In this document: piece after piece, positions 1 through 64,000 of the stretch
Numbering within the stretch: the stretch's first letter is position 1
Layout: each line of letters begins with the position of its first letter
Assembly: GCF_029581575.1 (NCBI RefSeq)
Contig: NZ_CP089975.1
Location: forward strand, 2,108,001-2,172,000
Direction: 5' to 3'
Length of the DNA: 64,000 nucleotides
Source: Moraxella nasibovis
GTDB taxonomy: Bacteria > Pseudomonadota > Gammaproteobacteria > Pseudomonadales > Moraxellaceae
Position numbers and translations under genes: made by a program
Notes under the pieces: generated by a model
The model's input: only the letters and a program-made list of their open reading frames with translations
What the model was told of the DNA's origin: nothing
Database searches by the model: none

Positions 1-162
1 GCCTGCCGAGATCAACAGTCGCCAAAATGCCATCGCAAAACCGCCCACGCCATCAACATGAGCGACAATCAAACTACCCAATCCAAATAAAACACAGCCC
101 ACCACCAGTCCAAACATGGACAATAACTCACTGGTGCTTTTTGCCTGCTTGCCTGCTTCCAT
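1..162 (-). CDS. DMT/EamA-type transporter, N-terminal fragment running off the left edge
   Basis: Reading the minus strand from an ATG at 160-162 gives 54 codons without a stop up to the window edge. After a short hydrophilic N-terminus there is a hydrophobic stretch (about residues 16-34, including FGLVVGCVLFGLGSLIVAH), then VGGFAMAFWRLLISAG. A phrase of the form 'FAFWRLLIA' at the end of the first helix pair is typical of the EamA drug/metabolite transporter superfamily. Members are inner-membrane carriers with about ten helices exporting amino acids or other small metabolites; the substrate cannot be told from this piece. No strong ribosome binding site is visible, so the start is the likeliest rather than certain. 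Confidence 0.65.
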   Translation of the reverse strand, partial: MEAGKQAKSTSELLSMFGLVVGCVLFGLGSLIVAHVDGVGGFAMAFWRLLISAG

Positions 163-374
163 CTTTTGTCTCAATCATCACTAGGATTTATGTGATGCAC
201 GGGCGAAAGATTTTTCACCCCTACCTCCAAAACCTTGCGTGTCATTTTTAAAGCCTTTACCATACCACCTGCAAACCAATAGGACAACTTGGGGCAAAAA
301 ACTTTCACGCCTGCCATGCCTTTTATGATCAGATGGTGGTTAAATGGTGGGCAAATAATGACTACTTTATCAAC
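163..374. other. intergenic region with a stem-loop element
   Basis: The region lies between the start of the transporter gene and the end of ligA. It holds a hairpin at 201-222 whose 21-nt core recurs exactly, on the other strand, in the terminator after the phosphomannomutase gene (31658-31678). No gene is visible. Confidence 0.4.
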
Positions 375-2480
<2,106 letters not shown>

Positions 2481-2628
2481 CTAAAAGCTACTGTCCGCTG
2501 CATTCAAAAGCCAAATGGAGCGTTTGTATGGCAAAAAGGCTTGTGGCGTGTTTTGGTGTTTTGATTTTGGGGAAGCTTGCGCATCACCGAAAGCTGTTTT
2601 TTGGCAGAAGTGGCATGCACAATGACAC

Positions 2629-2654
2629 AAAAAACCGCCTGAAACAGACGGTTT
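2629..2654 (-). terminator. intrinsic terminator downstream of zipA
   Basis: On the minus strand an AACCGTCTG/CAGGCGGTT stem with one G-U pair is followed by a T-run. It lies 15 nt past the zipA stop and separates zipA from ligA. Confidence 0.7.
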
Positions 2655-2669
2655 ATAACCCAAAAATAC

Positions 2670-3554
2670 TTATTGATAATCGGAAGCGATGGCACGCATT
2701 CTGGCAAATTGGGCATCGTCCAGCGGCTGACCGTTTTCGTCATACAAATTCGCATCTAGGTCACTGGCGATCATCTGAGCCACCGACACCATGCTGTCAA
2801 AGCCACGCAAGGCATGCGGGTGCGGCAGCGATAAAAACAGCACTAGGCCGTTAAAATAACTCTCTGCCAGCTCGTTCAAATCAAAGGGCTGCACGCCTTC
2901 GTCATTGGCGCCCAGCATACTAAACCACAGGTCGCCCATGCCGTTTTCATGCTCATAACGATGAAACATGTTCATCACGCCGTATTTTAGACCGTATTCA
3001 CGCACGATGCCAAGCACGGTCTTGCCAGACAAGCCTGCAAACTGATTGCGTGGCGTAATCATCACCGTGATGGTGTCTTGGGCGTTGAGTAGTGGGCTGT
3101 TATCCTGATCGAAAGTCTCTTGGTCGCTTAGGTGCTTGTCAAGCAGTGGCGAGTTTTGCTCAAAAGAGTGGTTCAGCTTACGCATCGCTTCATCTTCTTC
3201 GTGCGTCATGATGTCGCCTGCATCAGGCTCAAAGGCAGGCTCAGAGCGCACAGGTGCTGGCGCCGAGACCACCTGTGGCGCACGCTCACTGACCACAGGC
3301 GATGAAGCCGCCACCGCCGCCATACTGGTGAGCGCATCTGGCACATCTTCTTCATGGGGTACTGGCACAGAGTCAAAAGTCGGACGAGAGCGCTCGTCTC
3401 TGGGTGTGATCGGCAGCCCATTTTTATGATTGACATCACCCAAGACCGCAAGCGACCCTTTGCTTTTCATGGCACGCCATACGATGCGTCCAAGCACAAA
3501 AAAACCCACGATGATGGCAAGAATCGCCAAAACAATCCAAACATTATTGTCCAT
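2670..3554 (-). CDS. zipA: cell division protein ZipA
   Basis: ZipA tethers FtsZ filaments to the inner membrane at midcell. The ATG at 3552-3554 is chosen because the protein then begins MDNNVWIVLAILAIIVG, giving the expected N-terminal membrane anchor (about residues 4-25). Upstream codons in the open frame do not look like ZipA. A basic stretch follows, then a Pro/Ala/Glu-rich linker (about 60-150) and the C-terminal FtsZ-binding domain (about 165-290, starting near ITVMITPRN). The predicted length of 294 residues is normal. The next gene is ligA, as in many Gammaproteobacteria. Identification rests on the domain layout, the anchor and the neighbour. Confidence 0.92.
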   Translation of the reverse strand: MDNNVWIVLAILAIIVGFFVLGRIVWRAMKSKGSLAVLGDVNHKNGLPITPRDERSRPTFDSVPVPHEEDVPDALTSMAAVAASSPVVSERAPQVVSAPAPVRSEPAFEPDAGDIMTHEEDEAMRKLNHSFEQNSPLLDKHLSDQETFDQDNSPLLNAQDTITVMITPRNQFAGLSGKTVLGIVREYGLKYGVMNMFHRYEHENGMGDLWFSMLGANDEGVQPFDLNELAESYFNGLVLFLSLPHPHALRGFDSMVSVAQMIASDLDANLYDENGQPLDDAQFARMRAIASDYQ

Positions 3555-3729
3555 AATCACCCCAAAAAGATTGCACCAAAATAAGTCATTGAATCGCCAT
3601 AGTCTATCATGATGCGCCCAATTCGTCATCTATTTGTTGGATAATTTTAATAAATTTGGCACATTTGGGCTGTTTTTGGCAAATGACGCTCATACTGCCA
3701 AAAACAGCAGCTCAAAGCTTAGCAGACAT

Positions 3730-3763
3730 AAAAAAGACCGCCCCCAAAGGACGGTCTTTTTTT
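3730..3763 (-). terminator. intrinsic terminator of rpmE2
   Basis: A GACCGTCC/GGGCGGTC-type stem flanked by A- and T-runs on both sides lies 14 nt past the rpmE2 stop. It could work in both directions. Confidence 0.75.
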
Positions 3764-3776
3764 GTCATTGTCAAAC

Positions 3777-4040
3777 TTAGGCTTTTTTGCCACGGCTTGC
3801 AAATGCACCAAAACGCTTGTTGAAGCTCGCCACACGACCTTCGTTAGAAGCTTTACGCTGCTCGCCAGTGTAGAATGGGTGAGACGCACTTGAAATATCC
3901 AGTGGGTAGTATGGATATTCTTTGCCTTCGTATTCACGAGTTGCTTTGGTTGCAACAGTTGAGCGAGTTAGGAAATACACATCCGCGTTGGTGTCGTGGA
4001 ATAGAACTTCTTTGTAATCTGGGTGAATGTCTTTACGCAT
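3777..4040 (-). CDS. rpmE2: 50S ribosomal protein L31, type B
   Basis: This 87-residue protein is a large-subunit ribosomal protein. The start [14 protein letters not shown] and the phrase [12 protein letters not shown] are characteristic of L31 type B. It contains no cysteine at all, so it is the zinc-independent C-minus form. In many bacteria that form replaces zinc-binding L31 under zinc limitation and is repressed by Zur. I see no convincing Zur-like palindrome in the 219 bp upstream, so here it may be expressed constitutively as the main L31. The gene stands alone between ihfA and its own terminator. Confidence 0.95.
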
Positions 4041-4259
4041 GATAATCGTCCAATAAACCTAAGCACTAATACATACTGCCTTGACCTGCCACTGCCTGTC
4101 ATTACAGCCGAACATAGCCACGCCATCACCAACCAACTTTGGCACGCCGCACCATGTTTTTTATCCATTAGCCCACTTAGGTGGGAAAAATGAGCCAATA
4201 TTATAGCAATAATTCGCCCATCTTTCAAGCCAAAATTCGCCCAAAAACCACCAAACCCA

Positions 4260-4556
4260 TCAAATGTCGTGTTCCATCTCAACACGGGTGCGAAACTTCT
4301 GCCCTGCCTTAAAAGTGACCACACGGCGGGCTTTGACGGGGACGCTTTCGCCTGTTTTTGGATTGCGACCTGGGCGGGATTTTTTGTCTTTGAGCTCAAA
4401 ATTACCAAACCCAGAGATTTTTACTTCCTTGCCGTCAGCCAGACTTTGGCTGATTTCTTCAAAAAACTTATCAACGATTTTTCTGGCATCTTGACGCGTG
4501 ATACGCAAACGAATGGTCAAGCGGTCAATCATATCAGCTTTGGTTAATGCACTCAT
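4260..4556 (-). CDS. ihfA: integration host factor alpha subunit
   Basis: IHF-alpha pairs with IHF-beta to bend DNA at specific sites in recombination, replication and transcription. The 98-residue protein starts [13 protein letters not shown] and carries the HU/IHF signature [21 protein letters not shown]-like arm (about residues 48-68), with the intercalating proline in [10 protein letters not shown]. The gene lies 74 bp downstream of pheT on the same strand; the order pheS-pheT-ihfA is conserved in Gammaproteobacteria. This supports the alpha rather than the beta subunit. Confidence 0.96.
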
Positions 4557-4630
4557 GATTTTTCCTTATTTATCAATGATTTAGCATAAAGTATGCTAAG
4601 GACAAAAGCAGTGGCATACTCTTTATTCAA

Positions 4631-7030
4631 CTAGCTGTCTCGTAGCTGGGCGTGGTGTCTGTCAGCCAAAGTCTTGGCAACTTTATCCATCGCCGATTTG
4701 ATCAGCTCGTCTTCAAGGGTTGCTTCACTGTTTTGGAACAGCATCGCAAACGCCAACGATTTTTTGCCTTCTGGCAGACGCTCGCCTTGATAGACATCAA
4801 ACAGCCACAAATCGGTCAGATACTCGCCTGCTGCTTTGCGAATGTCGCCCATCAAATCTTGCCACTGCACCGACTTATCCACCAAGAACGCCAAATCACG
4901 GCGAACACTTGGGAATTTGCTCGGTGCGGTGATGGCGTGGTTCGTGCGGTGCAAAGCGATGAGCGTTTCAATGGCAAATTGCGCCACCCACACCACCGGC
5001 AAGTCCAGCGCCTTGGCAATGCTTGGGTGCAACTGACCAAACCAGCCCAAACGCACGCCACCCACGGTCAAATAGGCACTTTGACCAGGGTGCAAAAACG
5101 CCAAATCGGCTCGTTCGTAGGCGATTTGGGCTTTGTTTAGGCTTTGTGGCAACAGACTTTCAACATCTCGTTTTAGGTCAAAAAAGTCCATCGCACGCTT
5201 GTCATAAATGCCCTCGTCCGCCACCAATCCTGTCGCCACCATCGCAAGGCTTGGCGTTTGTACCAGATTTTTGATGTCTTGACCAACAAAAGACAGACCT
5301 GTTTCAAACAGTCGCACACGAGACTGCTGGCGTTTTAGGTTGTGCGACACCACAGGTAGCAGACTAGACAACAGCGTGCGTCTCATCACCGCAAGCTCTG
5401 ATGAGATTGGGTTGGCAAGTGGCAACACCGCCCCCAATTTTTCATCATCAAACAGCGACTCAATCTTGGCATCACTAAAACTAAAACTCACCGCCTCAAA
5501 GTAGCCAGAATGTGCCAGTGCCAATTTGAGCTTATGTGTCAAATCCGCCGTGTCGTCATAGCTCATGTCAAGGGCAAAATCTGGCAGACGCGTGGTAATA
5601 TTGTCATAGCCATAAATGCGAGCCACTTCCTCCACCAAATCCTCGGCAATATTCATGTCAAAGCGATGGCTTGGTGGCTGACAAGTGAAATTTTGTCCAT
5701 CGAAAGTCGTGGCAATTTCTAAGCGATTTAAAATATCCACCACTTCATCGCTGGGTAGGCTAATGCCCAAAAGCTGTTCAATTTTTACCGCTGGCAAGAC
5801 AATTTTTTCACGCTTTGGCAATTTGTCGGTATTTTCAACCGTCGTGACCTGCCCCACTTGTCCGCCTGCAATGTCGTGAATGAGCGTGGTGGCACGATTT
5901 AGGGCGGTCAATGGCAATTCAAAATCCACGCCTCGCTCAAATCGCTGACTTGCATCCGTGTGCAAACCAAAGCGTCTGGCTCGCCCTGCGATGGCAAGCT
6001 GATTAAAATGCGCCGATTCTAGCACGATATTTTTGGTGTCGTCCGTTACCGCTGAACGCAAGCCACCCATGATACCGGCCAAAGCCAGCACGCCCACATC
6101 ATCAGCGATCACCAGCTCATCGCCTGACAAAGTGATGGTCTGCTCATTTAAAAGCTCCACCTGCTCACCTTGCGTGGCAAAACGCACAACAATGTCGCCA
6201 ACAATCTTATCTGCGTCAAAGGCGTGCAAAGGCTGACCCAGCTCTAGCAATACAAAATTGGTTACATCAACCAAAAAATTATGCGTACGCACGCCCGATG
6301 CCATCAAATGCTCGCTAAGCCATTTTGGACTTTGTGCCGTGCGGTCAATATTGCCAATAAACTGAGCCAAATAGCGTGGGCAAGCCTCATCATCAATGAC
6401 TTTGACGCTTGGGGCGGTGCTGATGCTTGGGGTGGTTTGGCGAATTTCTGGGCGGTTTAGGGGTAGGCGGTTAATCACGCCGATCTCACGAGCCAATCCC
6501 AGCGCACTAAAACAGTCGCCACGGTTTGGGGTGATGGAGATGTCAAAAATCATCGCATCCAAGCCCAAATAATCACGCACATTCACGCCAATGGGTGCGT
6601 CTGCTGGCAATTCTAGCAAGCCATCAATCTCATCTTCAAGACCGATTTCGGACGCACCACAAAGCATGCCTTGGGACTCTACGCCACGCAATTTGCCTTT
6701 TTTGATTTTAAATTCTTTACCGTCAATCGGTGGCAACACCGCCCCAACGGTCGCAACGGCAACTTTTAAGCCCACTCGTACATTGGGGGCACCGCAGACG
6801 ATTTGTAAGGGGGTAGAGTCGCCCACATTGACGGTGGTAACACGCAAACGGTCGGCATCTGGGTGCGGCTCACAGGTGATGACCTCGCCCACCACCACGC
6901 CACTAAAGGCAGGGGCAAGCGTCTGTGCGTCATCAAGCTCAAGCCCTGCCATCGTGAGCTGGTCGCCAAGCTCGTCCGATGTGTTGGCAGGATTTACCCA
7001 TTGTCTTAGCCAATTTTCACTGATTTTCAT
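4631..7030 (-). CDS. pheT: phenylalanyl-tRNA synthetase beta subunit
   Basis: PheT is the large subunit of the (alpha-beta)2 enzyme that charges tRNA-Phe. The 799-residue length matches the family. Domains in order are an N-terminal tRNA-binding domain (about 40-150, GVVVGEVITCEPHPDADRL), the B3/B4 editing domain (about 210-380), B5 (about 405-475), the catalytic-like core (475-700) and the C-terminal ferredoxin-fold anticodon-binding domain (about 705-798, PSKFPSVRRDLAFLVD). It lies 79 bp downstream of pheS on the same strand and is probably cotranscribed with it and ihfA. Confidence 0.97.
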   Translation of the reverse strand: MKISENWLRQWVNPANTSDELGDQLTMAGLELDDAQTLAPAFSGVVVGEVITCEPHPDADRLRVTTVNVGDSTPLQIVCGAPNVRVGLKVAVATVGAVLPPIDGKEFKIKKGKLRGVESQGMLCGASEIGLEDEIDGLLELPADAPIGVNVRDYLGLDAMIFDISITPNRGDCFSALGLAREIGVINRLPLNRPEIRQTTPSISTAPSVKVIDDEACPRYLAQFIGNIDRTAQSPKWLSEHLMASGVRTHNFLVDVTNFVLLELGQPLHAFDADKIVGDIVVRFATQGEQVELLNEQTITLSGDELVIADDVGVLALAGIMGGLRSAVTDDTKNIVLESAHFNQLAIAGRARRFGLHTDASQRFERGVDFELPLTALNRATTLIHDIAGGQVGQVTTVENTDKLPKREKIVLPAVKIEQLLGISLPSDEVVDILNRLEIATTFDGQNFTCQPPSHRFDMNIAEDLVEEVARIYGYDNITTRLPDFALDMSYDDTADLTHKLKLALAHSGYFEAVSFSFSDAKIESLFDDEKLGAVLPLANPISSELAVMRRTLLSSLLPVVSHNLKRQQSRVRLFETGLSFVGQDIKNLVQTPSLAMVATGLVADEGIYDKRAMDFFDLKRDVESLLPQSLNKAQIAYERADLAFLHPGQSAYLTVGGVRLGWFGQLHPSIAKALDLPVVWVAQFAIETLIALHRTNHAITAPSKFPSVRRDLAFLVDKSVQWQDLMGDIRKAAGEYLTDLWLFDVYQGERLPEGKKSLAFAMLFQNSEATLEDELIKSAMDKVAKTLADRHHAQLRDS

Positions 7031-7109
7031 AAGTTTCTCTTATTTTTTTATTCGCTTAAATAATTCTTGGAGTTTCACCGACTCAATCTACAAAGACATA
7101 TCTGCTACA

Positions 7110-8481
<1,372 letters not shown>

Positions 8482-9585
8482 ATGAAACTTTCTGTACTAA
8501 ACACCGCCATCAAGGCAACCACCGTGCTTGCCGTCGCAGCACTTGCTACCGAATCGCTTGCTGCTCCCAAGATCTCTGGTCGTCTTTACTTGTCAGCACT
8601 TTATGACAATATTGACAGTAAAGATCACAACACCGTCACGCAAGTCACCTCAAACAGCAACTCTGACCGCACTTCTTTGAATTCAAGTGGCTCTCGTGTT
8701 CGTCTAACTGGTAGCGAAAAAATGACAGACGATGTCGATTTAGAATACTGGTTGGAATATTCTGTTTTTGTAGATGATGACGGTGCTGGAAAAAACTTTA
8801 CTTCTCGCAATACCTACCTGGGCTTTAAGCACAATGACTACGGTACGGTTCGTGTAGGTCGCATTTTCACCCCAGATGATGACATCGATTATGTTGACCA
8901 GAGCTATCTATATGCCTCTGGTGCAGGTTTGCCATTCAGCTATACAGGTCAGCGCACGAACAACACCATTCAGTACATTTCACCAAAATTAAACGATGGT
9001 AAAACCCAAGTTAAACTGCACTATGCCATGGATGAAAACACTGCTGGTAGTCACGGCGGCAGCTTTACTGCATTTAATCATGGCGTTCCACAAAAACAAG
9101 AGCGCGACATGATTGCAGGTCACATCTTGCATGAAGATGAGAAATATAATGCGGGCGTTTCTTATACTTATGCAGGTGATTTTAGTGCGCTAAGAGGTAT
9201 GGTCAGCTACAAACCAACCGAACAACTAACCGTTGGCGTCATGGCTCAACAAACCGACTACAACAGTGGTGACAAAGAGCTTGGTGCACTTGTAAGCGGA
9301 CTATACTCCTTGGATAAGATGACTGATGTATATGCACAAGTAGGTCATGCAAATAACTATCAAGGCTACAAAGATGGCGAACTAACCAAAGCCAGTGTTG
9401 GTCTTATCAAATGGTTGAAGCGTGATGGCGGTGTTCGTCTGCGCACCTTTGGCTCGCTGTCATATCTTGACCAAGTTTCTCATTCTTACAAAGAAAGAAC
9501 GGATAATAATGTCGTTCATAATGACTTAATTCGCTCAGAAAAAGATGGATTTGGTTTAGAGATGGGTCTGCGTTACGATTTCTAA
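8482..9585 (+). CDS. outer-membrane porin, 16-strand general porin type
   Basis: This is probably a trimeric general porin letting small solutes across the outer membrane. The 367-residue precursor has a Sec signal peptide (about residues 1-28, cleaved near ESLAA). The mature start KISGRLYLSALYDN is typical, as are alternating beta strands, a TRNTYLG-like segment (SRNTYLGFKHNDYGTVRVGR) and a terminal GLRYDF ending in Phe, the BAM recognition signal. AGGAA precedes the ATG. Acidic loops are prominent. The gene is inserted between pheS and rplT, which are adjacent in many relatives. The exact porin subfamily and substrate preference cannot be told. Confidence 0.88.
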   Translation: MKLSVLNTAIKATTVLAVAALATESLAAPKISGRLYLSALYDNIDSKDHNTVTQVTSNSNSDRTSLNSSGSRVRLTGSEKMTDDVDLEYWLEYSVFVDDDGAGKNFTSRNTYLGFKHNDYGTVRVGRIFTPDDDIDYVDQSYLYASGAGLPFSYTGQRTNNTIQYISPKLNDGKTQVKLHYAMDENTAGSHGGSFTAFNHGVPQKQERDMIAGHILHEDEKYNAGVSYTYAGDFSALRGMVSYKPTEQLTVGVMAQQTDYNSGDKELGALVSGLYSLDKMTDVYAQVGHANNYQGYKDGELTKASVGLIKWLKRDGGVRLRTFGSLSYLDQVSHSYKERTDNNVVHNDLIRSEKDGFGLEMGLRYDF

Positions 9586-9602
9586 CATAGCACTTCCTGA
9601 TA

Positions 9603-9637
9603 AAAATAACCCGCCTCATCAAGGTGGGTTATTTTAT
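9603..9637 (+). terminator. terminator of the porin gene
   Basis: An AATAACCCGCC/GGTGGGTTATT stem followed by T residues lies about 18 nt past the porin stop. Confidence 0.75.
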
Positions 9638-9666
9638 GAGTCATCCATCAAGATTATTCACATCAT

Positions 9667-9699
9667 AAAAAACCGCAACACAAGACGCATTGCGGTTTT
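9667..9699 (-). terminator. terminator of rpmI-rplT
   Basis: On the minus strand an AAAACCGCAA/TTGCGGTTTT stem with a T-run lies about 30 nt past the rplT stop. It faces the porin terminator in a convergent arrangement. Confidence 0.8.
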
Positions 9700-9728
9700 G
9701 GATTTGGTCATTTAGTTAAATAACTAAA

Positions 9729-10085
9729 TTATGCCAATGCAGCTTTTGCTTTTTCGCAGATGGCAGTGAATGCCGCTGCGTCATGCATGGCGATGTCCGC
9801 TAGGATACGGCGGTCGATCTCAATGCTTGATTTTTTCAAGCCATTGATCAGACGGCTGTAAGACAGACCGTTTAGACGAGCACCGGCATTGATACGAGCA
9901 ATCCACAGACGGCGGAAAGAGCGTTTTTTATTGCGGCGGTCACGGTATGCGTATTGACCTGCTTTCATTACCGCTTGTACGGCAACACGATACACGCGAG
10001 AACGCGCACCATAGTAGCCTTTTGCACGGGCTAGAACTTTTTTGTGACGGCGATTTGCTTGTACACCACGTTTTACACGAGCCAT
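9729..10085 (-). CDS. rplT: 50S ribosomal protein L20
   Basis: L20 is an early assembly protein of the large subunit and an RNA-binding autoregulator in several bacteria. The 118-residue sequence [16 protein letters not shown], the segment [26 protein letters not shown] and normal length are diagnostic. It follows rpmI by 29 bp. The usual upstream partner infC is not in this window next to rpmI. Confidence 0.98.
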
Positions 10086-10114
10086 TTTATTCTCCTAAAA
10101 TTTAAAAATATCTA

Positions 10115-10306
10115 TTATAGATATGGGCACATACGGCGGATTGATGGAACATCAGCGACATGAACCATTACGCAACCACGAAGTTGGCGGATACGCTTAG
10201 GAGATTTTTTGGTCAAGATGTGGCGTTTGAATGCTTGCTTACGCTTAAAGCCGTTCGCTGTCTTTTTGAAACGCTTTGCAGCACCACGTTTGGTTTTAAG
10301 TTTCAT
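10115..10306 (-). CDS. rpmI: 50S ribosomal protein L35
   Basis: This 63-residue, very basic large-subunit protein starts [16 protein letters not shown] and contains the [20 protein letters not shown] signature of L35. It is the first gene of the rpmI-rplT pair. The 217-bp region upstream separates it from the 3' end of the CBS-domain transporter gene. It should contain the promoter and any L20 regulatory leader; infC is absent here. Confidence 0.97.
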
Positions 10307-10480
10307 AATTAACCTCTTTAATAATCATAAGTCTTGCGACTTGACGAACCTTTTTGCCATGTGCCAATCAGCACGAGCGGAAGGTGGGACGCATATTATA
10401 AAAGCATTTATCATAAATTGCAAGCCCAAAAATGACTCAGTGACGGCTGAATCTAGGAATGCCAATCATAAAAAGATCAT

Positions 10481-10509
10481 AAAAAAGACGCTTTCATCAG
10501 CGCCTTTTT
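10481..10509 (-). terminator. probable terminator of the CBS-domain transporter gene
   Basis: On the minus strand a short GGCGCT/AGCGTC stem with a GATGA-type loop and a T-run lies just past the stop. The stem is only about six pairs. Confidence 0.55.
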
Positions 10510-10523
10510 CACTTCATCATCGA

Positions 10524-11834
10524 TCACATCCAGTCTCTGTCTGTATCCTCAGGCAGACGAGTGACCAGCACTTGGTCGATCTTATAGTGGTCAATGTCCA
10601 CCACTTCAAATTTCAAGCCACCGTGCGTCACAAAGTCGGCAGGGCGTGGAATCTTGCGCAAGCGATACATGATAAAGCCCGCCAGCGTCTCATAATGATC
10701 CCAATCCTCAAACTCACAGTCCAAAGCATGGCGCACATCATCGATGGGTGTGCTGCCATCAATCAACCATGAATTTTCGTCTCGCTTGATGATCTGCTGC
10801 TCTTCTTCAATCGGCGCAACCCAGTCGCCCATCACCGTCATCATGATGTCCGACAGCGTGATGATGCCCACCACCAGTGCATATTCATTGATGACGACCG
10901 CCAAGTCCTCTTTACTGGCACGAAATTTATCCAAAAGCTCAGATAAGGTCAGTGTATCAGGAATGATCAGCACATTTCTGATGGTGGATTCGTGAATGTT
11001 CACGAGCGACTGATTGTTCAAAATCCGCACCAAAATGTCCTTGGTATCGACATAGCCGATGATGCTGTCGATGCCATCATTACACACCAAAAACTTAGAA
11101 TAAGGATAATCGGCGATCTTCTGACGAATGCTGTCTTCGCTTTCGCCCAGCGTAAAATACACCACATCTTCACGCACAGTCATCGATGACGGCACGGTGC
11201 GCTCTTCAAGCTCAAAGACATTTTCAATAAAGTGCTGCTCTTGCTGCAAGACCACGCCCGCCTGCGCCCCTGCATCGACGATGGCAGAGACATCATCAAA
11301 GGTGATGTTGTCCTCACGGGTGGTGTTGACATTAAATAGCTTGAAGGTCAGGTTTGCGATGGTGTTGATGATCCATGCCAAAGGCTTGACCACTTTGATG
11401 ACGATCAGCACAGGGTTGATGACAATCAAGGCGATCTTCTCAGGGTTGATCATCGCAATGCGCTTAGGGATCAGGTCGGCGTACAAAATAAAGATGAGCG
11501 TCACCAAGATGAATGATGAAAAAAACGCAATGCTGTCAAGCCAAGGACCTTGATAAAACCGCCCAATAAAAGACGCAAAATAAGGACGCAGCGCCGCCTC
11601 ACCGACCGAACCACCTAAGATGGCGACGGCATTTAGACCGATTTGACTGGTGGCGAAAAACTCTGCCGAATTTTCCTGCAAATGCAAAATCTTATCGGCA
11701 CGCTCATCACCGTTTTCAGACAGCAGTCTTAGTTTTAATTTGCGCGCGCCTGCCAAAGCGATCTCAGAGATCGAAAAAAAGCTCGACACCAAGATCAAGA
11801 TCAGAATCAAAATGATGTGTTGTAGTAATTCCAC
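10524..11834 (-). CDS. HlyC/CorC-family (CNNM-like) transporter with CBS domains
   Basis: This 436-residue protein has an N-terminal CNNM/DUF21 membrane domain (about 1-190, four hydrophobic segments starting at IILILILILVSSFFSISEIA). A CBS pair follows (about 210-335), and the C-terminal CorC_HlyC domain (about 345-430, DENSWLIDGSTPIDDVR) completes it. Family members are linked to magnesium or other divalent-cation transport or resistance; 'hemolysin' in old names is misleading. The start is GTG at 11832-11834, as no in-frame ATG lies upstream. It stands alone with its own terminator. The family is secure; the transported ion is inference. Confidence 0.9.
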   Translation of the reverse strand: MELLQHIILILILILVSSFFSISEIALAGARKLKLRLLSENGDERADKILHLQENSAEFFATSQIGLNAVAILGGSVGEAALRPYFASFIGRFYQGPWLDSIAFFSSFILVTLIFILYADLIPKRIAMINPEKIALIVINPVLIVIKVVKPLAWIINTIANLTFKLFNVNTTREDNITFDDVSAIVDAGAQAGVVLQQEQHFIENVFELEERTVPSSMTVREDVVYFTLGESEDSIRQKIADYPYSKFLVCNDGIDSIIGYVDTKDILVRILNNQSLVNIHESTIRNVLIIPDTLTLSELLDKFRASKEDLAVVINEYALVVGIITLSDIMMTVMGDWVAPIEEEQQIIKRDENSWLIDGSTPIDDVRHALDCEFEDWDHYETLAGFIMYRLRKIPRPADFVTHGGLKFEVVDIDHYKIDQVLVTRLPEDTDRDWM

Positions 11835-12149
11835 GGTAAATCCAATGGTATTAAAAATTTACCAACCGCCCCAGCGCCGCTTTGTCGATTGATGCAAGCT
11901 TGTTTGGCGTGTGCTAACTGGGCTGTTGGTCGGTTGAAGGATTGATGGTTTATTTCAAGTTTAAGGGCTTATTTTAGCAAATTTTATCAAGTTATGCCCA
12001 TACAATTCAAGTACAAAAACTGATGCAACTTTAAATCAGGCGCTCGCCCATCAAAGAGCCAAACAAACGCTGAGCCACATAGGTGCCAAAGCCGCCTGCA
12101 TGAGAGTCGCCTTAGCAAACAAACTGGCAGACCAAAACCTGCCTGTTGC
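11835..12149. other. intergenic region with no recognisable gene
   Basis: This 315-bp stretch separates the CBS-domain transporter start from the end of the SDR gene. On the minus strand 12031-12111 encodes 26 protein-like residues (GDSHAGGFGTYVAQRLFGSL and six more) ending in a stop, but an in-frame TAA lies directly before them and there is no start. This may be a remnant of a lost gene's C-terminus; I could not identify it. The rest shows nothing clear. Confidence 0.35.
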
Positions 12150-12908
12150 TTACTTAGGCTGGCAAGCGATGACCTGCCCCTTGACGCCACTTGCCTCATC
12201 GGTCATCAGATACACATAGGCACTCATGATGTCCGCAGGCGTTTTTAGGGTGTTTGGGTCTTCGCCGGGGAACGCATGGGCTCGCATATTGGTGCGAGTC
12301 GCCCCGGGGTTGATGCAGTTAAAGCGGAGCGTGGTTAAAGTCTGTGTCTCTTGGGTAAAAATCGTTGCCATGCCTTCCACCGCCTGCTTGGATAAGGCAT
12401 ACGCCCCCCAAAACGCACGGGGCGTGGCGACCCCACTGCTGGTAAAGATGACCGAACCGCTCACAGACGCACGCAGTAGTGGCATCAGGCTTTGCGTCAG
12501 CATAAACACAGCGGTCGTATTGACACGCATTACCTGCTCAAAGGTAATCGGGTCGTACATTTCAAGCGGTGTCAATGCCCCCAAAATCGCTGCATTGTGT
12601 AGCACGCCGTCAAGATGCCCAAACTCTTTTTCGATCAAGCCTGCCAGCTCATTCATCTGGGCAAAGCTCGCCTTTTCCAAATCCATCGGCAAAATCGCAG
12701 GCTCTGGCAAGCCCAATTCTTCAATCTCATCGTAGACCGCCTCAAGTTTGGCTTGGGTTTTGCCAAGCAAAAGTACGGTCGCACCGCACTTGGCGTAGGT
12801 CAAAGCCGCCACCTTGCCAATGCCATCGCCCGCCCCTGTTACTAAGATGATTTTGTCTTTTAGGCAATCTGGAGTCGGCTGATAAGTTAAAATGTCGCTG
12901 TGTGTCAT
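12150..12908 (-). CDS. short-chain dehydrogenase/reductase, YciK-like
   Basis: This 252-residue classical SDR carries the cofactor motif TGAGDGIGKVAAL near residue 24, NAA (about 110), a catalytic Ser in FTSSGVATPR (about 155) and YALSKQAVEG (Tyr-x3-Lys, about 168-172). The first residues, a leader like that of E. coli YciK, and the position in the ubiG-gph-SDR unit found in Moraxellaceae and Pseudomonas support the YciK group, whose substrate is unknown. It is encoded on the same strand as ubiG, gph and the small exported protein gene. A tandem 15-bp repeat (ATTTATTTAGGT-type) lies just upstream of the start. Confidence 0.88.
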   Translation of the reverse strand: MTHSDILTYQPTPDCLKDKIILVTGAGDGIGKVAALTYAKCGATVLLLGKTQAKLEAVYDEIEELGLPEPAILPMDLEKASFAQMNELAGLIEKEFGHLDGVLHNAAILGALTPLEMYDPITFEQVMRVNTTAVFMLTQSLMPLLRASVSGSVIFTSSGVATPRAFWGAYALSKQAVEGMATIFTQETQTLTTLRFNCINPGATRTNMRAHAFPGEDPNTLKTPADIMSAYVYLMTDEASGVKGQVIACQPK

Positions 12909-12955
12909 GGTTTTTCGTTCATTTATTTAGGTACAATTTATTTAGGTGCAATCGG

Positions 12956-13399
12956 TTATTTTTGCCACTGGCACAATCTTTGGGCAACCAGATAAAATGC
13001 GTCCGTCTCGCTCATTGGCATAAAGTCAAAACTTTTGGGTGGCATCATCATTGGTGGCGTCTCATCGGTCGATGCATACCAGATTGGTCCTCGTGAGCTG
13101 GTTTTGTCATGACAATTAATGATGGTAATGTTCGCCACATAGCCTGATAGCCTCTCACCATTTTGCAAAAAATAAGTTAAATTCTTAAACTTATATAACG
13201 GCGTGTCTTTATCATCTGTTGGGCGAAAATTCCAATCTATACGCACCGCCCCTGCCACATCCGCCAAAAATTGCACGGCTTTATCATCATCGACCACCTG
13301 CGTGCTAATAACTTCAAAATGCTTAAAATCTTCAATCGGATTCACGGCTTGGGCATGACAAACCACCGCCATCAATGGCAATGCAAATAATTTTTTCAA
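12956..13399 (-). CDS. small exported protein of unknown function
   Basis: This 147-residue protein begins with a Sec-type signal peptide (MKKLFALPLMAVVCHAQA, cleavage about residue 18). The mature part is about 130 residues, mixed in composition, with two cysteines (in INCHDK and LCQWQK) that could form a disulfide in the periplasm. The start is a TTG that overlaps the TGA of gph (TTGA), so translation is probably coupled. The Met-Pro-rich segment DETPPMMMPPKSFDFMPMSE is unusual. I do not recognise a family. It sits inside the otherwise conserved ubiG-gph-SDR unit, so it is probably a later insertion. Confidence 0.7.
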   Translation of the reverse strand: MKKLFALPLMAVVCHAQAVNPIEDFKHFEVISTQVVDDDKAVQFLADVAGAVRIDWNFRPTDDKDTPLYKFKNLTYFLQNGERLSGYVANITIINCHDKTSSRGPIWYASTDETPPMMMPPKSFDFMPMSETDAFYLVAQRLCQWQK

Positions 13400-14109
13400 G
13401 CTTTATTCTCCAGCTTTGCCAGCACCCAGCGAGCCAATTCATCAGGGGTATCCAGCACCACATCCGCTCCCCACTCGTGCAAATTGGCGTGGTCGGCACG
13501 GCTTAGATAGCCAAACTTGGCAATCACGGTCGTCATCTGGGCTGCATTGCCCGCTTGGATATCACGAATGTGATCGCCCACATAAATGCAGTTTTCCGCA
13601 CGCACGCTCACGCCCAGAGCATTTAAACGCTGCACCGCCAAAAATATCGGCTCAGGGTCAGGCTTGGTATTTGCCACATCATCAGGGCAAACGAGCACAC
13701 GGCAGCGGTCTGTTAGGTTTAATTTATTCAGCAAGTTTTCCGCCAAATAACGAGGTTTATTGGTCACAATGCCCCAAGGTACGCCTTGATTTTCAAGGTT
13801 TTTTAGCAAGTCGTCCAAGCCATCAAACAGCTGGCTATCCACGCAAATGTCTTGTTCATACAGATCCAAAAACTCTTGGCGATAAGCAAGTAGCTTATCG
13901 TCCGTATCCGCCACTTCTGCCAGCTCATCGCCGAACATCAGTCGCACCATCGCCCTTGCTCCTGCCGAGACTTGCTCACGAATGTCGGCATCGCTTGGCG
14001 TTGGGTGGTTGTGCTTGGCACACATCACACCAATAATACGAATAAAATCAGGGGCAGTATCAATCAGTGTCCCATCCAGATCAAACAGCACCGCATCAAG
14101 TTTGCTCAT
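13396..14109 (-). CDS. gph: phosphoglycolate phosphatase-type HAD hydrolase
   Basis: This 237-residue HAD subfamily IA phosphatase has motif I DLDGTLIDT (near residues 10-18), motif II in VTNKPRYLAEN (about 117), and motif III/IV around PDPEPIFLAV and VGDHIRDIQAGNAA. Gph removes 2-phosphoglycolate formed during repair of oxidised DNA ends. The position directly after ubiG matches gammaproteobacterial ubiG-gph units, where a related HAD enzyme is sometimes the MurNAc-6-phosphate phosphatase MupP. That alternative is realistic and cannot be excluded here. It follows ubiG by 9 bp. Confidence 0.85.
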   Translation of the reverse strand: MSKLDAVLFDLDGTLIDTAPDFIRIIGVMCAKHNHPTPSDADIREQVSAGARAMVRLMFGDELAEVADTDDKLLAYRQEFLDLYEQDICVDSQLFDGLDDLLKNLENQGVPWGIVTNKPRYLAENLLNKLNLTDRCRVLVCPDDVANTKPDPEPIFLAVQRLNALGVSVRAENCIYVGDHIRDIQAGNAAQMTTVIAKFGYLSRADHANLHEWGADVVLDTPDELARWVLAKLENKA

Positions 14110-14118
14110 CTTGCATCC

Positions 14119-14871
14119 TTAGGCTTTTTTGGTGAATGCCATCATATAATTGACATCAACATTACGATTGGACAGCCAAAAATGCTTGGTGATCGGATTA
14201 TAATGCAAACCCGTCATATCAAAGCGATCAAAGCCTGCTCTTGTTGCCATCTGGTCAAGCTCGGCTGGCGTGATGAATTTATGATAATCATGCGTGCCTT
14301 TATCCACAAGGCGTAGCACATATTCCGCCCCCACGATGGCGAACAGATAGGACTTTGGATTGCGGTTGATGGTACTCATCACGCACACGCCACCTGGCTT
14401 TAATAAATCAAAACACGCTTGCACGATGGCGGACGGATTTGGCACATGCTCAAGCATTTCCATACAGGTGACGACATCAAAGCTTGCTGGCATTTGTTTG
14501 GCAAGCTCTTCGACCGCCACACAGCGAAACGACAAACTCTCTGCCATACCAGTACGCTGGGCATGAATCTCGCCTGCTTTTAGGTTTTCTGCGCCCAAAT
14601 CCACGCCCAGCACACTTGCGCCACGCACCGCCATAGAATGCGACAAAATGCCACCGCCACAGCCGATGTCCACCATCTGCTTGCCAAGCAAAGGCGAACC
14701 CAGATGCTCAGCCACACGGTCTTCAATCCAGTTTAATCGCAAAGGATTGATGTCGTGCAAGGACTTAAACGCCCCCTGTCTGTCCCACCATTCATCGGCC
14801 AGGCGAGTAAATTTACCAATTTCGTCAAAGTCGGCATTGACCTTTGTGTGCTGCGTTGTTTGCTGCATCAT
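14119..14871 (-). CDS. ubiG: ubiquinone biosynthesis O-methyltransferase UbiG
   Basis: UbiG performs the two O-methylations in ubiquinone synthesis. The 250-residue protein starts NADFDEIGKFTRLADEWWD, typical of UbiG. It has the SAM site VDIGCGGGILS (near residue 70), GVDLGAENL, and the later segments VTCMEMLEHVPNP and INRNPKSYLFAIVGAEYVL that separate UbiG from other methyltransferases. It leads the minus-strand unit ubiG-gph-small exported protein-SDR. The promoter must lie in 14872-15220, shared with the divergent dsbA. Confidence 0.96.
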   Translation of the reverse strand: MMQQTTQHTKVNADFDEIGKFTRLADEWWDRQGAFKSLHDINPLRLNWIEDRVAEHLGSPLLGKQMVDIGCGGGILSHSMAVRGASVLGVDLGAENLKAGEIHAQRTGMAESLSFRCVAVEELAKQMPASFDVVTCMEMLEHVPNPSAIVQACFDLLKPGGVCVMSTINRNPKSYLFAIVGAEYVLRLVDKGTHDYHKFITPAELDQMATRAGFDRFDMTGLHYNPITKHFWLSNRNVDVNYMMAFTKKA

Positions 14872-15220
14872 ATTGTATTTTCCAAGTTATCCATTAAATG
14901 TGCCTTTGACGAGACCGTCTGAACACCGCCCGCCTATCTTATCATTTTCAGGCAAAATTTGCTACTTTGGCGCCAGCTTGGCGTGTCATTTTGGTGATTT
15001 TTGGCAAATTTATGGGCTGTTTATGCAAAATTAACACAATTTGCAAAGCATGGTTAATAAATCTGTTACCACTTTTTGTAAAAAATGCGGTAAACTATGC
15101 CATATTTTTCACATTCAAAATTTTCAAAAAATTTGGTAAACTATACCATATTGACCGTTTTTCTTAATGATTTTGCTTTAAATTTAAGGCAAATTGACCA
15201 CATTTTATAAGGATTTCGTC
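14872..15220. promoter_or_regulatory. divergent ubiG/dsbA control region with two direct repeats
   Basis: This 349-bp region has no gene. Near dsbA it contains an 18-bp direct repeat, GGTAAACTATGCCATATT at 15089-15106 and the same with one change at 15135-15152, starts 46 bp apart. Each contains a TAAACT that could be a -10 element (TTCAAA 17 bp upstream in the second copy) and an imperfect GGTA-N5-TACC dyad. They may be tandem promoters or paired operator sites. Confidence 0.45.
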
Positions 15221-15844
15221 ATGAAATACGCCCTAAAACTTGCTACTTTGACCGCTTCTATCGCCTTTGCCAGCCATGCGTTTGCGGCCGACTTCGTGGA
15301 AGGTCGAGACTACCAAAAGCTTGCCAACCCAGAAAACATCGCAGGCGATGTCATTGTTGTGCGTGAGTTTTTTTGGTATGGCTGTCCGCATTGCTACGCC
15401 TTAGAGCCACACATGCAAGCTTGGGCGAAGACTCGTGCCAAAGATGTGGCATTTTTCCGCACGCCTGCTGCCATGAACCCTACTTGGGAGGTGACGGCTC
15501 GTGGCTTTTATGCCGCTCAGCAAATGGGTCTTGAAAATAAAACGCACCAAGCCTTATTTGATGCTGTTCACAAAGACGGTCAGAGAAGCATCATCGCCAA
15601 TCAAGAAAATCTGGCGAATTGGTACGCCACACAAGGCGTGGACAAGGCGAAGTTTAACAGCTTTTATAATTCATTCCCAGTCAGCACCAAAATCGAGCGC
15701 TCAAAACAAGGGGCGCAGCGTTATCAGCTGACGGGCGTGCCTGCGGTGGTGGTGCATGGCACTTATGTGGTGAATGGCGAAGACAAGAAAGTCACCGAAG
15801 TGGTGGATTTTCTGATCAATAAAGTCAGAAGTGAGAAAAAATAA
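15221..15844 (+). CDS. dsbA: periplasmic thiol:disulfide interchange protein DsbA
   Basis: DsbA introduces disulfide bonds into exported proteins; it is reoxidised by DsbB (encoded at 54.5-55.0 kb). The ATG at 15221 is chosen because it follows AAGGA and starts a clean signal peptide (MKYALKLATLTASIAFASHAFA). The active site is CPHC (Cys55/Cys58) in FFWYGCPHCYALEPH, and the cis-proline lies in TGVPAVVV. The 207-residue length is normal. The gene stands alone with its own terminator and was once probably convergent with darP, whose 3' remnant lies about 300 bp downstream. Confidence 0.95.
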   Translation: MKYALKLATLTASIAFASHAFAADFVEGRDYQKLANPENIAGDVIVVREFFWYGCPHCYALEPHMQAWAKTRAKDVAFFRTPAAMNPTWEVTARGFYAAQQMGLENKTHQALFDAVHKDGQRSIIANQENLANWYATQGVDKAKFNSFYNSFPVSTKIERSKQGAQRYQLTGVPAVVVHGTYVVNGEDKKVTEVVDFLINKVRSEKK

Positions 15845-15855
15845 TCACCACAACA

Positions 15856-15886
15856 CAAAAAGCCTGCAGTTAAGCGGGCTTTTTTG
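15856..15886 (+). terminator. terminator of dsbA
   Basis: An AAAAAGCCTGC/GCGGGCTTTTTT stem with an AGTTAA loop lies about 12 nt past the dsbA stop. Confidence 0.8.
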
Positions 15887-15889
15887 TAC

Positions 15890-16107
15890 ATGAAAGCTGC
15901 TTGTCGGCAATCGCTTACAAATATTGACGACTTTTGCCAATGGCGTATGCGTGCCAATTTTGCGATACTATGCACACAGCAAAGGATAAGGCAAATGGAT
16001 ACGCCGACTAGGGAAGACGCTGTGTACATGGAGTTCATGCAAAGGGCAACATCGCCAAGGGAATACAACAATACAGCCAAATGATCCGTCATTTGGCTGT
16101 ATTTTTT
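15890..16107 (+). ncRNA. candidate small RNA ending in a strong terminator
   Basis: A perfect 14-bp terminator stem (ATACAGCCAAATGA, loop TCCG, partner at 16089-16102, then six T) lies about 185 nt beyond the dsbA terminator, so it needs its own rightward transcript. Upstream, ATGCACACAGC (about 15969) pairs with GCTGTGTACAT (about 16020) with one mismatch, and a TTGACG element lies near 15924. A 66-codon frame here (15884-16084) ends inside the terminator stem and has no ribosome binding site, so a non-coding RNA is preferred. The terminator could instead be an old one serving darP or dsbA. Confidence 0.3.
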
Positions 16108-16138
16108 ATCATCACGATAAGATGCCAGGCTACGGCGC

Positions 16139-16214
16139 ATCACACCGACAAAATCGCCACTTCTTTGACATAGCTTTCCAAATCCGTCACGCTTTCTGTC
16201 AAAAGTTCGTCATC
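16139..16214 (-). pseudogene. 76-nt remnant copy of the darP 3' end
   Basis: This segment matches 20473-20548, the end of intact darP, at 75 of 76 positions. It covers the last 24 codons plus the stop (DDELLTESVTDLESYVKEVA and ILSV). The single difference (AGC versus AGT, Ser) is synonymous. It directly abuts the stop codon of the ABC transporter gene. The two copies bracket 16215-20472, which points to insertion of that segment behind darP and survival of the old gene end as a remnant. Confidence 0.9.
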
Positions 16215-17957
16215 TTATAACCTTAGCACCTGATTGTGAAAGCCATTCAGCGTACTTCTGTGTCCCACACTCACGATGATGGCATGGGGTAGTTCATTTT
16301 TGAGTGTGGTGTATAGGGCAAACTCGGTCGGCTCATCGACTGCTGATGTCGTTTCATCCAAAAAAATCACCAAGGGTTTCACAAGCAACGCTCGCACGAA
16401 AGCCACTCGTTGTAGCTCGCCAATGGAAAGATTGGCTTGCCAATCGCCCACCACATCAAGGGCGTGCGTGTGTTTGGACAGATGGCACATCGTCATCGCA
16501 CGGACAATGTCTGTATCGCTTGCGGTAATGTCAGGATAACAAATCGCTTCTTTCAGCGTGCCTTGTGGCATGTAGGGGCGTTGGGGTAAAAAGAGCGTTT
16601 TGGCGTTTGGCATGGTCAAATTACCTGTCGTCTCAAACGGATAAATCCCAGCCATCGCCTTTAACAGCGTGGTTTTGCCAACGCCTGATTTGCCTTGAAT
16701 GAGCAGGGCATCGCCACTTTTTAGCGTGATATTGACCGCACTGATGAGGCTTTGACTGTCCGCCGTCAGCACGCCAAAGTTTTGTAACACAAGCGCCATG
16801 CCGTCTGTTTTGGTGGTGGTTTTGGGTAGCTCGCCCAACTTATCCACCCTTGATAAAAATCCATGCAAACGGTTAAGCCGTGCTTGATACAGCGTGAATG
16901 TTTCATAAAACAGCCGAAAAAACGACAACGCTCGCATGAGACGGTTGAACGATTGTACGGTTTGGTGCATGTCACCAAGTTTAATCTCGCCTGCAAAAAA
17001 TCTGGGGGCTTGGAGCATGAGTGGCAGCAGCATGGCAAACTGGGTTACGCCCGTGTTAAAGCCGTCCAAGCCAAGCATTCGGCGGACGATTGCCCAGCGA
17101 TTGGTGATGATTGCCGAAAATCGCTCGGACAATTGGCGTTTTTCTTGTTTTTCGCCATCATAAAAAGCGATGGATTCGGCATTGTCCGCCACCCTGATGA
17201 GTGAATAGCGATAATCGCCGTGCAAGCGTTCTTTGTCAAAGTTTAGCCTGATGAGCGGTTTGCCAATCCACACCGACAAAGCGGTCGCCACGATGATGAA
17301 CGCATAAATAAAAAACACCACGCCTTTGGGTATGGACAGCCCAAACAGCGACAAAATCCCCGACAAGCCCCACAAAATCACCGTAAATTCAATGATGCTC
17401 ATCACGGCGTTGAGCACGCCACGCACCATCTCAACGGTGGTGGTGATGAACTCTTTGGCGTCTTGCTCGATACGCTGGTCGATGTTGTCAGGGGCGTGGG
17501 CGTGGCGTAGGCGGTAGTAGTTTTTATCCGCCAAATACCGCTCCAAAAGCACGCTATTGAACCGCTCTAACCATTTGATTTCAAAGGCTTCTCCGACAAA
17601 TCTGTCCACGACTTCTTGGGCAACCTTAAACATCATCAAACTGGCATTGAGCAGAGCAAAAAACCAAAATGCCTGTGCGTTCATGTCTTGGAGCGAACTG
17701 TATAATTTGTTGTAAAATTGGGTGTTGAGCACGCTGATTTTGACTTCCAGTAGCACAAACAAAATCAGCACGCCAATCATCGCCAACGCCTTGACGACAT
17801 TGGTGCGGTCAAGGCAAGGACGAGCGATGTGCCAAAATTTTTGTCCAAAGGGGGTAAATTTTAGCCCATAGGCGAACACGGACAGCGACAGCGCCACCCA
17901 AAAAAAGGCTTTAAACAGCCAAAAAAATGCCGTGATGAGTTCTGCTTGCCAATCCAC
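16215..17957 (-). CDS. ABC transporter, fused permease/ATPase of the SbmA/BacA-YddA type
   Basis: This 580-residue inner-membrane protein has about six hydrophobic segments in the first 330 residues, with an SbmA/BacA-like membrane domain. The C-terminal nucleotide-binding domain carries Walker A GKSGVGKTT (about 415), signature LSIGELQR (about 505), Walker B VIFLDETTSAVDE and H-loop SVGHR. Relatives move vitamin B12, peptides or antibiotics, and the mycobacterial homologue Rv1819c imports. Its neighbour is a siderophore receptor gene 131 bp upstream on the same strand, so uptake or recycling of an iron-siderophore is a fair guess. The start is GTG at 17955-17957. The stop touches the darP remnant. 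Confidence 0.85.
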   Translation of the reverse strand: MDWQAELITAFFWLFKAFFWVALSLSVFAYGLKFTPFGQKFWHIARPCLDRTNVVKALAMIGVLILFVLLEVKISVLNTQFYNKLYSSLQDMNAQAFWFFALLNASLMMFKVAQEVVDRFVGEAFEIKWLERFNSVLLERYLADKNYYRLRHAHAPDNIDQRIEQDAKEFITTTVEMVRGVLNAVMSIIEFTVILWGLSGILSLFGLSIPKGVVFFIYAFIIVATALSVWIGKPLIRLNFDKERLHGDYRYSLIRVADNAESIAFYDGEKQEKRQLSERFSAIITNRWAIVRRMLGLDGFNTGVTQFAMLLPLMLQAPRFFAGEIKLGDMHQTVQSFNRLMRALSFFRLFYETFTLYQARLNRLHGFLSRVDKLGELPKTTTKTDGMALVLQNFGVLTADSQSLISAVNITLKSGDALLIQGKSGVGKTTLLKAMAGIYPFETTGNLTMPNAKTLFLPQRPYMPQGTLKEAICYPDITASDTDIVRAMTMCHLSKHTHALDVVGDWQANLSIGELQRVAFVRALLVKPLVIFLDETTSAVDEPTEFALYTTLKNELPHAIIVSVGHRSTLNGFHNQVLRL

Positions 17958-18027
17958 AGTGGTTCTCGGTTTGATGTGAAAAGAAATGACAGTTGTTGCG
18001 GTGAATGGTGATAAAAATTGACAAAAT

Positions 18028-18080
18028 CATGGTCGAACCGTAGGGGCGAATTGCAATTCGCCCCTACAGACCGTACCATG
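18028..18080. repeat. long palindromic REP-like element
   Basis: A perfect 28-nt palindrome (18040-18067; half-site GTAGGGGCGAATTG) lies inside an outer CATGGT/ACCATG pair, between the siderophore receptor and ABC genes. It may be an intercistronic hairpin that terminates or stabilises mRNA. Palindromes of this GTAGGGGCGAA type are scattered in several bacterial genomes, so a dispersed repeat is likely. Confidence 0.7.
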
Positions 18081-18088
18081 TTTTTAGA

Positions 18089-20260
18089 TTAGTATTTAAA
18101 AGTCAAAGTCGCACGCACATTGCGTGGCTCGCCATAGGACACAAGCTGGGCATTTGGGGTTGTACCCACCAAATAATCTTTGTCGGTCAGGTTTTTTACC
18201 GCCAGACCCACGCCCCAGTTTTTGCTCTCATAGCCTGCCTTGACATCAAGCACCGTATAGGCTGGCAAATCGATGAAATGACGAGTTACATTGCCATTAT
18301 TGGCGATTTGGTTGCGCCATGCGGTGCGTTCGCCTTGATAGCGAAGTCCGCCACCCACATACCAGCCCAAGCGGTCGGGGCTAAAATGGTACTGGGTCGA
18401 GACAGACGCAGAATGCTCTGGGATTTGGCTGATACGCTGACCGATGTTGGCGGTATGGCTGTTTTCCACGATTTTGGCGGTCGGAATGTAGCTGTACGAG
18501 CCTGAGATGTTCCATTGGTTGTTCATCACATAGGCGGTTTCAATTTCAAAGCCACGAGTACGCTGTTTGCCGACCAATTCGCTGTATCCTGCATTACGAC
18601 CGCTTTCATAGACGGTTTCGGCGACATTTTTGCGGACTAGGTCATAGATGGACGCATAGCCTTGCAAGCGGCGGTCAAAGCCTTGAAATTTCACGCCAAT
18701 CTCGGCATTATGCCCTGTTTCTGGGGCAAGCACATTGCCGTTTTTATCGGTGTCGGTGTTTTGCAAAAACGAAGTGCCAAAGCTCACATAAGGGGCGAAT
18801 TTGCCTTGATAATCATACATCGCAGACAAGTTGCCAGTCAGCTCGCTGTCGGAGCGTTTGGCGGTTGCCCCTGTTACAAGATTATCCACATTGGTGCTTG
18901 CCCAGTCGTGGCGAACGCTCGCCCCAAAGATAAAATCGTTGTAGCGAATGCTGTCTTTGGCGTACAAGCCTGCGTACTGGGTGGTGGTGATGTTTTGGCT
19001 GGCATTACCTTGCGTAACGCTTGGTACGGTATAATCAGGCGTGTTGGCGTTAAAGTTACCAGCGGTGTCCTGACGGCGATAATAATCGCTCTTTTCACGC
19101 AAGAAATCCAGCCCCACCACCGCATCATGCTCAAACGCCCCAGTGTCAAAGCGATATTGTACACGATTATCAGCAGTAAGCATGGTGTCTTTTTTGACTT
19201 GATTGTCAATACGGCGTGGGATTGTGCCATTTTGGTAAAAGTTATTCGTACCGCCTGCCAAAACAGGCTTGCCGTCCGTGTCGGTTTTGGTCAGGGCAAA
19301 AATGGATTTGAAAGTCAAATCAGCACTGAGCTGATGTGCCAAATCATAACCTGCTCGCAAGGTTTTTTGCTCGTAGCCATAATCAGGAAAACCAAAGAAA
19401 GTTTTGGGGCTGTATTTTTCATGGGCGTTATTGATGGTGGTAACGCCAGTACGCAGATCGGTGCTGTTGTTGTGTGGCAAGCCCTGCTGACGAATGTACT
19501 CACGCCATTGATAGCTGGCAAGCAAGGTCAAATCCGTCTTATCGCCCAAATCCACCGTGTAGCTTGGGGCGATGTAATTGTCCTTAAAATAGACATGGTC
19601 GGTGGCGTCATCACGGTCGGAGAAGCGACCATTGAGGCGAAATGCTCCTTTGTGGCTGTCATTGGGAGCGTAGTTGACATCATAGGCAAATTCTTTGTTG
19701 TCAAAGCTCCCCACCGTGATTTTGCCTTTGGCGAAAGTCTCGTTCTCTGGGCGTTTGGAAGTTATGTTCACAATACCGCTTGGCACTGCCATGCCATAGT
19801 CTGTGGTGGTGACGCCTTTGACGACTTCAATGCTGTCTGCCCCTGCCACATCCCACGCTCGTAGGTTGTTGGAGGACATTTGTACACGCATGCCATCGAC
19901 ATACATCTGACTGCTGGCGACCTGCCCACGAATGATGAAATCGTCCCAGCCCCGTCTGCCCTGCACGCCTGACGACACGCCTGCGACATTTTCCAAAAGC
20001 TCGGCAACGGTGGACGCTTGTTTTTGCTCAACCTGCTGTGGGGTCAATACGCTCAATGATTGGGCAGTCTCATAAAGAGGTGTGTCATCTTTTAGGGAAT
20101 TGGGCTTGATGGCGACATATTTGCCTGCTTCTTTGGAGACGGTAACATTCATCGTCTCTAATTCAACATGGGGTTCCATGTGGAACATTGGCTCATCTTG
20201 AGCGTGAGCGAATGTTGATAAAACGCCCACCGTCAGGGCAGAAAGGGTAAATTTTGACAT
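18089..20260 (-). CDS. TonB-dependent siderophore receptor
   Basis: This 723-residue outer-membrane receptor probably imports ferric siderophores using TonB-ExbB-ExbD energy. It has a signal peptide (about 1-20, cleaved near TFAHAQ), a likely TonB box LETMNVTVS (about 33-41), a plug domain (about 60-165, with LSVLTPQQVEQKQ, VAELLENVAGVSS and a GIVNITSKRP end) and a 22-strand barrel ending in FKY. The segment DYLVGTTPNAQLVSYGEPRNV is typical of the FhuA/FhuE/FcuA siderophore group; the ligand is not fixed. No clear Fur box is visible upstream, but a hairpin leader is. Together with the ABC gene it forms the segment bracketed by darP copies. Confidence 0.92.
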   Translation of the reverse strand: MSKFTLSALTVGVLSTFAHAQDEPMFHMEPHVELETMNVTVSKEAGKYVAIKPNSLKDDTPLYETAQSLSVLTPQQVEQKQASTVAELLENVAGVSSGVQGRRGWDDFIIRGQVASSQMYVDGMRVQMSSNNLRAWDVAGADSIEVVKGVTTTDYGMAVPSGIVNITSKRPENETFAKGKITVGSFDNKEFAYDVNYAPNDSHKGAFRLNGRFSDRDDATDHVYFKDNYIAPSYTVDLGDKTDLTLLASYQWREYIRQQGLPHNNSTDLRTGVTTINNAHEKYSPKTFFGFPDYGYEQKTLRAGYDLAHQLSADLTFKSIFALTKTDTDGKPVLAGGTNNFYQNGTIPRRIDNQVKKDTMLTADNRVQYRFDTGAFEHDAVVGLDFLREKSDYYRRQDTAGNFNANTPDYTVPSVTQGNASQNITTTQYAGLYAKDSIRYNDFIFGASVRHDWASTNVDNLVTGATAKRSDSELTGNLSAMYDYQGKFAPYVSFGTSFLQNTDTDKNGNVLAPETGHNAEIGVKFQGFDRRLQGYASIYDLVRKNVAETVYESGRNAGYSELVGKQRTRGFEIETAYVMNNQWNISGSYSYIPTAKIVENSHTANIGQRISQIPEHSASVSTQYHFSPDRLGWYVGGGLRYQGERTAWRNQIANNGNVTRHFIDLPAYTVLDVKAGYESKNWGVGLAVKNLTDKDYLVGTTPNAQLVSYGEPRNVRATLTFKY

Positions 20261-20289
20261 AAGTTTGCTCGGTATTAAAATTCATAACT

Positions 20290-20368
20290 CGTTGATTATC
20301 CTGCAAAAAACCGCTCACCCCAATGATAAGGCGAACGGCTTGGCTATAAATTGGCTCTATAATCAACG
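20290..20368 (-). promoter_or_regulatory. nested hairpin upstream of the siderophore receptor gene
   Basis: On the minus strand a terminator-like stem (CCGTTCGCC/GGTGAGCGG, two G-U pairs, then six T; about 20305-20341) is enclosed by a perfect 10-bp inverted repeat (CGTTGATTAT at 20290-20299 and ATAATCAACG at 20359-20368). It could be a darP terminator, an attenuator in the receptor leader, or an insertion scar. The outer arms are far apart for a simple terminator. Confidence 0.45.
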
Positions 20369-20473
20369 ACTGCGTATTATATCACCGCACATTTGCGTAA
20401 TACTATTTCAATTTGATAGAGGTTCTCCTTTTCATTGATGTAGATTTGTGAATCATTCATCACAAGTCATCAA

Positions 20474-20980
20474 TCACACCGACAAAATCGCCACTTCTTT
20501 GACATAACTTTCCAAATCCGTCACGCTTTCTGTCAAAAGTTCGTCATCATTTAAATGCTTGGCGTACTCAACCCACAATAATAATTGATAAATGCTGTTA
20601 AATTCGCTGGCGTTAAATTGCTTAACAAATTGCTTGATCGTGCTTTCGTCGCTTAATTTTAGGCGAGCAAACCAAGTCTCAATCTTTGCCATCTGCTCTT
20701 TGGTAAATTTAATCTCAAACAACGCCTGTGTTAGGCTGTGGCGGTCTTCTTCAATGATGAGCTTGCCCACGCGCTTGATTTGGCGGTTTTTGGCGGCGGC
20801 ACTGCTGATGTCGGACAAGTGCTTTAATTCGTCCAAAAAATACTCGCTCACGGGCAAATTGGCAAGCTGTTTTTTGGACAAATTGGCAAGCGGTGTTGCC
20901 AATGCCTGCAAGCGTTCGTGGGATTTTTTAATTTCGGTGCGAGACACTCTCATGTCTTGTTTTGACCAATCAATATTCAT
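20474..20980 (-). CDS. darP: ribosome-associated protein DarP (YjgA, DUF615)
   Basis: DarP assists late assembly of the 50S ribosomal subunit around the peptidyl-transferase centre. The 168-residue protein is all-helical and charged, with the family phrases VSRTEIKKSHERLQ (near the N-terminus), DISSAAAKNRQIKRVGKLI (about 55-75) and a C-terminal helical bundle. The final 76 nt are duplicated at 16139-16214. The gene is intact. Downstream, where relatives would have the next core gene, lies the siderophore receptor/ABC segment. It is 72 bp downstream of rapZ on the same strand. Confidence 0.93.
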   Translation of the reverse strand: MNIDWSKQDMRVSRTEIKKSHERLQALATPLANLSKKQLANLPVSEYFLDELKHLSDISSAAAKNRQIKRVGKLIIEEDRHSLTQALFEIKFTKEQMAKIETWFARLKLSDESTIKQFVKQFNASEFNSIYQLLLWVEYAKHLNDDELLTESVTDLESYVKEVAILSV

Positions 20981-21052
20981 ACATTCACTCTTTAAAAAAA
21001 TTATAAAATCAGTAAAAACTCATTAAAAATCAATCAGATGGCTAAATCAAAC

Positions 21053-21934
21053 TCACCAATGGCGTTTCTCACGGTGCTTGGTGCGAACCAAAAACTGCGG
21101 CGGCAAACCTGCCTCCAAAGCCCGCCCCACTTTCTCGCTCACATACACCGAACGGTGCTTGCCGCCCGTACAGCCGATGGCGACCGTCATGCTGTGGCGG
21201 TTGTTATTGACAAAGTGTGGCAGCCATTTTAATAGATGGGCGATGATGTCGTCTGCCATCTCATCCACTTCGGGAAATCCTGCAAAAAACGCCTTGACTG
21301 GCTCATCCTGCCCTGTCAAAGCTCGCAATTGTTCATGCCAATGTGGATTGGGCAAAATACGCATGTCAAACACCAAATCCGAATCCAGCGGTATGCCATA
21401 TTTAAAGCCAAAAGACAGCAGATTGACCGTGATGTGATTTTCAAAGCCCAGATAATCACGCACTTTTTCTTTGAGCTCATGGACATTGAGCAGACTGGTG
21501 TCAATCTTAATATCGGCAAGGCTTGCAATCGGTTCAAGCAGAGCAATCTCGCTGTGAATGGCGTTGGGCAAATTACCCTTGGTCGCAAGCAGTGGATGCA
21601 CACGGCGAGTTGAACCAAAACGAGCCACCAGCACTCGCTCTTCGGCGATGGCGTACAGCACCGTTACCGCTCGCTCGCCATACTCGTCTTTGAGGCGCTG
21701 GTGCAAACTTGGAAAACTTGCCAAATCCGCCTGTGGCAAGCGACTGTCAATTCCCAAAGCAATCTTGTGAATGCTGTCATCTACCGTCAGACGCTTGATG
21801 GCATCGACCGCCAACGACAACGGCAAATTATCAATCACATAAAACCCAAAATCTTCCAAAATATTTAACACGGAAGTTTTGCCAGAGCCTGAACGCCCAG
21901 AGACGATGATGATTTGTGGAAATAGGGTTGTCAT
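21053..21934 (-). CDS. rapZ: RNase adapter protein RapZ
   Basis: RapZ binds GlmZ-type small RNAs and guides RNase E, controlling glucosamine-6-phosphate synthase in enterobacteria. Outside them it is a conserved nucleotide-binding protein of similar fold. The 293-residue protein has Walker A GRSGSGKTS near residue 13, the DNLP motif (VIDNLPLSL), IDSR, SFGFKYGIP, the pair DMRILPNPHW, and the C-terminal phrase IGCTGGKHRSVY typical of the family. It lies 14 bp downstream of panC on the same strand. A GlmZ partner cannot be assessed here. Confidence 0.94.
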   Translation of the reverse strand: MTTLFPQIIIVSGRSGSGKTSVLNILEDFGFYVIDNLPLSLAVDAIKRLTVDDSIHKIALGIDSRLPQADLASFPSLHQRLKDEYGERAVTVLYAIAEERVLVARFGSTRRVHPLLATKGNLPNAIHSEIALLEPIASLADIKIDTSLLNVHELKEKVRDYLGFENHITVNLLSFGFKYGIPLDSDLVFDMRILPNPHWHEQLRALTGQDEPVKAFFAGFPEVDEMADDIIAHLLKWLPHFVNNNRHSMTVAIGCTGGKHRSVYVSEKVGRALEAGLPPQFLVRTKHREKRHW

Positions 21935-21948
21935 TTTATTTTTATTCC

Positions 21949-22800
21949 CTATAAAGTTATCTCTAAATTATCCAATAATCTTGCCTTACCCACAAACACC
22001 GCAGTTAAAACCACTAGGTTTTTGTCATCAGGCGTTGGGGCTTGTAGCCTATCATTATACAGCTCTAAATAATCTACTGTTAAACCCAGATTGGTTAAGT
22101 CATTATGATATTTTTGCATAATGTTGGCATAATTTTCAAAATCAGCAGTTAAAATATCGGCTTTGATTTTTTGTAAAGTTTGGTTAATAACAGGAGCGAT
22201 GGCTCTTTTGTCAGGCGTTAAATAGCCATTTCTTGATGACAAGGCAAGCCCATCATCGGCTCGGACAATCTCCGCCCCGATAATCTTAATACCAAAATTT
22301 AATTCATCATTTAACTGGCGGATAATGGCTAATTGCTGATAATCTTTTTTACCAAAAATAGCAACATCGGGGCGGACAATATTAAACAATTTACCCACCA
22401 CCAATCCCACGCCGTCAAAATGCGTGGGGCGAGATTTTCCGCATAAAATTTGAGCCATTCCACCACTTAATACCTGCACATTGGGCGGATAAGTCGGATA
22501 CATTTCATTGACGCTCGGGGCGAACACAATATCGGCACCCGCAGTTTTTAATTGTGCCAAATCATCGTCCAGCGTGCGTGGATAACTGTCAAAATCTTCG
22601 CCCACGCCAAATTGAGTAGGATTGACAAAAATACTCACCACCACAATATCGGCGTGCTGTCTGGCGATATTAACAAGGCTAATATGCCCCTTGTGTAAAT
22701 TACCCATTGTGGGGACTAAACCAACTTTGAGGGCGATTTTTTCATCACGATGTGAGTTTAATTCGGATTGGAGTTCGGCTATGGTGTTAAAAATTTTCAT
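21949..22800 (-). CDS. panC: pantothenate synthetase
   Basis: PanC joins pantoate and beta-alanine with ATP to make pantothenate, the precursor of coenzyme A. The 283-residue protein has VPTMGNLHKGHISLV (HxGH nucleotidyl motif, about residues 29-43), FVNPTQFG, the pantoate-site segment DVAIFGKKDYQQLAII, and GLALSSRNGYL with the KMSKS-like region. It follows panB by 32 bp. In this region the codons are noticeably AT-rich compared with rapZ. Confidence 0.96.
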   Translation of the reverse strand: MKIFNTIAELQSELNSHRDEKIALKVGLVPTMGNLHKGHISLVNIARQHADIVVVSIFVNPTQFGVGEDFDSYPRTLDDDLAQLKTAGADIVFAPSVNEMYPTYPPNVQVLSGGMAQILCGKSRPTHFDGVGLVVGKLFNIVRPDVAIFGKKDYQQLAIIRQLNDELNFGIKIIGAEIVRADDGLALSSRNGYLTPDKRAIAPVINQTLQKIKADILTADFENYANIMQKYHNDLTNLGLTVDYLELYNDRLQAPTPDDKNLVVLTAVFVGKARLLDNLEITL

Positions 22801-22832
22801 TATTTTTCTCGTTGTAAGTCATAAATAGCTAT

Positions 22833-23660
22833 TTAAAAACTATGCTCCACACTTGGAAAACTTTTATTTTTTACCGCATTGTGATAATTAACAAATGCCC
22901 CCAAAATATCGCCTGTTTCATTACCACTGTCTTTTAAAAAGTCTTTGACAAATTTGGCTACCTTTTTGGTATAAACGCCCAGCATATCGTGCATTACCAA
23001 GACTTGTCCGTCCGTATCCACGCCCGCCCCAATGCCAATCACAGGCACGGCAAATTTTTCGGTTACTTTTTTGGCAAGCTCGGCAGGCACGCATTCAAGT
23101 AGGATAATGCTCGCCCCTGCATTTACCAAAGTTTCGCAATCGTTTAATAATTGCTCGGCTTGGGCATCGGTTTTGCCTTGCACTTTATATCCGCCAAACA
23201 CATTCACCGATTGCGGGGTTAAGCCCAAATGCACGCAAGTTGGCACACCATTTTTGGCAAGTGTGCTGACAATCTCAGCAAGTTCGCCACCGCCCTCAAT
23301 TTTCACCACATTCGCCCCTGCCTGCATTACCGCACGGGCGTTAGCAACCGCATCCGCCAAAGTCGCATAACTCATAAACGGCAAATCGGTCATAATTAGG
23401 GCGTGGCTATTGGCACGCACGACATTTTGGGTGTGATAGACCATATCGGCAACACTAACAGGCAAAGTAGAAGTCTGCCCCTGCACCACCATTCCAAGAC
23501 TGTCGCCAATTAAAATGACATCAATCTCGGCAATTGCCATCAAATGGGCAAAACTTGAATCATAACAAGTCAAACAACTAAACTTTTCGCCAGTTTTTTT
23601 ATATTTGACAAGGGTGGATAGGGTGATGGGATTGTTGGATTTTTCGGATAGGTAGGTCAT
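22833..23660 (-). CDS. panB: 3-methyl-2-oxobutanoate hydroxymethyltransferase
   Basis: PanB makes ketopantoate from alpha-ketoisovalerate and methylene-tetrahydrofolate, the first step to pantothenate. The 275-residue TIM-barrel protein has LTCYDSSFAHLM, LIGDSLGMVVQGQ, the metal/substrate segment VKIEGGGEL, HLGLTPQSVNVFGGYKVQG, and VIGIGAGVDTDGQVLVMHDMLG. ATG at 23658-23660 is preferred over a TTG five codons upstream. It precedes panC in the same direction. The 137 bp between panB and folK show no gene. Confidence 0.96.
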   Translation of the reverse strand: MTYLSEKSNNPITLSTLVKYKKTGEKFSCLTCYDSSFAHLMAIAEIDVILIGDSLGMVVQGQTSTLPVSVADMVYHTQNVVRANSHALIMTDLPFMSYATLADAVANARAVMQAGANVVKIEGGGELAEIVSTLAKNGVPTCVHLGLTPQSVNVFGGYKVQGKTDAQAEQLLNDCETLVNAGASIILLECVPAELAKKVTEKFAVPVIGIGAGVDTDGQVLVMHDMLGVYTKKVAKFVKDFLKDSGNETGDILGAFVNYHNAVKNKSFPSVEHSF

Positions 23661-23797
23661 TAAACTTTTGTCCAAAAACTACATTGTTTTTTTAATTGCA
23701 AAGGCGCATATCACGCACCACTCAACAATTTCAATTCAAAACAACACATAATACACCTTGCTTAAAAATAACTGTTAGCCAAATAACTAAATTAGAC

Positions 23798-24283
23798 TTA
23801 TAAAAGCTCAAGCCCACCCCAATCACTCGCCGCTACCAGTTCTTTTAACGGCTGCCCATTGACGGCTAGGTCATGATCAAGCTCCAACATTGGAATGACG
23901 ACAAAGTTTCGCAAGGTTAATTCTTTATGCGGGACGGTTAAACGCTCATTTTCAATGTTTTTATCGCCATACAATAGCACATCGACATCAAGACAGCGCT
24001 CGCCCCAATGGCGCAGGCGCACTCGCCCTGCATGATTTTCCAGACTTTGGCAAAAATCCAACAATTCAATGGGCGCCAAATCAGTATCGGCTTTTAGCAC
24101 GGCATTGATGAAGTCTGGCTGATCCGTTACGCCATAAGCCTTTGATGAATAAAAAGAGGACACCGCCACATTCTTAAAATGGGCGCTTTCTTGAAATGCA
24201 CTCACCGCATTTTGCAAGTGCGCCTTGGGCGTACCATGTTCATTGGCGATGTTGCCGCCCAAGCCGATATAGACCGTCTTCAT
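23798..24283 (-). CDS. folK: 6-hydroxymethyl-7,8-dihydropterin pyrophosphokinase
   Basis: FolK transfers pyrophosphate from ATP to 6-hydroxymethyl-dihydropterin in folate synthesis. The ATG at 24281-24283 is chosen because the protein then starts MKTVYIGLGGNIAN, the standard FolK N-terminus. Longer in-frame sequence upstream is out-of-frame pcnB. The protein is 161 residues, with SSFYSSKAYGVTDQPDFINAV-type core and the signature RWGERCLDVDVLLYG (here RLRHWGERCLDVDVLL) followed by VPHKELTLRNFVVIPMLEL. It begins 1 nt after the pcnB stop, as in the gammaproteobacterial pcnB-folK pair. Confidence 0.96.
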   Translation of the reverse strand: MKTVYIGLGGNIANEHGTPKAHLQNAVSAFQESAHFKNVAVSSFYSSKAYGVTDQPDFINAVLKADTDLAPIELLDFCQSLENHAGRVRLRHWGERCLDVDVLLYGDKNIENERLTVPHKELTLRNFVVIPMLELDHDLAVNGQPLKELVAASDWGGLELL

Positions 24284-24284
24284 C

Positions 24285-26102
24285 TTAGTCCCCTGCTCTT
24301 GGCTTGGCGTTGGATTTTTTGCGCCGTCTTGGTTTGGCAGGTGCGCTGCTCTTTTCTTGGCTTGGCGTGGCTGTGTCTTTGACCGCTTTGGTCTTACGGG
24401 GCTTGGTGGGCTTTGGCTTGGTGGGCGCATCTGTCACCCCATCATTCTCCGTCAAGCCCTGCTCACGCTCTTTGATGGAGAGCGTCGATGAAGGGCGGCG
24501 CTTACGGTAGCGAGACGCTGGAATGTACGGCTCATCATTACCAAGCAGCTTTAAAAAGTCCTCATCGGTGTAATCCACCTGCGCAAAGGTCGGTACGCTC
24601 ACCGCTCGGGTGCGAGGCACAGGCTTTGATGATTCTTTGGGTGCATGATCGCTTGTCGCTAAAAATTCATCCGCACCTTCAACCACAAACAAAGGCTTAG
24701 GCGATGAGCGCACAGGCTCATCATCACGGCTGGACAGCTGTTTTAGCTGCATCAGCTCATCGCTTGCTCTGCTACGGCGACGGCGAGAGGCAAGCCCTGT
24801 GGCACTGCCGCCATTGGCAAAACGCTCCACCATCTGCGCCCGAGTGCCTGCGTCTGCATCTTGATACGCCTGCCACCACGCCCCCATGCCATGGGTCGGC
24901 TCGGACAGGGCAGAATCATCATGCTGCTCTCGCATGATGAGAAAGTCAAATGCCGCACGGAATCTGGCGTGGCGTTCTAGGTTGGCGATGTCACGCACGC
25001 GTGGGCTGGAAAGCTTTGGCTGCATGAGCCAAATACTTGTGATGAACTCTTCGGCAAATTTCGGAATGGCGGTCTTGACACGCTGCATGTCGATGGCTTT
25101 GGCAGCGGCTTTGATTTGCGCTTCGTGGAATGGTAAGCCTTTTTTCTTAAATTTGGCAAGCTGATGCAGATAATTTTCCCACAAAAGTGCCGCATAGAAA
25201 AACGCAGGATTCACACCTTTATCCAAGCTCACTCGGTGGTCGGTGTTCTTGGCGATGGCGTTCATGAGTGCGGACGGTTCATTGGGCGCATATGCCATCA
25301 GATGATCCATCGCCCCATATTTAAACAAAATCGGCAGCAGTGGCGTCAGATAACCACCAGAGAACATTTTTTGGGTTTCGTCATACAGGCGGTGCGCAGA
25401 GACCTGTTCAAGCAGCGCCCAGTTGTCCGCATGAAACTGCTTGGCAAGCGCATCATCAAATTCAAAGCCCAATTTCGCCTTAAAGCGTAAGGCACGGAGC
25501 AGGCGAACAGGGTCTTCCTCCACACGCACTTTGGCATCGCCTAGGAGTCTGAGCGTGCGATTTTGAATGTCGTCAATCGCCCCACAAAAGTCGAGCACCT
25601 CACCTGCAATCGGCTGATAATACAAGGCATTGATGGAAAAATCTCGGCGTGCAAAGTCCTGATTGATGTCGCCCCAGACATTATCACGAGTAATCATGCC
25701 CTCATCGGTGGTGTGCGTGTCGTCCTTGGGCGGCGCTCGAAAAGTCGCCACTTCAATCAACTCACGCCCAGAATAGACATGCGCCAGCTGAAAACGCTTG
25801 CCAATGATGCGGCAGCGCCCCCCAAAAATCGCCTTAATCTCGTGCGGGCGTGCGCTCGTCACCGCATCAAAATCCTTCGGTGCAAGCCCAAGCAGCCCAT
25901 CACGCACACCGCCCCCCACGATGTACGCCTCAAAGCCTGCCCGTGACAGCGTGCCGACCACCTCGATGATGCTGTGCGGCAAGTCTGCTCGGCTAAGCCC
26001 AAGCGCCTGATCTTGATACACGACAAGCGATTGATTTTTCTTAGATTTTTTTGATCTGTTTGGTTTGTTTGATTTACCAGAGTTCGCAGGCCTATTCGCC
26101 AT
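24285..26102 (-). CDS. pcnB: poly(A) polymerase I
   Basis: PcnB adds 3' poly(A) tails that tag RNA for decay. The 605-residue protein is longer than the usual 450-480 because of a long tail. The nucleotidyltransferase head has VGGGVRDGLLG (about 60) and the catalytic DFDAVTSA, then RRDFSINALYY, the RNA-binding region with EDPVRLLRALRFKAKLGF, and DETQKMFSGG. From about residue 420 the chain becomes low-complexity, Ser/Pro/Lys/Arg-rich, with RSRASD and PRKTKAVKD-type basic clusters. This probably is a disordered RNA- or membrane-binding extension. It is followed directly by folK. Confidence 0.94.
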   Translation of the reverse strand: MANRPANSGKSNKPNRSKKSKKNQSLVVYQDQALGLSRADLPHSIIEVVGTLSRAGFEAYIVGGGVRDGLLGLAPKDFDAVTSARPHEIKAIFGGRCRIIGKRFQLAHVYSGRELIEVATFRAPPKDDTHTTDEGMITRDNVWGDINQDFARRDFSINALYYQPIAGEVLDFCGAIDDIQNRTLRLLGDAKVRVEEDPVRLLRALRFKAKLGFEFDDALAKQFHADNWALLEQVSAHRLYDETQKMFSGGYLTPLLPILFKYGAMDHLMAYAPNEPSALMNAIAKNTDHRVSLDKGVNPAFFYAALLWENYLHQLAKFKKKGLPFHEAQIKAAAKAIDMQRVKTAIPKFAEEFITSIWLMQPKLSSPRVRDIANLERHARFRAAFDFLIMREQHDDSALSEPTHGMGAWWQAYQDADAGTRAQMVERFANGGSATGLASRRRRSRASDELMQLKQLSSRDDEPVRSSPKPLFVVEGADEFLATSDHAPKESSKPVPRTRAVSVPTFAQVDYTDEDFLKLLGNDEPYIPASRYRKRRPSSTLSIKEREQGLTENDGVTDAPTKPKPTKPRKTKAVKDTATPSQEKSSAPAKPRRRKKSNAKPRAGD

Positions 26103-26208
26103 GGCGAAATTCTCCTTGACAGCGATATTAAAATAAAAAGGTTAAATGCTCTATTTTAACCGTTCTTGGCAAAAAAAGCGAACATAACCGCTGTTTTTTA
26201 CGATTTTT

Positions 26209-26574
26209 TCAATCCGCCACGCTCAATCGGTGGCGGTTTTTGTTCAAGGTCACCTCGCCTATGCCTTTGACTTGCAACAATTCATCAACACTGGCAAATC
26301 GTCCTACCTGCGTGCGATGGCGGACGATACGCTCAGCGGTATTCACACCCACGCCCGACAGACTGGCAAAGTCGCTGGCGGTGGCGGTGTTGATGTTGAG
26401 TTTTAGGGCGTGTTTTTTCGCAAGCGTTTGAGCATGGCTCATCGCCCGATAAGCACTCACCGCATCCATGTAGCACTGCTTGGGCGGATCTGCCATCGCC
26501 ACATTTGACAGAACGCCAAGCCCCAAAACACCTGCCAATACGCCTAATCGGTACAGCTTATTTGCCCAGCTCAT
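26209..26574 (-). CDS. ComEA-like helix-hairpin-helix DNA-binding protein
   Basis: This small protein (about 121 residues from the ATG at 26572-26574) has a signal peptide or membrane anchor (about 1-30, LGVLAGVLGLGVLSNVAMA) and a C-terminal double helix-hairpin-helix domain (about 60-118): LNINTATASDFASLSGVG, then VKGIGEVTLNKNR. ComEA proteins bind incoming double-stranded DNA in the periplasm during natural transformation. The middle has one cysteine (KQCYMD). The gene overlaps the mazG 3' end by 17 nt. In a window rich in signs of DNA uptake, a transformation role is plausible but not proven; the HhH family also serves other roles. Confidence 0.85.
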   Translation of the reverse strand: MSWANKLYRLGVLAGVLGLGVLSNVAMADPPKQCYMDAVSAYRAMSHAQTLAKKHALKLNINTATASDFASLSGVGVNTAERIVRHRTQVGRFASVDELLQVKGIGEVTLNKNRHRLSVAD

Positions 26575-27370
26575 CTTTTGCCTGATTCCAGTATTCATCC
26601 ATCTCTTCTAAGCTACTGTCTGCAAAACTTTTGCCGTCTTTGATGAGCGACTCCTCCACAAAGGCAAAACGGCGTTTGAATTTGGCGTTCGTCCCTTGTA
26701 GCACCATCTCGCCATCAAGACCCAAATGCCGTGCCAAATTCGCCAGCACAAACAGCACATCGCCAAGCTCGCCTGCGATTTTGCTTTTTTGGTCATCGCT
26801 CAAAGCATCTGTGCGATAGGCAAAGTCATCGCTTGGCAATTCTGCCTTTAATTCGCCCAACTCTTCGGTCAATTTGTCCAAAACACCGCCTAGATTTTGC
26901 CAATCAAATCCCACTTTGGCGGCGGCAGATTGCAGATTTTGGGCGGTGTCAAGTGCCGTGCCTGCCTTGACATCGGATAATAAGCGTCTGGGTTTGCCTT
27001 GATTTTCAAGGGCTTTGATTTCTTGCCAACGCTGTTTCACCGCCTCGTCCGTGGTGAGCGTTTCTTTTTCAAAAACATGGGGGTGACGGCGAATGAGCTT
27101 TTCCATCAGATGATGAATCACCTCACCCATGTCAAATTCACCCTGCTCATCGTACAGCACGGCATGAAAGACCACTTGCAACAGCACATCGCCAAGCTCG
27201 CCCTTAATCTCGGTCAAGTCGCCCTCATGAGTCGCCTCAATAAGCTCATGACTTTCTTCAAGCAAATAAGGGAGCAGGCTTAGGTTGGTTTGCTTTTTAT
27301 CCCACGGACACTCGGTGCGAAGCGTACGCATGAGCGTCATCAAATCATCAAAATTACGGCTGGGGGTCAT
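26558..27370 (-). CDS. mazG: nucleoside triphosphate pyrophosphohydrolase MazG
   Basis: MazG hydrolyses NTPs and dNTPs to monophosphates, including aberrant nucleotides and, in E. coli, affecting ppGpp levels. The ATG at 27368-27370 gives MTPSRNFDDLMTLMRTLR, the usual start. The protein of about 270 residues has two MazG domains: one with ECPWDKKQTNLSLLPYLLEESHEL (about 22-45; EExxE-type metal site) and GELGDVLLQVVFHA, and a second with LTEELGELKAEL and GELGDVLFVLANLARHLG (about 170-225). Two-domain layout and length are normal. Confidence 0.95.
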   Translation of the reverse strand: MTPSRNFDDLMTLMRTLRTECPWDKKQTNLSLLPYLLEESHELIEATHEGDLTEIKGELGDVLLQVVFHAVLYDEQGEFDMGEVIHHLMEKLIRRHPHVFEKETLTTDEAVKQRWQEIKALENQGKPRRLLSDVKAGTALDTAQNLQSAAAKVGFDWQNLGGVLDKLTEELGELKAELPSDDFAYRTDALSDDQKSKIAGELGDVLFVLANLARHLGLDGEMVLQGTNAKFKRRFAFVEESLIKDGKSFADSSLEEMDEYWNQAKDELGK

Positions 27371-27449
27371 GATTTTTTCCAAAAAAATAAACCCCATTAT
27401 ACAGGATAACGGGGTTTGTGTTGCTAAAATTTAGCACTGACGGCACGCC

Positions 27450-28376
27450 TTACTGAGCCAAATCCGCAAACAGTGCCGTTGAAAGATACCGCTCGCCTGA
27501 TGATGGAATGATGACGACAATGTTTTTGCCAGCATTTTCTGGGCGGTTTGCCACTTGTAGGGCTGACCACACTGCCGCTCCTGCTGAAATGCCCACCAAA
27601 ATCCCTTCCTCTGACGCCATCAAACGCGCAGTATCAAAGGCGTTTTCAGTGGTAACCGTGATGACCTCATCATAAATGGCAGTGTTTAGAATGCTTGGTA
27701 CAAACCCAGGGGCAAGACCTTGTAATTTGTGTGGACCTTTCTCGCCACCACTAAACACAGGCGAATCAGCAGGCTCTACCGCCACGATTTTGACATTTGG
27801 GTTTTTAGCTTTTAGTACTTCGCCCACGCCAGTAATTGTACCGCCTGTGCCAATGCCTGCCACCACAATATCCACTTGACCGTCCGTATCACGCCAGATT
27901 TCCTCTGCGGTGGTTTCACGGTGGATTTTTGGGTTGGCAAGGTTGTCAAATTGGCGTGGCATAAAATAGCCATGTTGCTCGGCAAGCTCTTTTGCCTTGG
28001 CAATCGCACCGCCCATGCCCTCACTTGCTGGGGTCAGCACCAATTTTGCCCCATAAGCACGCAGCAAGGCACGGCGTTCTAGACTCATGCTCTCAGGCAT
28101 GGTGATGATGAGCTGATAGCCACGAGCAGCGGCAACCATCGCAAGACCAATGCCTGTATTGCCCGAAGTTGCCTCAATCAGCGTGTCGCCCGCTTTAAGC
28201 TCGCCCGACTTTTCTGCTTCCTGAATCATAGATAAAGCAATGCGGTCTTTGACGGAGCTTGCTGGGTTGAAATATTCCAATTTGGCAAAAAGATTGGCAC
28301 TGCTGGTGTTTAGGGCGTTGATTTTGACCAGTGGCGTGTTGCCAATGAGATCGGTGATGTTATTTGCAATGTTCAT
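27450..28376 (-). CDS. cysK: O-acetylserine sulfhydrylase (cysteine synthase A)
   Basis: CysK makes cysteine from O-acetylserine and sulfide using PLP. The ATG at 28374-28376 yields [20 protein letters not shown], the normal start; longer upstream coding has no support. The 308-residue protein has the PLP lysine in [12 protein letters not shown] (about 45), the loop [20 protein letters not shown] (about 68-90), and [11 protein letters not shown] for the PLP phosphate (about 175). The substrate-binding and C-terminal regions fit CysK better than CysM. It stands alone with a long upstream region. Confidence 0.93.
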
Positions 28377-28816
28377 AAAAGCATTTCCATAAAAAAGATA
28401 GACATAGCATAACAAAGTTGAGGGCGTTTTTATAGCGATTTCTTATTCGTTTTTGGCATAAAGATGCTAGGATGCGTTATTACACCTACCAAATGTTAAG
28501 ATTATTGCCAAATGATGTGATGTCGTAGGTTGGGTTGAGTGCAACGAAACCAAACAAAATCAATAAGTTACACTAAAAATGTTGGGTTACGCTCAGCCCC
28601 CAACCTACAAAAGTTGTATTACTTTATCAGTTCAGCAGGTATAAGCTGGTAAGCGCCATTTGACAAAAAACAACGACACGAAATGTTCGCAATTTTGGCA
28701 ATTTTGTATTAAGATAGTCTTTTATGTATTTTTATTAATTAAAAACTATTAGTTATGATTTGAATGACCAGATTTGATGATTAAAATCACCAACGCAACA
28801 GTAAATCGAGAACGCC
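28377..28816. other. intergenic region with dispersed repeat
   Basis: These 440 bp lie between divergent cysK and the MFS gene and must hold both promoters. The middle part, 28525-28608, is a repeat element (listed separately). Near the MFS start the DNA is very AT-rich. No coding region is seen. Confidence 0.5.
28525..28608. repeat. dispersed repeat with inverted ends (GTAGGTTGGG)
   Basis: The 84-bp unit starts GTAGGTTGGG and ends with the exact reverse complement CCCAACCTAC; inside are a GTTTCG/CGAAAC-type stretch and GTTGGGTTACGCTCAG. A related copy occupies about 31769-31852 and a decayed one about 52942-53010. The form suggests a small non-autonomous element or REP-like repeat. Confidence 0.55.
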
Positions 28817-30133
28817 ATGAGCCAGATTGCCAATGTAGCCAACACGCCAAACCCTGATGACGAACGCCGTGCCAAAAAAGCCGCCCTAAGCAGTTTTGTG
28901 GGGGCGGTCGTGGACTGGTATGATTTTTTATTGTATGGACTGGTGGCGGCACTGGTGTTTAAAAGCCAATTTTTCCCCAATGTCTCGCCACAAATGGGCA
29001 CGCTTGCCGCCTTTGCCACTTTTGGGGTGGGGTTTTTGTTTCGTCCGCTTGGGGGCTTGGTATTTGGGCATTTTGGCGACAAACTTGGACGCAAAAAAAT
29101 GCTGTTTTTGACCGTCTTTTTGATGGGTGGTGCGACTGTTTTGATTGGACTTTTGCCAAACTTTGAACAAATCGGCTGGCTTGCCCCTGTCTTGTTGGTG
29201 ATTTTGCGAGCCATACAAGGCTTTGCGGTCGGTGGCGAATGGGGCGGTGCGACTTTGATGGCGGTAGAAAACGCCCCCAAACACAAAAAAGCCTTTTATA
29301 GCAGTGGCGTGCAAGTCGGCTATGGCGTGGGTCTGATGTTGGCGGCAGGGTCGGTGTCGCTGGTAACGCTTATTTTTGGCAAAGACGCATTCACCGAATG
29401 GGCATGGCGAATCCCTTTCATCGCAAGCGTCCTGCTGGTGGGCTTGGCAATGTACATTCGCAAAGACCAAGATGAGTCGGTGGAATTTACCGAGAAAGTA
29501 CAAAAACAAGCCAAAGCCCTAAAAATACCACCCATCATTCATGCCGTCAAAGAAAACCCCAAAGGCTTTTTTTATATCATCGCCCTACGACTTGCCGAAC
29601 TTTTGACCATGTATTTGGTAACGACTTTTGCACTCAACTATTCTACCGAACATTTGGGCATGGATTCGCAAATCTTTTTAAACATCGCTTTGATGGTTGG
29701 GGCGATTAGCTGTATCTCCATTCCGTTTTTTGCGTACATGGCGGATAAATTTGGACGCAAAAGAATGTGCGTCATCGGCGGTATCATCGGTGCGGTGTGT
29801 GCGTTTCCATTTTTTATTGCCCTAGAAAACGGCTCGCTGTTTTGGATTGTTGTGTTTTCCATTTTACTTGCCAATTTGGCTCACGACATGGTAGTGAGCG
29901 TTCATCAGCCGATATTCACCGAGCTGTTCGGTGCGGAGCATCGCTACAGTGGGGCAGGCGTGGGATATCAGCTGGCGAGCATTGTCGGCGGGGGTTTTAC
30001 ACCATTCATCGCAGCATTTTTGACCACTTTAAATGGCGGTTCTTGGACTTATGTGGCGATTTATCTGACGGTGGGTTGTATTTTGACGGCAGTGGTGGCA
30101 AGTGTGATGAAAGGCGGTCAAAATTCACATTAA
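28817..30133 (+). CDS. MFS transporter, metabolite:H+ symporter family
   Basis: This 438-residue protein has about 12 membrane helices and the MHS-family hallmarks near the N-terminus: VVDWYDFLLYGLVAAL (helix 1), FLFRPLGGLVFGHFGDKLGRKKML (loop 2-3, with the MFS GDKxGRK motif at about 85-92), and GFAVGGEWGGATLMAVENAP. Members (ProP, ShiA, KgtP, CitA types) import organic acids or osmolytes with protons; the substrate here is unknown. The second half has ADKFGRKRM, the repeat of the motif. It is followed 87 bp later by the phosphomannomutase gene on the same strand. Confidence 0.9.
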   Translation: MSQIANVANTPNPDDERRAKKAALSSFVGAVVDWYDFLLYGLVAALVFKSQFFPNVSPQMGTLAAFATFGVGFLFRPLGGLVFGHFGDKLGRKKMLFLTVFLMGGATVLIGLLPNFEQIGWLAPVLLVILRAIQGFAVGGEWGGATLMAVENAPKHKKAFYSSGVQVGYGVGLMLAAGSVSLVTLIFGKDAFTEWAWRIPFIASVLLVGLAMYIRKDQDESVEFTEKVQKQAKALKIPPIIHAVKENPKGFFYIIALRLAELLTMYLVTTFALNYSTEHLGMDSQIFLNIALMVGAISCISIPFFAYMADKFGRKRMCVIGGIIGAVCAFPFFIALENGSLFWIVVFSILLANLAHDMVVSVHQPIFTELFGAEHRYSGAGVGYQLASIVGGGFTPFIAAFLTTLNGGSWTYVAIYLTVGCILTAVVASVMKGGQNSH

Positions 30134-30220
30134 GTTTTGTAAAATTGGCGGTAAAAGCGGTCTGATTTGCCCAAAACTGTGTTAAAATTTCCCATCATTT
30201 TACAAAAAACAGGACATTCG

Positions 30221-31636
30221 ATGAGCGAATTTTCCCCCATCACCATCAGTTGTTTTAAGGCGTACGATGTGCGTGGCGAGCTTGGTGTCAATCTGGACGA
30301 GCAAATCGCTTACCGCATTGGGCGTGGCTTTGCCGAATATCTAAACCCAAACAAGGATGCAGGCAAAGCCATCGTCATCGGCTCAGACATTCGCCCCAGT
30401 AGCGAAAGTCTAAAAAAATCCGCCATTGACGGAATTTTGGACGCAGGCGTTGATGTCATTGATTTGGGCATGAGCGGCACCGAAGAAGTGTATTTTGCCA
30501 CAAGCCACTATGGGGCAATCGGTGGCATTGAAGTAACTGCCAGCCACAACCCTATCAACTACAACGGTCTAAAGATGGTGCGTGAAAATTCTCGCCCCAT
30601 CAGTGCCGATACAGGGCTTGGCGAGATTCGCACCATTGCCGAACAGGGCAATTTTGGCGCGCCAAACGCTCGTGGCAATTACCAATTAAACAGCGATAAA
30701 ACCGCCTACATTGACAAGCTGATGAGCTTTACCGACACCGCCAAATTTAGCCCCAAAAAAATCGTGGTAAATTCAGGTAACGGTTCGGCAGGCCCTGTGG
30801 TTGATGAATTAGAACCACGCTTGGGCGGTGGCATTGAACTCATCAAAGTTCATCACACCCCAGACGGAACATTTCCAAACGGCATTCCCAACCCCATGAT
30901 CATCGCCAACCAAAAAGCCACTTCGGACGCGGTCATCGCACACAAAGCGGATTTTGGCGTGGCGTTCGATGGCGACTTTGACCGCTGTTTTTTGTTTGAT
31001 GAAAAAGGCAATTTCATTGAAGGCAGTTATGTGGTCGGTATGCTTGCCGAAGCCTTTTTAAATAAGCACCAAGGCGAATCCATCGTCTATGACCCACGAG
31101 TGGTTTATAACACCGAAAATGTCATCGCCCAAAATGGTGGTGTCGCCCAAATCAGCAAATCAGGGCATTCGTTCATCAAGCAAGTCATGCGTGAAACTGG
31201 GGCGATTTATGGCGGAGAAATGTCGGCTCATCACTATTTTCGTGATTTTGCCTACTGCGACAGTGGCATGATTCCGTGGCTACTTGTGATTGAGCTTTTG
31301 TCGGTAACGGGCAAAACCCTATCCGAACTGGTTGATGGCTACATCAGTGATTTTCCAAGTTCAGGTGAGCTAAATTTTCGCTTGGGCGACTTGACGGCAA
31401 GCGAGATTGTCGCCAAACTCGAACAGCGATACAGCGACCTCAACCCAACCAAAAACACGCTTGATGGACTCAGTCTTGATTTTGATGCATGGCGGTTTAA
31501 TCTGCGTTCAAGCAACACCGAGCCACTCATTCGCCTAAACATTGAAACTCGTGGCGATAAGGCATTGTTACAAGCCAAAACCGATGAAATCTTGGCAATC
31601 TTGCGTGAGTGTGGGGCAGTGAGTGCCGATCACTAA
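30221..31636 (+). CDS. phosphomannomutase/phosphoglucomutase
   Basis: The enzyme interconverts hexose-6-phosphate and hexose-1-phosphate, feeding GDP-mannose or UDP-glucose synthesis for surface polysaccharide. The ATG at 30221 gives MSEFSPITISCFKAYDVRGELG, the usual start with the YDVRGE motif. The 471-residue protein has the catalytic phosphoserine in EVTASHNPINYNGLKMV (about 107), metal loop GDFDRCFLFD (about 252-261), sugar-ring loop GGEMSAHHYF and phosphate loop RSSNTEPLIRLN near the C-terminus. It resembles CpsG/ManB more than GlmM. It ends at a terminator. Confidence 0.93.
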   Translation: MSEFSPITISCFKAYDVRGELGVNLDEQIAYRIGRGFAEYLNPNKDAGKAIVIGSDIRPSSESLKKSAIDGILDAGVDVIDLGMSGTEEVYFATSHYGAIGGIEVTASHNPINYNGLKMVRENSRPISADTGLGEIRTIAEQGNFGAPNARGNYQLNSDKTAYIDKLMSFTDTAKFSPKKIVVNSGNGSAGPVVDELEPRLGGGIELIKVHHTPDGTFPNGIPNPMIIANQKATSDAVIAHKADFGVAFDGDFDRCFLFDEKGNFIEGSYVVGMLAEAFLNKHQGESIVYDPRVVYNTENVIAQNGGVAQISKSGHSFIKQVMRETGAIYGGEMSAHHYFRDFAYCDSGMIPWLLVIELLSVTGKTLSELVDGYISDFPSSGELNFRLGDLTASEIVAKLEQRYSDLNPTKNTLDGLSLDFDAWRFNLRSSNTEPLIRLNIETRGDKALLQAKTDEILAILRECGAVSADH

Positions 31637-31653
31637 ACAGCAAAGCCACTCAA

Positions 31654-31684
31654 AAACAGGGGTGAAAAATCTTTCGCCTCTGTT
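31654..31684 (+). terminator. terminator of the phosphomannomutase gene
   Basis: A 13-bp stem AACAGGGGTGAAA with partner TTTCGCCTCTGTT (two G-U pairs) is followed by six T, 18 nt past the stop. Its core also occurs at 202-222 on the other strand. Confidence 0.75.
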
Positions 31685-31715
31685 TTTTCCTATCCGTTTT
31701 ATAGGGTGTGGGGCG

Positions 31716-31895
31716 GGCTATACCTACCATTATAAAAAGCGTAACCCCCTAAAATGACAGCTCATAGACTGGGTTAGCGATAGCGTAACCCAGCGTTATG
31801 GCGTAACTCATTGATTTTGTTGGGTTTCGTACCTCAACCCAACCTGCGAAGGCTATGCCCACCATTACAAAAAGTATAAATCCCTAAAATGGTAG
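31716..31895. repeat. two diverged 45-bp direct repeats
   Basis: 31716-31760 and 31851-31895 both follow the pattern GGCTAT-CC-ACCATTA-AAAAAG--TAA--CCCTAAAATG--AG, matching at about 36 of 45 positions. They flank the dispersed repeat member at about 31769-31850. Confidence 0.6.
31769..31850. repeat. member of the dispersed GTTGGGTT repeat family
   Basis: Contains GTTGGGTTTCGTACCTC and CAACCCAACCT, with CTGGGTTAGCG/CGTAACCCAG upstream. It is related to 28525-28608. Confidence 0.5.
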
Positions 31896-31964
31896 GCTAA
31901 GCCCAAACCACCGAAACCCATTTTTCAACTTCTCGTTTGGCATATCCCCCCAAACGCCCTATAC

Positions 31965-32040
31965 CGCCAAATCCCCTTTGGTTTCTAACCAAATTTTTCG
32001 GTCGCCACTGCGTTTTTTGGCAAGAAGCATATCCATGACA
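31965..32040 (-). pseudogene. 76-nt remnant copy of the parE 3' end
   Basis: It matches parE positions 33510-33585 at 72 of 76 positions. Read on the minus strand it encodes VMDMLLAKKRSGDRKIWLET followed by KGDLA, then V and a TAG stop instead of parE's last residues. All four differences are synonymous, so this end diverged while part of a working gene. It lies about 16 nt beyond the stop of the SPFH gene. Together with intact parE it brackets the SPFH/NfeD pair. Confidence 0.9.
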
Positions 32041-32055
32041 CCCGTGGGTTGGCGG

Positions 32056-32931
32056 TTACTGGGTTTTTAGTTTGTCTCCCACCAGACCTTTGACAGTATT
32101 TAAAATGTCGGCAGGCAACACCACAGTCTTGGCGTTATTTGACTGCGCCATGTCGTTCATCGCCTTAATGTATTGTTCGCCAAGCAAATAAACCACAGGC
32201 ATCTCTTTGCCATCCATCGCTGATGAAATCAAGCGAATAGACTCCTCAGAGCCTTTTGCCAAGACGACTTGCGCCTCAGCATCACGGCGAGACGCCTCCA
32301 AACGACCATCAGCCTCTAAGATGGCGGCTTGTTTTTGACCATCGGCACGAGTAACCATCGCACGACGCTGACGCTCCGCAGCAGCCTGCTCCTCCATCGC
32401 CAGTTGCATGGTCGGCGATGGCTTGATGTCTTGAATTTCTACAGTTTTTAGGGTGATGCCCCAGTCTGAGATATCGTCAGAAATGGCGTGTTTTAACTGT
32501 GCCTTAATCTGATCACGACTAGACAGCGCCGCATCCAGATCCATCTCACCGATGATGGAACGCAGCGAAGTCTGTACCAAGTTACGGATGCCGTGCTCAT
32601 AGTCCTCAATGCCATAGACGGCGTGGGCAGGCTGTACGATATTGATGTACGCCACCGCATTGGCGATGATCACGACATTATCACGAGTGATGACCTCTTG
32701 ACTGGGGATGTCAAGTACGATGTCCTTGGTGGTCACTTTATAAGCGACTGTATCAACATAGGGGATGATGAAATTAAGCCCCGGCTCAAGCGTCTGATGA
32801 TACTTACCCAAGCGCTGAACAATCCATTTTTCGCCCTGAGAGACCATGCGAACGCCCTTTAATACGGTCAGCACCACAAAGGCAATCAATATCAGCCCCA
32901 GCACTCCCCCATTCAATAAATCAAACGGCAT
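32056..32931 (-). CDS. SPFH/stomatin-family membrane protein (QmcA-like)
   Basis: This 291-residue protein has one N-terminal membrane helix (about 5-25, LLNGGVLGLILIAFVVL) and an SPFH/Band 7 domain (about 28-200), with EKWIVQRLGKYHQTLEPGLNFIIPYVD and the ALRSIIGEMDLD-type segment (here SLRSIIGEMDLD). A coiled-coil Ala/Glu-rich region follows (about 170-250). Such proteins build ring scaffolds in membrane microdomains and pair with NfeD. GGAG lies 6-9 nt upstream of the ATG. The nfeD gene lies 15 bp upstream on the same strand. The pair sits between parE and the parE remnant. Confidence 0.92.
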   Translation of the reverse strand: MPFDLLNGGVLGLILIAFVVLTVLKGVRMVSQGEKWIVQRLGKYHQTLEPGLNFIIPYVDTVAYKVTTKDIVLDIPSQEVITRDNVVIIANAVAYINIVQPAHAVYGIEDYEHGIRNLVQTSLRSIIGEMDLDAALSSRDQIKAQLKHAISDDISDWGITLKTVEIQDIKPSPTMQLAMEEQAAAERQRRAMVTRADGQKQAAILEADGRLEASRRDAEAQVVLAKGSEESIRLISSAMDGKEMPVVYLLGEQYIKAMNDMAQSNNAKTVVLPADILNTVKGLVGDKLKTQ

Positions 32932-32946
32932 GTCATACTCCTTTTT

Positions 32947-33417
32947 TTATGTGTTCTTGATATCAATGGCATGACTTTCAACAAACATCTCATTGCCCAT
33001 GATGCGGCGCACCACCGCACGCTCGCCCACAGCAAGCGGTGCGTCATCATGGGTGCGACAAACCCACTCACTTGCGCCCAACATCGGCACATTAAAGCGG
33101 ATTTTGCCACGCTTGCCATCGGTGCGCTCAATAATCATGCCCACCTCGCCAATCACCGTCGCACCACCCAAGCCCGCCTTGGTGCGAGTTTTGATTTTGG
33201 GTTGAATGAATCGAAACCACAACACGCACAGCAACACCGACAACAACAGCCAGCTAATGACAAGCGCAATCAAACTCATCGGTACAAGCCAAGCCATCAA
33301 CGCCACCATCAACGCCGCCGCACCAAACCAAAGTAAGAAAAATGACGGCACAAACATCTCAAGCGTCATCAGTACCACGCCCAGCATCATCCAGTGCCAA
33401 GGTTGAATTGGCATCAT
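32947..33417 (-). CDS. NfeD-like membrane protein
   Basis: This 156-residue protein has an N-terminal membrane region with three or four helices (about 8-72, WHWMMLGVVLMTLEMFVPSFF then AALMVALMAWLV) and a C-terminal OB-fold domain (about 85-150, GKIRFNVPMLGASEWVC). NfeD partners SPFH proteins, as in E. coli YbbK/YbbL-type pairs, and may anchor or modulate the SPFH ring. It is the first gene of the two-gene unit and follows parE with a 77-bp gap; a GGGGGTGGA-type ribosome binding site precedes the tandem ATGs. Confidence 0.88.
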   Translation of the reverse strand: MMPIQPWHWMMLGVVLMTLEMFVPSFFLLWFGAAALMVALMAWLVPMSLIALVISWLLLSVLLCVLWFRFIQPKIKTRTKAGLGGATVIGEVGMIIERTDGKRGKIRFNVPMLGASEWVCRTHDDAPLAVGERAVVRRIMGNEMFVESHAIDIKNT

Positions 33418-33494
33418 TCCACCCCCTCATTGTCATCAAATTTTGATTGTAGCGGATTTTGTATTTAGTGCTGTATGAATATTGTAAATCACAC

Positions 33495-35387
33495 TCATAC
33501 CACCAAATCCGCCAAATCCCCTTTGGTTTCTAGCCAAATTTTGCGGTCGCCACTTCGTTTTTTGGCAAGAAGCATATCCATCACACTGCTGGTACTCACA
33601 AAATCATCAATGTCAAGCTGTACCAAACGGCGAGTATCAGGATTCATGGTCGTCTCACGCAGATGGTCAGGATTCATCTCACCCAAGCCCTTAAAGCGAG
33701 TGATTTGCGGCTTGCCTTTGGTTTTGGTCTTTTTCAAAATGCCTTGCAATTCCTCATCATCAAGGGCATAATGCACTTCTTTGCCAATATCAACACGATA
33801 CAATGGCGGCATTGCCACGAACAAATGCCCCGCCTCCACCAACGCACGAAAATGCTTAACAAACAACGCACAAATCAAAGTTGCAATGTGCAAACCGTCC
33901 GAGTCTGCGTCCGCCAAGATACAAATCTTATCATAGCGAAGTTCGGACAAATCATCGCTGGCAGGATCCACCCCGATGGCAATGGCGATGTCGTGAATCT
34001 CTTGGCTGGCAAGCACCGTATCGTGCGAGACTTCCCATGTGTTTAAAATCTTACCACGAAGCGGCAAAATCGCCTGAAAATGCCTATCTCGTGCTTGCTT
34101 GGCAGAACCGCCCGCACTGTCGCCTTCCACCAAAAACAGCTCCGCCCCATCTTTAAAATCGCCCTTACAATCCGCCAATTTACCTGGTAGGGCTGGACCC
34201 TGCACGATTTTTTTGCGAGCGACTTTTTGAGCAGATTTTAGGCGTTTGCCAGCTTTGGTGATGGCAAGTTCGGCGATGGCTTTGGCGGTGTCTGGATTGG
34301 CATTAAGCCACAAGCTAAACGCATCTTTGGCAAGGGTTTGCACGAGTGGGGCAGCTTCTCGGCTTGATAGGCGTTCTTTGGTTTGACCGCTAAACTGTGG
34401 CTCGGCAAATTTGAGCGACAAAATAAAATTCACCCCGTCCCACACGTCATCGGCAGTTAGGCGGACATTTCTGGGGAGCAGACTATGAATTTCACAAAAC
34501 TCACGCAGTGCGTCCGTAATGCCTGTGCGTAGCCCATTGACGTGCGTACCGCCTTGTGCGGTGGGGATTAGGTTTACATAGCTTTCCGTGATGGGCGTGC
34601 CTGATTCAGGTAGCCACGCTATGGCAAAAGTCGCCCCACCACGTTCGCCCCCTGTCGGCTCTTGACTAAAATAAAATGGCACCTCAGGGATAATGGCAAG
34701 CTCGCCAAGCTGTTCGGTGAGATACTGCACCACGCCGTCTGTGTATTGCCAGCTTTCGCTGTCGGACGGTTCGGGCTCACTCACAAAGTCAATTTTTAGC
34801 CCTGCCGATAGCACGGCTTTGGCTTTTAGGTTGTGTTCTAGGGCTTTGATGGCAAATTTGGGGTTGTCAAAATATTTTTCGTCCACCCAAAATCGCACCT
34901 GCGTGCCTCGTTTTTTCTTATTTGGCGCAGGCTTGCTATTCAATGCACTCACAGGCGTGCCATATTCAAACGCCATGTCATATTCCACCCCATCACGCCA
35001 AACGATGACCTCCACACGCTTGGATAAGGCATTGACCACGCTGATGCCCACGCCATGCAGACCGCCACTAATGGCATAATTGTCCGTGCTAAATTTGCCC
35101 CCTGCGTGCAGGCGTGTCAAGATGAGCTCCACGCCCGACTGATTAAATTCAGGGTGAATGTCGGTCGGCATACCTCGCCCATCATCAAGCACCGACAGCG
35201 AGCCGTCTGCGTGTAGGGTAACGGTAATGTGCTTGGCGTGTCCTGCCAGTGCTTCGTCCACCGAGTTGTCAATGACTTCTTGGGCAAGATGGTTTGGACG
35301 AGCGGTGTCGGTGTACATCCCCGGACGACGGCGGACGGGTTCTAGCCCTTCTAGGACTTCTAGGTTTTGGGTGGTGTAGTTGGTCAT
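33495..35387 (-). CDS. parE: DNA topoisomerase IV subunit B
   Basis: ParE is the ATPase subunit of topoisomerase IV, which unlinks daughter chromosomes. The 630-residue protein has the GHKL ATP site (EVIDNSVDEALAGH, about 37-50; GRGMPTDIHPE; GGLHGVGISVVNALS at about 108), the transducer domain and the TOPRIM domain (about 415-530, LFLVEGDSAGGSAKQARDR and DADSDGLHIATL), ending with the C-terminal QKKYKGLGEMN-type motif (here RFKGLGEMNPDHL). The QPK/length pattern suits ParE rather than GyrB (around 800). The 3' end is duplicated at 31965-32040. Confidence 0.96.
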   Translation of the reverse strand: MTNYTTQNLEVLEGLEPVRRRPGMYTDTARPNHLAQEVIDNSVDEALAGHAKHITVTLHADGSLSVLDDGRGMPTDIHPEFNQSGVELILTRLHAGGKFSTDNYAISGGLHGVGISVVNALSKRVEVIVWRDGVEYDMAFEYGTPVSALNSKPAPNKKKRGTQVRFWVDEKYFDNPKFAIKALEHNLKAKAVLSAGLKIDFVSEPEPSDSESWQYTDGVVQYLTEQLGELAIIPEVPFYFSQEPTGGERGGATFAIAWLPESGTPITESYVNLIPTAQGGTHVNGLRTGITDALREFCEIHSLLPRNVRLTADDVWDGVNFILSLKFAEPQFSGQTKERLSSREAAPLVQTLAKDAFSLWLNANPDTAKAIAELAITKAGKRLKSAQKVARKKIVQGPALPGKLADCKGDFKDGAELFLVEGDSAGGSAKQARDRHFQAILPLRGKILNTWEVSHDTVLASQEIHDIAIAIGVDPASDDLSELRYDKICILADADSDGLHIATLICALFVKHFRALVEAGHLFVAMPPLYRVDIGKEVHYALDDEELQGILKKTKTKGKPQITRFKGLGEMNPDHLRETTMNPDTRRLVQLDIDDFVSTSSVMDMLLAKKRSGDRKIWLETKGDLADLVV

Positions 35388-35468
35388 TGTGCTTTTATGA
35401 ATGGTAAAAAGGGGTATTGTAACCGATTTTGGCAGATATTTAAATTTGATGATTAAAATTCTTACCAG

Positions 35469-36425
35469 TCAGCCAGCCCCAAAACTCTTCCTAAAACTTT
35501 GCGGACTGACACCAAAACGCGCCTTAAACTGCATTCGTAAATTGCTTGCCGTGCCAAAACCTGTCTTATCTGCGATGATTTCAATCGGCAAATCCGTGCT
35601 TTCCAAATAGTCTTGCACTTTTGCCAAACGCTTGGCGGTCAGCCACTGGCTCAAAGTCATATTGGTGGCGGTTTTAAAATAGCGGTTAAAACTTCTTTTG
35701 GACAAATGCACCCTGTTTGCCAAATCGTCCAATTTATGATTATCCGCCAAATTATCGCTTAAAAATTGCAATAACTCATTGATTTTTTCGTCTTTGGCGT
35801 GGCTAATCGGGCTGATGGCATTAAACTGGGCTTGACCGCCTTCTCGGTGCGGAGCGGAAACCAAATGTCTGGCAAGCTCATTGGCAACCTTCGCCCCATA
35901 CAGCGTACGAATAAAATACAAGCAACAATCTAAGCCTGCAAACGCCCCTGCCGATGTCAAAATATTGCCGTCATCAATATAAAGCCGATTGCTATCTAGT
36001 TGAATATGCGGGAATTTTTCTTTAAATGCCCGCTCGCCTGCCCAATGCGTAACCACCGTTTTGCCCTGCAAAATATCAGCAAAAGCGAGCACAAAAGTGC
36101 CATAACACAGCCCAATGATTTTTTTGCCCTGTGCGTGGGCGGTTTGTAATTTTTGGCAGAGTTTGGCACTTGGTACATCGCCCACAAAGCCACTAATGAC
36201 AATGATGTCCGCCGTGTCGAGTAGCGACAAATCGCCATTTACCAAAATTTTTGCCCCAAATTCGCTAAAAATCGCCTTGCCATTGTCGCTACATACCGCA
36301 AAATCAAACAGCTTTTGCCCTTGATAAGTAGCTTGAAACAGCGAAAAGGGAATGTTAAAAACAAAATCGTTACAGCCATTTTGGGCGTAAAGGGTGAGTT
36401 TGGGCGGTTGATTGGTGAAAGTCAT
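35469..36425 (-). CDS. GlxA-type transcriptional regulator (DJ-1/PfpI plus AraC)
   Basis: This 318-residue regulator has an N-terminal DJ-1/PfpI-like sensing domain (about 8-190) and a C-terminal AraC-type double helix-turn-helix (about 215-315, LANRVHLSKRSFNRYFK and IADKTGFGTASNLRMQFKARFG). GlxA proteins often control nitrogen or osmolyte catabolism; the target here is unknown. The domain has a cysteine in GLCYGTFVLA at the nucleophile elbow, though these domains are thought non-enzymatic. It overlaps the upstream WG-repeat gene by four bases (ATGA), so the two are likely translationally coupled. It opens the accessory block. Confidence 0.88.
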   Translation of the reverse strand: MTFTNQPPKLTLYAQNGCNDFVFNIPFSLFQATYQGQKLFDFAVCSDNGKAIFSEFGAKILVNGDLSLLDTADIIVISGFVGDVPSAKLCQKLQTAHAQGKKIIGLCYGTFVLAFADILQGKTVVTHWAGERAFKEKFPHIQLDSNRLYIDDGNILTSAGAFAGLDCCLYFIRTLYGAKVANELARHLVSAPHREGGQAQFNAISPISHAKDEKINELLQFLSDNLADNHKLDDLANRVHLSKRSFNRYFKTATNMTLSQWLTAKRLAKVQDYLESTDLPIEIIADKTGFGTASNLRMQFKARFGVSPQSFRKSFGAG

Positions 36426-37225
36426 TGTTTTTTATTTAAAATTTCAAGAATTTTTTGATGGCGAATGCCTTTATCAAAATTTTGCAATTCTGTATTGTCT
36501 TTGATAATATTGCCTTGTTTGTCAATTTTAATCCATTCGCCATTTAATTTGGCGTCCGTTGTTTCACTGTCTTTAAAATCGCTAATAAAATCATAAATCA
36601 TCGGAATAACCAGTTCGCCTTTGGCATTGATTGCTCCCCATTGATTGCCAATTCTTACACTGGCAATGCCATTAAAAAACTTGGTTGTTTCATCATACTT
36701 AAATGGAATCACCAATTTTCCTGTTTTATCAATAAATCCGCTTTTATTATCCATCACAACAACCGCCAAACCTTCTCTAAAATCTGACGCATTATCATAT
36801 TGAAAATCAATGGCAATTTGACCTGCTTTATCCATAAAGCCAATTTTAGAATTTTTCTTAACAACCACAAATCCTTCTTTGAATTCGCTCATCACTTCTA
36901 TATTATTAGGAATTTGAATGACAATACCGCCTTGATAATTGATGAAAAAAATTTTTCCATCTTTTTCAACTTTTGCCAAACCATCGCTAAATAAATTCAC
37001 ATCATCATAAATCAACGCAATGACAAGATTGCCAGACAAATCCACAAATCCTGATTTTTCGCCCTTTTCAGCACGCGAAAACCCCTCATAAGGACAAGAA
37101 ATATAATCAAACTTGTGTTTATTCGGTGGTCGTTTGCAAGTATCAGCGTGGCTATTTTGTGAGAACAACAAAGGCGATACCATTGCCAAAAAATAGGGGA
37201 TTTTTTTAAGAGATAGAAATTTCAT
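36422..37225 (-). CDS. exported WG-repeat protein
   Basis: This 267-residue protein has a signal peptide (about 1-27, cleaved after SQNSHA) followed by about six WG/KWG-type repeats of roughly 30-35 residues: GFVDLSGNLVI, FFINYQGGIVI, GFMDKAGQIAI, GFIDKTGKLVI, GAINAKGELVI, IKIDKQGNII. Such repeats form beta-rich surfaces for binding, but no biochemical role is established for most. Two cysteines lie near the mature N-terminus (DTCKRP, ISCPYEG). It is very AT-rich. Coupling with the GlxA-type regulator is unusual and may be of recent origin. Confidence 0.8.
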   Translation of the reverse strand: MKFLSLKKIPYFLAMVSPLLFSQNSHADTCKRPPNKHKFDYISCPYEGFSRAEKGEKSGFVDLSGNLVIALIYDDVNLFSDGLAKVEKDGKIFFINYQGGIVIQIPNNIEVMSEFKEGFVVVKKNSKIGFMDKAGQIAIDFQYDNASDFREGLAVVVMDNKSGFIDKTGKLVIPFKYDETTKFFNGIASVRIGNQWGAINAKGELVIPMIYDFISDFKDSETTDAKLNGEWIKIDKQGNIIKDNTELQNFDKGIRHQKILEILNKKQ

Positions 37226-37383
37226 TTTGTTCCTTTGCGAAAAAAAATATGGATTTATTATACCATTTTCACATCAAAATAAAATTGGCAAAATCCTTGC
37301 GTTGATTGGCAATATTGCCCATTTTAGCATAACCAAAAAATCATTAAAATACGCCCATTATTTAGCCAAATTAGGAAAACCCT

Positions 37384-37884
37384 ATGAAAACCGCCCTACT
37401 CATCATTGATGTGCAAAACGAATATTTTGCGTCCGCAGGCGGCAAATTTGACCAATTTAATGTAGACACCATCGCCCAAAACATCGCCGATTACGCCAAA
37501 ACTGCCGAGCAAAACGGAGAACTTGTCATTGGTGTGCAGCATTTAATGGCAAAAGATTATCCATTGTTTGCCGAAGGGTCGCACGGTGCAAAACTGCATT
37601 CATCGGTTGCGGGCATTTTGGCGGATAAGCCTTTGGTTCAAAAGAGACACGCCGACAGTTTTTTAAACACCACGCTAAACGATATTTTGCAAAAACACAA
37701 CATAGAGCAAGTGGACATTTGTGGGATTATGACCCAAAACTGCGTCACCCATACCGCACTTTCGCCCCTTGCCAAAGCGTATAAAATCCGTGTGTTATCA
37801 AGCCTTTGCACCGCACCGACTGAGCTCATTCATCAAATTGCCTTAGGTGCATTGGTGGATAGAGCGTGGATTGAAGTGGTTTAA
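37384..37884 (+). CDS. isochorismatase-family cysteine hydrolase
   Basis: This 166-residue protein has the family hydrolase site: Asp in LLIIDVQNEYF (about 10), Lys in QKRHADSF (about 84) and the catalytic Cys in CGIMTQNCVTHTA (about 119-123). Members hydrolyse isochorismate, nicotinamide or other amides; the small size fits generic cysteine hydrolases. It is convergent with the LysR-type gene and shares a terminator. The upstream AT-rich region holds a partial version of the accessory block promoters. Confidence 0.85.
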   Translation: MKTALLIIDVQNEYFASAGGKFDQFNVDTIAQNIADYAKTAEQNGELVIGVQHLMAKDYPLFAEGSHGAKLHSSVAGILADKPLVQKRHADSFLNTTLNDILQKHNIEQVDICGIMTQNCVTHTALSPLAKAYKIRVLSSLCTAPTELIHQIALGALVDRAWIEVV

Positions 37885-37890
37885 ATGGAT

Positions 37891-37930
37891 AAAAAAGCAC
37901 CGTTTAAATTTGATTTTAAACGGTGTTTTT
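37891..37930. terminator. bidirectional terminator between isochorismatase-type and LysR genes
   Basis: A perfect 11-bp stem CACCGTTTAAA/TTTAAACGGTG with A-runs before and T-runs after serves both convergent genes. It is one of a family of CACCG...CGGTG terminators in this block. Confidence 0.8.
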
Positions 37931-37934
37931 ATAT

Positions 37935-38804
37935 TCAGGCTGCCTGAATTTTCCCCAAAACAAACTCCACAAACACCCGCACAATCGCAGACGGATAACG
38001 CTGGGACGCATAGAGCATAAACAATTCATAATTGGGCTTGGCAAGTTCTGGCAAAATCTCCACCACACGCTTATCCCGTATCCACTCATTTGCTGTACAA
38101 TCAGAAATTTGCCCAATCGCCCGCCCCTCTAAAACCATATATTCCACCGCATAGGCATCATTGCTGGCAAACAAAAACGGTAAGGCGATTTTTTCTTTAT
38201 TCATTTGAATGATAACTTCGTTTTCGCCATTTTTCGCCCAAGTGGCAATGGGGAAATTTTTCAGCTCTTTCAAGGTGCTTGGCGTACCAAAACGAGCCAA
38301 TAACTCGGGGTGGGCAACCCATTTTGTGCCAAGCGTGGCGACTTTTTTGGCGATAAAATGCTCACCGTGAAGCTCGCCAATGCGAAATGCCACATCAATG
38401 CCATCAAGACTCAAATCCAAAATGCGTTCGGTCATCGTGGCGTGAATTTGTACATTGGGGAATTTTTGCCCAAATTCGCTTATCCACGCCAAAACAGGTT
38501 CGCATTTTGGCGGAGCGGAAATCCGCAAAATGCCTTTTAAATTTTGTTCATCATCAAACAAAACTTGCTTGGCATTCAACAAATTATCAATGGATAAATG
38601 CACTTCGTCATAAAGTTTTTGCCCTGCCATTGTCGGTTTAACGCCTGATTTTTGGCGGTCAAAAAGCTGAATTTGTAAGGATTTTTCCAGCTCGGCAATT
38701 TGACGGCTGATGGTGGCAATCGGCACGCCCAATTTTTCAGCCGTTTTGGAGAGACTGCCGTGTTTGATGACGGCAACGAATAGGGATAAGGCGTTTAGGT
38801 TCAT
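37935..38804 (-). CDS. LysR-family transcriptional regulator
   Basis: This 289-residue regulator has an N-terminal winged helix-turn-helix (about 1-60; LSKTAEKLGVPIATISRQIAEL) and a C-terminal effector-binding domain (about 90-285). It is divergent from the alpha/beta hydrolase gene with 159 bp between, so that gene is its most likely target. The stop codon lies in a Neisseriaceae-type DNA uptake sequence (37937-37948). The effector is unknown. Confidence 0.9.
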   Translation of the reverse strand: MNLNALSLFVAVIKHGSLSKTAEKLGVPIATISRQIAELEKSLQIQLFDRQKSGVKPTMAGQKLYDEVHLSIDNLLNAKQVLFDDEQNLKGILRISAPPKCEPVLAWISEFGQKFPNVQIHATMTERILDLSLDGIDVAFRIGELHGEHFIAKKVATLGTKWVAHPELLARFGTPSTLKELKNFPIATWAKNGENEVIIQMNKEKIALPFLFASNDAYAVEYMVLEGRAIGQISDCTANEWIRDKRVVEILPELAKPNYELFMLYASQRYPSAIVRVFVEFVLGKIQAA

Positions 38805-38924
38805 TGTGGTTTTCTCTATAAACTATAACAAAGCTGTCATTATTTTAGCAGATTTGCATTTAAATTTCCAAAAACGAAAATCAACTTCCCACAAATCGCC
38901 ATTCCATTCCCAATTCTAAAATTT

Positions 38925-38930
38925 TATAAT
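38925..38930 (+). promoter_or_regulatory. -10 of a repeated promoter module (hydrolase gene)
   Basis: TATAAT at 38925-38930 lies 17 bp after TTCCAT (38902-38907). The stretch from about 38860 to 38940 resembles the upstream regions of three other genes in this block (44255-44330, 45190-45270, 46698-46766). Confidence 0.6.
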
Positions 38931-38963
38931 ACACTCATTCCATTTAACAAAAGAGAAAAATTT

Positions 38964-39893
38964 ATGAAAACCCTTTTAAAATCAACCGCCATTGCGTTGG
39001 CATTGTCTTTGTCTTTTGGTTCTGTGGCAACCGCCAAAACACCCGAACAGCCTGTAAAAGTAAGCATTACAAAATCAACCGCACAAAAAATCAAAACCCT
39101 TGACGGCTTAAATTTGCACCTACAAAAAGACATTCCAAATGCCCGCCCAAAAGCCGTTGTCGTGATTTCGCACGGTTTGGCGAGCCATTCTGGGGTGTTT
39201 GGCGATTTTACCAAAACAATGAACCAAAATGACATTGCCGTGTATCGTTTTGACCATCGTGGACATGGCAAATCGGACGGACGAGACAGCATTCATATAG
39301 GCAGCTATTTTGAAATGGTGGAAGATTTACGCCTTGTCGTGGCAAAAGCCAAGCAAGAAAACCCAAACACACCTGTTTTTGTACTCGGGCATTCTATGGG
39401 CGGACACATTTCGGCACTTTATGGCACCAAATATCCGCACGATGTGAACGGCTTTATTTTGGCGGCGGGCGTTTTGCGGTATAACACAATGAATTTTGGG
39501 CATTTGCCACGCCCCGAGCCTGCGGGCAGTTTTGTGGACGGCTCGGTGTCTTTGACCACGCTTAACATTCCGTTTGAAGGGGCTGGTTTATCGGTGGCTG
39601 GCGACCCGTTGATGTTAAGCAAATTTTCGGTATCTTTTCCCAACGGCTTTAAAGAAGGCATCAAATATTTAAAAGACAATGACGACAAATTTGTCGCCCC
39701 TGTGATGTTGATTAGTGGCAATAAAGATGTGTTTGTCGCCCCCAAAGATGCCATTGATTTTTATAATGAGACCAATTCGGTGGATAAAAGTTTGATTTTG
39801 TATCCAAACTTTGGGCATTTGTTAATGCTGGAAAATGGCGGACAAAAAATCAACGATGATGTGGCAGAGTGGATTAACGAGCGAGTGAAATAA
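38964..39893 (+). CDS. exported alpha/beta hydrolase, lysophospholipase-like
   Basis: This 309-residue protein has a signal peptide (about 1-29, ending GSVATAK) and an alpha/beta hydrolase fold with the nucleophile elbow GHSMGG (Ser near 141), the oxyanion HG at VVISHGLASHSG and a late His in NFGHLLMLE. RFDHRGHGKSDG is typical of the monoacylglycerol lipase/lysophospholipase group. It probably cleaves lipids or esters in the periplasm; the substrate is inferred. It is divergent from the LysR gene, its likely regulator. Confidence 0.85.
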   Translation: MKTLLKSTAIALALSLSFGSVATAKTPEQPVKVSITKSTAQKIKTLDGLNLHLQKDIPNARPKAVVVISHGLASHSGVFGDFTKTMNQNDIAVYRFDHRGHGKSDGRDSIHIGSYFEMVEDLRLVVAKAKQENPNTPVFVLGHSMGGHISALYGTKYPHDVNGFILAAGVLRYNTMNFGHLPRPEPAGSFVDGSVSLTTLNIPFEGAGLSVAGDPLMLSKFSVSFPNGFKEGIKYLKDNDDKFVAPVMLISGNKDVFVAPKDAIDFYNETNSVDKSLILYPNFGHLLMLENGGQKINDDVAEWINERVK

Positions 39894-39906
39894 ATTGGCT
39901 AAAAGA

Positions 39907-39943
39907 AAACACCGTTTAATTTAAAAATTAGGCGGTGTTTTTT
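39907..39943 (+). terminator. terminator of the hydrolase gene
   Basis: A CACCG...CGGTG stem with an A/T-rich inner part and six T lies about 15 nt past the stop. It belongs to the same family as 37891-37930, 41081-41118, 44168-44203 and 45112-45147, and is followed by an uptake sequence. Confidence 0.75.
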
Positions 39944-39970
39944 GATTGGAATTTTGTGAAATAAACTTTC

Positions 39971-39982
39971 AGGCAGCCTGAA
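39971..39982 (+). other. DNA uptake sequence AGGCAGCCTGAA (Neisseriaceae dialect)
   Basis: An exact 12-mer of the AG-kingDUS dialect, as I recall the published Neisseriaceae dialects. Within the near-palindrome TTCAGGCAGCCTGAA it also reads AGGCTGCCTGAA (AG-simDUS) on the other strand. It lies about 30 bp beyond a terminator. Confidence 0.6.
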
Positions 39983-39995
39983 AAATATTCCGCTA

Positions 39996-40391
39996 TTATT
40001 TTTCTTTAATACCTTGAATAATCTGACACTTATCAACCGTTTTATTTTCACAACCCACAAATTGCATTAAAAAAGTTTTAACTTGTTGTAGTTCTGTGAT
40101 TTGTTCGTCCAAATATGCCAAATGTTGCTCGGCAAGTGCATTGATTTCATTGCATTGTTTGTTAGGCGTTTGTTGTAATTGCAACAGCGTTTTGATGTTA
40201 CTTAAAGAAAAACCGATATTACGGCAAGTTTTAATAAAGCGTAATTGTTCTAACTGATTTTCATCAAACACACGATAGCCATTTTGTTGATGTGTGGGGG
40301 CGATTAAGCCTTGTTTTTCATAATAACGAATGGTTTCCAAATGTACGCCTGTTTGTTCACTGGCTTGTTTTATTTTAAAAAATTTTGACAT
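39996..40391 (-). CDS. MerR-family metal sensor, Cd/Zn/Pb type
   Basis: This 131-residue repressor-activator has an N-terminal MerR winged helix (about 5-75; IKQASEQTGVHLETIRYYEKQGLI), a dimerisation helix with Cys in NKQCNEINALA, and a C-terminal loop CENKTVDKC (C-x7-C). The cysteine in the long helix replaces the Ser of CueR and is the usual mark of divalent Zn/Cd/Pb sensors such as ZntR or CadR, though the C-x7-C spacing resembles CueR. It is divergent from the CDF gene; its own start overlaps the promoter it controls. Confidence 0.85.
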   Translation of the reverse strand: MSKFFKIKQASEQTGVHLETIRYYEKQGLIAPTHQQNGYRVFDENQLEQLRFIKTCRNIGFSLSNIKTLLQLQQTPNKQCNEINALAEQHLAYLDEQITELQQVKTFLMQFVGCENKTVDKCQIIQGIKEK

Positions 40392-40397
40392 TTTGGC

Positions 40398-40428
40398 TTG
40401 ACCCTGTAATGACTACGGAGTTTATAGT
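40398..40428 (+). promoter_or_regulatory. MerR-type promoter of the CDF gene (19-bp spacer)
   Basis: TTGACC at 40398-40403 and TATAGT at 40423-40428 are separated by 19 bp, the lengthened spacer of MerR-controlled promoters. The spacer holds CTGTAATGACTACGGAG, a dyad similar to ZntR/CadR operators. Metal-bound regulator would realign it. Confidence 0.8.
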
Positions 40429-40462
40429 ATAGCAAATTTCATCTTAAAATAGGAGCAAAAAA

Positions 40463-41077
40463 ATGGCGTGCCAAAATGGTTGCAGTGCAAATACCCCCAC
40501 TCATCAATCGTCCAAGTACAAAAAAGCCTTGTGGATTGTCTTGATATTAAATTTATCAATGTTTTTTGTGGAAATTGTGATGGGGGTTAAATCGGGTTCA
40601 ACTTCGCTGTTGTCGGACAGTTTGGATTTCTTGGGCGACAGTGCCAATTATTTGATAAGTTTGATTGTTTTGCCAATGGCGTTAAGTTACCGAGCCAAAG
40701 CATCTATGGTTAAGGGGCTAACGATGGGCGGTTTTGGTTTATTTATTTTAATGACGACCATTTATCGTGTGTTTTATGGGGAAATGCCCAGTTCTTCTGA
40801 AATGAGCATTGTGGGATTTTTGGCGTTATTGGTCAATGTGTCGGCAGTGTTGATATTATTAAAATTTCGTGATGGCGACAGCAATGTCCGCAGTGTGTGG
40901 GTGTGTTCCCGAAACGATGCGATTGGTAATGTGGCGGTAATTTTAGCGGGTATGGCAGTTTATTTTTTTCAATCAAAATATCCTGATTTAATTGTGGCGT
41001 TTGTTTTGGCATTTTTGGCATTACAAGCCAGTCAAGAAATCATCAAAAGGGCTTGGGCGGAATTAAAAGTCAGTTAA
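40463..41077 (+). CDS. cation diffusion facilitator-type metal exporter, short
   Basis: This 204-residue membrane protein has about six helices and no C-terminal cytosolic domain, so it is a minimal CDF-type exporter. Motifs of the intramembrane metal site are SDSLDFLGDSANY (helix 2, about 52-64) and SRNDAIGNVAVI (helix 5, about 145-156). The first residues are MACQNGCSAN, with two cysteines that could bind metal. Location next to a Cd/Zn/Pb-type MerR gene suggests export of one of these metals; the metal is inferred. An AGGAG site precedes the ATG. Confidence 0.85.
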   Translation: MACQNGCSANTPTHQSSKYKKALWIVLILNLSMFFVEIVMGVKSGSTSLLSDSLDFLGDSANYLISLIVLPMALSYRAKASMVKGLTMGGFGLFILMTTIYRVFYGEMPSSSEMSIVGFLALLVNVSAVLILLKFRDGDSNVRSVWVCSRNDAIGNVAVILAGMAVYFFQSKYPDLIVAFVLAFLALQASQEIIKRAWAELKVS

Positions 41078-41080
41078 TTT

Positions 41081-41118
41081 AAAACACCATTTAATTTAAA
41101 ATTAAGCGGTGTTTTTGT
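41081..41118 (+). terminator. terminator of the CDF gene
   Basis: A CACC...GGTG stem with an A/T-rich inner arm and a T-run; same family as at 39907-39943. An uptake sequence follows about 30 bp later. Confidence 0.7.
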
Positions 41119-41146
41119 TTTTAAAATGGGTAAAATAAACTTTTTA

Positions 41147-41158
41147 AGGCTGCCTGAA
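41147..41158 (+). other. DNA uptake sequence AGGCTGCCTGAA (Neisseriaceae dialect)
   Basis: An exact 12-mer of the AG-simDUS dialect, immediately upstream of the cueR1 3' end. Confidence 0.6.
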
Positions 41159-41164
41159 AAAAAC

Positions 41165-41551
41165 CTATCCCCCAAGCCCCTGTAAAATCGGACATTCTGG
41201 CATATCATCGCCACGACAGGCATCACTCCACGCCCCAAGAACAGTTTTCATTTCTTCTAATTCCTTGATTTTATTTGATAAAAATTCAATGTGCGTATTT
41301 GCCAACGCTTTGACTTCACAGCTTTTGCGATGTGGATTGTCCTGCAGTGCCAAAAGCTCGCCAATTTGGGCAAGCGAAAAGCCCACGCCCCTTGCTTTGG
41401 CGATGAATTTTAGGCGGTCAAGCGTATCATTGCCATAAATACGATAGCCTGATGCACTGCGTGAAGTGTTTGATAACAAACCCAACTTTTCATAATCACG
41501 GATTTGCTTGATGGACAGCCCTGTGGCTTTGGACGCTTGACCGATGTTCAT
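41165..41551 (-). CDS. CueR-type copper sensor, copy 1
   Basis: This 128-residue MerR-family activator has an N-terminal winged helix (MNIGQASKATGLSIKQIRDYEKLGLL), the Ser at the CueR Ser77 position (HRKSCEVK) and the loop CRGDDMPEC (C-x7-C) followed by PIL, matching the Cu(I)/Ag(I)/Au(I) site of CueR. AGGAGCAACA precedes the ATG at 41549-41551, fixing that start. It is divergent from metallothionein gene 1, which it should activate. From codon 87 back to the N-terminus the DNA is nearly identical to copy 2; the last ~38 codons are diverged. Confidence 0.92.
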   Translation of the reverse strand: MNIGQASKATGLSIKQIRDYEKLGLLSNTSRSASGYRIYGNDTLDRLKFIAKARGVGFSLAQIGELLALQDNPHRKSCEVKALANTHIEFLSNKIKELEEMKTVLGAWSDACRGDDMPECPILQGLGG

Positions 41552-41662
41552 TGTTGCTCCTTGTTTTGGCGTTTGTAAAAAATTGTCAATCCGCAAAAAT
41601 AATCCTTGACCCTAACGCAAGGTTAGGTTTTATGATACGCTCATCAAAACAAAAAAGCAATG
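41280..41662. repeat. 383-bp duplicated regulator-promoter segment, copy 1
   Basis: Matches 42771-43153 at all but two positions (G/A in GTGCRTATT and A/G in TTGCGRTGTGG). It spans the 5' two-thirds of cueR, the operator, and the start of the leader. Similarity falls abruptly at both ends. Confidence 0.95.
41606..41636 (+). promoter_or_regulatory. CueR-type promoter of metallothionein gene 1 (19-bp spacer)
   Basis: TTGACC at 41606-41611, TATGAT at 41631-41636, spacer exactly 19 bp. The spacer region carries the perfect dyad CCTAAC-GCAAG-GTTAGG. This is the classic MerR-family architecture, activated by Cu(I)-bound regulator. Confidence 0.9.
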
Positions 41663-41694
41663 CTTTTAATCGCTTAAAAGCACTTTGTTTTGAT
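41643..41694 (+). promoter_or_regulatory. leader RNA hairpin, copy 1
   Basis: The outer stem ATCAAAACAAA (41643-41653) pairs with TTTGTTTTGAT (41684-41694); the inner stem TGCTTTTAA (41661-41669), loop TCGC, pairs with TTAAAAGCA (41674-41682). The first paired base falls where transcription should begin, seven bases past the -10. The second copy keeps this fold with a compensatory base-pair change, so the structure is probably functional (5' stability or regulation). Confidence 0.75.
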
Positions 41695-41728
41695 AATCCA
41701 CTTTAACTTAACATTCGGAGAAACTGTT

Positions 41729-41875
41729 ATGAACGCTGATTTTGTTCAAAACCAACACGCCCACTGCGGCTGCCAATCTTGCACAGGGCAAAATTGCAAT
41801 CCAAAATGCAACTGCCAAAATGGCGAGCCCTGCATTTGTCAAAACTGCACTTGTGGCGATTGTGATTGCAAGTAA
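41729..41875 (+). CDS. 12-cysteine metallothionein-like peptide, copy 1
   Basis: This 48-residue peptide has 12 cysteines at positions 13, 15, 18, 23, 27, 29, 35, 37, 40, 42, 45 and 47, many as C-x-C or C-x2-C, plus two His in the N-terminal part (QHAHC). There is no signal peptide and no aromatic residue in the cysteine core. This fits a cytosolic metallothionein binding a Cu(I) cluster. GGAG lies 8 bases upstream of the ATG. It is expressed from a CueR-type promoter and followed by an intercistronic hairpin and the DUF411 gene. It does not resemble the bacterial SmtA or MymT proteins that I can recall. Confidence 0.85.
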   Translation: MNADFVQNQHAHCGCQSCTGQNCNPKCNCQNGEPCICQNCTCGDCDCK

Positions 41876-41889
41876 TTGATTAACTAAAA

Positions 41890-41919
41890 ACATTGGGCGG
41901 GCTTAGGTTTGCCCAATGT
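41890..41919 (+). promoter_or_regulatory. intercistronic hairpin, copy 1
   Basis: A perfect ACATTGGGC/GCCCAATGT stem (41890-41898 and 41911-41919) without a T-run lies between the metallothionein and DUF411 genes. The same element follows copy 2 at 43373-43402. It may set the ratio of upstream to downstream gene product or protect the 3' end. Confidence 0.7.
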
Positions 41920-41940
41920 AACCCACGACGAGGCAAAACA

Positions 41941-42423
41941 ATGAACAAATCCTTTTTTGGCAAAACCTTGGCCCTATCAGCCGTCTTGGCAAGCGTGGCA
42001 GGCGTAGGCTGGATGCTCGCCAACCCCGCCCCCGCAGAGGCCAAACCCGTACTGGAAGTGTACAAAAGCCCAAGTTGCGGCTGCTGCGGCGAATGGGTCA
42101 AGCATATGCAGGACAACGGTTTTAGCGTGAAAATCCACGACACCGGCAACAGCCAAATCCGCACACAAATGGGCATATCGCCCAAATACGGCTCCTGCCA
42201 CACCGCCGTGATTGACGGCTACGCCGTCGAAGGGCACACGCCCGCATCAGAAGTCAAACGCCTGCTTGCCGAACGCCCCGACGCCGTCGGCATCGCCGTG
42301 CCCGCAATGCCCATTGGCTCGCCGGGAATGGACGGTGAAGCGTACGGCGGCCGAAAAGACCCCTACGATGTGCTGCTGCTGGGCAAAAACGGCACGCACA
42401 GCGTGTACCAAAGTTATCCTTGA
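41941..42423 (+). CDS. exported DUF411 metal-binding protein
   Basis: This 160-residue protein has a signal peptide or anchor (about 1-35, LALSAVLASVAGVGWMLANPAPAEAK as two phrases) and a DUF411 domain with the strongly conserved CGCCGEWVKHM motif near residue 43, plus GSCHTAVIDGYAVEGHTP (Cys and two His) and VPAMPIGSPGM, where methionines could bind copper. DUF411 proteins occur with copper and silver resistance genes. The region is GC-richer than its neighbours. It is the last gene of cassette 1. A purine-rich GACGAGGC precedes the ATG. Confidence 0.88.
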   Translation: MNKSFFGKTLALSAVLASVAGVGWMLANPAPAEAKPVLEVYKSPSCGCCGEWVKHMQDNGFSVKIHDTGNSQIRTQMGISPKYGSCHTAVIDGYAVEGHTPASEVKRLLAERPDAVGIAVPAMPIGSPGMDGEAYGGRKDPYDVLLLGKNGTHSVYQSYP

Positions 42424-42440
42424 ACGCTCGGCAAAAAAAC

Positions 42441-42478
42441 CAGCCTGAAAACGCTCATCGGTTTTCAGGCTGAATTTT
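42441..42478 (+). terminator. terminator of cassette 1
   Basis: A perfect 11-bp stem AGCCTGAAAAC/GTTTTCAGGCT followed by a T-rich tail. The stem contains the GCCTGAA core of uptake sequences. Confidence 0.75.
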
Positions 42479-42498
42479 TCTCATCAAAGCGTCAAAAA

Positions 42499-42547
42499 CC
42501 GCTGTTTTTTACCACCGATAAGTGCTTCTTGCGGTAAAAAACAGCGG
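42499..42547. repeat. 49-bp inverted repeat with perfect 15-bp arms
   Basis: CCGCTGTTTTTTACC (42499-42513) and its exact complement at 42533-42547 enclose 19 bp. The same 15 bases shifted by one (ACCGCTGTTTTTTAC) occur once more at 26187-26201. It could be a hairpin terminator or a tiny mobile repeat. Confidence 0.6.
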
Positions 42548-42568
42548 TAAAACGGCAAATTGTGTTTT

Positions 42569-42617
42569 TTAAGACGGCCTTCTTAAATTAAACCTGCCTG
42601 AATTAACCCTGCCTGAA
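42569..42617. other. degenerate DNA uptake-like sequences
   Basis: TTAAGACGGCCT at 42569-42580 is one mismatch from the complement of the AG-DUS 12-mer. CCTGCCTGAA occurs at 42593-42602 and 42608-42617 with the TGCCTGAA core. Confidence 0.4.
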
Positions 42618-42637
42618 AAAACCGCCAAAAAACTTTG

Positions 42638-43042
42638 TCAGCCCTTATCCTCACCGCTCTCCGCCAAGCCTTTTAAAATCGGGCAGTCGGGGGCGTTGTC
42701 GCCGGTGCAGGCGTCGCTCCACGCCTGCAAGGTGGCTTTCATCTGTGTCAGTTCTTCGATTTTCTGGGTCAAAAATTCAATGTGCATATTTGCCAACGCT
42801 TTGACTTCACAGCTTTTGCGGTGTGGATTGTCCTGCAGTGCCAAAAGCTCGCCAATTTGGGCAAGCGAAAAGCCCACGCCCCTTGCTTTGGCGATGAATT
42901 TTAGGCGGTCAAGCGTATCATTGCCATAAATACGATAGCCTGATGCACTGCGTGAAGTGTTTGATAACAAACCCAACTTTTCATAATCACGGATTTGCTT
43001 GATGGACAGCCCTGTGGCTTTGGACGCTTGACCGATGTTCAT
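42638..43042 (-). CDS. CueR-type copper sensor, copy 2 (mosaic)
   Basis: This 134-residue paralogue of copy 1 has an almost identical N-terminal two-thirds and a different C-terminal third: the loop is CTGDNAPDC (C-x7-C) and the tail is longer (LAESGEDKG). The sensing residues are all kept. The change from near identity to divergence is sharp at about 42771, and the divergent part is GC-rich (for example GGGGGCGTTGTCGCCGG). This points to a recombination junction inside the gene. It is divergent from metallothionein gene 2 and should activate it. Confidence 0.92.
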   Translation of the reverse strand: MNIGQASKATGLSIKQIRDYEKLGLLSNTSRSASGYRIYGNDTLDRLKFIAKARGVGFSLAQIGELLALQDNPHRKSCEVKALANMHIEFLTQKIEELTQMKATLQAWSDACTGDNAPDCPILKGLAESGEDKG

Positions 43043-43153
43043 TGTTGCTCCTTGTTTTGGCGTTTGTAAAAAATTGTCAATCCGCAAAAATAATCCTTGA
43101 CCCTAACGCAAGGTTAGGTTTTATGATACGCTCATCAAAACAAAAAAGCAATG
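42771..43153. repeat. 383-bp duplicated regulator-promoter segment, copy 2
   Basis: See 41280-41662; two differences in 383 positions. Beyond 43153 the leader diverges but its fold is kept, and the metallothionein coding region is again nearly identical. Confidence 0.95.
43097..43127 (+). promoter_or_regulatory. CueR-type promoter of metallothionein gene 2 (19-bp spacer)
   Basis: TTGACC at 43097-43102 and TATGAT at 43122-43127 with a 19-bp spacer and the CCTAAC/GTTAGG dyad, identical to copy 1. Confidence 0.9.
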
Positions 43154-43187
43154 TTTTTAGTGGCTTAAAAACGGTTTTTGTTTTGAT
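43134..43187 (+). promoter_or_regulatory. leader RNA hairpin, copy 2
   Basis: Outer stem ATCAAAACAAAAA (43134-43146) with TTTTTGTTTTGAT (43175-43187); inner stem GTTTTTA (43153-43159) with TAAAAAC (43166-43172). Compared with copy 1, the inner C-G pair has become T-A, a compensatory change that keeps the pairing. Confidence 0.75.
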
Positions 43188-43214
43188 AATCAACCTTTAA
43201 TTTGGAGAATTGTT

Positions 43215-43358
43215 ATGAACGACATCATCAAAAACCCAAACGCCCACTGCGGTTGCCAATCTTGCACAGGGCAAAATTGCAATCCAAAATGCAACTGCCA
43301 AAATGGCGAGCCGTGCATTTGTCAAAACTGCACTTGTGGCGATTGTGATTGCAAGTAA
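43215..43358 (+). CDS. 12-cysteine metallothionein-like peptide, copy 2
   Basis: This 47-residue peptide starts MNDIIKNPNAHCGCQSC; from AHCGCQ onward it is identical in protein to copy 1, with all 12 cysteines. Nucleotide changes there are silent. Only the first nine residues differ, which suggests that the cysteine core is under strong selection and the N-terminus is not. GGAG lies 7 bases before the ATG. It is followed by the intercistronic hairpin and the DUF305 gene. Confidence 0.85.
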   Translation: MNDIIKNPNAHCGCQSCTGQNCNPKCNCQNGEPCICQNCTCGDCDCK

Positions 43359-43372
43359 TTGATTAGCTAAAA

Positions 43373-43402
43373 ACATTGGGCGGACTTATGTTTGCCCAAT
43401 GT
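43373..43402 (+). promoter_or_regulatory. intercistronic hairpin, copy 2
   Basis: ACATTGGGC (43373-43381) and GCCCAATGT (43394-43402), as in copy 1 but with two changes in the loop. Confidence 0.7.
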
Positions 43403-43435
43403 TTGCCAAATCCCATTTTGATAAGGAAAACTGTA

Positions 43436-44155
43436 ATGAAAATGTTTAAAAACCGTGCCGTACAATTATCTGCCCTTGCCCTTATTTTGGCGACTTTAAC
43501 CGCTTGTGGTAATGCCAAAAACGATATACCAACGCATTCTAATGCAGGCGATAGCAACTACACCCAAAGCACTCACGACACCACAAACAACCACGCCAAT
43601 ATGAACCACTCTGCTATGGCAATGGACACTCAAAATGCTCCGCCCCATACCCAAGCCTATCTTGCAATGATGAACAAGATGGGCGATGAGATGAGCAAAG
43701 CGGGCAATCTTGCCGATGCTGATACCGCTTTTGCCAAAGGTATGATTCCGCACCATATCGGAGCAGTTGAGATGGCAAAAGTACAGCTTGAATTTGGCAA
43801 AGACGAAACAATGAGAAAACTTGCCCAAGCGATTATTGATGGGCAACAAGCCGAAATTGACTTGATGAATGGCTGGCTGAATGGCAAAGACACGACCACC
43901 CAAAACGCCAACGCCCCACACGCCAAAGCCTATGCCTTGGACAATTCACACAGCGAAATGATGACGGCAATTTATGAGACCGACCCTGATGTCGCCTTTG
44001 CCAAAGCGATGATTCCCCACCACAAGGGAGCGGTCAATATGGCAAAAGTGCAATTAGAATATGGCAAAGATAAAGCAATGCAAGATTTGGCAAAGCAAAT
44101 CATCAATGCCCAAGAGCCTGAAATTAAGCTGATGGAAGATTGGCTAAAACAGTAG
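43436..44155 (+). CDS. exported two-domain DUF305 protein
   Basis: This 239-residue protein has a lipoprotein-like signal (about 1-22, LALILATLTAC|GN), so it is probably anchored to a membrane facing the periplasm. A Met/His-rich linker (NHANMNHSAMAMD, about 55-67) follows. Then come two DUF305 domains of about 75 residues, each with a metal-binding-like MIPHH-x-GAV-x-MAKVQLE motif (about 102 and 185). DUF305 proteins accompany copper resistance genes, and the motif His and Met residues are the plausible ligands. It is the last gene of cassette 2. Confidence 0.87.
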   Translation: MKMFKNRAVQLSALALILATLTACGNAKNDIPTHSNAGDSNYTQSTHDTTNNHANMNHSAMAMDTQNAPPHTQAYLAMMNKMGDEMSKAGNLADADTAFAKGMIPHHIGAVEMAKVQLEFGKDETMRKLAQAIIDGQQAEIDLMNGWLNGKDTTTQNANAPHAKAYALDNSHSEMMTAIYETDPDVAFAKAMIPHHKGAVNMAKVQLEYGKDKAMQDLAKQIINAQEPEIKLMEDWLKQ

Positions 44156-44167
44156 GGGCAATAAGGC

Positions 44168-44203
44168 AAAAGCATCGTTTTTAAAATAAAAGCGGTGTTT
44201 TTA
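44168..44203 (+). terminator. terminator of cassette 2
   Basis: A CATCG/CGGTG-type stem with an A/T-rich inner arm and a T-run, of the block's common terminator family. Confidence 0.65.
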
Positions 44204-44225
44204 TTTTTAAATTTTGCAAAATATT

Positions 44226-44235
44226 TTCAGACGGC
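44226..44235 (-). other. DNA uptake sequence core GCCGTCTGAA
   Basis: TTCAGACGGC on the plus strand is the exact complement of the neisserial 10-mer GCCGTCTGAA. Extended to 12 (AAGCCGTCTGAA) it is one mismatch from AG-DUS. Confidence 0.55.
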
Positions 44236-44309
44236 TTAAACCATCTATCTTTCCATTTTTAAAAATCAGCTTCCCATTTTTCGCCATTTAATCTTTAAAA
44301 ACAAAATTG

Positions 44310-44315
44310 TATAAT
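44310..44315 (+). promoter_or_regulatory. -10 of a repeated promoter module (NADP oxidoreductase gene)
   Basis: TATAAT in an 80-bp upstream stretch (44255-44330) that resembles those at 38860, 45190 and 46698. The -35 candidate is TTTAAT at 44287-44292. Confidence 0.55.
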
Positions 44316-44348
44316 ATCCATATTCTTCTCAAAAAATAGGTACAAACA

Positions 44349-45098
44349 ATGAACATCGGCATTATCGGTATCGGACAAATTGGTGGAACAATCGCCCAAA
44401 AACTCGCCCAAGCGGGGCATACAGTAAAGGTCGCCAACTCAAAAGGCATTGACAGCGTGGCGGATTTTGCTAAAAGTATCGGAGCAATGCCTGCTGATTT
44501 GACGAGCGTGGGACAAGAGGCACAAGTGCTGATTTTAGCCATTCCCACGCCAGTGATTGCCGATTTGCCCCCAAGTTTGTGGGCGAGTTTGTCGCCTGAT
44601 TGCGTGGTGGTGGACACCGCCAATTATTACCCTGAATTTCGTGATAAAGCCATTAGCGACATTGACAACGGAATGGCGGAGAACCTTTGGGTAAGCCGTG
44701 TGGTGGGGCGTGGCGTGGTCAAGGTGTTTAATATGCTCCTTGCCCATTCGCTTGCCAATTTGGGCAAAAACAAAGGCGAACCAAACCGCCTTGCAATGTG
44801 GGTGGCAGGCGATGACGAGAGCCAAAAACGGCTTGTGATGAGCTTGGTTGATGAATGCGGATTTGACCCGCTTGATGCGGGCGATTTGGCAAATTCGTGG
44901 CAACAACAGCCTAATTCGGCAGGGTATTGCACAGATTTTACCGCCGATGAATTACGCCAAAGCCGTGCAAATTCCGCCCAAACACCAAACAGCGTCCGCC
45001 AAAACCGAGCCTATGCGGCGGGCGAATTGCCCAAACTGACAGGGGGCGACTTTTCGCACGATAAAGTCATTGGGGCTAATCGGATTTTGAATGTGTAA
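44349..45098 (+). CDS. NADP oxidoreductase, F420-dependent-type fold
   Basis: This 249-residue Rossmann protein begins MNIGIIGIGQIGGTIAQKLAQAGH (GxGxxG), followed by VKVANSKG. It matches the NAD(P)-binding family named after F420-dependent NADP reductases and found widely in bacteria without F420. Later segments are LILAIPTPVIADLP and VVDTANYYPE. The physiological substrate is unknown. It carries the block's repeated promoter and terminator types, and lies next to flavin-enzyme genes. Confidence 0.85.
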   Translation: MNIGIIGIGQIGGTIAQKLAQAGHTVKVANSKGIDSVADFAKSIGAMPADLTSVGQEAQVLILAIPTPVIADLPPSLWASLSPDCVVVDTANYYPEFRDKAISDIDNGMAENLWVSRVVGRGVVKVFNMLLAHSLANLGKNKGEPNRLAMWVAGDDESQKRLVMSLVDECGFDPLDAGDLANSWQQQPNSAGYCTDFTADELRQSRANSAQTPNSVRQNRAYAAGELPKLTGGDFSHDKVIGANRILNV

Positions 45099-45111
45099 AA
45101 TGGTTTGAATT

Positions 45112-45147
45112 AAGCACCGTTTTTATGATGAAAACGGTGTTTTTTAT
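45112..45147 (+). terminator. terminator of the NADP oxidoreductase gene
   Basis: GCACCGTTTTT/AAAACGGTG stem followed by six T. A degenerate uptake sequence AGGCTGGCTGAA (45162-45173, one mismatch) follows. Confidence 0.75.
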
Positions 45148-45255
45148 TGGAAATAATTTTCAGGCTGGCTGAAAATCCATTTCTTAATTTTTATCTTTCC
45201 ATTTTTAAAAATCAACTTCCCATTTTTAACCATTCAATTATCAATAATAAAATTC

Positions 45256-45261
45256 TATAAT
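45256..45261 (+). promoter_or_regulatory. -10 of a repeated promoter module (monooxygenase gene)
   Basis: TATAAT; -35 candidate TTCAAT at 45233-45238, 17 bp upstream. The region 45190-45270 is similar to 44255-44330. Confidence 0.55.
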
Positions 45262-45292
45262 ATCCCCATACTTTTTAATGGGAGAACCCAAA

Positions 45293-46651
45293 ATGACCGA
45301 CTATCTTGACAATTCAAACAAAAAAATCAAACTCGCCCTGCAACTCGTCTCTGGCTATGCGTCCGAATTTCAATCGTGGCGATTGCCCGAAAGCCACGAG
45401 AAAGCCTATACCGACATTGATTTTTATGTGGAAATGGCACAAACGGCCGAACAAGGCAAAATCCACACCCTATTTATCGCCGACACGCCGTCCTTTGGTG
45501 GGTCGGGTGGCGGTTCGGACATTGCCACTCGCTCGCCTGCTTTTGTGCTTGAACCAATGGTAATGCTCTCCGCCGTTGCCTACGCCACACAAAAAATCGG
45601 AATGGTGGCAACTTTTTCAACCACTTACAATCTGCCTTATAATTTGGCTCGTCAGCTCAAAACACTGGACACCTTATCCAAAGGGCGTTTGGGCTAGAAT
45701 GCGGTTACCACAGGCACGCCTTTTACCGCTTATAATTTTGGCGACAAGCCCTTGCCCGACACCGCCACACGCTACGAAATGGCATTTGAGATGGTAGAAG
45801 CGGTGCAAACTTTGTGGGGGACTTTTGGCGAAAATGCCTACATCACCGACAAAGCCACAGGGCAATTTGCCGATATGAGCCAGATTAAACCCGCCAATTA
45901 CAAAGGCAAACATTACCAAGTCAAAGGGGCGTTGCCCATTCCTGCCACACCGCAAGGACAACCGCCCATTTTTCAGGCAGGCCCAAGTCCCGAAGGCATT
46001 GAGCTGGCAGGACGCTTTGCCAGTGGCGTGTATGCCAATCCGTTTACCATTGATGAAGCCCGTGCCTATCGCAATGTGTTAAAACAAAGTGCAATGGCTC
46101 ACGGTAGAAATCCAAATGAAATCAATATGTTTAGCGGATTTATGTTTACCATTGGCGACACTTATGAAGAGGCACTCGCTCGCAGAATGCAACTCATTGA
46201 CTTTATGAGCGATGATGAATTTTATGGGCAAATTCGCTATTTATCGGCGATGATAGGCGTAAATTTGCACGGTTTGGATTTGAATGAACCCTTGCCAATC
46301 GCCCTACAAAATCAGGCGACACCGCACCCCAATGACCCCCGTTCGCCCCGTGCGGTGGAGCTGATTAAAAAAGGAATGTCGCCCAAAGAAGTGCTTGCGG
46401 GTGGCGTGATTAACTATCACCCTGTGGTGGTGGGGACGGCTCACGATGTCGCGGATTTTATGGAAGAATGGTTTAAGGCGGGGGCGACAGACGGCTTTTC
46501 GCTTGCCCCCGACAGCCAAATGGGCGTGCGTGAGTTTGTGGAAAAAGTCGTGCCGATTTTGCAGGAGTGGGGGATTTATCATCTTGATTATGCAGGCGAT
46601 ACGCTAAGGGAGCATTTGGAGGTAAGTTATCAGTATGGGTTGAGAAATTAA
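45293..46651 (+). pseudogene. FMN-dependent luciferase-like monooxygenase, broken by a nonsense codon
   Basis: The frame encodes an NtaA/SnaA/DszA-type bacterial luciferase-like monooxygenase of about 452 residues. It reads TLSKGRLG, then TAG (45695-45697), then NAVTTGTPFTAYNFG in the same frame. Family members have GRxGWNxVT here, so a Trp codon (TGG) has become TAG. Everything else appears intact up to the normal stop, which suggests a recent loss or a sequencing error. A restart ATG occurs at 45752, but a protein from there would lack the N-terminal third of the barrel. A GGGAGAA site precedes the ATG. The enzyme would use FMNH2 and O2; substrate unknown. Confidence 0.85.
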
Positions 46652-46753
46652 GAGGATATTAGGAATAGGACACCGTTTCAAAAAAAGTGGTTTTTTCCAT
46701 TTTTGGAAATTAACTTTCCAAAAATCGCCATTCCATTGCCAATTCTAAAATTT

Positions 46754-46759
46754 TATAAT
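46754..46759 (+). promoter_or_regulatory. -10 of a repeated promoter module (nitronate monooxygenase gene)
   Basis: TATAAT with TTCCAT (46731-46736) 17 bp upstream. The whole stretch 46698-46766 is closely similar to 38860-38940. Confidence 0.6.
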
Positions 46760-46793
46760 ACCCCCATTCCATTTATTTTAAAGAGAAAATTTG

Positions 46794-47741
46794 ATGAACC
46801 GCATTAGCCAAATCTTAAACATAAAACACCCCATTGTCCAAGCCCCAATGTCGTGGCTGACGAATGCTCATCTTGTGGCAAGCGTTGGCAAGGCAGGCGG
46901 CTTGGGCTTTTTAGCCCCACACGCAGGGCAGACGACCAATCCGACTTCAAACGAAGAAGTTTTGGAGCGTATGCGTAACGAAATCCGCAAGGTCAAAGCC
47001 TTGACCGATAAGCCTTTTGGCGTGCCATTTATGTTGTCGTACGATTTTTCGCTGATTCCCTTAATGGTGGATTTGTTTATTGAAGAAAGCGTGCCTGTGG
47101 TGCTGGACAATGGCTGGCTTGACCCCGAGATTTACGCCAAACTTAAAAATGCTGGCATTAAAATCATCTGTCGTTTGCCCAATCCCAATTTGGCGGACGC
47201 ACTCAAAGCCCAAGCGTTGGGGGCGGATATTTTGGTGCTGACGGGTTTTGATGAAGGTGGTACATTGCCAATGAAAGAAGTGGGCAGTTTTAATGTCTTG
47301 GCGGAATTTGTTGGCAAAGTGGATTTACCGATGATGCTGGCGGGCGGCATTGCCGATAAAAAATCGGTTCAGGCTGCCCGAGCTTTGGGGGCGGAAGGCG
47401 TATGGATTGGCACGGCATTTATCGCCACTGTTGAGTGCCGTAGTCATCAAAAGGTGAAAGAATGGATTGTGAGTGCAACGGCGAATGATTTGTTATTGTT
47501 CCGTACCGAGCCGTATTATTACCGTTCATTGCCAACCGAACTGGCGAAAAAATGCTTTGAAATGAGCGAAAACGGGGCAACTCGTGCCGACATCGCCGTC
47601 GTTATGAACGCTGGTACAGGAATGCGTTTGGGTATGCTGGACGGCGATTTTGACAATGGTTATGTGTCGGTGGGTAACGGCATTTCAGCGATTGATCGGA
47701 TTAAAACCGTGCAAGAGTTGATTGATGAGTTAATGGGTTAA
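46794..47741 (+). CDS. NAD(P)H-dependent flavin oxidoreductase, nitronate monooxygenase-like
   Basis: This 315-residue FMN-binding TIM-barrel protein starts MNRISQILNIKHPIVQAPMSWLTNA, typical of the 2-nitropropane dioxygenase family. The segments GGLGFLAPHAGQT, LTGFDEGGT and MLAGGIADKKSVQAARALGAEGVWIGTAFIAT contain the FMN phosphate loop (about 182-205). Nitronate monooxygenases detoxify propionate-3-nitronate, but many members act on other substrates. The ATG at 46794 is preferred to the adjacent TTG. It belongs to a group of oxidoreductase genes with similar control regions. Confidence 0.88.
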   Translation: MNRISQILNIKHPIVQAPMSWLTNAHLVASVGKAGGLGFLAPHAGQTTNPTSNEEVLERMRNEIRKVKALTDKPFGVPFMLSYDFSLIPLMVDLFIEESVPVVLDNGWLDPEIYAKLKNAGIKIICRLPNPNLADALKAQALGADILVLTGFDEGGTLPMKEVGSFNVLAEFVGKVDLPMMLAGGIADKKSVQAARALGAEGVWIGTAFIATVECRSHQKVKEWIVSATANDLLLFRTEPYYYRSLPTELAKKCFEMSENGATRADIAVVMNAGTGMRLGMLDGDFDNGYVSVGNGISAIDRIKTVQELIDELMG

Positions 47742-47756
47742 AGGACTTTTTATATC

Positions 47757-47795
47757 TTAATATCGGGGAGAGTAATTTTACTCCCCGATATTTTT
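47757..47795 (+). terminator. terminator of the nitronate monooxygenase-like gene
   Basis: A long ATATCGGGGAG/CTCCCCGATAT stem followed by T residues. Confidence 0.85.
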
Positions 47796-47845
47796 AAATC
47801 AACAAAATGATATTTTTAAGGTTCATCTTAATTAACAAGCTCAAC

Positions 47846-48196
47846 TCATTTTGTACTTGCCAAAATCCCATTCAAATTATTTTCCAGCCAATCCACCAAA
47901 CCATAAATTTTCTCGCTCGCCTGCCGTCCATATTCGGTCAGCGTATAATCGGTGTGCGGTGGCACGGTGTTATAAGAATGACGAATCAGCATTCCGTCCG
48001 CCTCCAACTGTTTTAAAGTCTCGGACAGCATTCGCTCGCTCACGCCTTCAATTTCACGGCGAATCTCACTAAATCGCTTGGTGCCGTCAAGCAGCACAAT
48101 CATTACCAAAACACCCCAACGGCTGGTCAAATGGTTTAAAATCGCACGGCTTGGGCAGTCTTTGGACAGTACCCGTCCTTTATCAAACACTATCAT
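47846..48196 (-). CDS. HxlR-family transcriptional regulator
   Basis: This 116-residue winged-helix regulator (from ATG at 48194-48196) has the HxlR core with SRWGVLVMIVLLDGTKRFSEI, ISERMLSETLKQLEADGMLIR-type (here VSERMLSETLKQLE) and YTLTEYGR. A single cysteine (KDCPSRAIL, about 14) at the usual sensor position could respond to quinones, aldehydes or oxidants, as in some relatives. It is divergent from the NAD(P)-binding protein gene with 137 bp between, a common HxlR arrangement. Confidence 0.9.
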   Translation of the reverse strand: MIVFDKGRVLSKDCPSRAILNHLTSRWGVLVMIVLLDGTKRFSEIRREIEGVSERMLSETLKQLEADGMLIRHSYNTVPPHTDYTLTEYGRQASEKIYGLVDWLENNLNGILASTK

Positions 48197-48333
48197 AAAA
48201 TACTCTTTAAAAATCAATGGATTAAAATTTATTGTTATACTTACTTTTTTGTAAGTACTTCTAATTTTAAACTAAGGGCGTATAATACATCACATCAATT
48301 TAAAAATCAATGTTTAACTTTTTTGGAGTTTTT

Positions 48334-48993
48334 ATGAAAAAATTTGCAGTTATCGGAGCCACAGGTTTGGTCGGCTCTGCGGTGGTCAAAGAATTGGTAA
48401 GTCGTGGACATAGCGTTACCGCCTTTGCTCGTAACATTGACAAAGTGGCACAAGCCGACAATGTCAAGGCGGTGGCGATTGATGTCAATGCCCCTGATTT
48501 TGCTGATAAATTGACAGGCTTTGATGCGGTGGTCAATGCCTTTAATGCCGGCTGGGAAAATCCCAATATTGTCAATGACTTAAAAACAGGACACGCCAAC
48601 ATTTTAACCGCCAGTAAAACCGCCAATGTGCCGTATTTACTCGTGGTCGGTGGGGCAGGCAGTTTAAATATCGCCCCAAATGTGCAACTGGTGGACACGC
48701 CTGAGTTTCCTGCCGATGTCTATCCTGCGGCAAATGTGGTGCGCGAGCTTTTGACCGAGCTTCGCACTCGCACCGATGTTAATTGGGCGTTTTTGTCGCC
48801 TGCGATGATGTTTGCGATTAATCCAGTTTCTTTTGAAAAAACAGGGACTTACCGTATCGGTGGCGATGATGTGCTGTTTAATACGGACGGCACGCCTGCC
48901 GACATTAGCGTGGCGGATTTGGCGGTGGCGATTGCCGATGATGTAGAAAAACAAGGGCATTTGTTTAAACGCTTTACCGTTGCTAGTAAGTGA
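48334..48993 (+). CDS. NAD(P)H-binding atypical SDR
   Basis: This 219-residue protein has an N-terminal Rossmann motif GATGLVGSAVVKEL (about 7-20) and belongs to the NmrA/YwnB-like atypical SDRs, which often lack the classical Tyr-Lys pair. VVGGAGSLNIAPNVQLVDTP marks the family. It is probably the target of the divergent HxlR regulator, and may reduce an electrophile or work as a redox sensor. The ATG at 48334 is preferred to upstream in-frame codons because it matches the family start. A promoter-like TATAAT lies upstream near 48280. Confidence 0.88.
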   Translation: MKKFAVIGATGLVGSAVVKELVSRGHSVTAFARNIDKVAQADNVKAVAIDVNAPDFADKLTGFDAVVNAFNAGWENPNIVNDLKTGHANILTASKTANVPYLLVVGGAGSLNIAPNVQLVDTPEFPADVYPAANVVRELLTELRTRTDVNWAFLSPAMMFAINPVSFEKTGTYRIGGDDVLFNTDGTPADISVADLAVAIADDVEKQGHLFKRFTVASK

Positions 48994-49013
48994 TTTACCC
49001 ATTTAAATTAACC

Positions 49014-49052
49014 AAAATACCCACTTAAAAATTGTTTTGAGTGGGTATTTTT
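49014..49052 (+). terminator. terminator of the NAD(P)H-binding protein gene
   Basis: AAAATACCCACT/AGTGGGTATTTTT stem with a T-run just downstream of the stop. Confidence 0.8.
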
Positions 49053-49076
49053 AAATAGCCTTTAAAAAGAGATGAT

Positions 49077-49694
49077 ATGAAATTTCTCTATTTATTTGAT
49101 CCTTTGTGTGGTTGGTGTTATGCGTCATCAAAGGGCATTGCCAATCTTGCCAAAACACACCAAGTTGATGTGTATGCCACAGGATTATTTGCCAATACGG
49201 GCAAAATGATGGACGAGCAGTTTGCCAATTATGCGGGGGCAAATGACACTCGCATTAGCCAATTAACGGGCTTACCATTTAGTGAAAACTACCGCCAATT
49301 ATTATTAAAAGGCGGAGCGTTCGATTCCTTTGCCTTGACGCAGGCGTGTTTTTTGTTAAATCAAGAAACACCAAACGAGCTGTTACCCACTTTTGCCCAA
49401 TTACAAAAACTGCGTTATGTGGACGGTTTGAACACAAGTGATGTTGATGTGGTTAAAAATGGTTTAATTGCACTTGGTAAAACTCAAATTGCCAAGCGGT
49501 TGGGCGATGATGAAGTGATTTCTGGGGCAAATGCGTGGATTAGACAAGGGCGAGTTTTGGCTCATCAGTTCCAAATTAACGGCGTGCCAAGTTTAATCGC
49601 CGAAATTGATGGCAAATTTGTCAATGTGCTAAGTCAATTTTTGTATCAAGACACCCAAAATGTGGCGGAAAATATTGAACGGTTTTTGGCTTGA
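49077..49694 (+). CDS. cytosolic DsbA-family oxidoreductase
   Basis: This 205-residue thioredoxin-fold protein lacks a signal peptide. The CGWC site appears at once (FLYLFDPLCGWCYASS, Cys10/Cys13). The rest follows the DsbA/FrnE helical insertion pattern and ends with VPSLIAEIDGKFV containing the cis-proline. FrnE-like members act on cytosolic thiols or isomerise small molecules with glutathione. The substrate is unknown. It has no overlapping partner. Confidence 0.85.
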   Translation: MKFLYLFDPLCGWCYASSKGIANLAKTHQVDVYATGLFANTGKMMDEQFANYAGANDTRISQLTGLPFSENYRQLLLKGGAFDSFALTQACFLLNQETPNELLPTFAQLQKLRYVDGLNTSDVDVVKNGLIALGKTQIAKRLGDDEVISGANAWIRQGRVLAHQFQINGVPSLIAEIDGKFVNVLSQFLYQDTQNVAENIERFLA

Positions 49695-49744
49695 TAACAT
49701 GGAGCAAAAACAAAAACCCTACCCTACAACTCATAGCGGTAAAA

Positions 49745-50341
49745 TCATAACATCGCCACGCTTGTAGGCTCGGTTTCAAGCATTTGAGCATTCAGCTTTT
49801 GCATGAGTGGGCTTTGATGAAATTCATGCACGGCTTGCTTGTTGGCATCGCTCAATGCCTCGAACACATGGGGCAGTCGCACGCTAATCCAAATCAAAGC
49901 AGCGAGCAGGATTTTATCACCCCAAGCGATACTGGTCGCCGACAAGGTAGGCAGATTTGGCAAAGTCGCCTGCAAAAGCTCAGTGGAGCGTGCCACAAAG
50001 GGGTGCAAGTCCTGACCTTCTGGGGCAAACCTTTGGGTAGAAAACGCACGCACGCCCTGTGCCAAAATGCCAAATGCCTTAGAAATGCGTGGCAGCTCGC
50101 TGGCGTTGTCAGCATAAAAGTGCGGAGCGATCGCCTGAATGATGAGCGGCGTCTCGGTGACGACCTCGCCTGTATCAAGGCGCAAGGCTGGCACTTGGCT
50201 GAACGAATTGACGGCGGTCAGCTCGGCAGGATTATCCCAAGGGGTGACAAATTTAAGCGCCAGATCGACTTGCTCAGCCTTAGCAATCATCAATAAAATA
50301 CGGGTGTAAGGCGAAGTGGTGCTGATGTATAAAGTGTGCAT
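49745..50341 (-). CDS. glutathione S-transferase-like protein
   Basis: This 198-residue protein has a thioredoxin-like N-terminal domain (about 1-75; TTSPYTRILLMIAKAEQ and VPALRLDTGEVVTETPLI with the cis-Pro) and an all-helical C-terminal domain. It would conjugate or use glutathione, made by GshA encoded nearby. The active residue is probably Ser/Thr in the TSPYT motif. It is followed on the same strand after 14 bp by the esterase gene's own upstream side, so the esterase gene and this one may be cotranscribed. Confidence 0.85.
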   Translation of the reverse strand: MHTLYISTTSPYTRILLMIAKAEQVDLALKFVTPWDNPAELTAVNSFSQVPALRLDTGEVVTETPLIIQAIAPHFYADNASELPRISKAFGILAQGVRAFSTQRFAPEGQDLHPFVARSTELLQATLPNLPTLSATSIAWGDKILLAALIWISVRLPHVFEALSDANKQAVHEFHQSPLMQKLNAQMLETEPTSVAML

Positions 50342-50355
50342 AAATTCTCCAAAAG

Positions 50356-50958
50356 TTAATTAGCAAAAGACAGCGCCCACGCCAGAACTTGCCCCACTTG
50401 GCTTTCATAGTCGCTCATGCGGTGGTCGCCCCCTGCTTGGGCAAGCACATCTGCCCCTGCGTTTTCATAAAAGGCTTGGGTGGCATGGGCGTCTAGTAGC
50501 TCATCACCCATTTTAAGTAGGACTTTGATTTTGCTGGGGTTTTTTATAGTCAAACGATGAGAGTCAAACCACGCCAAATCGCCAAATTTAATATCCCATC
50601 CGCCTTCGGTGCGATAAATCACACGCTCATCGCTCAAATTTTGCCCATCAAAATTATCCTGCAAAAAGCGTCTGAACGACAGATCAGGGCGAATGCTTGG
50701 GTTTAAAAGTACACAAGGCGCACCTGTCATGTCAGAAAGCAAAGTGGCAAAATACCCACCCAATGATGAGCCAACCAACACAGAGTTTGGATTGTCATCA
50801 ATCAGCGCCAAGATTTTGGCGACCACTTCATCAGGCGGGCAGTTCAAATCAGGGCGAATGGTCTCGACCCCAAGCGTCTGAGCGTGGCGGGCGGTGATGA
50901 TGGCTTTGTTGGCATTTGGATCAGCGTCCAAGCCATGCAAATAAATGATGGTCGGCAT
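50356..50958 (-). CDS. YqiA/YcfP-type alpha/beta hydrolase
   Basis: This 200-residue single-domain hydrolase starts MPTIIYLHGLDADPNA and has the nucleophile elbow GSSLGG (Ser about 77), then LLNPSIRPD and a C-terminal GGDHRMSDYE His. These features match the YqiA/YcfP esterase group. AAGGAAAA precedes the ATG at 50956-50958; codons upstream in the frame are not needed. It is divergent from the DUF1289 gene with about 90 bp between. Physiological substrate unknown. Confidence 0.85.
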   Translation of the reverse strand: MPTIIYLHGLDADPNANKAIITARHAQTLGVETIRPDLNCPPDEVVAKILALIDDNPNSVLVGSSLGGYFATLLSDMTGAPCVLLNPSIRPDLSFRRFLQDNFDGQNLSDERVIYRTEGGWDIKFGDLAWFDSHRLTIKNPSKIKVLLKMGDELLDAHATQAFYENAGADVLAQAGGDHRMSDYESQVGQVLAWALSFAN

Positions 50959-51046
50959 GAGTTTTCCTTGTTTTGGTAAATGGTACAGACAAAGCATTGC
51001 CAAATGTGCAAAAAGTGGTTATAGTAGCTTTCATTTGTCCTTTATC

Positions 51047-51325
51047 ATGTCGCAATTTGAACTGTTTGTCATCGACAGCCCCTGCATCGGCGTCTGCACG
51101 CTGAACAAAAAGGGCTACTGCATCGGCTGTCTGCGAAGTCGCAGCGAACGGCAGACTTGGCACACGCTCAGCGACGATGAAAAACACAAAATTCTCACAC
51201 TCATCGCCAAGCGAGCACGCCGCATACAAGACGCACGCCGCCAAAAACGCCAAGGTGAGCTCGATTTATTTGGCGAAAGCATACAGCTTGACTTGACCGA
51301 CAGCTTGGGCGGATTGGACAGGTAA
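51047..51325 (+). CDS. DUF1289 (YbdK/FeS-type) small cysteine protein
   Basis: This 92-residue protein carries the DUF1289 core IDSPCIGVCTLNKKGYCIGCLRS, four cysteines (C-x3-C-x7-C-x2-C) that likely bind a metal or FeS cluster, followed by the WHTLSDDEKHKIL helix. The C-terminal tail is basic. The ATG at 51047 is chosen because it begins the conserved domain directly. Function is unknown. It is convergent with the FKBP-type gene cluster. Confidence 0.85.
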   Translation: MSQFELFVIDSPCIGVCTLNKKGYCIGCLRSRSERQTWHTLSDDEKHKILTLIAKRARRIQDARRQKRQGELDLFGESIQLDLTDSLGGLDR

Positions 51326-51363
51326 GCCAAAGCTTGCAAGAGAACGCAAAGCTTTTTTAAGAC

Positions 51364-51762
51364 TCAGTCCCGAGTCTTGACATCAATGAGCTCAATTTCA
51401 AATCTCAAATCACTATTAGGCGGTATCAGCCCCACCGCTCGCTCGCCATACGCCAAAAACGCAGGGACGCTAAGCTGTCTTTTGCCACCCACTTTCATCG
51501 GGGGAAAGTCAGGCAAATCGAGGGTTAGACCCCACTTGGCAAGCAGTTTTTCGCCAACATCAGACCCAAGCACACCCAAATCCCAACCCTTGATCACACG
51601 CCCTGTGCCAATGACGCATTCAAACGGCACGCCCTTTTGCACCGAGCTGTCAAACACCGTACCGTCCGCCAAATAGCCTGTGTAATGAGCCGTGATGAGC
51701 GCCCCACGCTCGGCAGCTTTGCCTGTACCAATGATGGTATCTGTGATGTTAAAATCAGTCAT
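51364..51762 (-). CDS. FKBP-type peptidyl-prolyl isomerase
   Basis: This 132-residue cytosolic FKBP has [28 protein letters not shown], including the family core and Trp, and a final [19 protein letters not shown] strand. No signal peptide or insert domain is seen, so it is a minimal FKBP. It catalyses cis-trans isomerisation of Xaa-Pro bonds. Its ATG overlaps the DUF1653 stop (ATGA). It ends the unit hypothetical protein-histidine phosphatase-DUF1653-FKBP. Confidence 0.92.
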
Positions 51763-51998
51763 GATAATTCCTTAATAAGCTCAAAGCGTGGCAAAGTTTT
51801 GCCATCAACTGCCACCGTTTCACAAAACATCGCAAGCGGTCGCACCCACACCCCATAATCGCCGTACAAAGCACGATACACCACAAGCCATTCCTTCGTT
51901 TCAGAATGGCAAGCGGTGTGCAATACTTGATAAAGATTGCCTTTATAATGGCGATAAATGCCTGATTTTACAAGATTTTTTGTCATCACATCATTCAT
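51759..51998 (-). CDS. DUF1653 protein
   Basis: This 79-residue protein (ATG at 51996-51998) has the DUF1653 motifs [14 protein letters not shown] and [22 protein letters not shown]. These are small conserved beta-rich proteins of unknown function. It overlaps the phosphatase gene by 8 bases upstream and the FKBP gene by 4 downstream, so all three are translationally coupled. Confidence 0.88.
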
Positions 51999-52629
51999 CG
52001 CACACTCGCACCTTGGTGACCAGCTCAGCTTGCTCAATGTGGGTCAATAGATACACTTCGCAATTTTTTGGGCGAATGGCAAGCTCGTACTCTCGAAACG
52101 CATTCATATCCATCACACGCTCGCCATCTGCGTGCAAAATCTGCCAGATGAGCATACCAATCCACATACCATGAGTAAATACAATGTAATTACCATCTGG
52201 CAAATCACGAAATGCCTGCCGCACCTGTTGCACACGGTTCACAAAATTTGCAAAACTGTCTGTCGCTGTGCCGTCTTTATAATTCACATCACCAATACGC
52301 CAAAACTCATCAGCAAGCTCAATCAACTCGTCAAATTGCAACTGCTTAATGCGTTCAAAATCCAAATAATCAAATTCGTGCAACGCTTCAATCACGCCTG
52401 CCGTCTGCTGTGTCGCCGCCAAATACGGCTCCGCAGTCTGAGCGGTACGCAGATAATGCGAACGAAACACGCCATCTATCGGCTCTGTGATGTTGGCAAG
52501 TAGCCAATCGCAAAGCTCATTTGCCTGTGCCACGCCTGCATCGGTCAGACGAATCGCAGGGTTTGGGCGAATGGATAGGCGAGCGTTGGACTCGCTTTGA
52601 GCATGACGGATTAGGTAGATTTTTTTCAT
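51991..52629 (-). CDS. histidine phosphatase-family protein
   Basis: This 212-residue protein begins [19 protein letters not shown] with the RHG-type active site (Arg8-His9), and later has the [12 protein letters not shown] Glu and [10 protein letters not shown] with the second His. The phosphoglycerate mutase-like fold can act on many phosphoesters; the substrate is unknown. It lies directly after the small hypothetical gene (its stop codon touches the ATG). Confidence 0.88.
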
Positions 52630-52911
52630 TTATTGATATTCTTTGGCAAAAGGGTTAAAAGTTACGGTCTGCTTATAATTCACAAAGCGCATATGATCAA
52701 AATCATCGGGCTTATCGCCTGTAAAATGCAGCTCAATTGGATAATATTTCGCCCCATTGTTCTTCACTTTAAAATCACTTTCATAACCATAAGCAAGTGG
52801 ACTGTCTTCGCCATACATAGCCTCTGTGTCAGCACCAGCATCGCCCACAAAATAATTGTTGGTGGATGATGATTCATCAAAATGCCATCGCCAGCCCATC
52901 TTTACAAGCAT
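52630..52911 (-). CDS. hypothetical protein, possibly truncated
   Basis: The open frame extends to a TTG at 52938, but ATG at 52909-52911 (or 52897-52899) is more credible because a TATAAT lies just upstream. The product of about 93 residues is hydrophilic and acidic in the middle (FDESSSTNNYFVGDAGADTE) and ends with VNYKQTVTFNPFAKEYQ. There is no signal peptide, membrane segment or motif that I recognise. Its 3' end abuts the phosphatase start. The upstream region is a decayed dispersed repeat, so the N-terminus may be lost. Confidence 0.5.
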   Translation of the reverse strand: MLVKMGWRWHFDESSSTNNYFVGDAGADTEAMYGEDSPLAYGYESDFKVKNNGAKYYPIELHFTGDKPDDFDHMRFVNYKQTVTFNPFAKEYQ

Positions 52912-52941
52912 CAAACGAGAATACTTAAAATTATACAAGAC

Positions 52942-53010
52942 GGGCTAAACCCACCATTTTTAAGTTTAACTCATTGAATTTGTTGGATTTTCACTTTGCC
53001 AAGCCTACAA
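52942..53010. repeat. decayed member of the dispersed GTTGGGTT repeat family
   Basis: TTAACTCATTGAATTTGTTGG resembles TAACTCATTGATTTTGTTGG in the member at 31769-31850. Similarity is partial. Confidence 0.4.
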
Positions 53011-53013
53011 CAC

Positions 53014-54411
53014 CTATTTTTGCAACGCCTCCACCAATCTGGTGTGAATACTCTCAAAACCGCCATTAGACATGATGATGATGGCGTCATCGGCTTGGGC
53101 GTTTGCCACCAGATGAGCGATGATGGCGTCTGTGCTGTCCAGCACCAGCTGATTGTCCGCATTGCCGATGGCGTCCTTCAAGCCCCACGCAAGATTGGCA
53201 GGCTCGTACCACAGTACCGCATCAGCAAGGGCGGCAGATGGTGCTAGGCTGTCTTTGTGGCTACCAAGTTTCATCGTGTTTGAGCGTGGCTCGATGACCG
53301 CCCAGATTTTGCGACCTTTTAGGCGTTTTTTTGCACCGTCTAGCGTGGTGGTGATGGCGGTTGGGTGGTGGGCAAAGTCATCATACACTTCAATGCCGCC
53401 GATGTTGCCGATCAGCTCCATGCGGCGTTTGATCCCTGCAAAGGCGGAAAGGGCAGCACAGGCAGCCTGCACGCTTACGCCGATGTGGTGAGCGGCAGCG
53501 ATGGCAGCCAGACCGTTATTGACATTATGCAGACCGCTCATGCCCCAATGCACTTCGCCCATCTCATCGCCAAAACGCACTTGCCACGCACCGCCATCGG
53601 CTTGCAAAAGTTTGGCTTGCCACTCGGCATCAGCGCCATCATCATTGCCATCGCTGATGTGTGTGCGTGCGACAGGTGTCCACACGCCTTTTTTGAGCGT
53701 GTCTTCTAGGCTTTGAGTATTTGATGGCATGATGATTTGCCCGCTCGCTGGAATCATACGAATCATGTGATGAAACTGCGTCTGAATGGCGTCCAAATCC
53801 TTAAAAATATCCGCATGGTCAAATTCTAAGTTGTTCAAAATCGCTGTCGTTGGGCGATAATGCACGAACTTTGAACGCTTATCAAAAAATGCCGAATCGT
53901 ATTCGTCCGCTTCAATGACAAAATATTTTTCGCCCAAATGCGAGCTGTGAGCAAAGGCTTTTTGCAGGCGAGCATCATCGGTATCCACCAGTGGCACACC
54001 GCCAATCAAAAATCCAGCGTCAATGCCAGCGTGCTGCAAGACCCAAGCAAGCATCGTCGTCGTGGTCGTTTTGCCGTGCGTGCCAGCGACCGCAAGCACA
54101 TGACGATTTTTTAGTATTTCTTCATAAAGAAACTGCGGGCCCGAAGTATAAGGCAGGCGCTGATCAAGCATGTATTCAATCGCTTCCATACCACGCTTAC
54201 AGGCGTTACCCACCACCACCAAATCAGGGGCAGGCTGCAGGTGTTCTGCCTTGTAGCCTTCCCAAATTTCTACGCCAGCGTTTTGTAATTGGGTACTCAT
54301 CGGCGGATAAATGCCCGTGTCCGAGCCTGTTACCGTATGCCCAAGATCACGAGCCAAAAGAGCCAGCGATCCCATAAAAGTCCCACAAATACCTAAAATA
54401 TGAATGTGCAT
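53014..54411 (-). CDS. mpl: murein tripeptide ligase Mpl
   Basis: Mpl joins the recycled tripeptide L-Ala-D-Glu-mDAP to UDP-MurNAc, returning cell-wall fragments to peptidoglycan synthesis. The 465-residue Mur-ligase has the N-terminal GICGTFMGSLALLARDLGH (about 7-25), the ATP loop GTHGKTTTTTMLAW (about 110), and the family phrases EADEYDSAFFDKRSKFVHYRP and YDDFAHHPTAITTTL. The latter are typical of Mpl rather than MurC. It stands alone; the gene upstream is dsbB. Confidence 0.96.
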   Translation of the reverse strand: MHIHILGICGTFMGSLALLARDLGHTVTGSDTGIYPPMSTQLQNAGVEIWEGYKAEHLQPAPDLVVVGNACKRGMEAIEYMLDQRLPYTSGPQFLYEEILKNRHVLAVAGTHGKTTTTTMLAWVLQHAGIDAGFLIGGVPLVDTDDARLQKAFAHSSHLGEKYFVIEADEYDSAFFDKRSKFVHYRPTTAILNNLEFDHADIFKDLDAIQTQFHHMIRMIPASGQIIMPSNTQSLEDTLKKGVWTPVARTHISDGNDDGADAEWQAKLLQADGGAWQVRFGDEMGEVHWGMSGLHNVNNGLAAIAAAHHIGVSVQAACAALSAFAGIKRRMELIGNIGGIEVYDDFAHHPTAITTTLDGAKKRLKGRKIWAVIEPRSNTMKLGSHKDSLAPSAALADAVLWYEPANLAWGLKDAIGNADNQLVLDSTDAIIAHLVANAQADDAIIIMSNGGFESIHTRLVEALQK

Positions 54412-54517
54412 AATGTGCCTAATTTGTAAAAAAAATAATGTTGATTAAAAAAGGGGGTTATTTTATAAATTTGCCATAAATCAAATCGCAAATTTTTAAT
54501 AAAATTTAAAAAATAAA

Positions 54518-55018
54518 TCACGGCTCGTTTTTGATGATTTTGGCAAGCAGTTTAAGCAAAATCCCCACAATCACGATGAACAAAATCATCGTCCAAGCAG
54601 GAATGGACAGACCAAGCAGCGTCCAGTCAATCAAAGCGCAGTCGCCATTGCCTGCCAAAACCACCGTCAACACTTCCGACATCGGCAAAGTTTCCACCCA
54701 GTAGCCAAGCCCCGGACCGCAGCTTGGTACGGCACTTGGCGAGTAGTGCAGCCAAGTATGGCGAGTCGCCACGCCAAGCCCCCACAACGCCCCTGCCATA
54801 CTGCCAAGCCACAACAGCAGTCTGACGGCTTTGGATTTTGGGTTAAAAACGAGCGATAACAGAGCAAACGTTCCCATTACCCACAGCCCAATCCGCTGAA
54901 AAATGCACAGCGGACAAGGGTCAAGTCCGACCGTCAGCTGCAAATAGCCAATGGCAATCGCTGTCGCTGTCGTGGCAAGCAGCACCAGTAGGGCGTTAAT
55001 AGCGCGATAAGTGAGCAT
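54518..55018 (-). CDS. dsbB: disulfide bond formation protein DsbB
   Basis: DsbB reoxidises DsbA and passes electrons to quinones. The 166-residue inner-membrane protein has four helices, the first periplasmic pair in LDPCPLCIFQR (CPLC, about 34-37), and the second pair as SCGPGLGYW and GNGDCALIDW. Arg after CPLCIFQ is the quinone-site residue. Normal length. Its partner DsbA is encoded at 15.2 kb. The 145 bp after gshA contain no gene. Confidence 0.94.
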   Translation of the reverse strand: MLTYRAINALLVLLATTATAIAIGYLQLTVGLDPCPLCIFQRIGLWVMGTFALLSLVFNPKSKAVRLLLWLGSMAGALWGLGVATRHTWLHYSPSAVPSCGPGLGYWVETLPMSEVLTVVLAGNGDCALIDWTLLGLSIPAWTMILFIVIVGILLKLLAKIIKNEP

Positions 55019-55163
55019 AATACAACCTGCTTATTAAAATGGATCATGGTTAAAAGTATCATGATAAAATTTTTTCCGTTCGTCCTAAGCTTGTCTAAGG
55101 AAGTAGGAAAAACAATTTCTCAATACATTTTAAGCCAAAATAAAATACAATAATATCAATCAG

Positions 55164-56732
55164 TTAGCGATATGCTTGCACATAATCATAAAAACTGATG
55201 GTGTCTGATGATTCAAGCTTGGCTTGCTCTTGTAGCGACTGCTTGGCGATGTCATCAAAATGCTGCTCTTGCGATGGGCTAAGTGCGTGCGTCAAAAGCG
55301 CTTTTTGGTGCTTTTGAGCAAGGATTTTGCCCAATGCCCAAGTGCCACCAACACGGCGACTGTCTTCTTCAATTTGAGCGGACAAGGTAAAGGCAGGATT
55401 GCTCGCCTTGCCTTGCATCATCGCCAGTGCCGAGCGGTAATCGTTGCCACCGTGATGAGCATCAAACGCATCGGCGATGGCTTGCATTTGTGTGAGATGA
55501 TGAACAAGCCATGCACGAAAATCCACTTTTTCGCCATTGTCATCAAAAATCTGCACGCCATCAGCACGACCGTGATTGACGATGGTGTCGATGTTATCGG
55601 CTAGGCGTTTTTCTTCATCTTTATGCAGCTCTTTTGAGTCGGTCAATAGGCAGTACAACGCCAAAATCTCCAAAAAGCACGCCGTCGCCATCGTGATGCC
55701 GATGTCCGAGTACGGATCTAGGTCAATGGCACGAAATTCCACATAAGCAATACCGCGCGCTGCCAGAGCTGCGGTCGGTGTTTCGCCTGATTTGGTGACT
55801 TGTTTTGGGCGAATTGGGCTATAAAATTCGTTTTCAATTTGCAAAATGTGGCTGTTGATTTGGATCGGATTGCCATTATCATCATCGACGCCAATCTTGG
55901 CAAAATCGGCAAATGGCGTGCCGATCGCTCGGCGAAGTCCTGTGATGTATTCATTCAAATCATTATAGCGAATGTCCAAATCTTCTTGGACGCTGTTGGT
56001 GTAGCCAAGTTTGCCCATACGCAGGCTGGTGCCGTTCGGCTGATAAAAACTGCAACTTTCGCCCAGCGGAATCAGACCATGCTCACGACCACTTAAAAAA
56101 GTACCGCACACCGCAGGACTTGCCCCAAGCAGATACAGCACAAGTGGCGTTAGGCGTTTAAAATTGCGAATTAAGGCAAGATATTTGGCGTTTTTAAATT
56201 GGACAAAATCATCGTCCGTGCCGTTTGTTTCGCTCTGATTAAACCATTTGCCAAACAAATCATCGCCCACTGATAGGTTATAATGCAGGCCTGCAATCGT
56301 CTGCATTTTGCGACCGTATCGCACGCCAAGCCCCGAGCGGTAGAGCGTTTTTAGTTTGCCGATATTGGATGAGCCATAATCCGCCAGTGGAATGTCGCTG
56401 TCGGTGTCCGAACTCATGCACGGCATAGACATCGGCCACATCAGCTCGTCATTTTCTAGCGAGCGATGCACCAGCAGGTGCAAATCCTTGAGCATGTCAA
56501 GGGCTACCTTGATGGTCGGTTTTGGCTCGGTAATCAGCTCAAGCAGATTTTCTGAATAATCGGTCGTGATATAAGGGTGGGTCAGCTTTGAGCCGAGTTT
56601 GGCAGGGTGAAAAGTCTTGGCGGCATAGCCATCAGGCTGCATACGAAGCCCTTCTTTTTCGATGCCGCGCTGCATACCTGCGACCAAATTCGGTTCAAAC
56701 CAATCTGGCAAAGTAAAGGTGTGAGTGGTCAT
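55164..56732 (-). CDS. gshA: glutamate-cysteine ligase
   Basis: GshA makes gamma-glutamylcysteine, the first step to glutathione. The ATG at 56730-56732 is preferred over an in-frame start 44 codons earlier, because the family starts near the LPDWFEPNLVAGMQRGIEKEGLR segment. The 522-residue protein has IEKEGLRM, KLTHPYITTDYSENLLELIT (metal/Glu site), GLHYNLSV, SCSFYQPNGTSLRMGKLGYTN and VEFRAIDLDPYSDIGI. These match the proteobacterial GshA class. It is divergent from tyrS. Confidence 0.95.
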   Translation of the reverse strand: MTTHTFTLPDWFEPNLVAGMQRGIEKEGLRMQPDGYAAKTFHPAKLGSKLTHPYITTDYSENLLELITEPKPTIKVALDMLKDLHLLVHRSLENDELMWPMSMPCMSSDTDSDIPLADYGSSNIGKLKTLYRSGLGVRYGRKMQTIAGLHYNLSVGDDLFGKWFNQSETNGTDDDFVQFKNAKYLALIRNFKRLTPLVLYLLGASPAVCGTFLSGREHGLIPLGESCSFYQPNGTSLRMGKLGYTNSVQEDLDIRYNDLNEYITGLRRAIGTPFADFAKIGVDDDNGNPIQINSHILQIENEFYSPIRPKQVTKSGETPTAALAARGIAYVEFRAIDLDPYSDIGITMATACFLEILALYCLLTDSKELHKDEEKRLADNIDTIVNHGRADGVQIFDDNGEKVDFRAWLVHHLTQMQAIADAFDAHHGGNDYRSALAMMQGKASNPAFTLSAQIEEDSRRVGGTWALGKILAQKHQKALLTHALSPSQEQHFDDIAKQSLQEQAKLESSDTISFYDYVQAYR

Positions 56733-56943
56733 AAATGATCCTAAAATTGTGCCTAATTTTGTCTTATTATAAGGCGTTTTTATGGGGTTTGGATGTGCTG
56801 TTTTTTCATAAAGCATGGGAAAATCTCGCCACCGACGCCAAAAGACAACAAAAAGTGGCGACAATCTGCCTATTATAGTCCCAAGCGGTCATAATGGCAA
56901 AGAAAATCCATCGTTTGCCGTTTTTTCATGACAAAAATTTTGC

Positions 56944-56949
56944 TATACT
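56944..56949 (+). promoter_or_regulatory. -10 element of tyrS
   Basis: TATACT at 56944-56949 lies about 40 bp before the tyrS start, preceded by TG one base upstream (TGcTATACT, extended -10 type). No convincing -35 hexamer is present at 17 bp. Confidence 0.5.
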
Positions 56950-56989
56950 AAGGCGATTTTAGACAATTTTCATTTTAAAAAGGTGTATT

Positions 56990-58201
56990 ATGGCAGATTT
57001 TTTACCGCCCCAAGAACAACTTGAACTTTTAAAGCGTGGCGTGGTTGAGATTTATTCTGAAGAAGATTTGTTAAAAAAACTCGCTTTGGGTCGTCCTTTG
57101 CGTATCAAGCTCGGTATGGACCCTACCGCCCCTGATTTGCATTTTGGGCATACGGTGGTGCTAAATAAACTGCGTGCCTTTCAAGAGCTTGGGCATGAAG
57201 TGCTGTTTTTGATTGGCGATTATACCGCGCGCATTGGCGACCCGTCTGGCAAAAACGCCACTCGTCCGCCACTGTCCGAAGAAGATGTCAAACGAAACGC
57301 CGAGACCTACGCCAAGCAAGTCTTTAAAATCCTAGACAAAGACAAAACCAAAATCGTCTTTAACTCTGAGTGGTTTTCTAAGATGTCGGCAGGTGGTATG
57401 ATTGGGCTGGCAAGCCAGCTGACCGTCTCTCGTATGCTAGAGCGGGACGATTTTTCTAAGCGTTATAACAGCCAAACACCGATCGCCATTCACGAATTTT
57501 TGTACCCACTGGTGCAAGGCTATGACAGCATTGCCCTTGATGCGGATGTGGAGATTGGCGGTACGGATCAGACCTTTAATGTGCTGATGGGTCGCACCCT
57601 ACAATCTCGCTACGGCAAAGAGCCACAAGTGTGCCTGACGATGCCCCTTTTGGAAGGCTTGGACGGTGTGAATAAGATGAGTAAATCTTTGGGTAATTAC
57701 ATCGGCATTGACGAACCTGCTGGCGTGATGTACCAAAAGATTTTGTCTATGCCAGACACTTTGATTGCTCGCTACTTTGAGCTGTTAAGCTTTAAGCCGA
57801 TGAGCGAAGTCAATGCCCTACTTGACGAGATGGCAAATGGTCGCAACCCACAAGAGCTAAAACGCATTCTTGCTCACGAGCTGATTGAGCGATTCCATGG
57901 CTTGGAAGCTGCCGAAAACGCCCATAAATCGGCAGGCAACCGCTTGGCTGATGGCGAGCTACCGATTGATTTGCCAGAAGTTACGCTAAATTTGGCAGAC
58001 GGTCAGGACAAGCTGTTCATCGCTCAAATCCTAAACCAAGCAGGCTTGGTCAAAAACTCCGCACAGGCAAAAGACGCCCTAAAAAACGGCTCGGTCAAAG
58101 TGGATAATGAAGTGGTCGGGGCGGATTTTGCCCTATCAAGCGGTCAAACGGTCGTGATTCAAGCAGGCAAAAAAGCTTATGCTCGGGTGAGTGTGGCATA
58201 A
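56990..58201 (+). CDS. tyrS: tyrosyl-tRNA synthetase
   Basis: TyrS charges tRNA-Tyr. The 403-residue class I enzyme has the HIGH-type motif HFGHT in [17 protein letters not shown] (about 45-50), KMSKS in [12 protein letters not shown] (about 230), and a C-terminal S4 RNA-binding domain (about 335-400, [20 protein letters not shown]). AAGGTG precedes the ATG. The layout matches the TyrRS type with HxGH variant that is common in Gammaproteobacteria. It has a strong terminator. Confidence 0.96.
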
Positions 58202-58215
58202 CATTTCACAGCACC

Positions 58216-58252
58216 AAAAAAATCCGAAAACATACCATTTTCGGATTTTTTA
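58216..58252. terminator. bidirectional terminator between tyrS and the thioesterase gene
   Basis: AAAAATCCGAAAA/TTTTCGGATTTTTT stem with flanking A- and T-runs between convergent genes. Confidence 0.8.
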
Positions 58253-58263
58253 TTGGATAGAAT

Positions 58264-58737
58264 TTACAAAGAACGATTTTCAAACCGCTCAAAAAACGCT
58301 CGTTCCTCTGCCGTCCAAGCCGTTTTTTGTCCCTTGTCGTCAGCTCGTACCATCACCGATTCACCTGTTGCGACAATGGCGTTTTGGGCGACACTATAAA
58401 ACGCCTTTTCAAAGACCACGCTGGTATTACCAAGACTTTTGACTCGCACGCCGATTAACAGCGTATCAGGAAAAGTCACGGGGCGTTTGTATTGACAGCT
58501 GTTCGCCGCCAAAATTGTCATGATGTCGGTGCGTGTCTCGACCATATCAGACGCACGCAAATAGCTGATACGAGCCGACTCAGCATAGCGATAAAACACG
58601 ACATTGTTCAGATGATGAAAGCCATCCATCTCGCCCCACGCCACAGGCTGTACATGCACGCTGGGAAAGTCGTTTAGCACTTCTGGACGCTGATCGCCTG
58701 TCAAAATCGGCTCAAAAACACCCTGCACTGCAATCAT
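58264..58737 (-). CDS. acyl-CoA thioesterase, 4HBT hot-dog type
   Basis: This 157-residue hot-dog protein has the 4HBT/YbgC-like motif WGEMDGFHHLNNVVFYRYAESARISYL (Asp/His residues about 35-41), typical of acyl-CoA thioesterases. Its substrate may be medium- or aromatic acyl-CoA. Its ATG overlaps the yggX stop by one base. It ends the operon argH-hypothetical-yggX-thioesterase and faces tyrS across a terminator. Confidence 0.87.
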   Translation of the reverse strand: MIAVQGVFEPILTGDQRPEVLNDFPSVHVQPVAWGEMDGFHHLNNVVFYRYAESARISYLRASDMVETRTDIMTILAANSCQYKRPVTFPDTLLIGVRVKSLGNTSVVFEKAFYSVAQNAIVATGESVMVRADDKGQKTAWTAEERAFFERFENRSL

Positions 58738-59033
58738 TACACATCCGCCTTTGGTTTAAAGCCTGCTGGGCGTTCGTAGTCGCCATTGTCTAGGAATAAT
58801 TCTCGCTGCTGAGCGATGAATTTTTTGGCGTCTTTGTCCGCCATACTCAGGTGTTTTTCGTTAATCAGCATGGTTTGTAGCTCAATCCACTCGTCCCACG
58901 CTTTTTTTGAGACGGTGTTTTGGATTTCTTCGCCTTTGGCATTGGGAAACGGTGGATTTGGTAATTTTGGCAATTCTTGTCCGTATTTACGACACATGAC
59001 AAGATTGGCTTTTGGGTTAAAAATTTCGGTCAT
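58737..59033 (-). CDS. yggX: Fe(2+)-trafficking protein YggX
   Basis: YggX protects iron-sulfur enzymes and may move Fe(II). The 98-residue protein has a single conserved cysteine ([10 protein letters not shown], about 14) and the phrases [34 protein letters not shown] and QREL FLDN-type end, all family markers. Its start overlaps the upstream small hypothetical gene by four bases (ATGA). Confidence 0.95.
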
Positions 59034-59266
59034 TTGGGTTGCCTTTTTTGATTAAGATTAAATATGTCTTCGTTGTCTAAATTTAAATACCACTCTTTCC
59101 AACTGTCTGATGTGTCAAACATGTCAAGTGTGAGATTTTGCGTGCTAAGTCCTTTTAAGTTTGTAGAAATCTGGCGTTTAGGCAAACCTTGATTGGGCTT
59201 AGTAGTTGTCCAATCAAGGTTGATGTTATTTTTAGGATTAGGCAATCCTTTCTCTGCCCCGCTCAA
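59030..59266 (-). CDS. small hypothetical protein between argH and yggX
   Basis: The 78-codon frame starts inside the argH 3' end (29-nt overlap) and its stop overlaps the yggX ATG (TGA/ATG). The product is hydrophilic, Asn- and Gln-rich, with a more protein-like second half ([20 protein letters not shown]). A perfect 10-bp inverted repeat (CCTTGATTGG at 59187-59196, partner at 59210-59219) lies within it. It could be a genuine coupled gene or a decayed remnant read through; I do not recognise it. Confidence 0.4.
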
Positions 59267-60620
59267 TCGCCCCCTTTACCGCCTGTGGAGCAGTTCCACC
59301 AATATGGTTACGAGCATTAAGCGAGCCTTCTAAGGTTAAACACTCAAACACATCATCGCCAATCAAGTCGCTAAATTGTCTTAATTCATCAAGAGACAAT
59401 TCTGCCAAATCCACACCCTTGGTTACGCCCAACGCCACTGCACTGCCCACCACTTCGTGAGCATCACGGAACGGCAAGCCTTTTTTGACCAAATAATCCG
59501 CCAAATCAGTCGCAGTGGCGTAGCCCTTCAAAGTCGCTGCACGCATATTTTCGCTATTTGGCACGATGTTCGGTAGCATATCAGCAAAGGCAAGTAGCGA
59601 ACCTGTCAGCGTATCCACGCAGTCAAATAGTGGCTCTTTGTCTTCTTGGTTATCTTTGTTGTACGCCAATGGCTGATTTTTCATAAGTGTAAGCAGGGTC
59701 GTCAGCTGACCGAACACACGAGCCGCCTTGCCACGCACAAGCTCTGGCACATCAGGGTTTTTCTTTTGGGGCATGATGGAGCTGCCTGTACAAAAACGGT
59801 CTGGAATGTGAATAAAGCCAAACTGTGCGCTCATCCACAAAATCAGCTCTTCGCTCATGCGAGACAGGTGCATCATTAGGATTGACGCATTGGCGGTAAA
59901 TTCAATGGCAAAATCACGGTCGCTCACCGCATCTAGCGAGTTTTGGCAAATGCCTTCAAAGCCAAGCAAGCGAGCGGTAATCGTACGGTCAATCGGATAA
60001 GTCGTACCAGCCAGAGCCGCCGAACCCAGTGGCATTTGGTTAATGCGTTTACGAGTTTCGCTAAAGCGTTCACTATCACGGCAAAGCATCTCAAACCATG
60101 CCATCACATGATGGGCAAAGCTGACAGGCTGAGCGGTTTGTAGATGGGTAAAGCCTGGCATGATCGTTTCGGTGTGCTGTTCGGCAAGGTCAAGCAGTCC
60201 GCCTTGCAGACGCTTTAATAGCGCCAAAATATTGTCAGTCTCGTCTCGTAGCCACAGACGAATGTCGGTCGCCACTTGGTCGTTGCGACTTCTGCCTGTG
60301 TGCAATTTTTTGCCGACATCGCCAATCAGGGCGGTAAGCCTACTCTCCACATTCATATGCACATCTTCAAGCTCTACCTTCCAGACAAACTCACCCTTTT
60401 CAATCTCGGCTTTGACTTGGTTTAGCCCATCAATGATTTTTTGGCTTTCATCTTTGGTGATAATCCCACACTCGCCAAGCATGGTGGCGTGGGCGATAGA
60501 GCCTTGTATGTCTTGGTTTGCCATGCGTTTATCGAAGTTTACCGATGCGGTAAATTCTGCGACAAATTTGTCGGTGGCCTCGCTAAAACGACCGCCCCAC
60601 ATAGATGATGTTTGTGTCAT
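59238..60620 (-). CDS. argH: argininosuccinate lyase
   Basis: ArgH cleaves argininosuccinate to arginine and fumarate. The 460-residue protein starts [16 protein letters not shown] and has the fumarase/aspartase-superfamily signature [12 protein letters not shown] (about 280), plus [13 protein letters not shown] and [19 protein letters not shown] precedes the ATG. It is divergent from the algR-like gene, as in Pseudomonas and relatives. It leads the operon with yggX and the thioesterase gene. Confidence 0.97.
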
Positions 60621-60795
60621 CGCTGCACCTTTTATATATGAAAATTTAAAAAATTACTGGCAATTATAGCACAGCCCACCAATAATAAAACACGCCAAAT
60701 CCCCATTCTAAGTAGATTGCGGTAATTTTTCGGCAAGTTGGTTGCTTTTTTGGCACAAAATGCTATGATAAGCCAACTTATTGGGAATAATTCTC

Positions 60796-61545
60796 ATGAA
60801 AATCCTATTATTTAGCACGACAGGCACACTCATTGAGCAAATCACCGCCACGCTTTGCCCCCTGCCATACTTGCTGACCATCGCCAGCACACCAAGCGAT
60901 GCCATCAAGACGGTCAAATTTGGCTCGCCACAGATCATCATGCTAGATTTGGCGGCGGCAGAATTATCCCAACTTATATCACAGCTTGCCGACCATCATC
61001 ACAGCCAGCACCGCCACGCTCGCCCTGCCATCGTACTGCTCGCCCCACGCCTGTCAGCAGATGCCAAGCCACCGCTCGTCTGTTTGCCCGCCCCATTATT
61101 ATCACTGGGCGTGCATGGCTTTGGGGAGTATGACGAATGCAGTTTGCCACCGATTTTGGACATTTTGGCACAATTACAAAGACCCACGCTTGCCGAACAA
61201 TCCCAAAAACCCACGCTCATCGCACGCACGCACAGGGGCGATGAATGTATTGTCATTGACGACATTCTGTTTTGCCAAGCCGAACAAAAATACACCAAAA
61301 TCCACCACAAATACGGCACCACGCTCGTTGATGACACGCTCAAATCCCTTGAACTTGCCCACCCTGACGCCCTGATTCGCATTCATCGGCACACACTGGC
61401 AGGCATACGGCACATTCAAGCCATCAGCCACGCCCATGTCAGCGTGTGCGGTGTGCCAACGCCCCTTGTCATTTCTCGGCGGTGCCAAGCCAAAGTTCGC
61501 CGACAGCTTGCTCATTTTTATCAAAAATCGCCCAAGGCAGTCTAA
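60796..61545 (+). CDS. AlgR-like LytTR response regulator with degenerate receiver
   Basis: This 249-residue protein has a receiver-like domain (about 1-115) and a LytTR DNA-binding domain (about 140-245; DDILFCQAEQKYTKIHHKYG, IRIHRHTLAGIRHIQ). The position upstream of hemC and divergent from argH matches Pseudomonas algR, but the sensor gene algZ is absent. The receiver keeps an Asp in IIMLDLAAAE, while the acidic pair near the N-terminus (LLFSTTGTLI) and the conserved Lys are missing. It is therefore unlikely to be phosphorylated normally and may act constitutively or sense otherwise. Confidence 0.85.
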   Translation: MKILLFSTTGTLIEQITATLCPLPYLLTIASTPSDAIKTVKFGSPQIIMLDLAAAELSQLISQLADHHHSQHRHARPAIVLLAPRLSADAKPPLVCLPAPLLSLGVHGFGEYDECSLPPILDILAQLQRPTLAEQSQKPTLIARTHRGDECIVIDDILFCQAEQKYTKIHHKYGTTLVDDTLKSLELAHPDALIRIHRHTLAGIRHIQAISHAHVSVCGVPTPLVISRRCQAKVRRQLAHFYQKSPKAV

Positions 61546-61619
61546 CGCAGATAAATTTGCCCAAAGTCAATTATTATGGTTAAATAGCGGTTATTTTATT
61601 GTCAATTTGCGAAATCATC

Positions 61620-62567
61620 ATGAAAACCACCCTAACCATCGCCACTCGCCAAAGCCCGCTGGCACTGTGGCAAGCCAATTTTATTAAAGATACTTTGCAA
61701 TCTTTGTACCCAAACTTACACATATCACTGCTAGAAATGGTAACCAAAGGCGACAAAATCCTAGACACGCCCCTTGCCAAAATCGGCGGCAAAGGCTTAT
61801 TTGTCAAGGAGCTTGAAAATGCCTTATACGAAAAGCAAGCCGACATCGCTGTGCATTCTTTAAAAGATGTGCCGATGGTGCTGCCAGAAGGTTTGACTTT
61901 GGGGGCGTACTGCCAACGACACGCACCGACAGACGCTTTTGTTTCCAATCATTTTGAGCGTTTGGACGACTTGCCTGTTGGTGCGGTGCTTGGCACATCA
62001 AGCCTACGCCGTGAATGCCAAGTCGCCCACGCTTATCCGCATTTGACCATCAAATCCTTGCGTGGCAATGTCGGCACTCGCTTATCTAAGCTGGATAATG
62101 GTGAGTACGATGCGATTATTTTGGCGACCAGTGGCTTACAAAGACTGGGGCTTGATGAGCGTATCCGCCACGAGCTTGATGAGGCACTCAGTCTGCCTGC
62201 GGTCGGTCAAGGGGCGTTGGCGATTGAATGCCGAGCGGACGATGACGAGATTTTAAGCCTGCTTGCACCACTAAACCACCTGCCAACTCGCCTATGCGTG
62301 CTTGCCGAGCGAGCGATGAATCACGCCCTAGAAGGCGGCTGTCAAGTGCCGATTGCAGGCTTTGCCACCATTGACGGCGACACCTTGACCCTGCGTGGGC
62401 GAGTGGGTAGCGTTGATGGCAAAACTTTGCTAAAAGCCGAACATCATCTGACACTAAGCCATACCGCCGATGACGAGCAAGCAGTACACGCATTGGGCGT
62501 GGCAGTCGCTCAGGACTTGCTCAATCAAGGGGCGGACAAAATCCTACAAGAAGTCTATGGCAACTGA
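61620..62567 (+). CDS. hemC: porphobilinogen deaminase
   Basis: HemC joins four porphobilinogens into hydroxymethylbilane in haem synthesis. The ATG at 61620 gives [20 protein letters not shown], the usual start. The 315-residue protein has [44 protein letters not shown] and the dipyrromethane-binding Cys in [12 protein letters not shown] (about 243). It overlaps hemD by 11 bases. Confidence 0.97.
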
Positions 62568-63321
62568 CCCCATCTTGATCAACACTCGCCCCACGCACCG
62601 TAGCGATGCCATTCGTGCGATGCGTGGCGTGGCGGTCGTGGATTTGCCGTTGCTAGAAATTAACGATTTGCCCATAGATACCTGTGATGCGGAAAAACTT
62701 CGTGCTTGGCAAGCGGGCAATTATCACGCACTCATCATCACAAGTGTCGAATCCGCCAAGCGAGCGTTGGCATATTTGGCACATTTAAATGGCAAAAAAA
62801 CCCACACAAAGCCTGACACACCAATGATCGCTGTGGGCGATGCCACCGCCAAATGCCTAATCAATGCTGGCTTTACGCCCATTTTGCCTGATACCGCCAA
62901 TAACGAAGGCATGCTAAAACTCCCACAAATCCGCTCACTTGGCACAGGCAGTCGAGTGCTGATTTGGCGTGGGGTGGGCGGTCGCAAACTGCTCCACGAT
63001 ACGCTGAACGCTCGTGGCGTGCAGATTGATGTCATTCGCTGGTATGAGCGAGTTTGCCCTGCCGATTTGCCTGCCGATTATGCCCAAATTTTGCCCATAT
63101 TAAACAGCCAAGCAGACACGCCCATCTATGTGCTGGTCAGTAGCCAGATGGCGTTTGAGCATTGGCAAAGCCTGCCAAACTCTGCCGAACTTTTGGCTCG
63201 CTGTCGTTATTTGACGCTTGGCGAGCGACTATACAGCATTGTCAAGGACAGCAAACAGCACGCCACATTGATTGATGATTTGCACCCAAATACCATACAT
63301 TCTGCCATCAGCCGACCATAA
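62557..63321 (+). CDS. hemD: uroporphyrinogen-III synthase
   Basis: HemD cyclises hydroxymethylbilane to uroporphyrinogen III. The 254-residue protein starts [16 protein letters not shown] and has [13 protein letters not shown] (about 58), [15 protein letters not shown] (about 90), [13 protein letters not shown] and [14 protein letters not shown]. HemD is poorly conserved, but the layout and position after hemC fit well. Translation is coupled with hemC through an 11-base overlap. No hemX or hemY follows; instead grpE begins 112 bp later. Confidence 0.92.
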
Positions 63322-63366
63322 ACACCGAGCAAACACCGCTCATTCCATCTTTTTTTGTGTTCATGC

Positions 63367-63394
63367 CTTGAAAATCTCCCCCTTAACCTTTATC
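63367..63394 (+). promoter_or_regulatory. possible sigma-32 heat-shock promoter of grpE
   Basis: CTTGAAA at 63367-63373 matches the -35 of heat-shock promoters. About 12 bases later ACCTTTATC resembles, imperfectly, the -10 CCCCAT-type element. It is 40 bp before the grpE start. Confidence 0.45.
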
Positions 63395-63433
63395 AAGTTA
63401 GGGATTTTTGCAAAAAACCACTTGGGGATTTTT

Positions 63434-63955
63434 ATGACAAACGAAACCATCAACACCGAAGACACCATCAATCAAGAAACCACCGAAACCGTGGACGAAA
63501 CCGCCGCTTTGACCGCACAAATCGAGTCGCTACAAACCGAGCTCGCCGCCGCCAAAGAGACAGCCGCCCGTGCCAATGCCGAGAGCTACAACGCCCAGCG
63601 CCGCATGGAGCAAGAAACTGATAAGGCGAAAAAATTTGCCCTGCAAAAGTTCGCCAAAGAGCTTCTGGATGTCGTAGACAACTTAGAGCGTGGACTTGAA
63701 GCGTCCGAGAAAGCAGGCGCGGACGACAGCGTGCTTGAAGGGCTGCGTTTGACACACAAATCCCTACTTGCCGTCCTAGAAAAAAACGGCGTGGTGGCGG
63801 TAGGCGAAGTGGGTGAGGCGTTCAACCCTGAGCTGCACGAGGCGGTGGGCATTTTCCCAGACGCCGACAAAGACACCGTCGGTCAGGTCCTGCAAAAAGG
63901 CTACACTCTACACGACCGCTCGATTCGCCCTGCGATGGTGTTGGTGGGGGCGTAA
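63434..63955 (+). CDS. grpE: GrpE nucleotide exchange factor
   Basis: GrpE releases ADP from DnaK in the Hsp70 chaperone cycle. The ATG at 63434 follows a GGGGA site and starts MTNETINTEDTINQE, an acidic disordered head (1-35). The 173-residue protein has a long coiled coil (about 38-80), then RRMEQETDKAKKFALQKFAKELLDVVDNLERGLE, VLEKNGVVAVGEVGEAFNPELHEAV and a beta-wing ending in HDRSIRPAMVLVGA. dnaK usually follows and probably begins beyond the window edge. Confidence 0.96.
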   Translation: MTNETINTEDTINQETTETVDETAALTAQIESLQTELAAAKETAARANAESYNAQRRMEQETDKAKKFALQKFAKELLDVVDNLERGLEASEKAGADDSVLEGLRLTHKSLLAVLEKNGVVAVGEVGEAFNPELHEAVGIFPDADKDTVGQVLQKGYTLHDRSIRPAMVLVGA

Positions 63956-64000
63956 GTTTGTGCGATGGGTAAATTGTCATCTGCCCACCAGCAAGCACTA

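Follow-up and report, generated by a model that had tools for sequence, protein, structure and literature searches.

Two probable copper-tolerance operons of Moraxella nasibovis with CueR-type regulators and 12-Cys metallothionein-like peptides, one of them an apparent recombination chimera

Metallothioneins are described as rare among bacteria. The 2.23-Mb genome of Moraxella nasibovis (GCF_029581575.1, contig NZ_CP089975.1) carries two units that each encode a 12-Cys metallothionein-like peptide (MT1 and MT2), both in the 64,000-nt stretch from 2,108,001 to 2,172,000, which is called the window here. A preliminary description gave both units the same order, namely divergent CueR-type gene, 19-bp-spacer promoter, leader hairpin, 12-Cys peptide, intercistronic hairpin and exported protein, and read them as one front end serving interchangeable partners. 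Do the two units reflect such a design, and which metal would they handle? All parts of that order were found at the following positions of the window, and the last gene does differ, being a DUF411 gene in unit 1 and a two-domain DUF305 gene in unit 2.

39996..40391, minus strand: CadR/PbrR-like regulator of the MerR family, at the left of the same island
40463..41077, plus strand: CDF-family cation efflux protein, 204 aa (PF01545, 63.4 bits; TIGR01297, 90.9 bits, over cut-off)
41165..41551, minus strand: unit 1, CueR1, predicted Cu(I)-responsive activator (TIGR02044, 146.1 bits)
41606..41636, plus strand: CueR-type operator/promoter 1, TTGACC-19 bp-TATGAT with ACCCTAA-N7-TTAGGTT
41642..41695, plus strand: leader hairpin 1, at or near the predicted mRNA 5' end
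41729..41875, plus strand: unit 1, MT1, 48-aa 12-Cys metallothionein-like peptide whose sequence combines two allele types
41890..41919, plus strand: intercistronic hairpin 1, 13 bp (41889-41919 at -19.6 kcal/mol, z -6.0)
41919..41920, no strand: apparent recombination junction; left, CueR-MT-hairpin homology; right, Mannheimia MCO-DUF411 intergene, 99.35%
41941..42423, plus strand: unit 1, DUF411 protein, CopG homologue with signal peptide and CGCC motif (PF04214, 90.3 bits)
42638..43042, minus strand: unit 2, CueR2, predicted Cu(I)-responsive activator (TIGR02044, 149.9 bits)
43097..43127, plus strand: CueR-type operator/promoter 2, 31-bp match identical to promoter 1
43134..43187, plus strand: leader hairpin 2 (43133-43190 at -14.8 kcal/mol, z -3.6)
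43215..43358, plus strand: unit 2, MT2, 47-aa 12-Cys metallothionein-like peptide, DNA shared with relatives
43373..43402, plus strand: intercistronic hairpin 2, 13 bp (43372-43402 at -20.1 kcal/mol, z -7.0)
43436..44155, plus strand: unit 2, two-domain DUF305 (CopM-family) predicted lipoprotein (PF03713, 170.1 bits)

The two units are 89.7% identical over 758 columns (41165-41919 against 42657-43402). CueR2 exceeds the curated TIGR02044 (CueR) cut-off of 147.4 bits. CueR1 is slightly under it, which tells somewhat against the copper-sensor reading, with CueR by far its best model; it is 96% identical to the CueR of a Glaesserella plasmid. In an ungapped alignment with E. coli CueR (1q05), S77, C112 and C120 of CueR2 are the residues of the monovalent-metal site, and the CueR1 translation has the same three. 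Both promoters, TTGACC-19 bp-TATGAT, contain a 7-N7-7 operator, which was matched to the E. coli CueR motif given in PMC10187127. It reads ACCCTAA-N7-TTAGGtT in the two units, and many relatives have it as the perfect palindrome ACCCTAA-N7-TTAGGGT. A search of the 2.23-Mb genome for the CueR box with up to 3 mismatches found only the two unit promoters, and the reversed-pattern control gave 0 sites. CueR control of further genes via the same box was rejected, as there is no third site within these limits. The regulators and promoters suggest that both units are under a CueR-type copper sensor and would respond to the metal.

The exported partners belong to copper families. The DUF411 protein has the DUF411 domain and the CxCC motif (SPSCGCCGEW) of CopG, and it matches 6wis (E 4.8e-33), which is CopG according to a review (PMC7558416). 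The DUF305 protein scores 193.7 bits against NF049983 (cut-off 90) in two stretches, and with its two domains and export signal it is placed in the CopM family of metallochaperones; a lipobox-like LTAC was read from its sequence. CueR, DUF411 and DUF305 have close relatives with solved structures. The two copA-type ATPases of the genome sit away from both units.

We consider it probable that the two units are operons for copper tolerance under CueR control, located on a metal island that has spread horizontally. Their most likely function, judged by homology, would be Cu(I)/Ag(I)-induced thiolate buffering in the cytosol together with copper handling in the periplasm. Cytosolic Cu(I) or Ag(I) would load CueR and the 19-bp-spacer promoter would be remodelled, yielding a short transcript whose 5' end folds into a hairpin. 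The first gene of this presumed co-transcript would give a 12-Cys metallothionein that may cluster Cu(I) in the cytosol, and the second, 3' of the 13-bp hairpin, an envelope copper protein, which in the native unit would be the CopM-like DUF305 lipoprotein. The preliminary idea of a copper buffer joined to envelope handling is supported in this part by homology of the regulators, CopM and CopG.

The CadR-like and CDF genes on the island speak against a copper-only reading and make Zn or Cd possible. The CadR-like regulator scores 113.6 bits against TIGR02047, under the cut-off of 151, and its gene adjoins CDF and CueR genes in most relatives. The MT peptides might instead buffer zinc or cadmium, or serve as a general store of thiols, and CueR control would then be secondary: the CadR-like regulator and the CDF transporter adjoin unit 1, and SmtA, the best known of the bacterial metallothioneins, acts on Zn and Cd (PMC7558416). 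However, a CueR box lies in the MT promoter, Ser 77 is present in CueR along with C112/C120, and the exported partners are members of copper families; we regard such a role as rather unlikely.

A homology search for the 12-Cys peptide beside cueR-type genes, suggested in the preliminary description, recovered the CueR-MT-DUF305 unit in relatives, in about 20 genomes. The statement that no described system has this order holds in the literature searched, but the unit is a recurring one. MT matches were found in 5 of 22 genomes of the genus, 6 of 299 of the family, 10 of 140 Pasteurellaceae and 5 of 83 Neisseriaceae. Among 26 MT copies surveyed for the next gene (whole-genome stretches or the one plasmid record), DUF305 follows in 23 and a truncated DUF305 in 2; DUF411 follows only in unit 1 of M. 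nasibovis (1/26). The native unit is CueR-metallothionein-DUF305 (CopM family), patchily distributed via horizontal transfer in Moraxellaceae, Neisseriaceae and Pasteurellaceae, and its usual neighbours are a CadR-like MerR gene and a CDF transporter. One Glaesserella plasmid and one IMG/VR contig with a prophage flank were found to carry it. Phage or plasmid cargo was rejected as an explanation; contigs of genome assemblies account for most MT copies. A PADLOC run gave no hits.

By its sequence, the DUF411 unit is a chimera that appears to stem from recombination, and its two parts meet sharply at the last base of intercistronic hairpin 1. The left flank (39967-41853) is 95.7% identical to Pasteurellaceae MerR-CDF-CueR-MT loci (L046/L050), and the right flank (41919-43461) is 99.35% and 99.29% identical to Mannheimia DUF411-CueR-MT in L043 and L044, respectively. 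The DUF411 protein is 100% identical to its Mannheimia counterpart. Natively, DUF411 is located 3' of a multicopper oxidase gene (L016, L022, L043, L044). In Mannheimia-type genomes both units are in tandem, with DUF305, a P-type ATPase and the oxidase between them (5.4 kb apart in L044), so a single deletion of about 5 kb would explain the M. nasibovis arrangement. Unit 1 may have originated by deletion from such a tandem ancestor or by crossover of two incoming fragments, which are not distinguishable here. DUF305 would have been lost in the event, as would the sequence before DUF411, which natively holds the multicopper oxidase gene with an inverted DUS-like repeat. CueR1-MT1-hairpin would thereby have come to abut the ribosome-binding site from which the CopG-like DUF411 gene is translated, with nothing in between. 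Unit 1 offers a clear example, resolved to the base, of a re-wired operon: its periplasmic copper gene appears to have been placed behind a new copper-sensing front end.

The same CueR-MT-DUF411 junction was not seen in relatives among the 26 MT copies. Given the sharp junction and the lack of any other partner, the proposed interchangeable partners come down to one fusion event and not to a demonstrated design. We find it quite unlikely that the CueR-promoter-MT-hairpin block recurs as a cassette and picks up varied envelope copper proteins, with hairpins as preferred recombination borders. The DUF411 junction does fall on a hairpin end, promoterless MT-DUF305 copies in L019 and L043 start within the leader hairpin, and CueR-MT persists after DUF305 truncation in L043, L044 and L069. 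However, L019 and L043 have identical upstream sequence and thus count as one event, DUF305 of L043 and L069 is cut within the gene and not at the hairpin, the hybrid alleles (MT1 of M. nasibovis, L018) have crossovers inside the peptide gene, and no further partner was found in the 26 copies. We consider it very unlikely that this block, framed by the two conserved hairpins at which recombination would preferentially occur, is a mobile module for sensing and buffering that has been joined time and again to different envelope copper genes.

Both hairpins are conserved. Leader hairpin 1 pairs ATCAAAACAAA with TTTGTTTTGAT and has an inner stem (-14.4 kcal/mol; z = -2.9 for a segment folded slightly truncated); it shows one compensatory pair against the other leader type. 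Covariation amounts to one compensatory pair per hairpin among 4 distinct sequences. The intercistronic hairpin is kept in all relatives and occurs in the genome in the two units only; a genome-wide repeat was rejected on this count. An intrinsic terminator is not favoured because no T-run follows the stem. Its role is probably in mRNA stability or gene ratio, a guess like any function of these hairpins.

The 12-Cys peptides look like real genes. All 8 DNA alleles, which come from about 20 genomes, keep the 12 Cys and the sense frame, with variable sites of 12/6/20 by codon position. Of the codon differences, 29% are synonymous when read in the sense frame and 11% when read in the antisense frame, which is also open. 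Moraxellaceae, Neisseriaceae and Pasteurellaceae together hold 11 copies with identical MT2 DNA, and MT1 joins the N-terminus of a Pasteurellaceae allele to the body of the MT2 allele. At 47-49 aa, with CXC/CXXC motifs and 12 Cys, all invariant, as in both M. nasibovis peptides, they fit the broad definition of metallothioneins. No match was found in Pfam (E up to 10), NCBIfam (E up to 1) or PDB sequences (E up to 10), and they fall outside the known Pfam/NCBIfam bacterial metallothionein families of SmtA/BmtA type; the order-level matches L009-L013 are weak (E about 0.003-0.006, 29-37% identity). MT is a family of Cys-rich peptides without an existing HMM. It is hardly credible that these ORFs are not genes and that the real gene is the antisense ORF J1G47_RS11650, annotated as a hypothetical protein in place of sense MT in the Glaesserella plasmid: none of the 8 alleles interrupts the antisense frame, but this reading was rejected on the codon pattern, the synonymous share likewise points to the sense frame, where 12/12 Cys are invariant, and the sense ORF has an SD-like motif, a CueR promoter and a co-directional partner gene. 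Because there is no HMM and the antisense ORF is annotated in one record, copper-tolerance surveys would miss MT.

The units share the divergent cueR, the 19-bp-spacer promoter and the 7-N7-7 palindrome with CueR-copA (copZA) of E. coli and H. influenzae, the latter with cueR diverging from copZ copies and copA (PMC10187127), whereas they encode a 12-Cys peptide together with an exported protein instead of a P-type ATPase or CopZ. MT is small and Cys-rich like SmtA/BmtA and MymT, but CXC-rich, CueR-controlled by prediction, in an operon with CopM and without Pfam/NCBIfam match. MymT is copper-linked and was missed by annotation (PMC7558416), as MT is here. A literature search on Moraxella and the other carrier genera gave no metallothionein report. 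Synechocystis CopM has two DUF305 domains, is exported and prefers Cu(I) in vitro (PMC4335983); unlike it, the DUF305 protein here is a predicted lipoprotein, encoded 3' of a metallothionein gene, with CueR instead of CopRS. The DUF411 gene shares the CGCC motif and 6wis homology with CopG/DUF411 of the cutO-cutG type, which in relatives has the oxidase neighbour; in M. nasibovis it has lost this neighbour and now follows MT1. In Pasteurellaceae, ICEHs1 and ICEPmu1 are mobile elements with mco and a metal-binding protein gene, czcD (CDF) and acr3, and ICE transfer raises Cu tolerance in H. somni; the passages of PMC6048870 that describe this mention neither metallothionein nor CueR. Recent transfer has carried the MT family between Moraxella, Neisseria/Alysiella and Mannheimia/Glaesserella, and several of these carriers come from livestock.

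Two CueR-MT units, in which MT is a 12-Cys metallothionein-like peptide, are present exactly where the preliminary description had placed them, with the following gene positions in the window.

41165-41551, minus strand, CueR1 (unit 1)
41729-41875, plus strand, MT1 (unit 1)
41941-42423, plus strand, DUF411, a CopG homologue (unit 1)
42638-43042, minus strand, CueR2 (unit 2)
43215-43358, plus strand, MT2 (unit 2)
43436-44155, plus strand, DUF305, CopM family (unit 2)

CueR2 scored 149.9 bits, over the CueR equivalog cut-off of 147.4 bits, and CueR1 scored 146.1 bits, slightly under it. CueR2 aligned without gaps with E. coli CueR (1q05), and S77, C112 and C120 were retained. Apart from the adjoining CadR-like MerR, these two are the only CueR-type proteins of the genome; its two copA-type ATPases are both away from the units. 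The operator-promoter TTGACCCTAA-N7-TTAGG-N-TTTATGAT was found at exactly two sites genome-wide (up to 3 mismatches), and its 7-N7-7 geometry with a 19-bp spacer matches that of the CueR boxes quoted for E. coli and H. influenzae (PMC10187127).

CopM-type DUF305, a resistance protein that is exported and binds copper, has a preference for Cu(I) (PMC4335983). CopG/DUF411 is periplasmic and thioredoxin-like; it binds a tetranuclear copper cluster, and multicopper oxidases are often linked to it (PMC7558416). In H. somni, copper tolerance is conferred in transferable form by metal islands with mco, a metal-binding protein, czcD and acr3 (PMC6048870). Because of this literature on copper, the units are best read as a putative CueR-driven Cu(I)/Ag(I) tolerance system, combining cytosolic thiolate buffering with envelope handling. 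The twin-unit system is real, and its logic is mostly conventional.

The MT peptide (47-49 aa, 12 Cys) matched nothing in Pfam, NCBIfam or PDB, and it is an unmodelled peptide family. Its 26 copies fall into 8 DNA alleles, among which all 12 Cys are invariant, variable sites at the three codon positions number 12, 6 and 20, and synonymous changes make up 29% of codon differences over allele pairs in the sense frame versus 11% in the open antisense frame. On a Glaesserella plasmid (NZ_CP071488.1, 21735-21914; L014:19983-20162), only the antisense shadow ORF J1G47_RS11650 (WP_010787307.1) is annotated and the MT gene was missed. The alleles are mainly of two types: MNDIIKNPN...CGDCDCK, with 11 DNA-identical copies across Moraxellaceae, Neisseriaceae and Pasteurellaceae, and MNADFVQNRH...CNGCACES, in Pasteurellaceae and two Neisseriaceae-family genomes. 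MT1 is a hybrid with the N-terminus of the latter and the body of the former; the MT of locus L018 is the reverse hybrid.

MT matches occurred in 5 of 22 Moraxella genomes, 6 of 299 in Moraxellaceae, 10 of 140 in the Mannheimia family and 5 of 83 in the Neisseria dentiae family, and a class-wide genome sample gave only one further clear match. Window 43180-43477 is 97.6-100% identical, synonymous sites included, at nine loci in three bacterial families; outside it, cueR and the remaining DUF305 sequence are about 75-95% identical among loci. Such patchy presence with identical DNA means that the MT unit has spread by recent horizontal transfer. Between the two units, the CueR-promoter-MT-hairpin segment is 89.7% identical, and in 50-column bins identity is 49-50/50 from mid-cueR through the promoter, falls to 32-33/50 across the leader and the 5' end of MT, and returns to 47-49/50 in the MT body and hairpin. 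Identity that is patchy in this way points to recombination rather than simple duplication.

The order is CueR, MT, hairpin, DUF305 in nearly all copies, usually adjoining a CadR-like MerR and a CDF protein, with ACR3 in between at some loci. The exceptions are the Mannheimia locus L043 and that of a relative, L044, where DUF305 of the second unit is shortened after its start, L069, where DUF305 ends within a few codons, and unit 1, whose partner is DUF411. In relatives, DUF411 follows a multicopper oxidase. Within the Mannheimia copper island (L043:8346-16344), a CueR-MT unit is surrounded by a P-type ATPase, two genes for multicopper oxidases and two DUF411 genes that differ from each other. 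In Pasteurella multocida L068 (CP084164.1), MCO-DUF411 and MerR-CDF-ACR3-ArsC adjoin integrases; CueR-MT was not found within the stretch examined.

Unit 1 is an informative fusion. Window 39967 to 41853 is 95.7% identical to L046/L050 and 41919 to 43461 is 99.35% identical to L043; the junction reads CCCAATGT|TTGCC in the left parent, CCACTT|AACCCACG in the right parent and CCCAATGT|AACCCACG in the window. L044 carries both units in tandem, the gap between DUF305 and DUF411 in L043 holds a P-type ATPase and an oxidase, and the oxidase-DUF411 intergene is the same in L044 and L043. A deletion of ~5 kb with allele recombination would yield the window arrangement and would also take out an inverted DUS-like repeat between the oxidase and DUF411; with this repeat lost, the CueR1 promoter probably now drives DUF411. 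The earlier idea of one front end with interchangeable partners draws its support from a single recombinant, unit 1.

All relatives retain the 13-bp intercistronic hairpin, whose loop and flanks vary. Its stem shows one compensatory pair (C-G to U-A) and two pairs preserved as wobbles, besides a single disrupting mutation common to L046, L050 and L051; no T-run follows the hairpin. The leader hairpin, predicted to lie at or near the mRNA 5' end, has one compensatory and three wobble-preserving pairs. With 4 distinct sequences each, neither hairpin passed the covariation shuffle control at any strict level, therefore both rest mainly on stability and conservation. They probably stabilise the mRNA and set the MT:partner ratio.

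Promoterless second MT-DUF305 copies in the L019:10668 and L043:6980 regions begin within the leader hairpin; the foreign sequence to which they are joined upstream is almost identical at these loci, which belong to two families. The window also has three mostly intergenic repeat pairs of 72-87% identity (38878-38968/46707-46798, 39906-39985/41081-41161 and 44170-44327/45112-45273), in some cases with DUS-like motifs (for example GGCTGCCTGAA and GCCGTCTGAA) inside or nearby.
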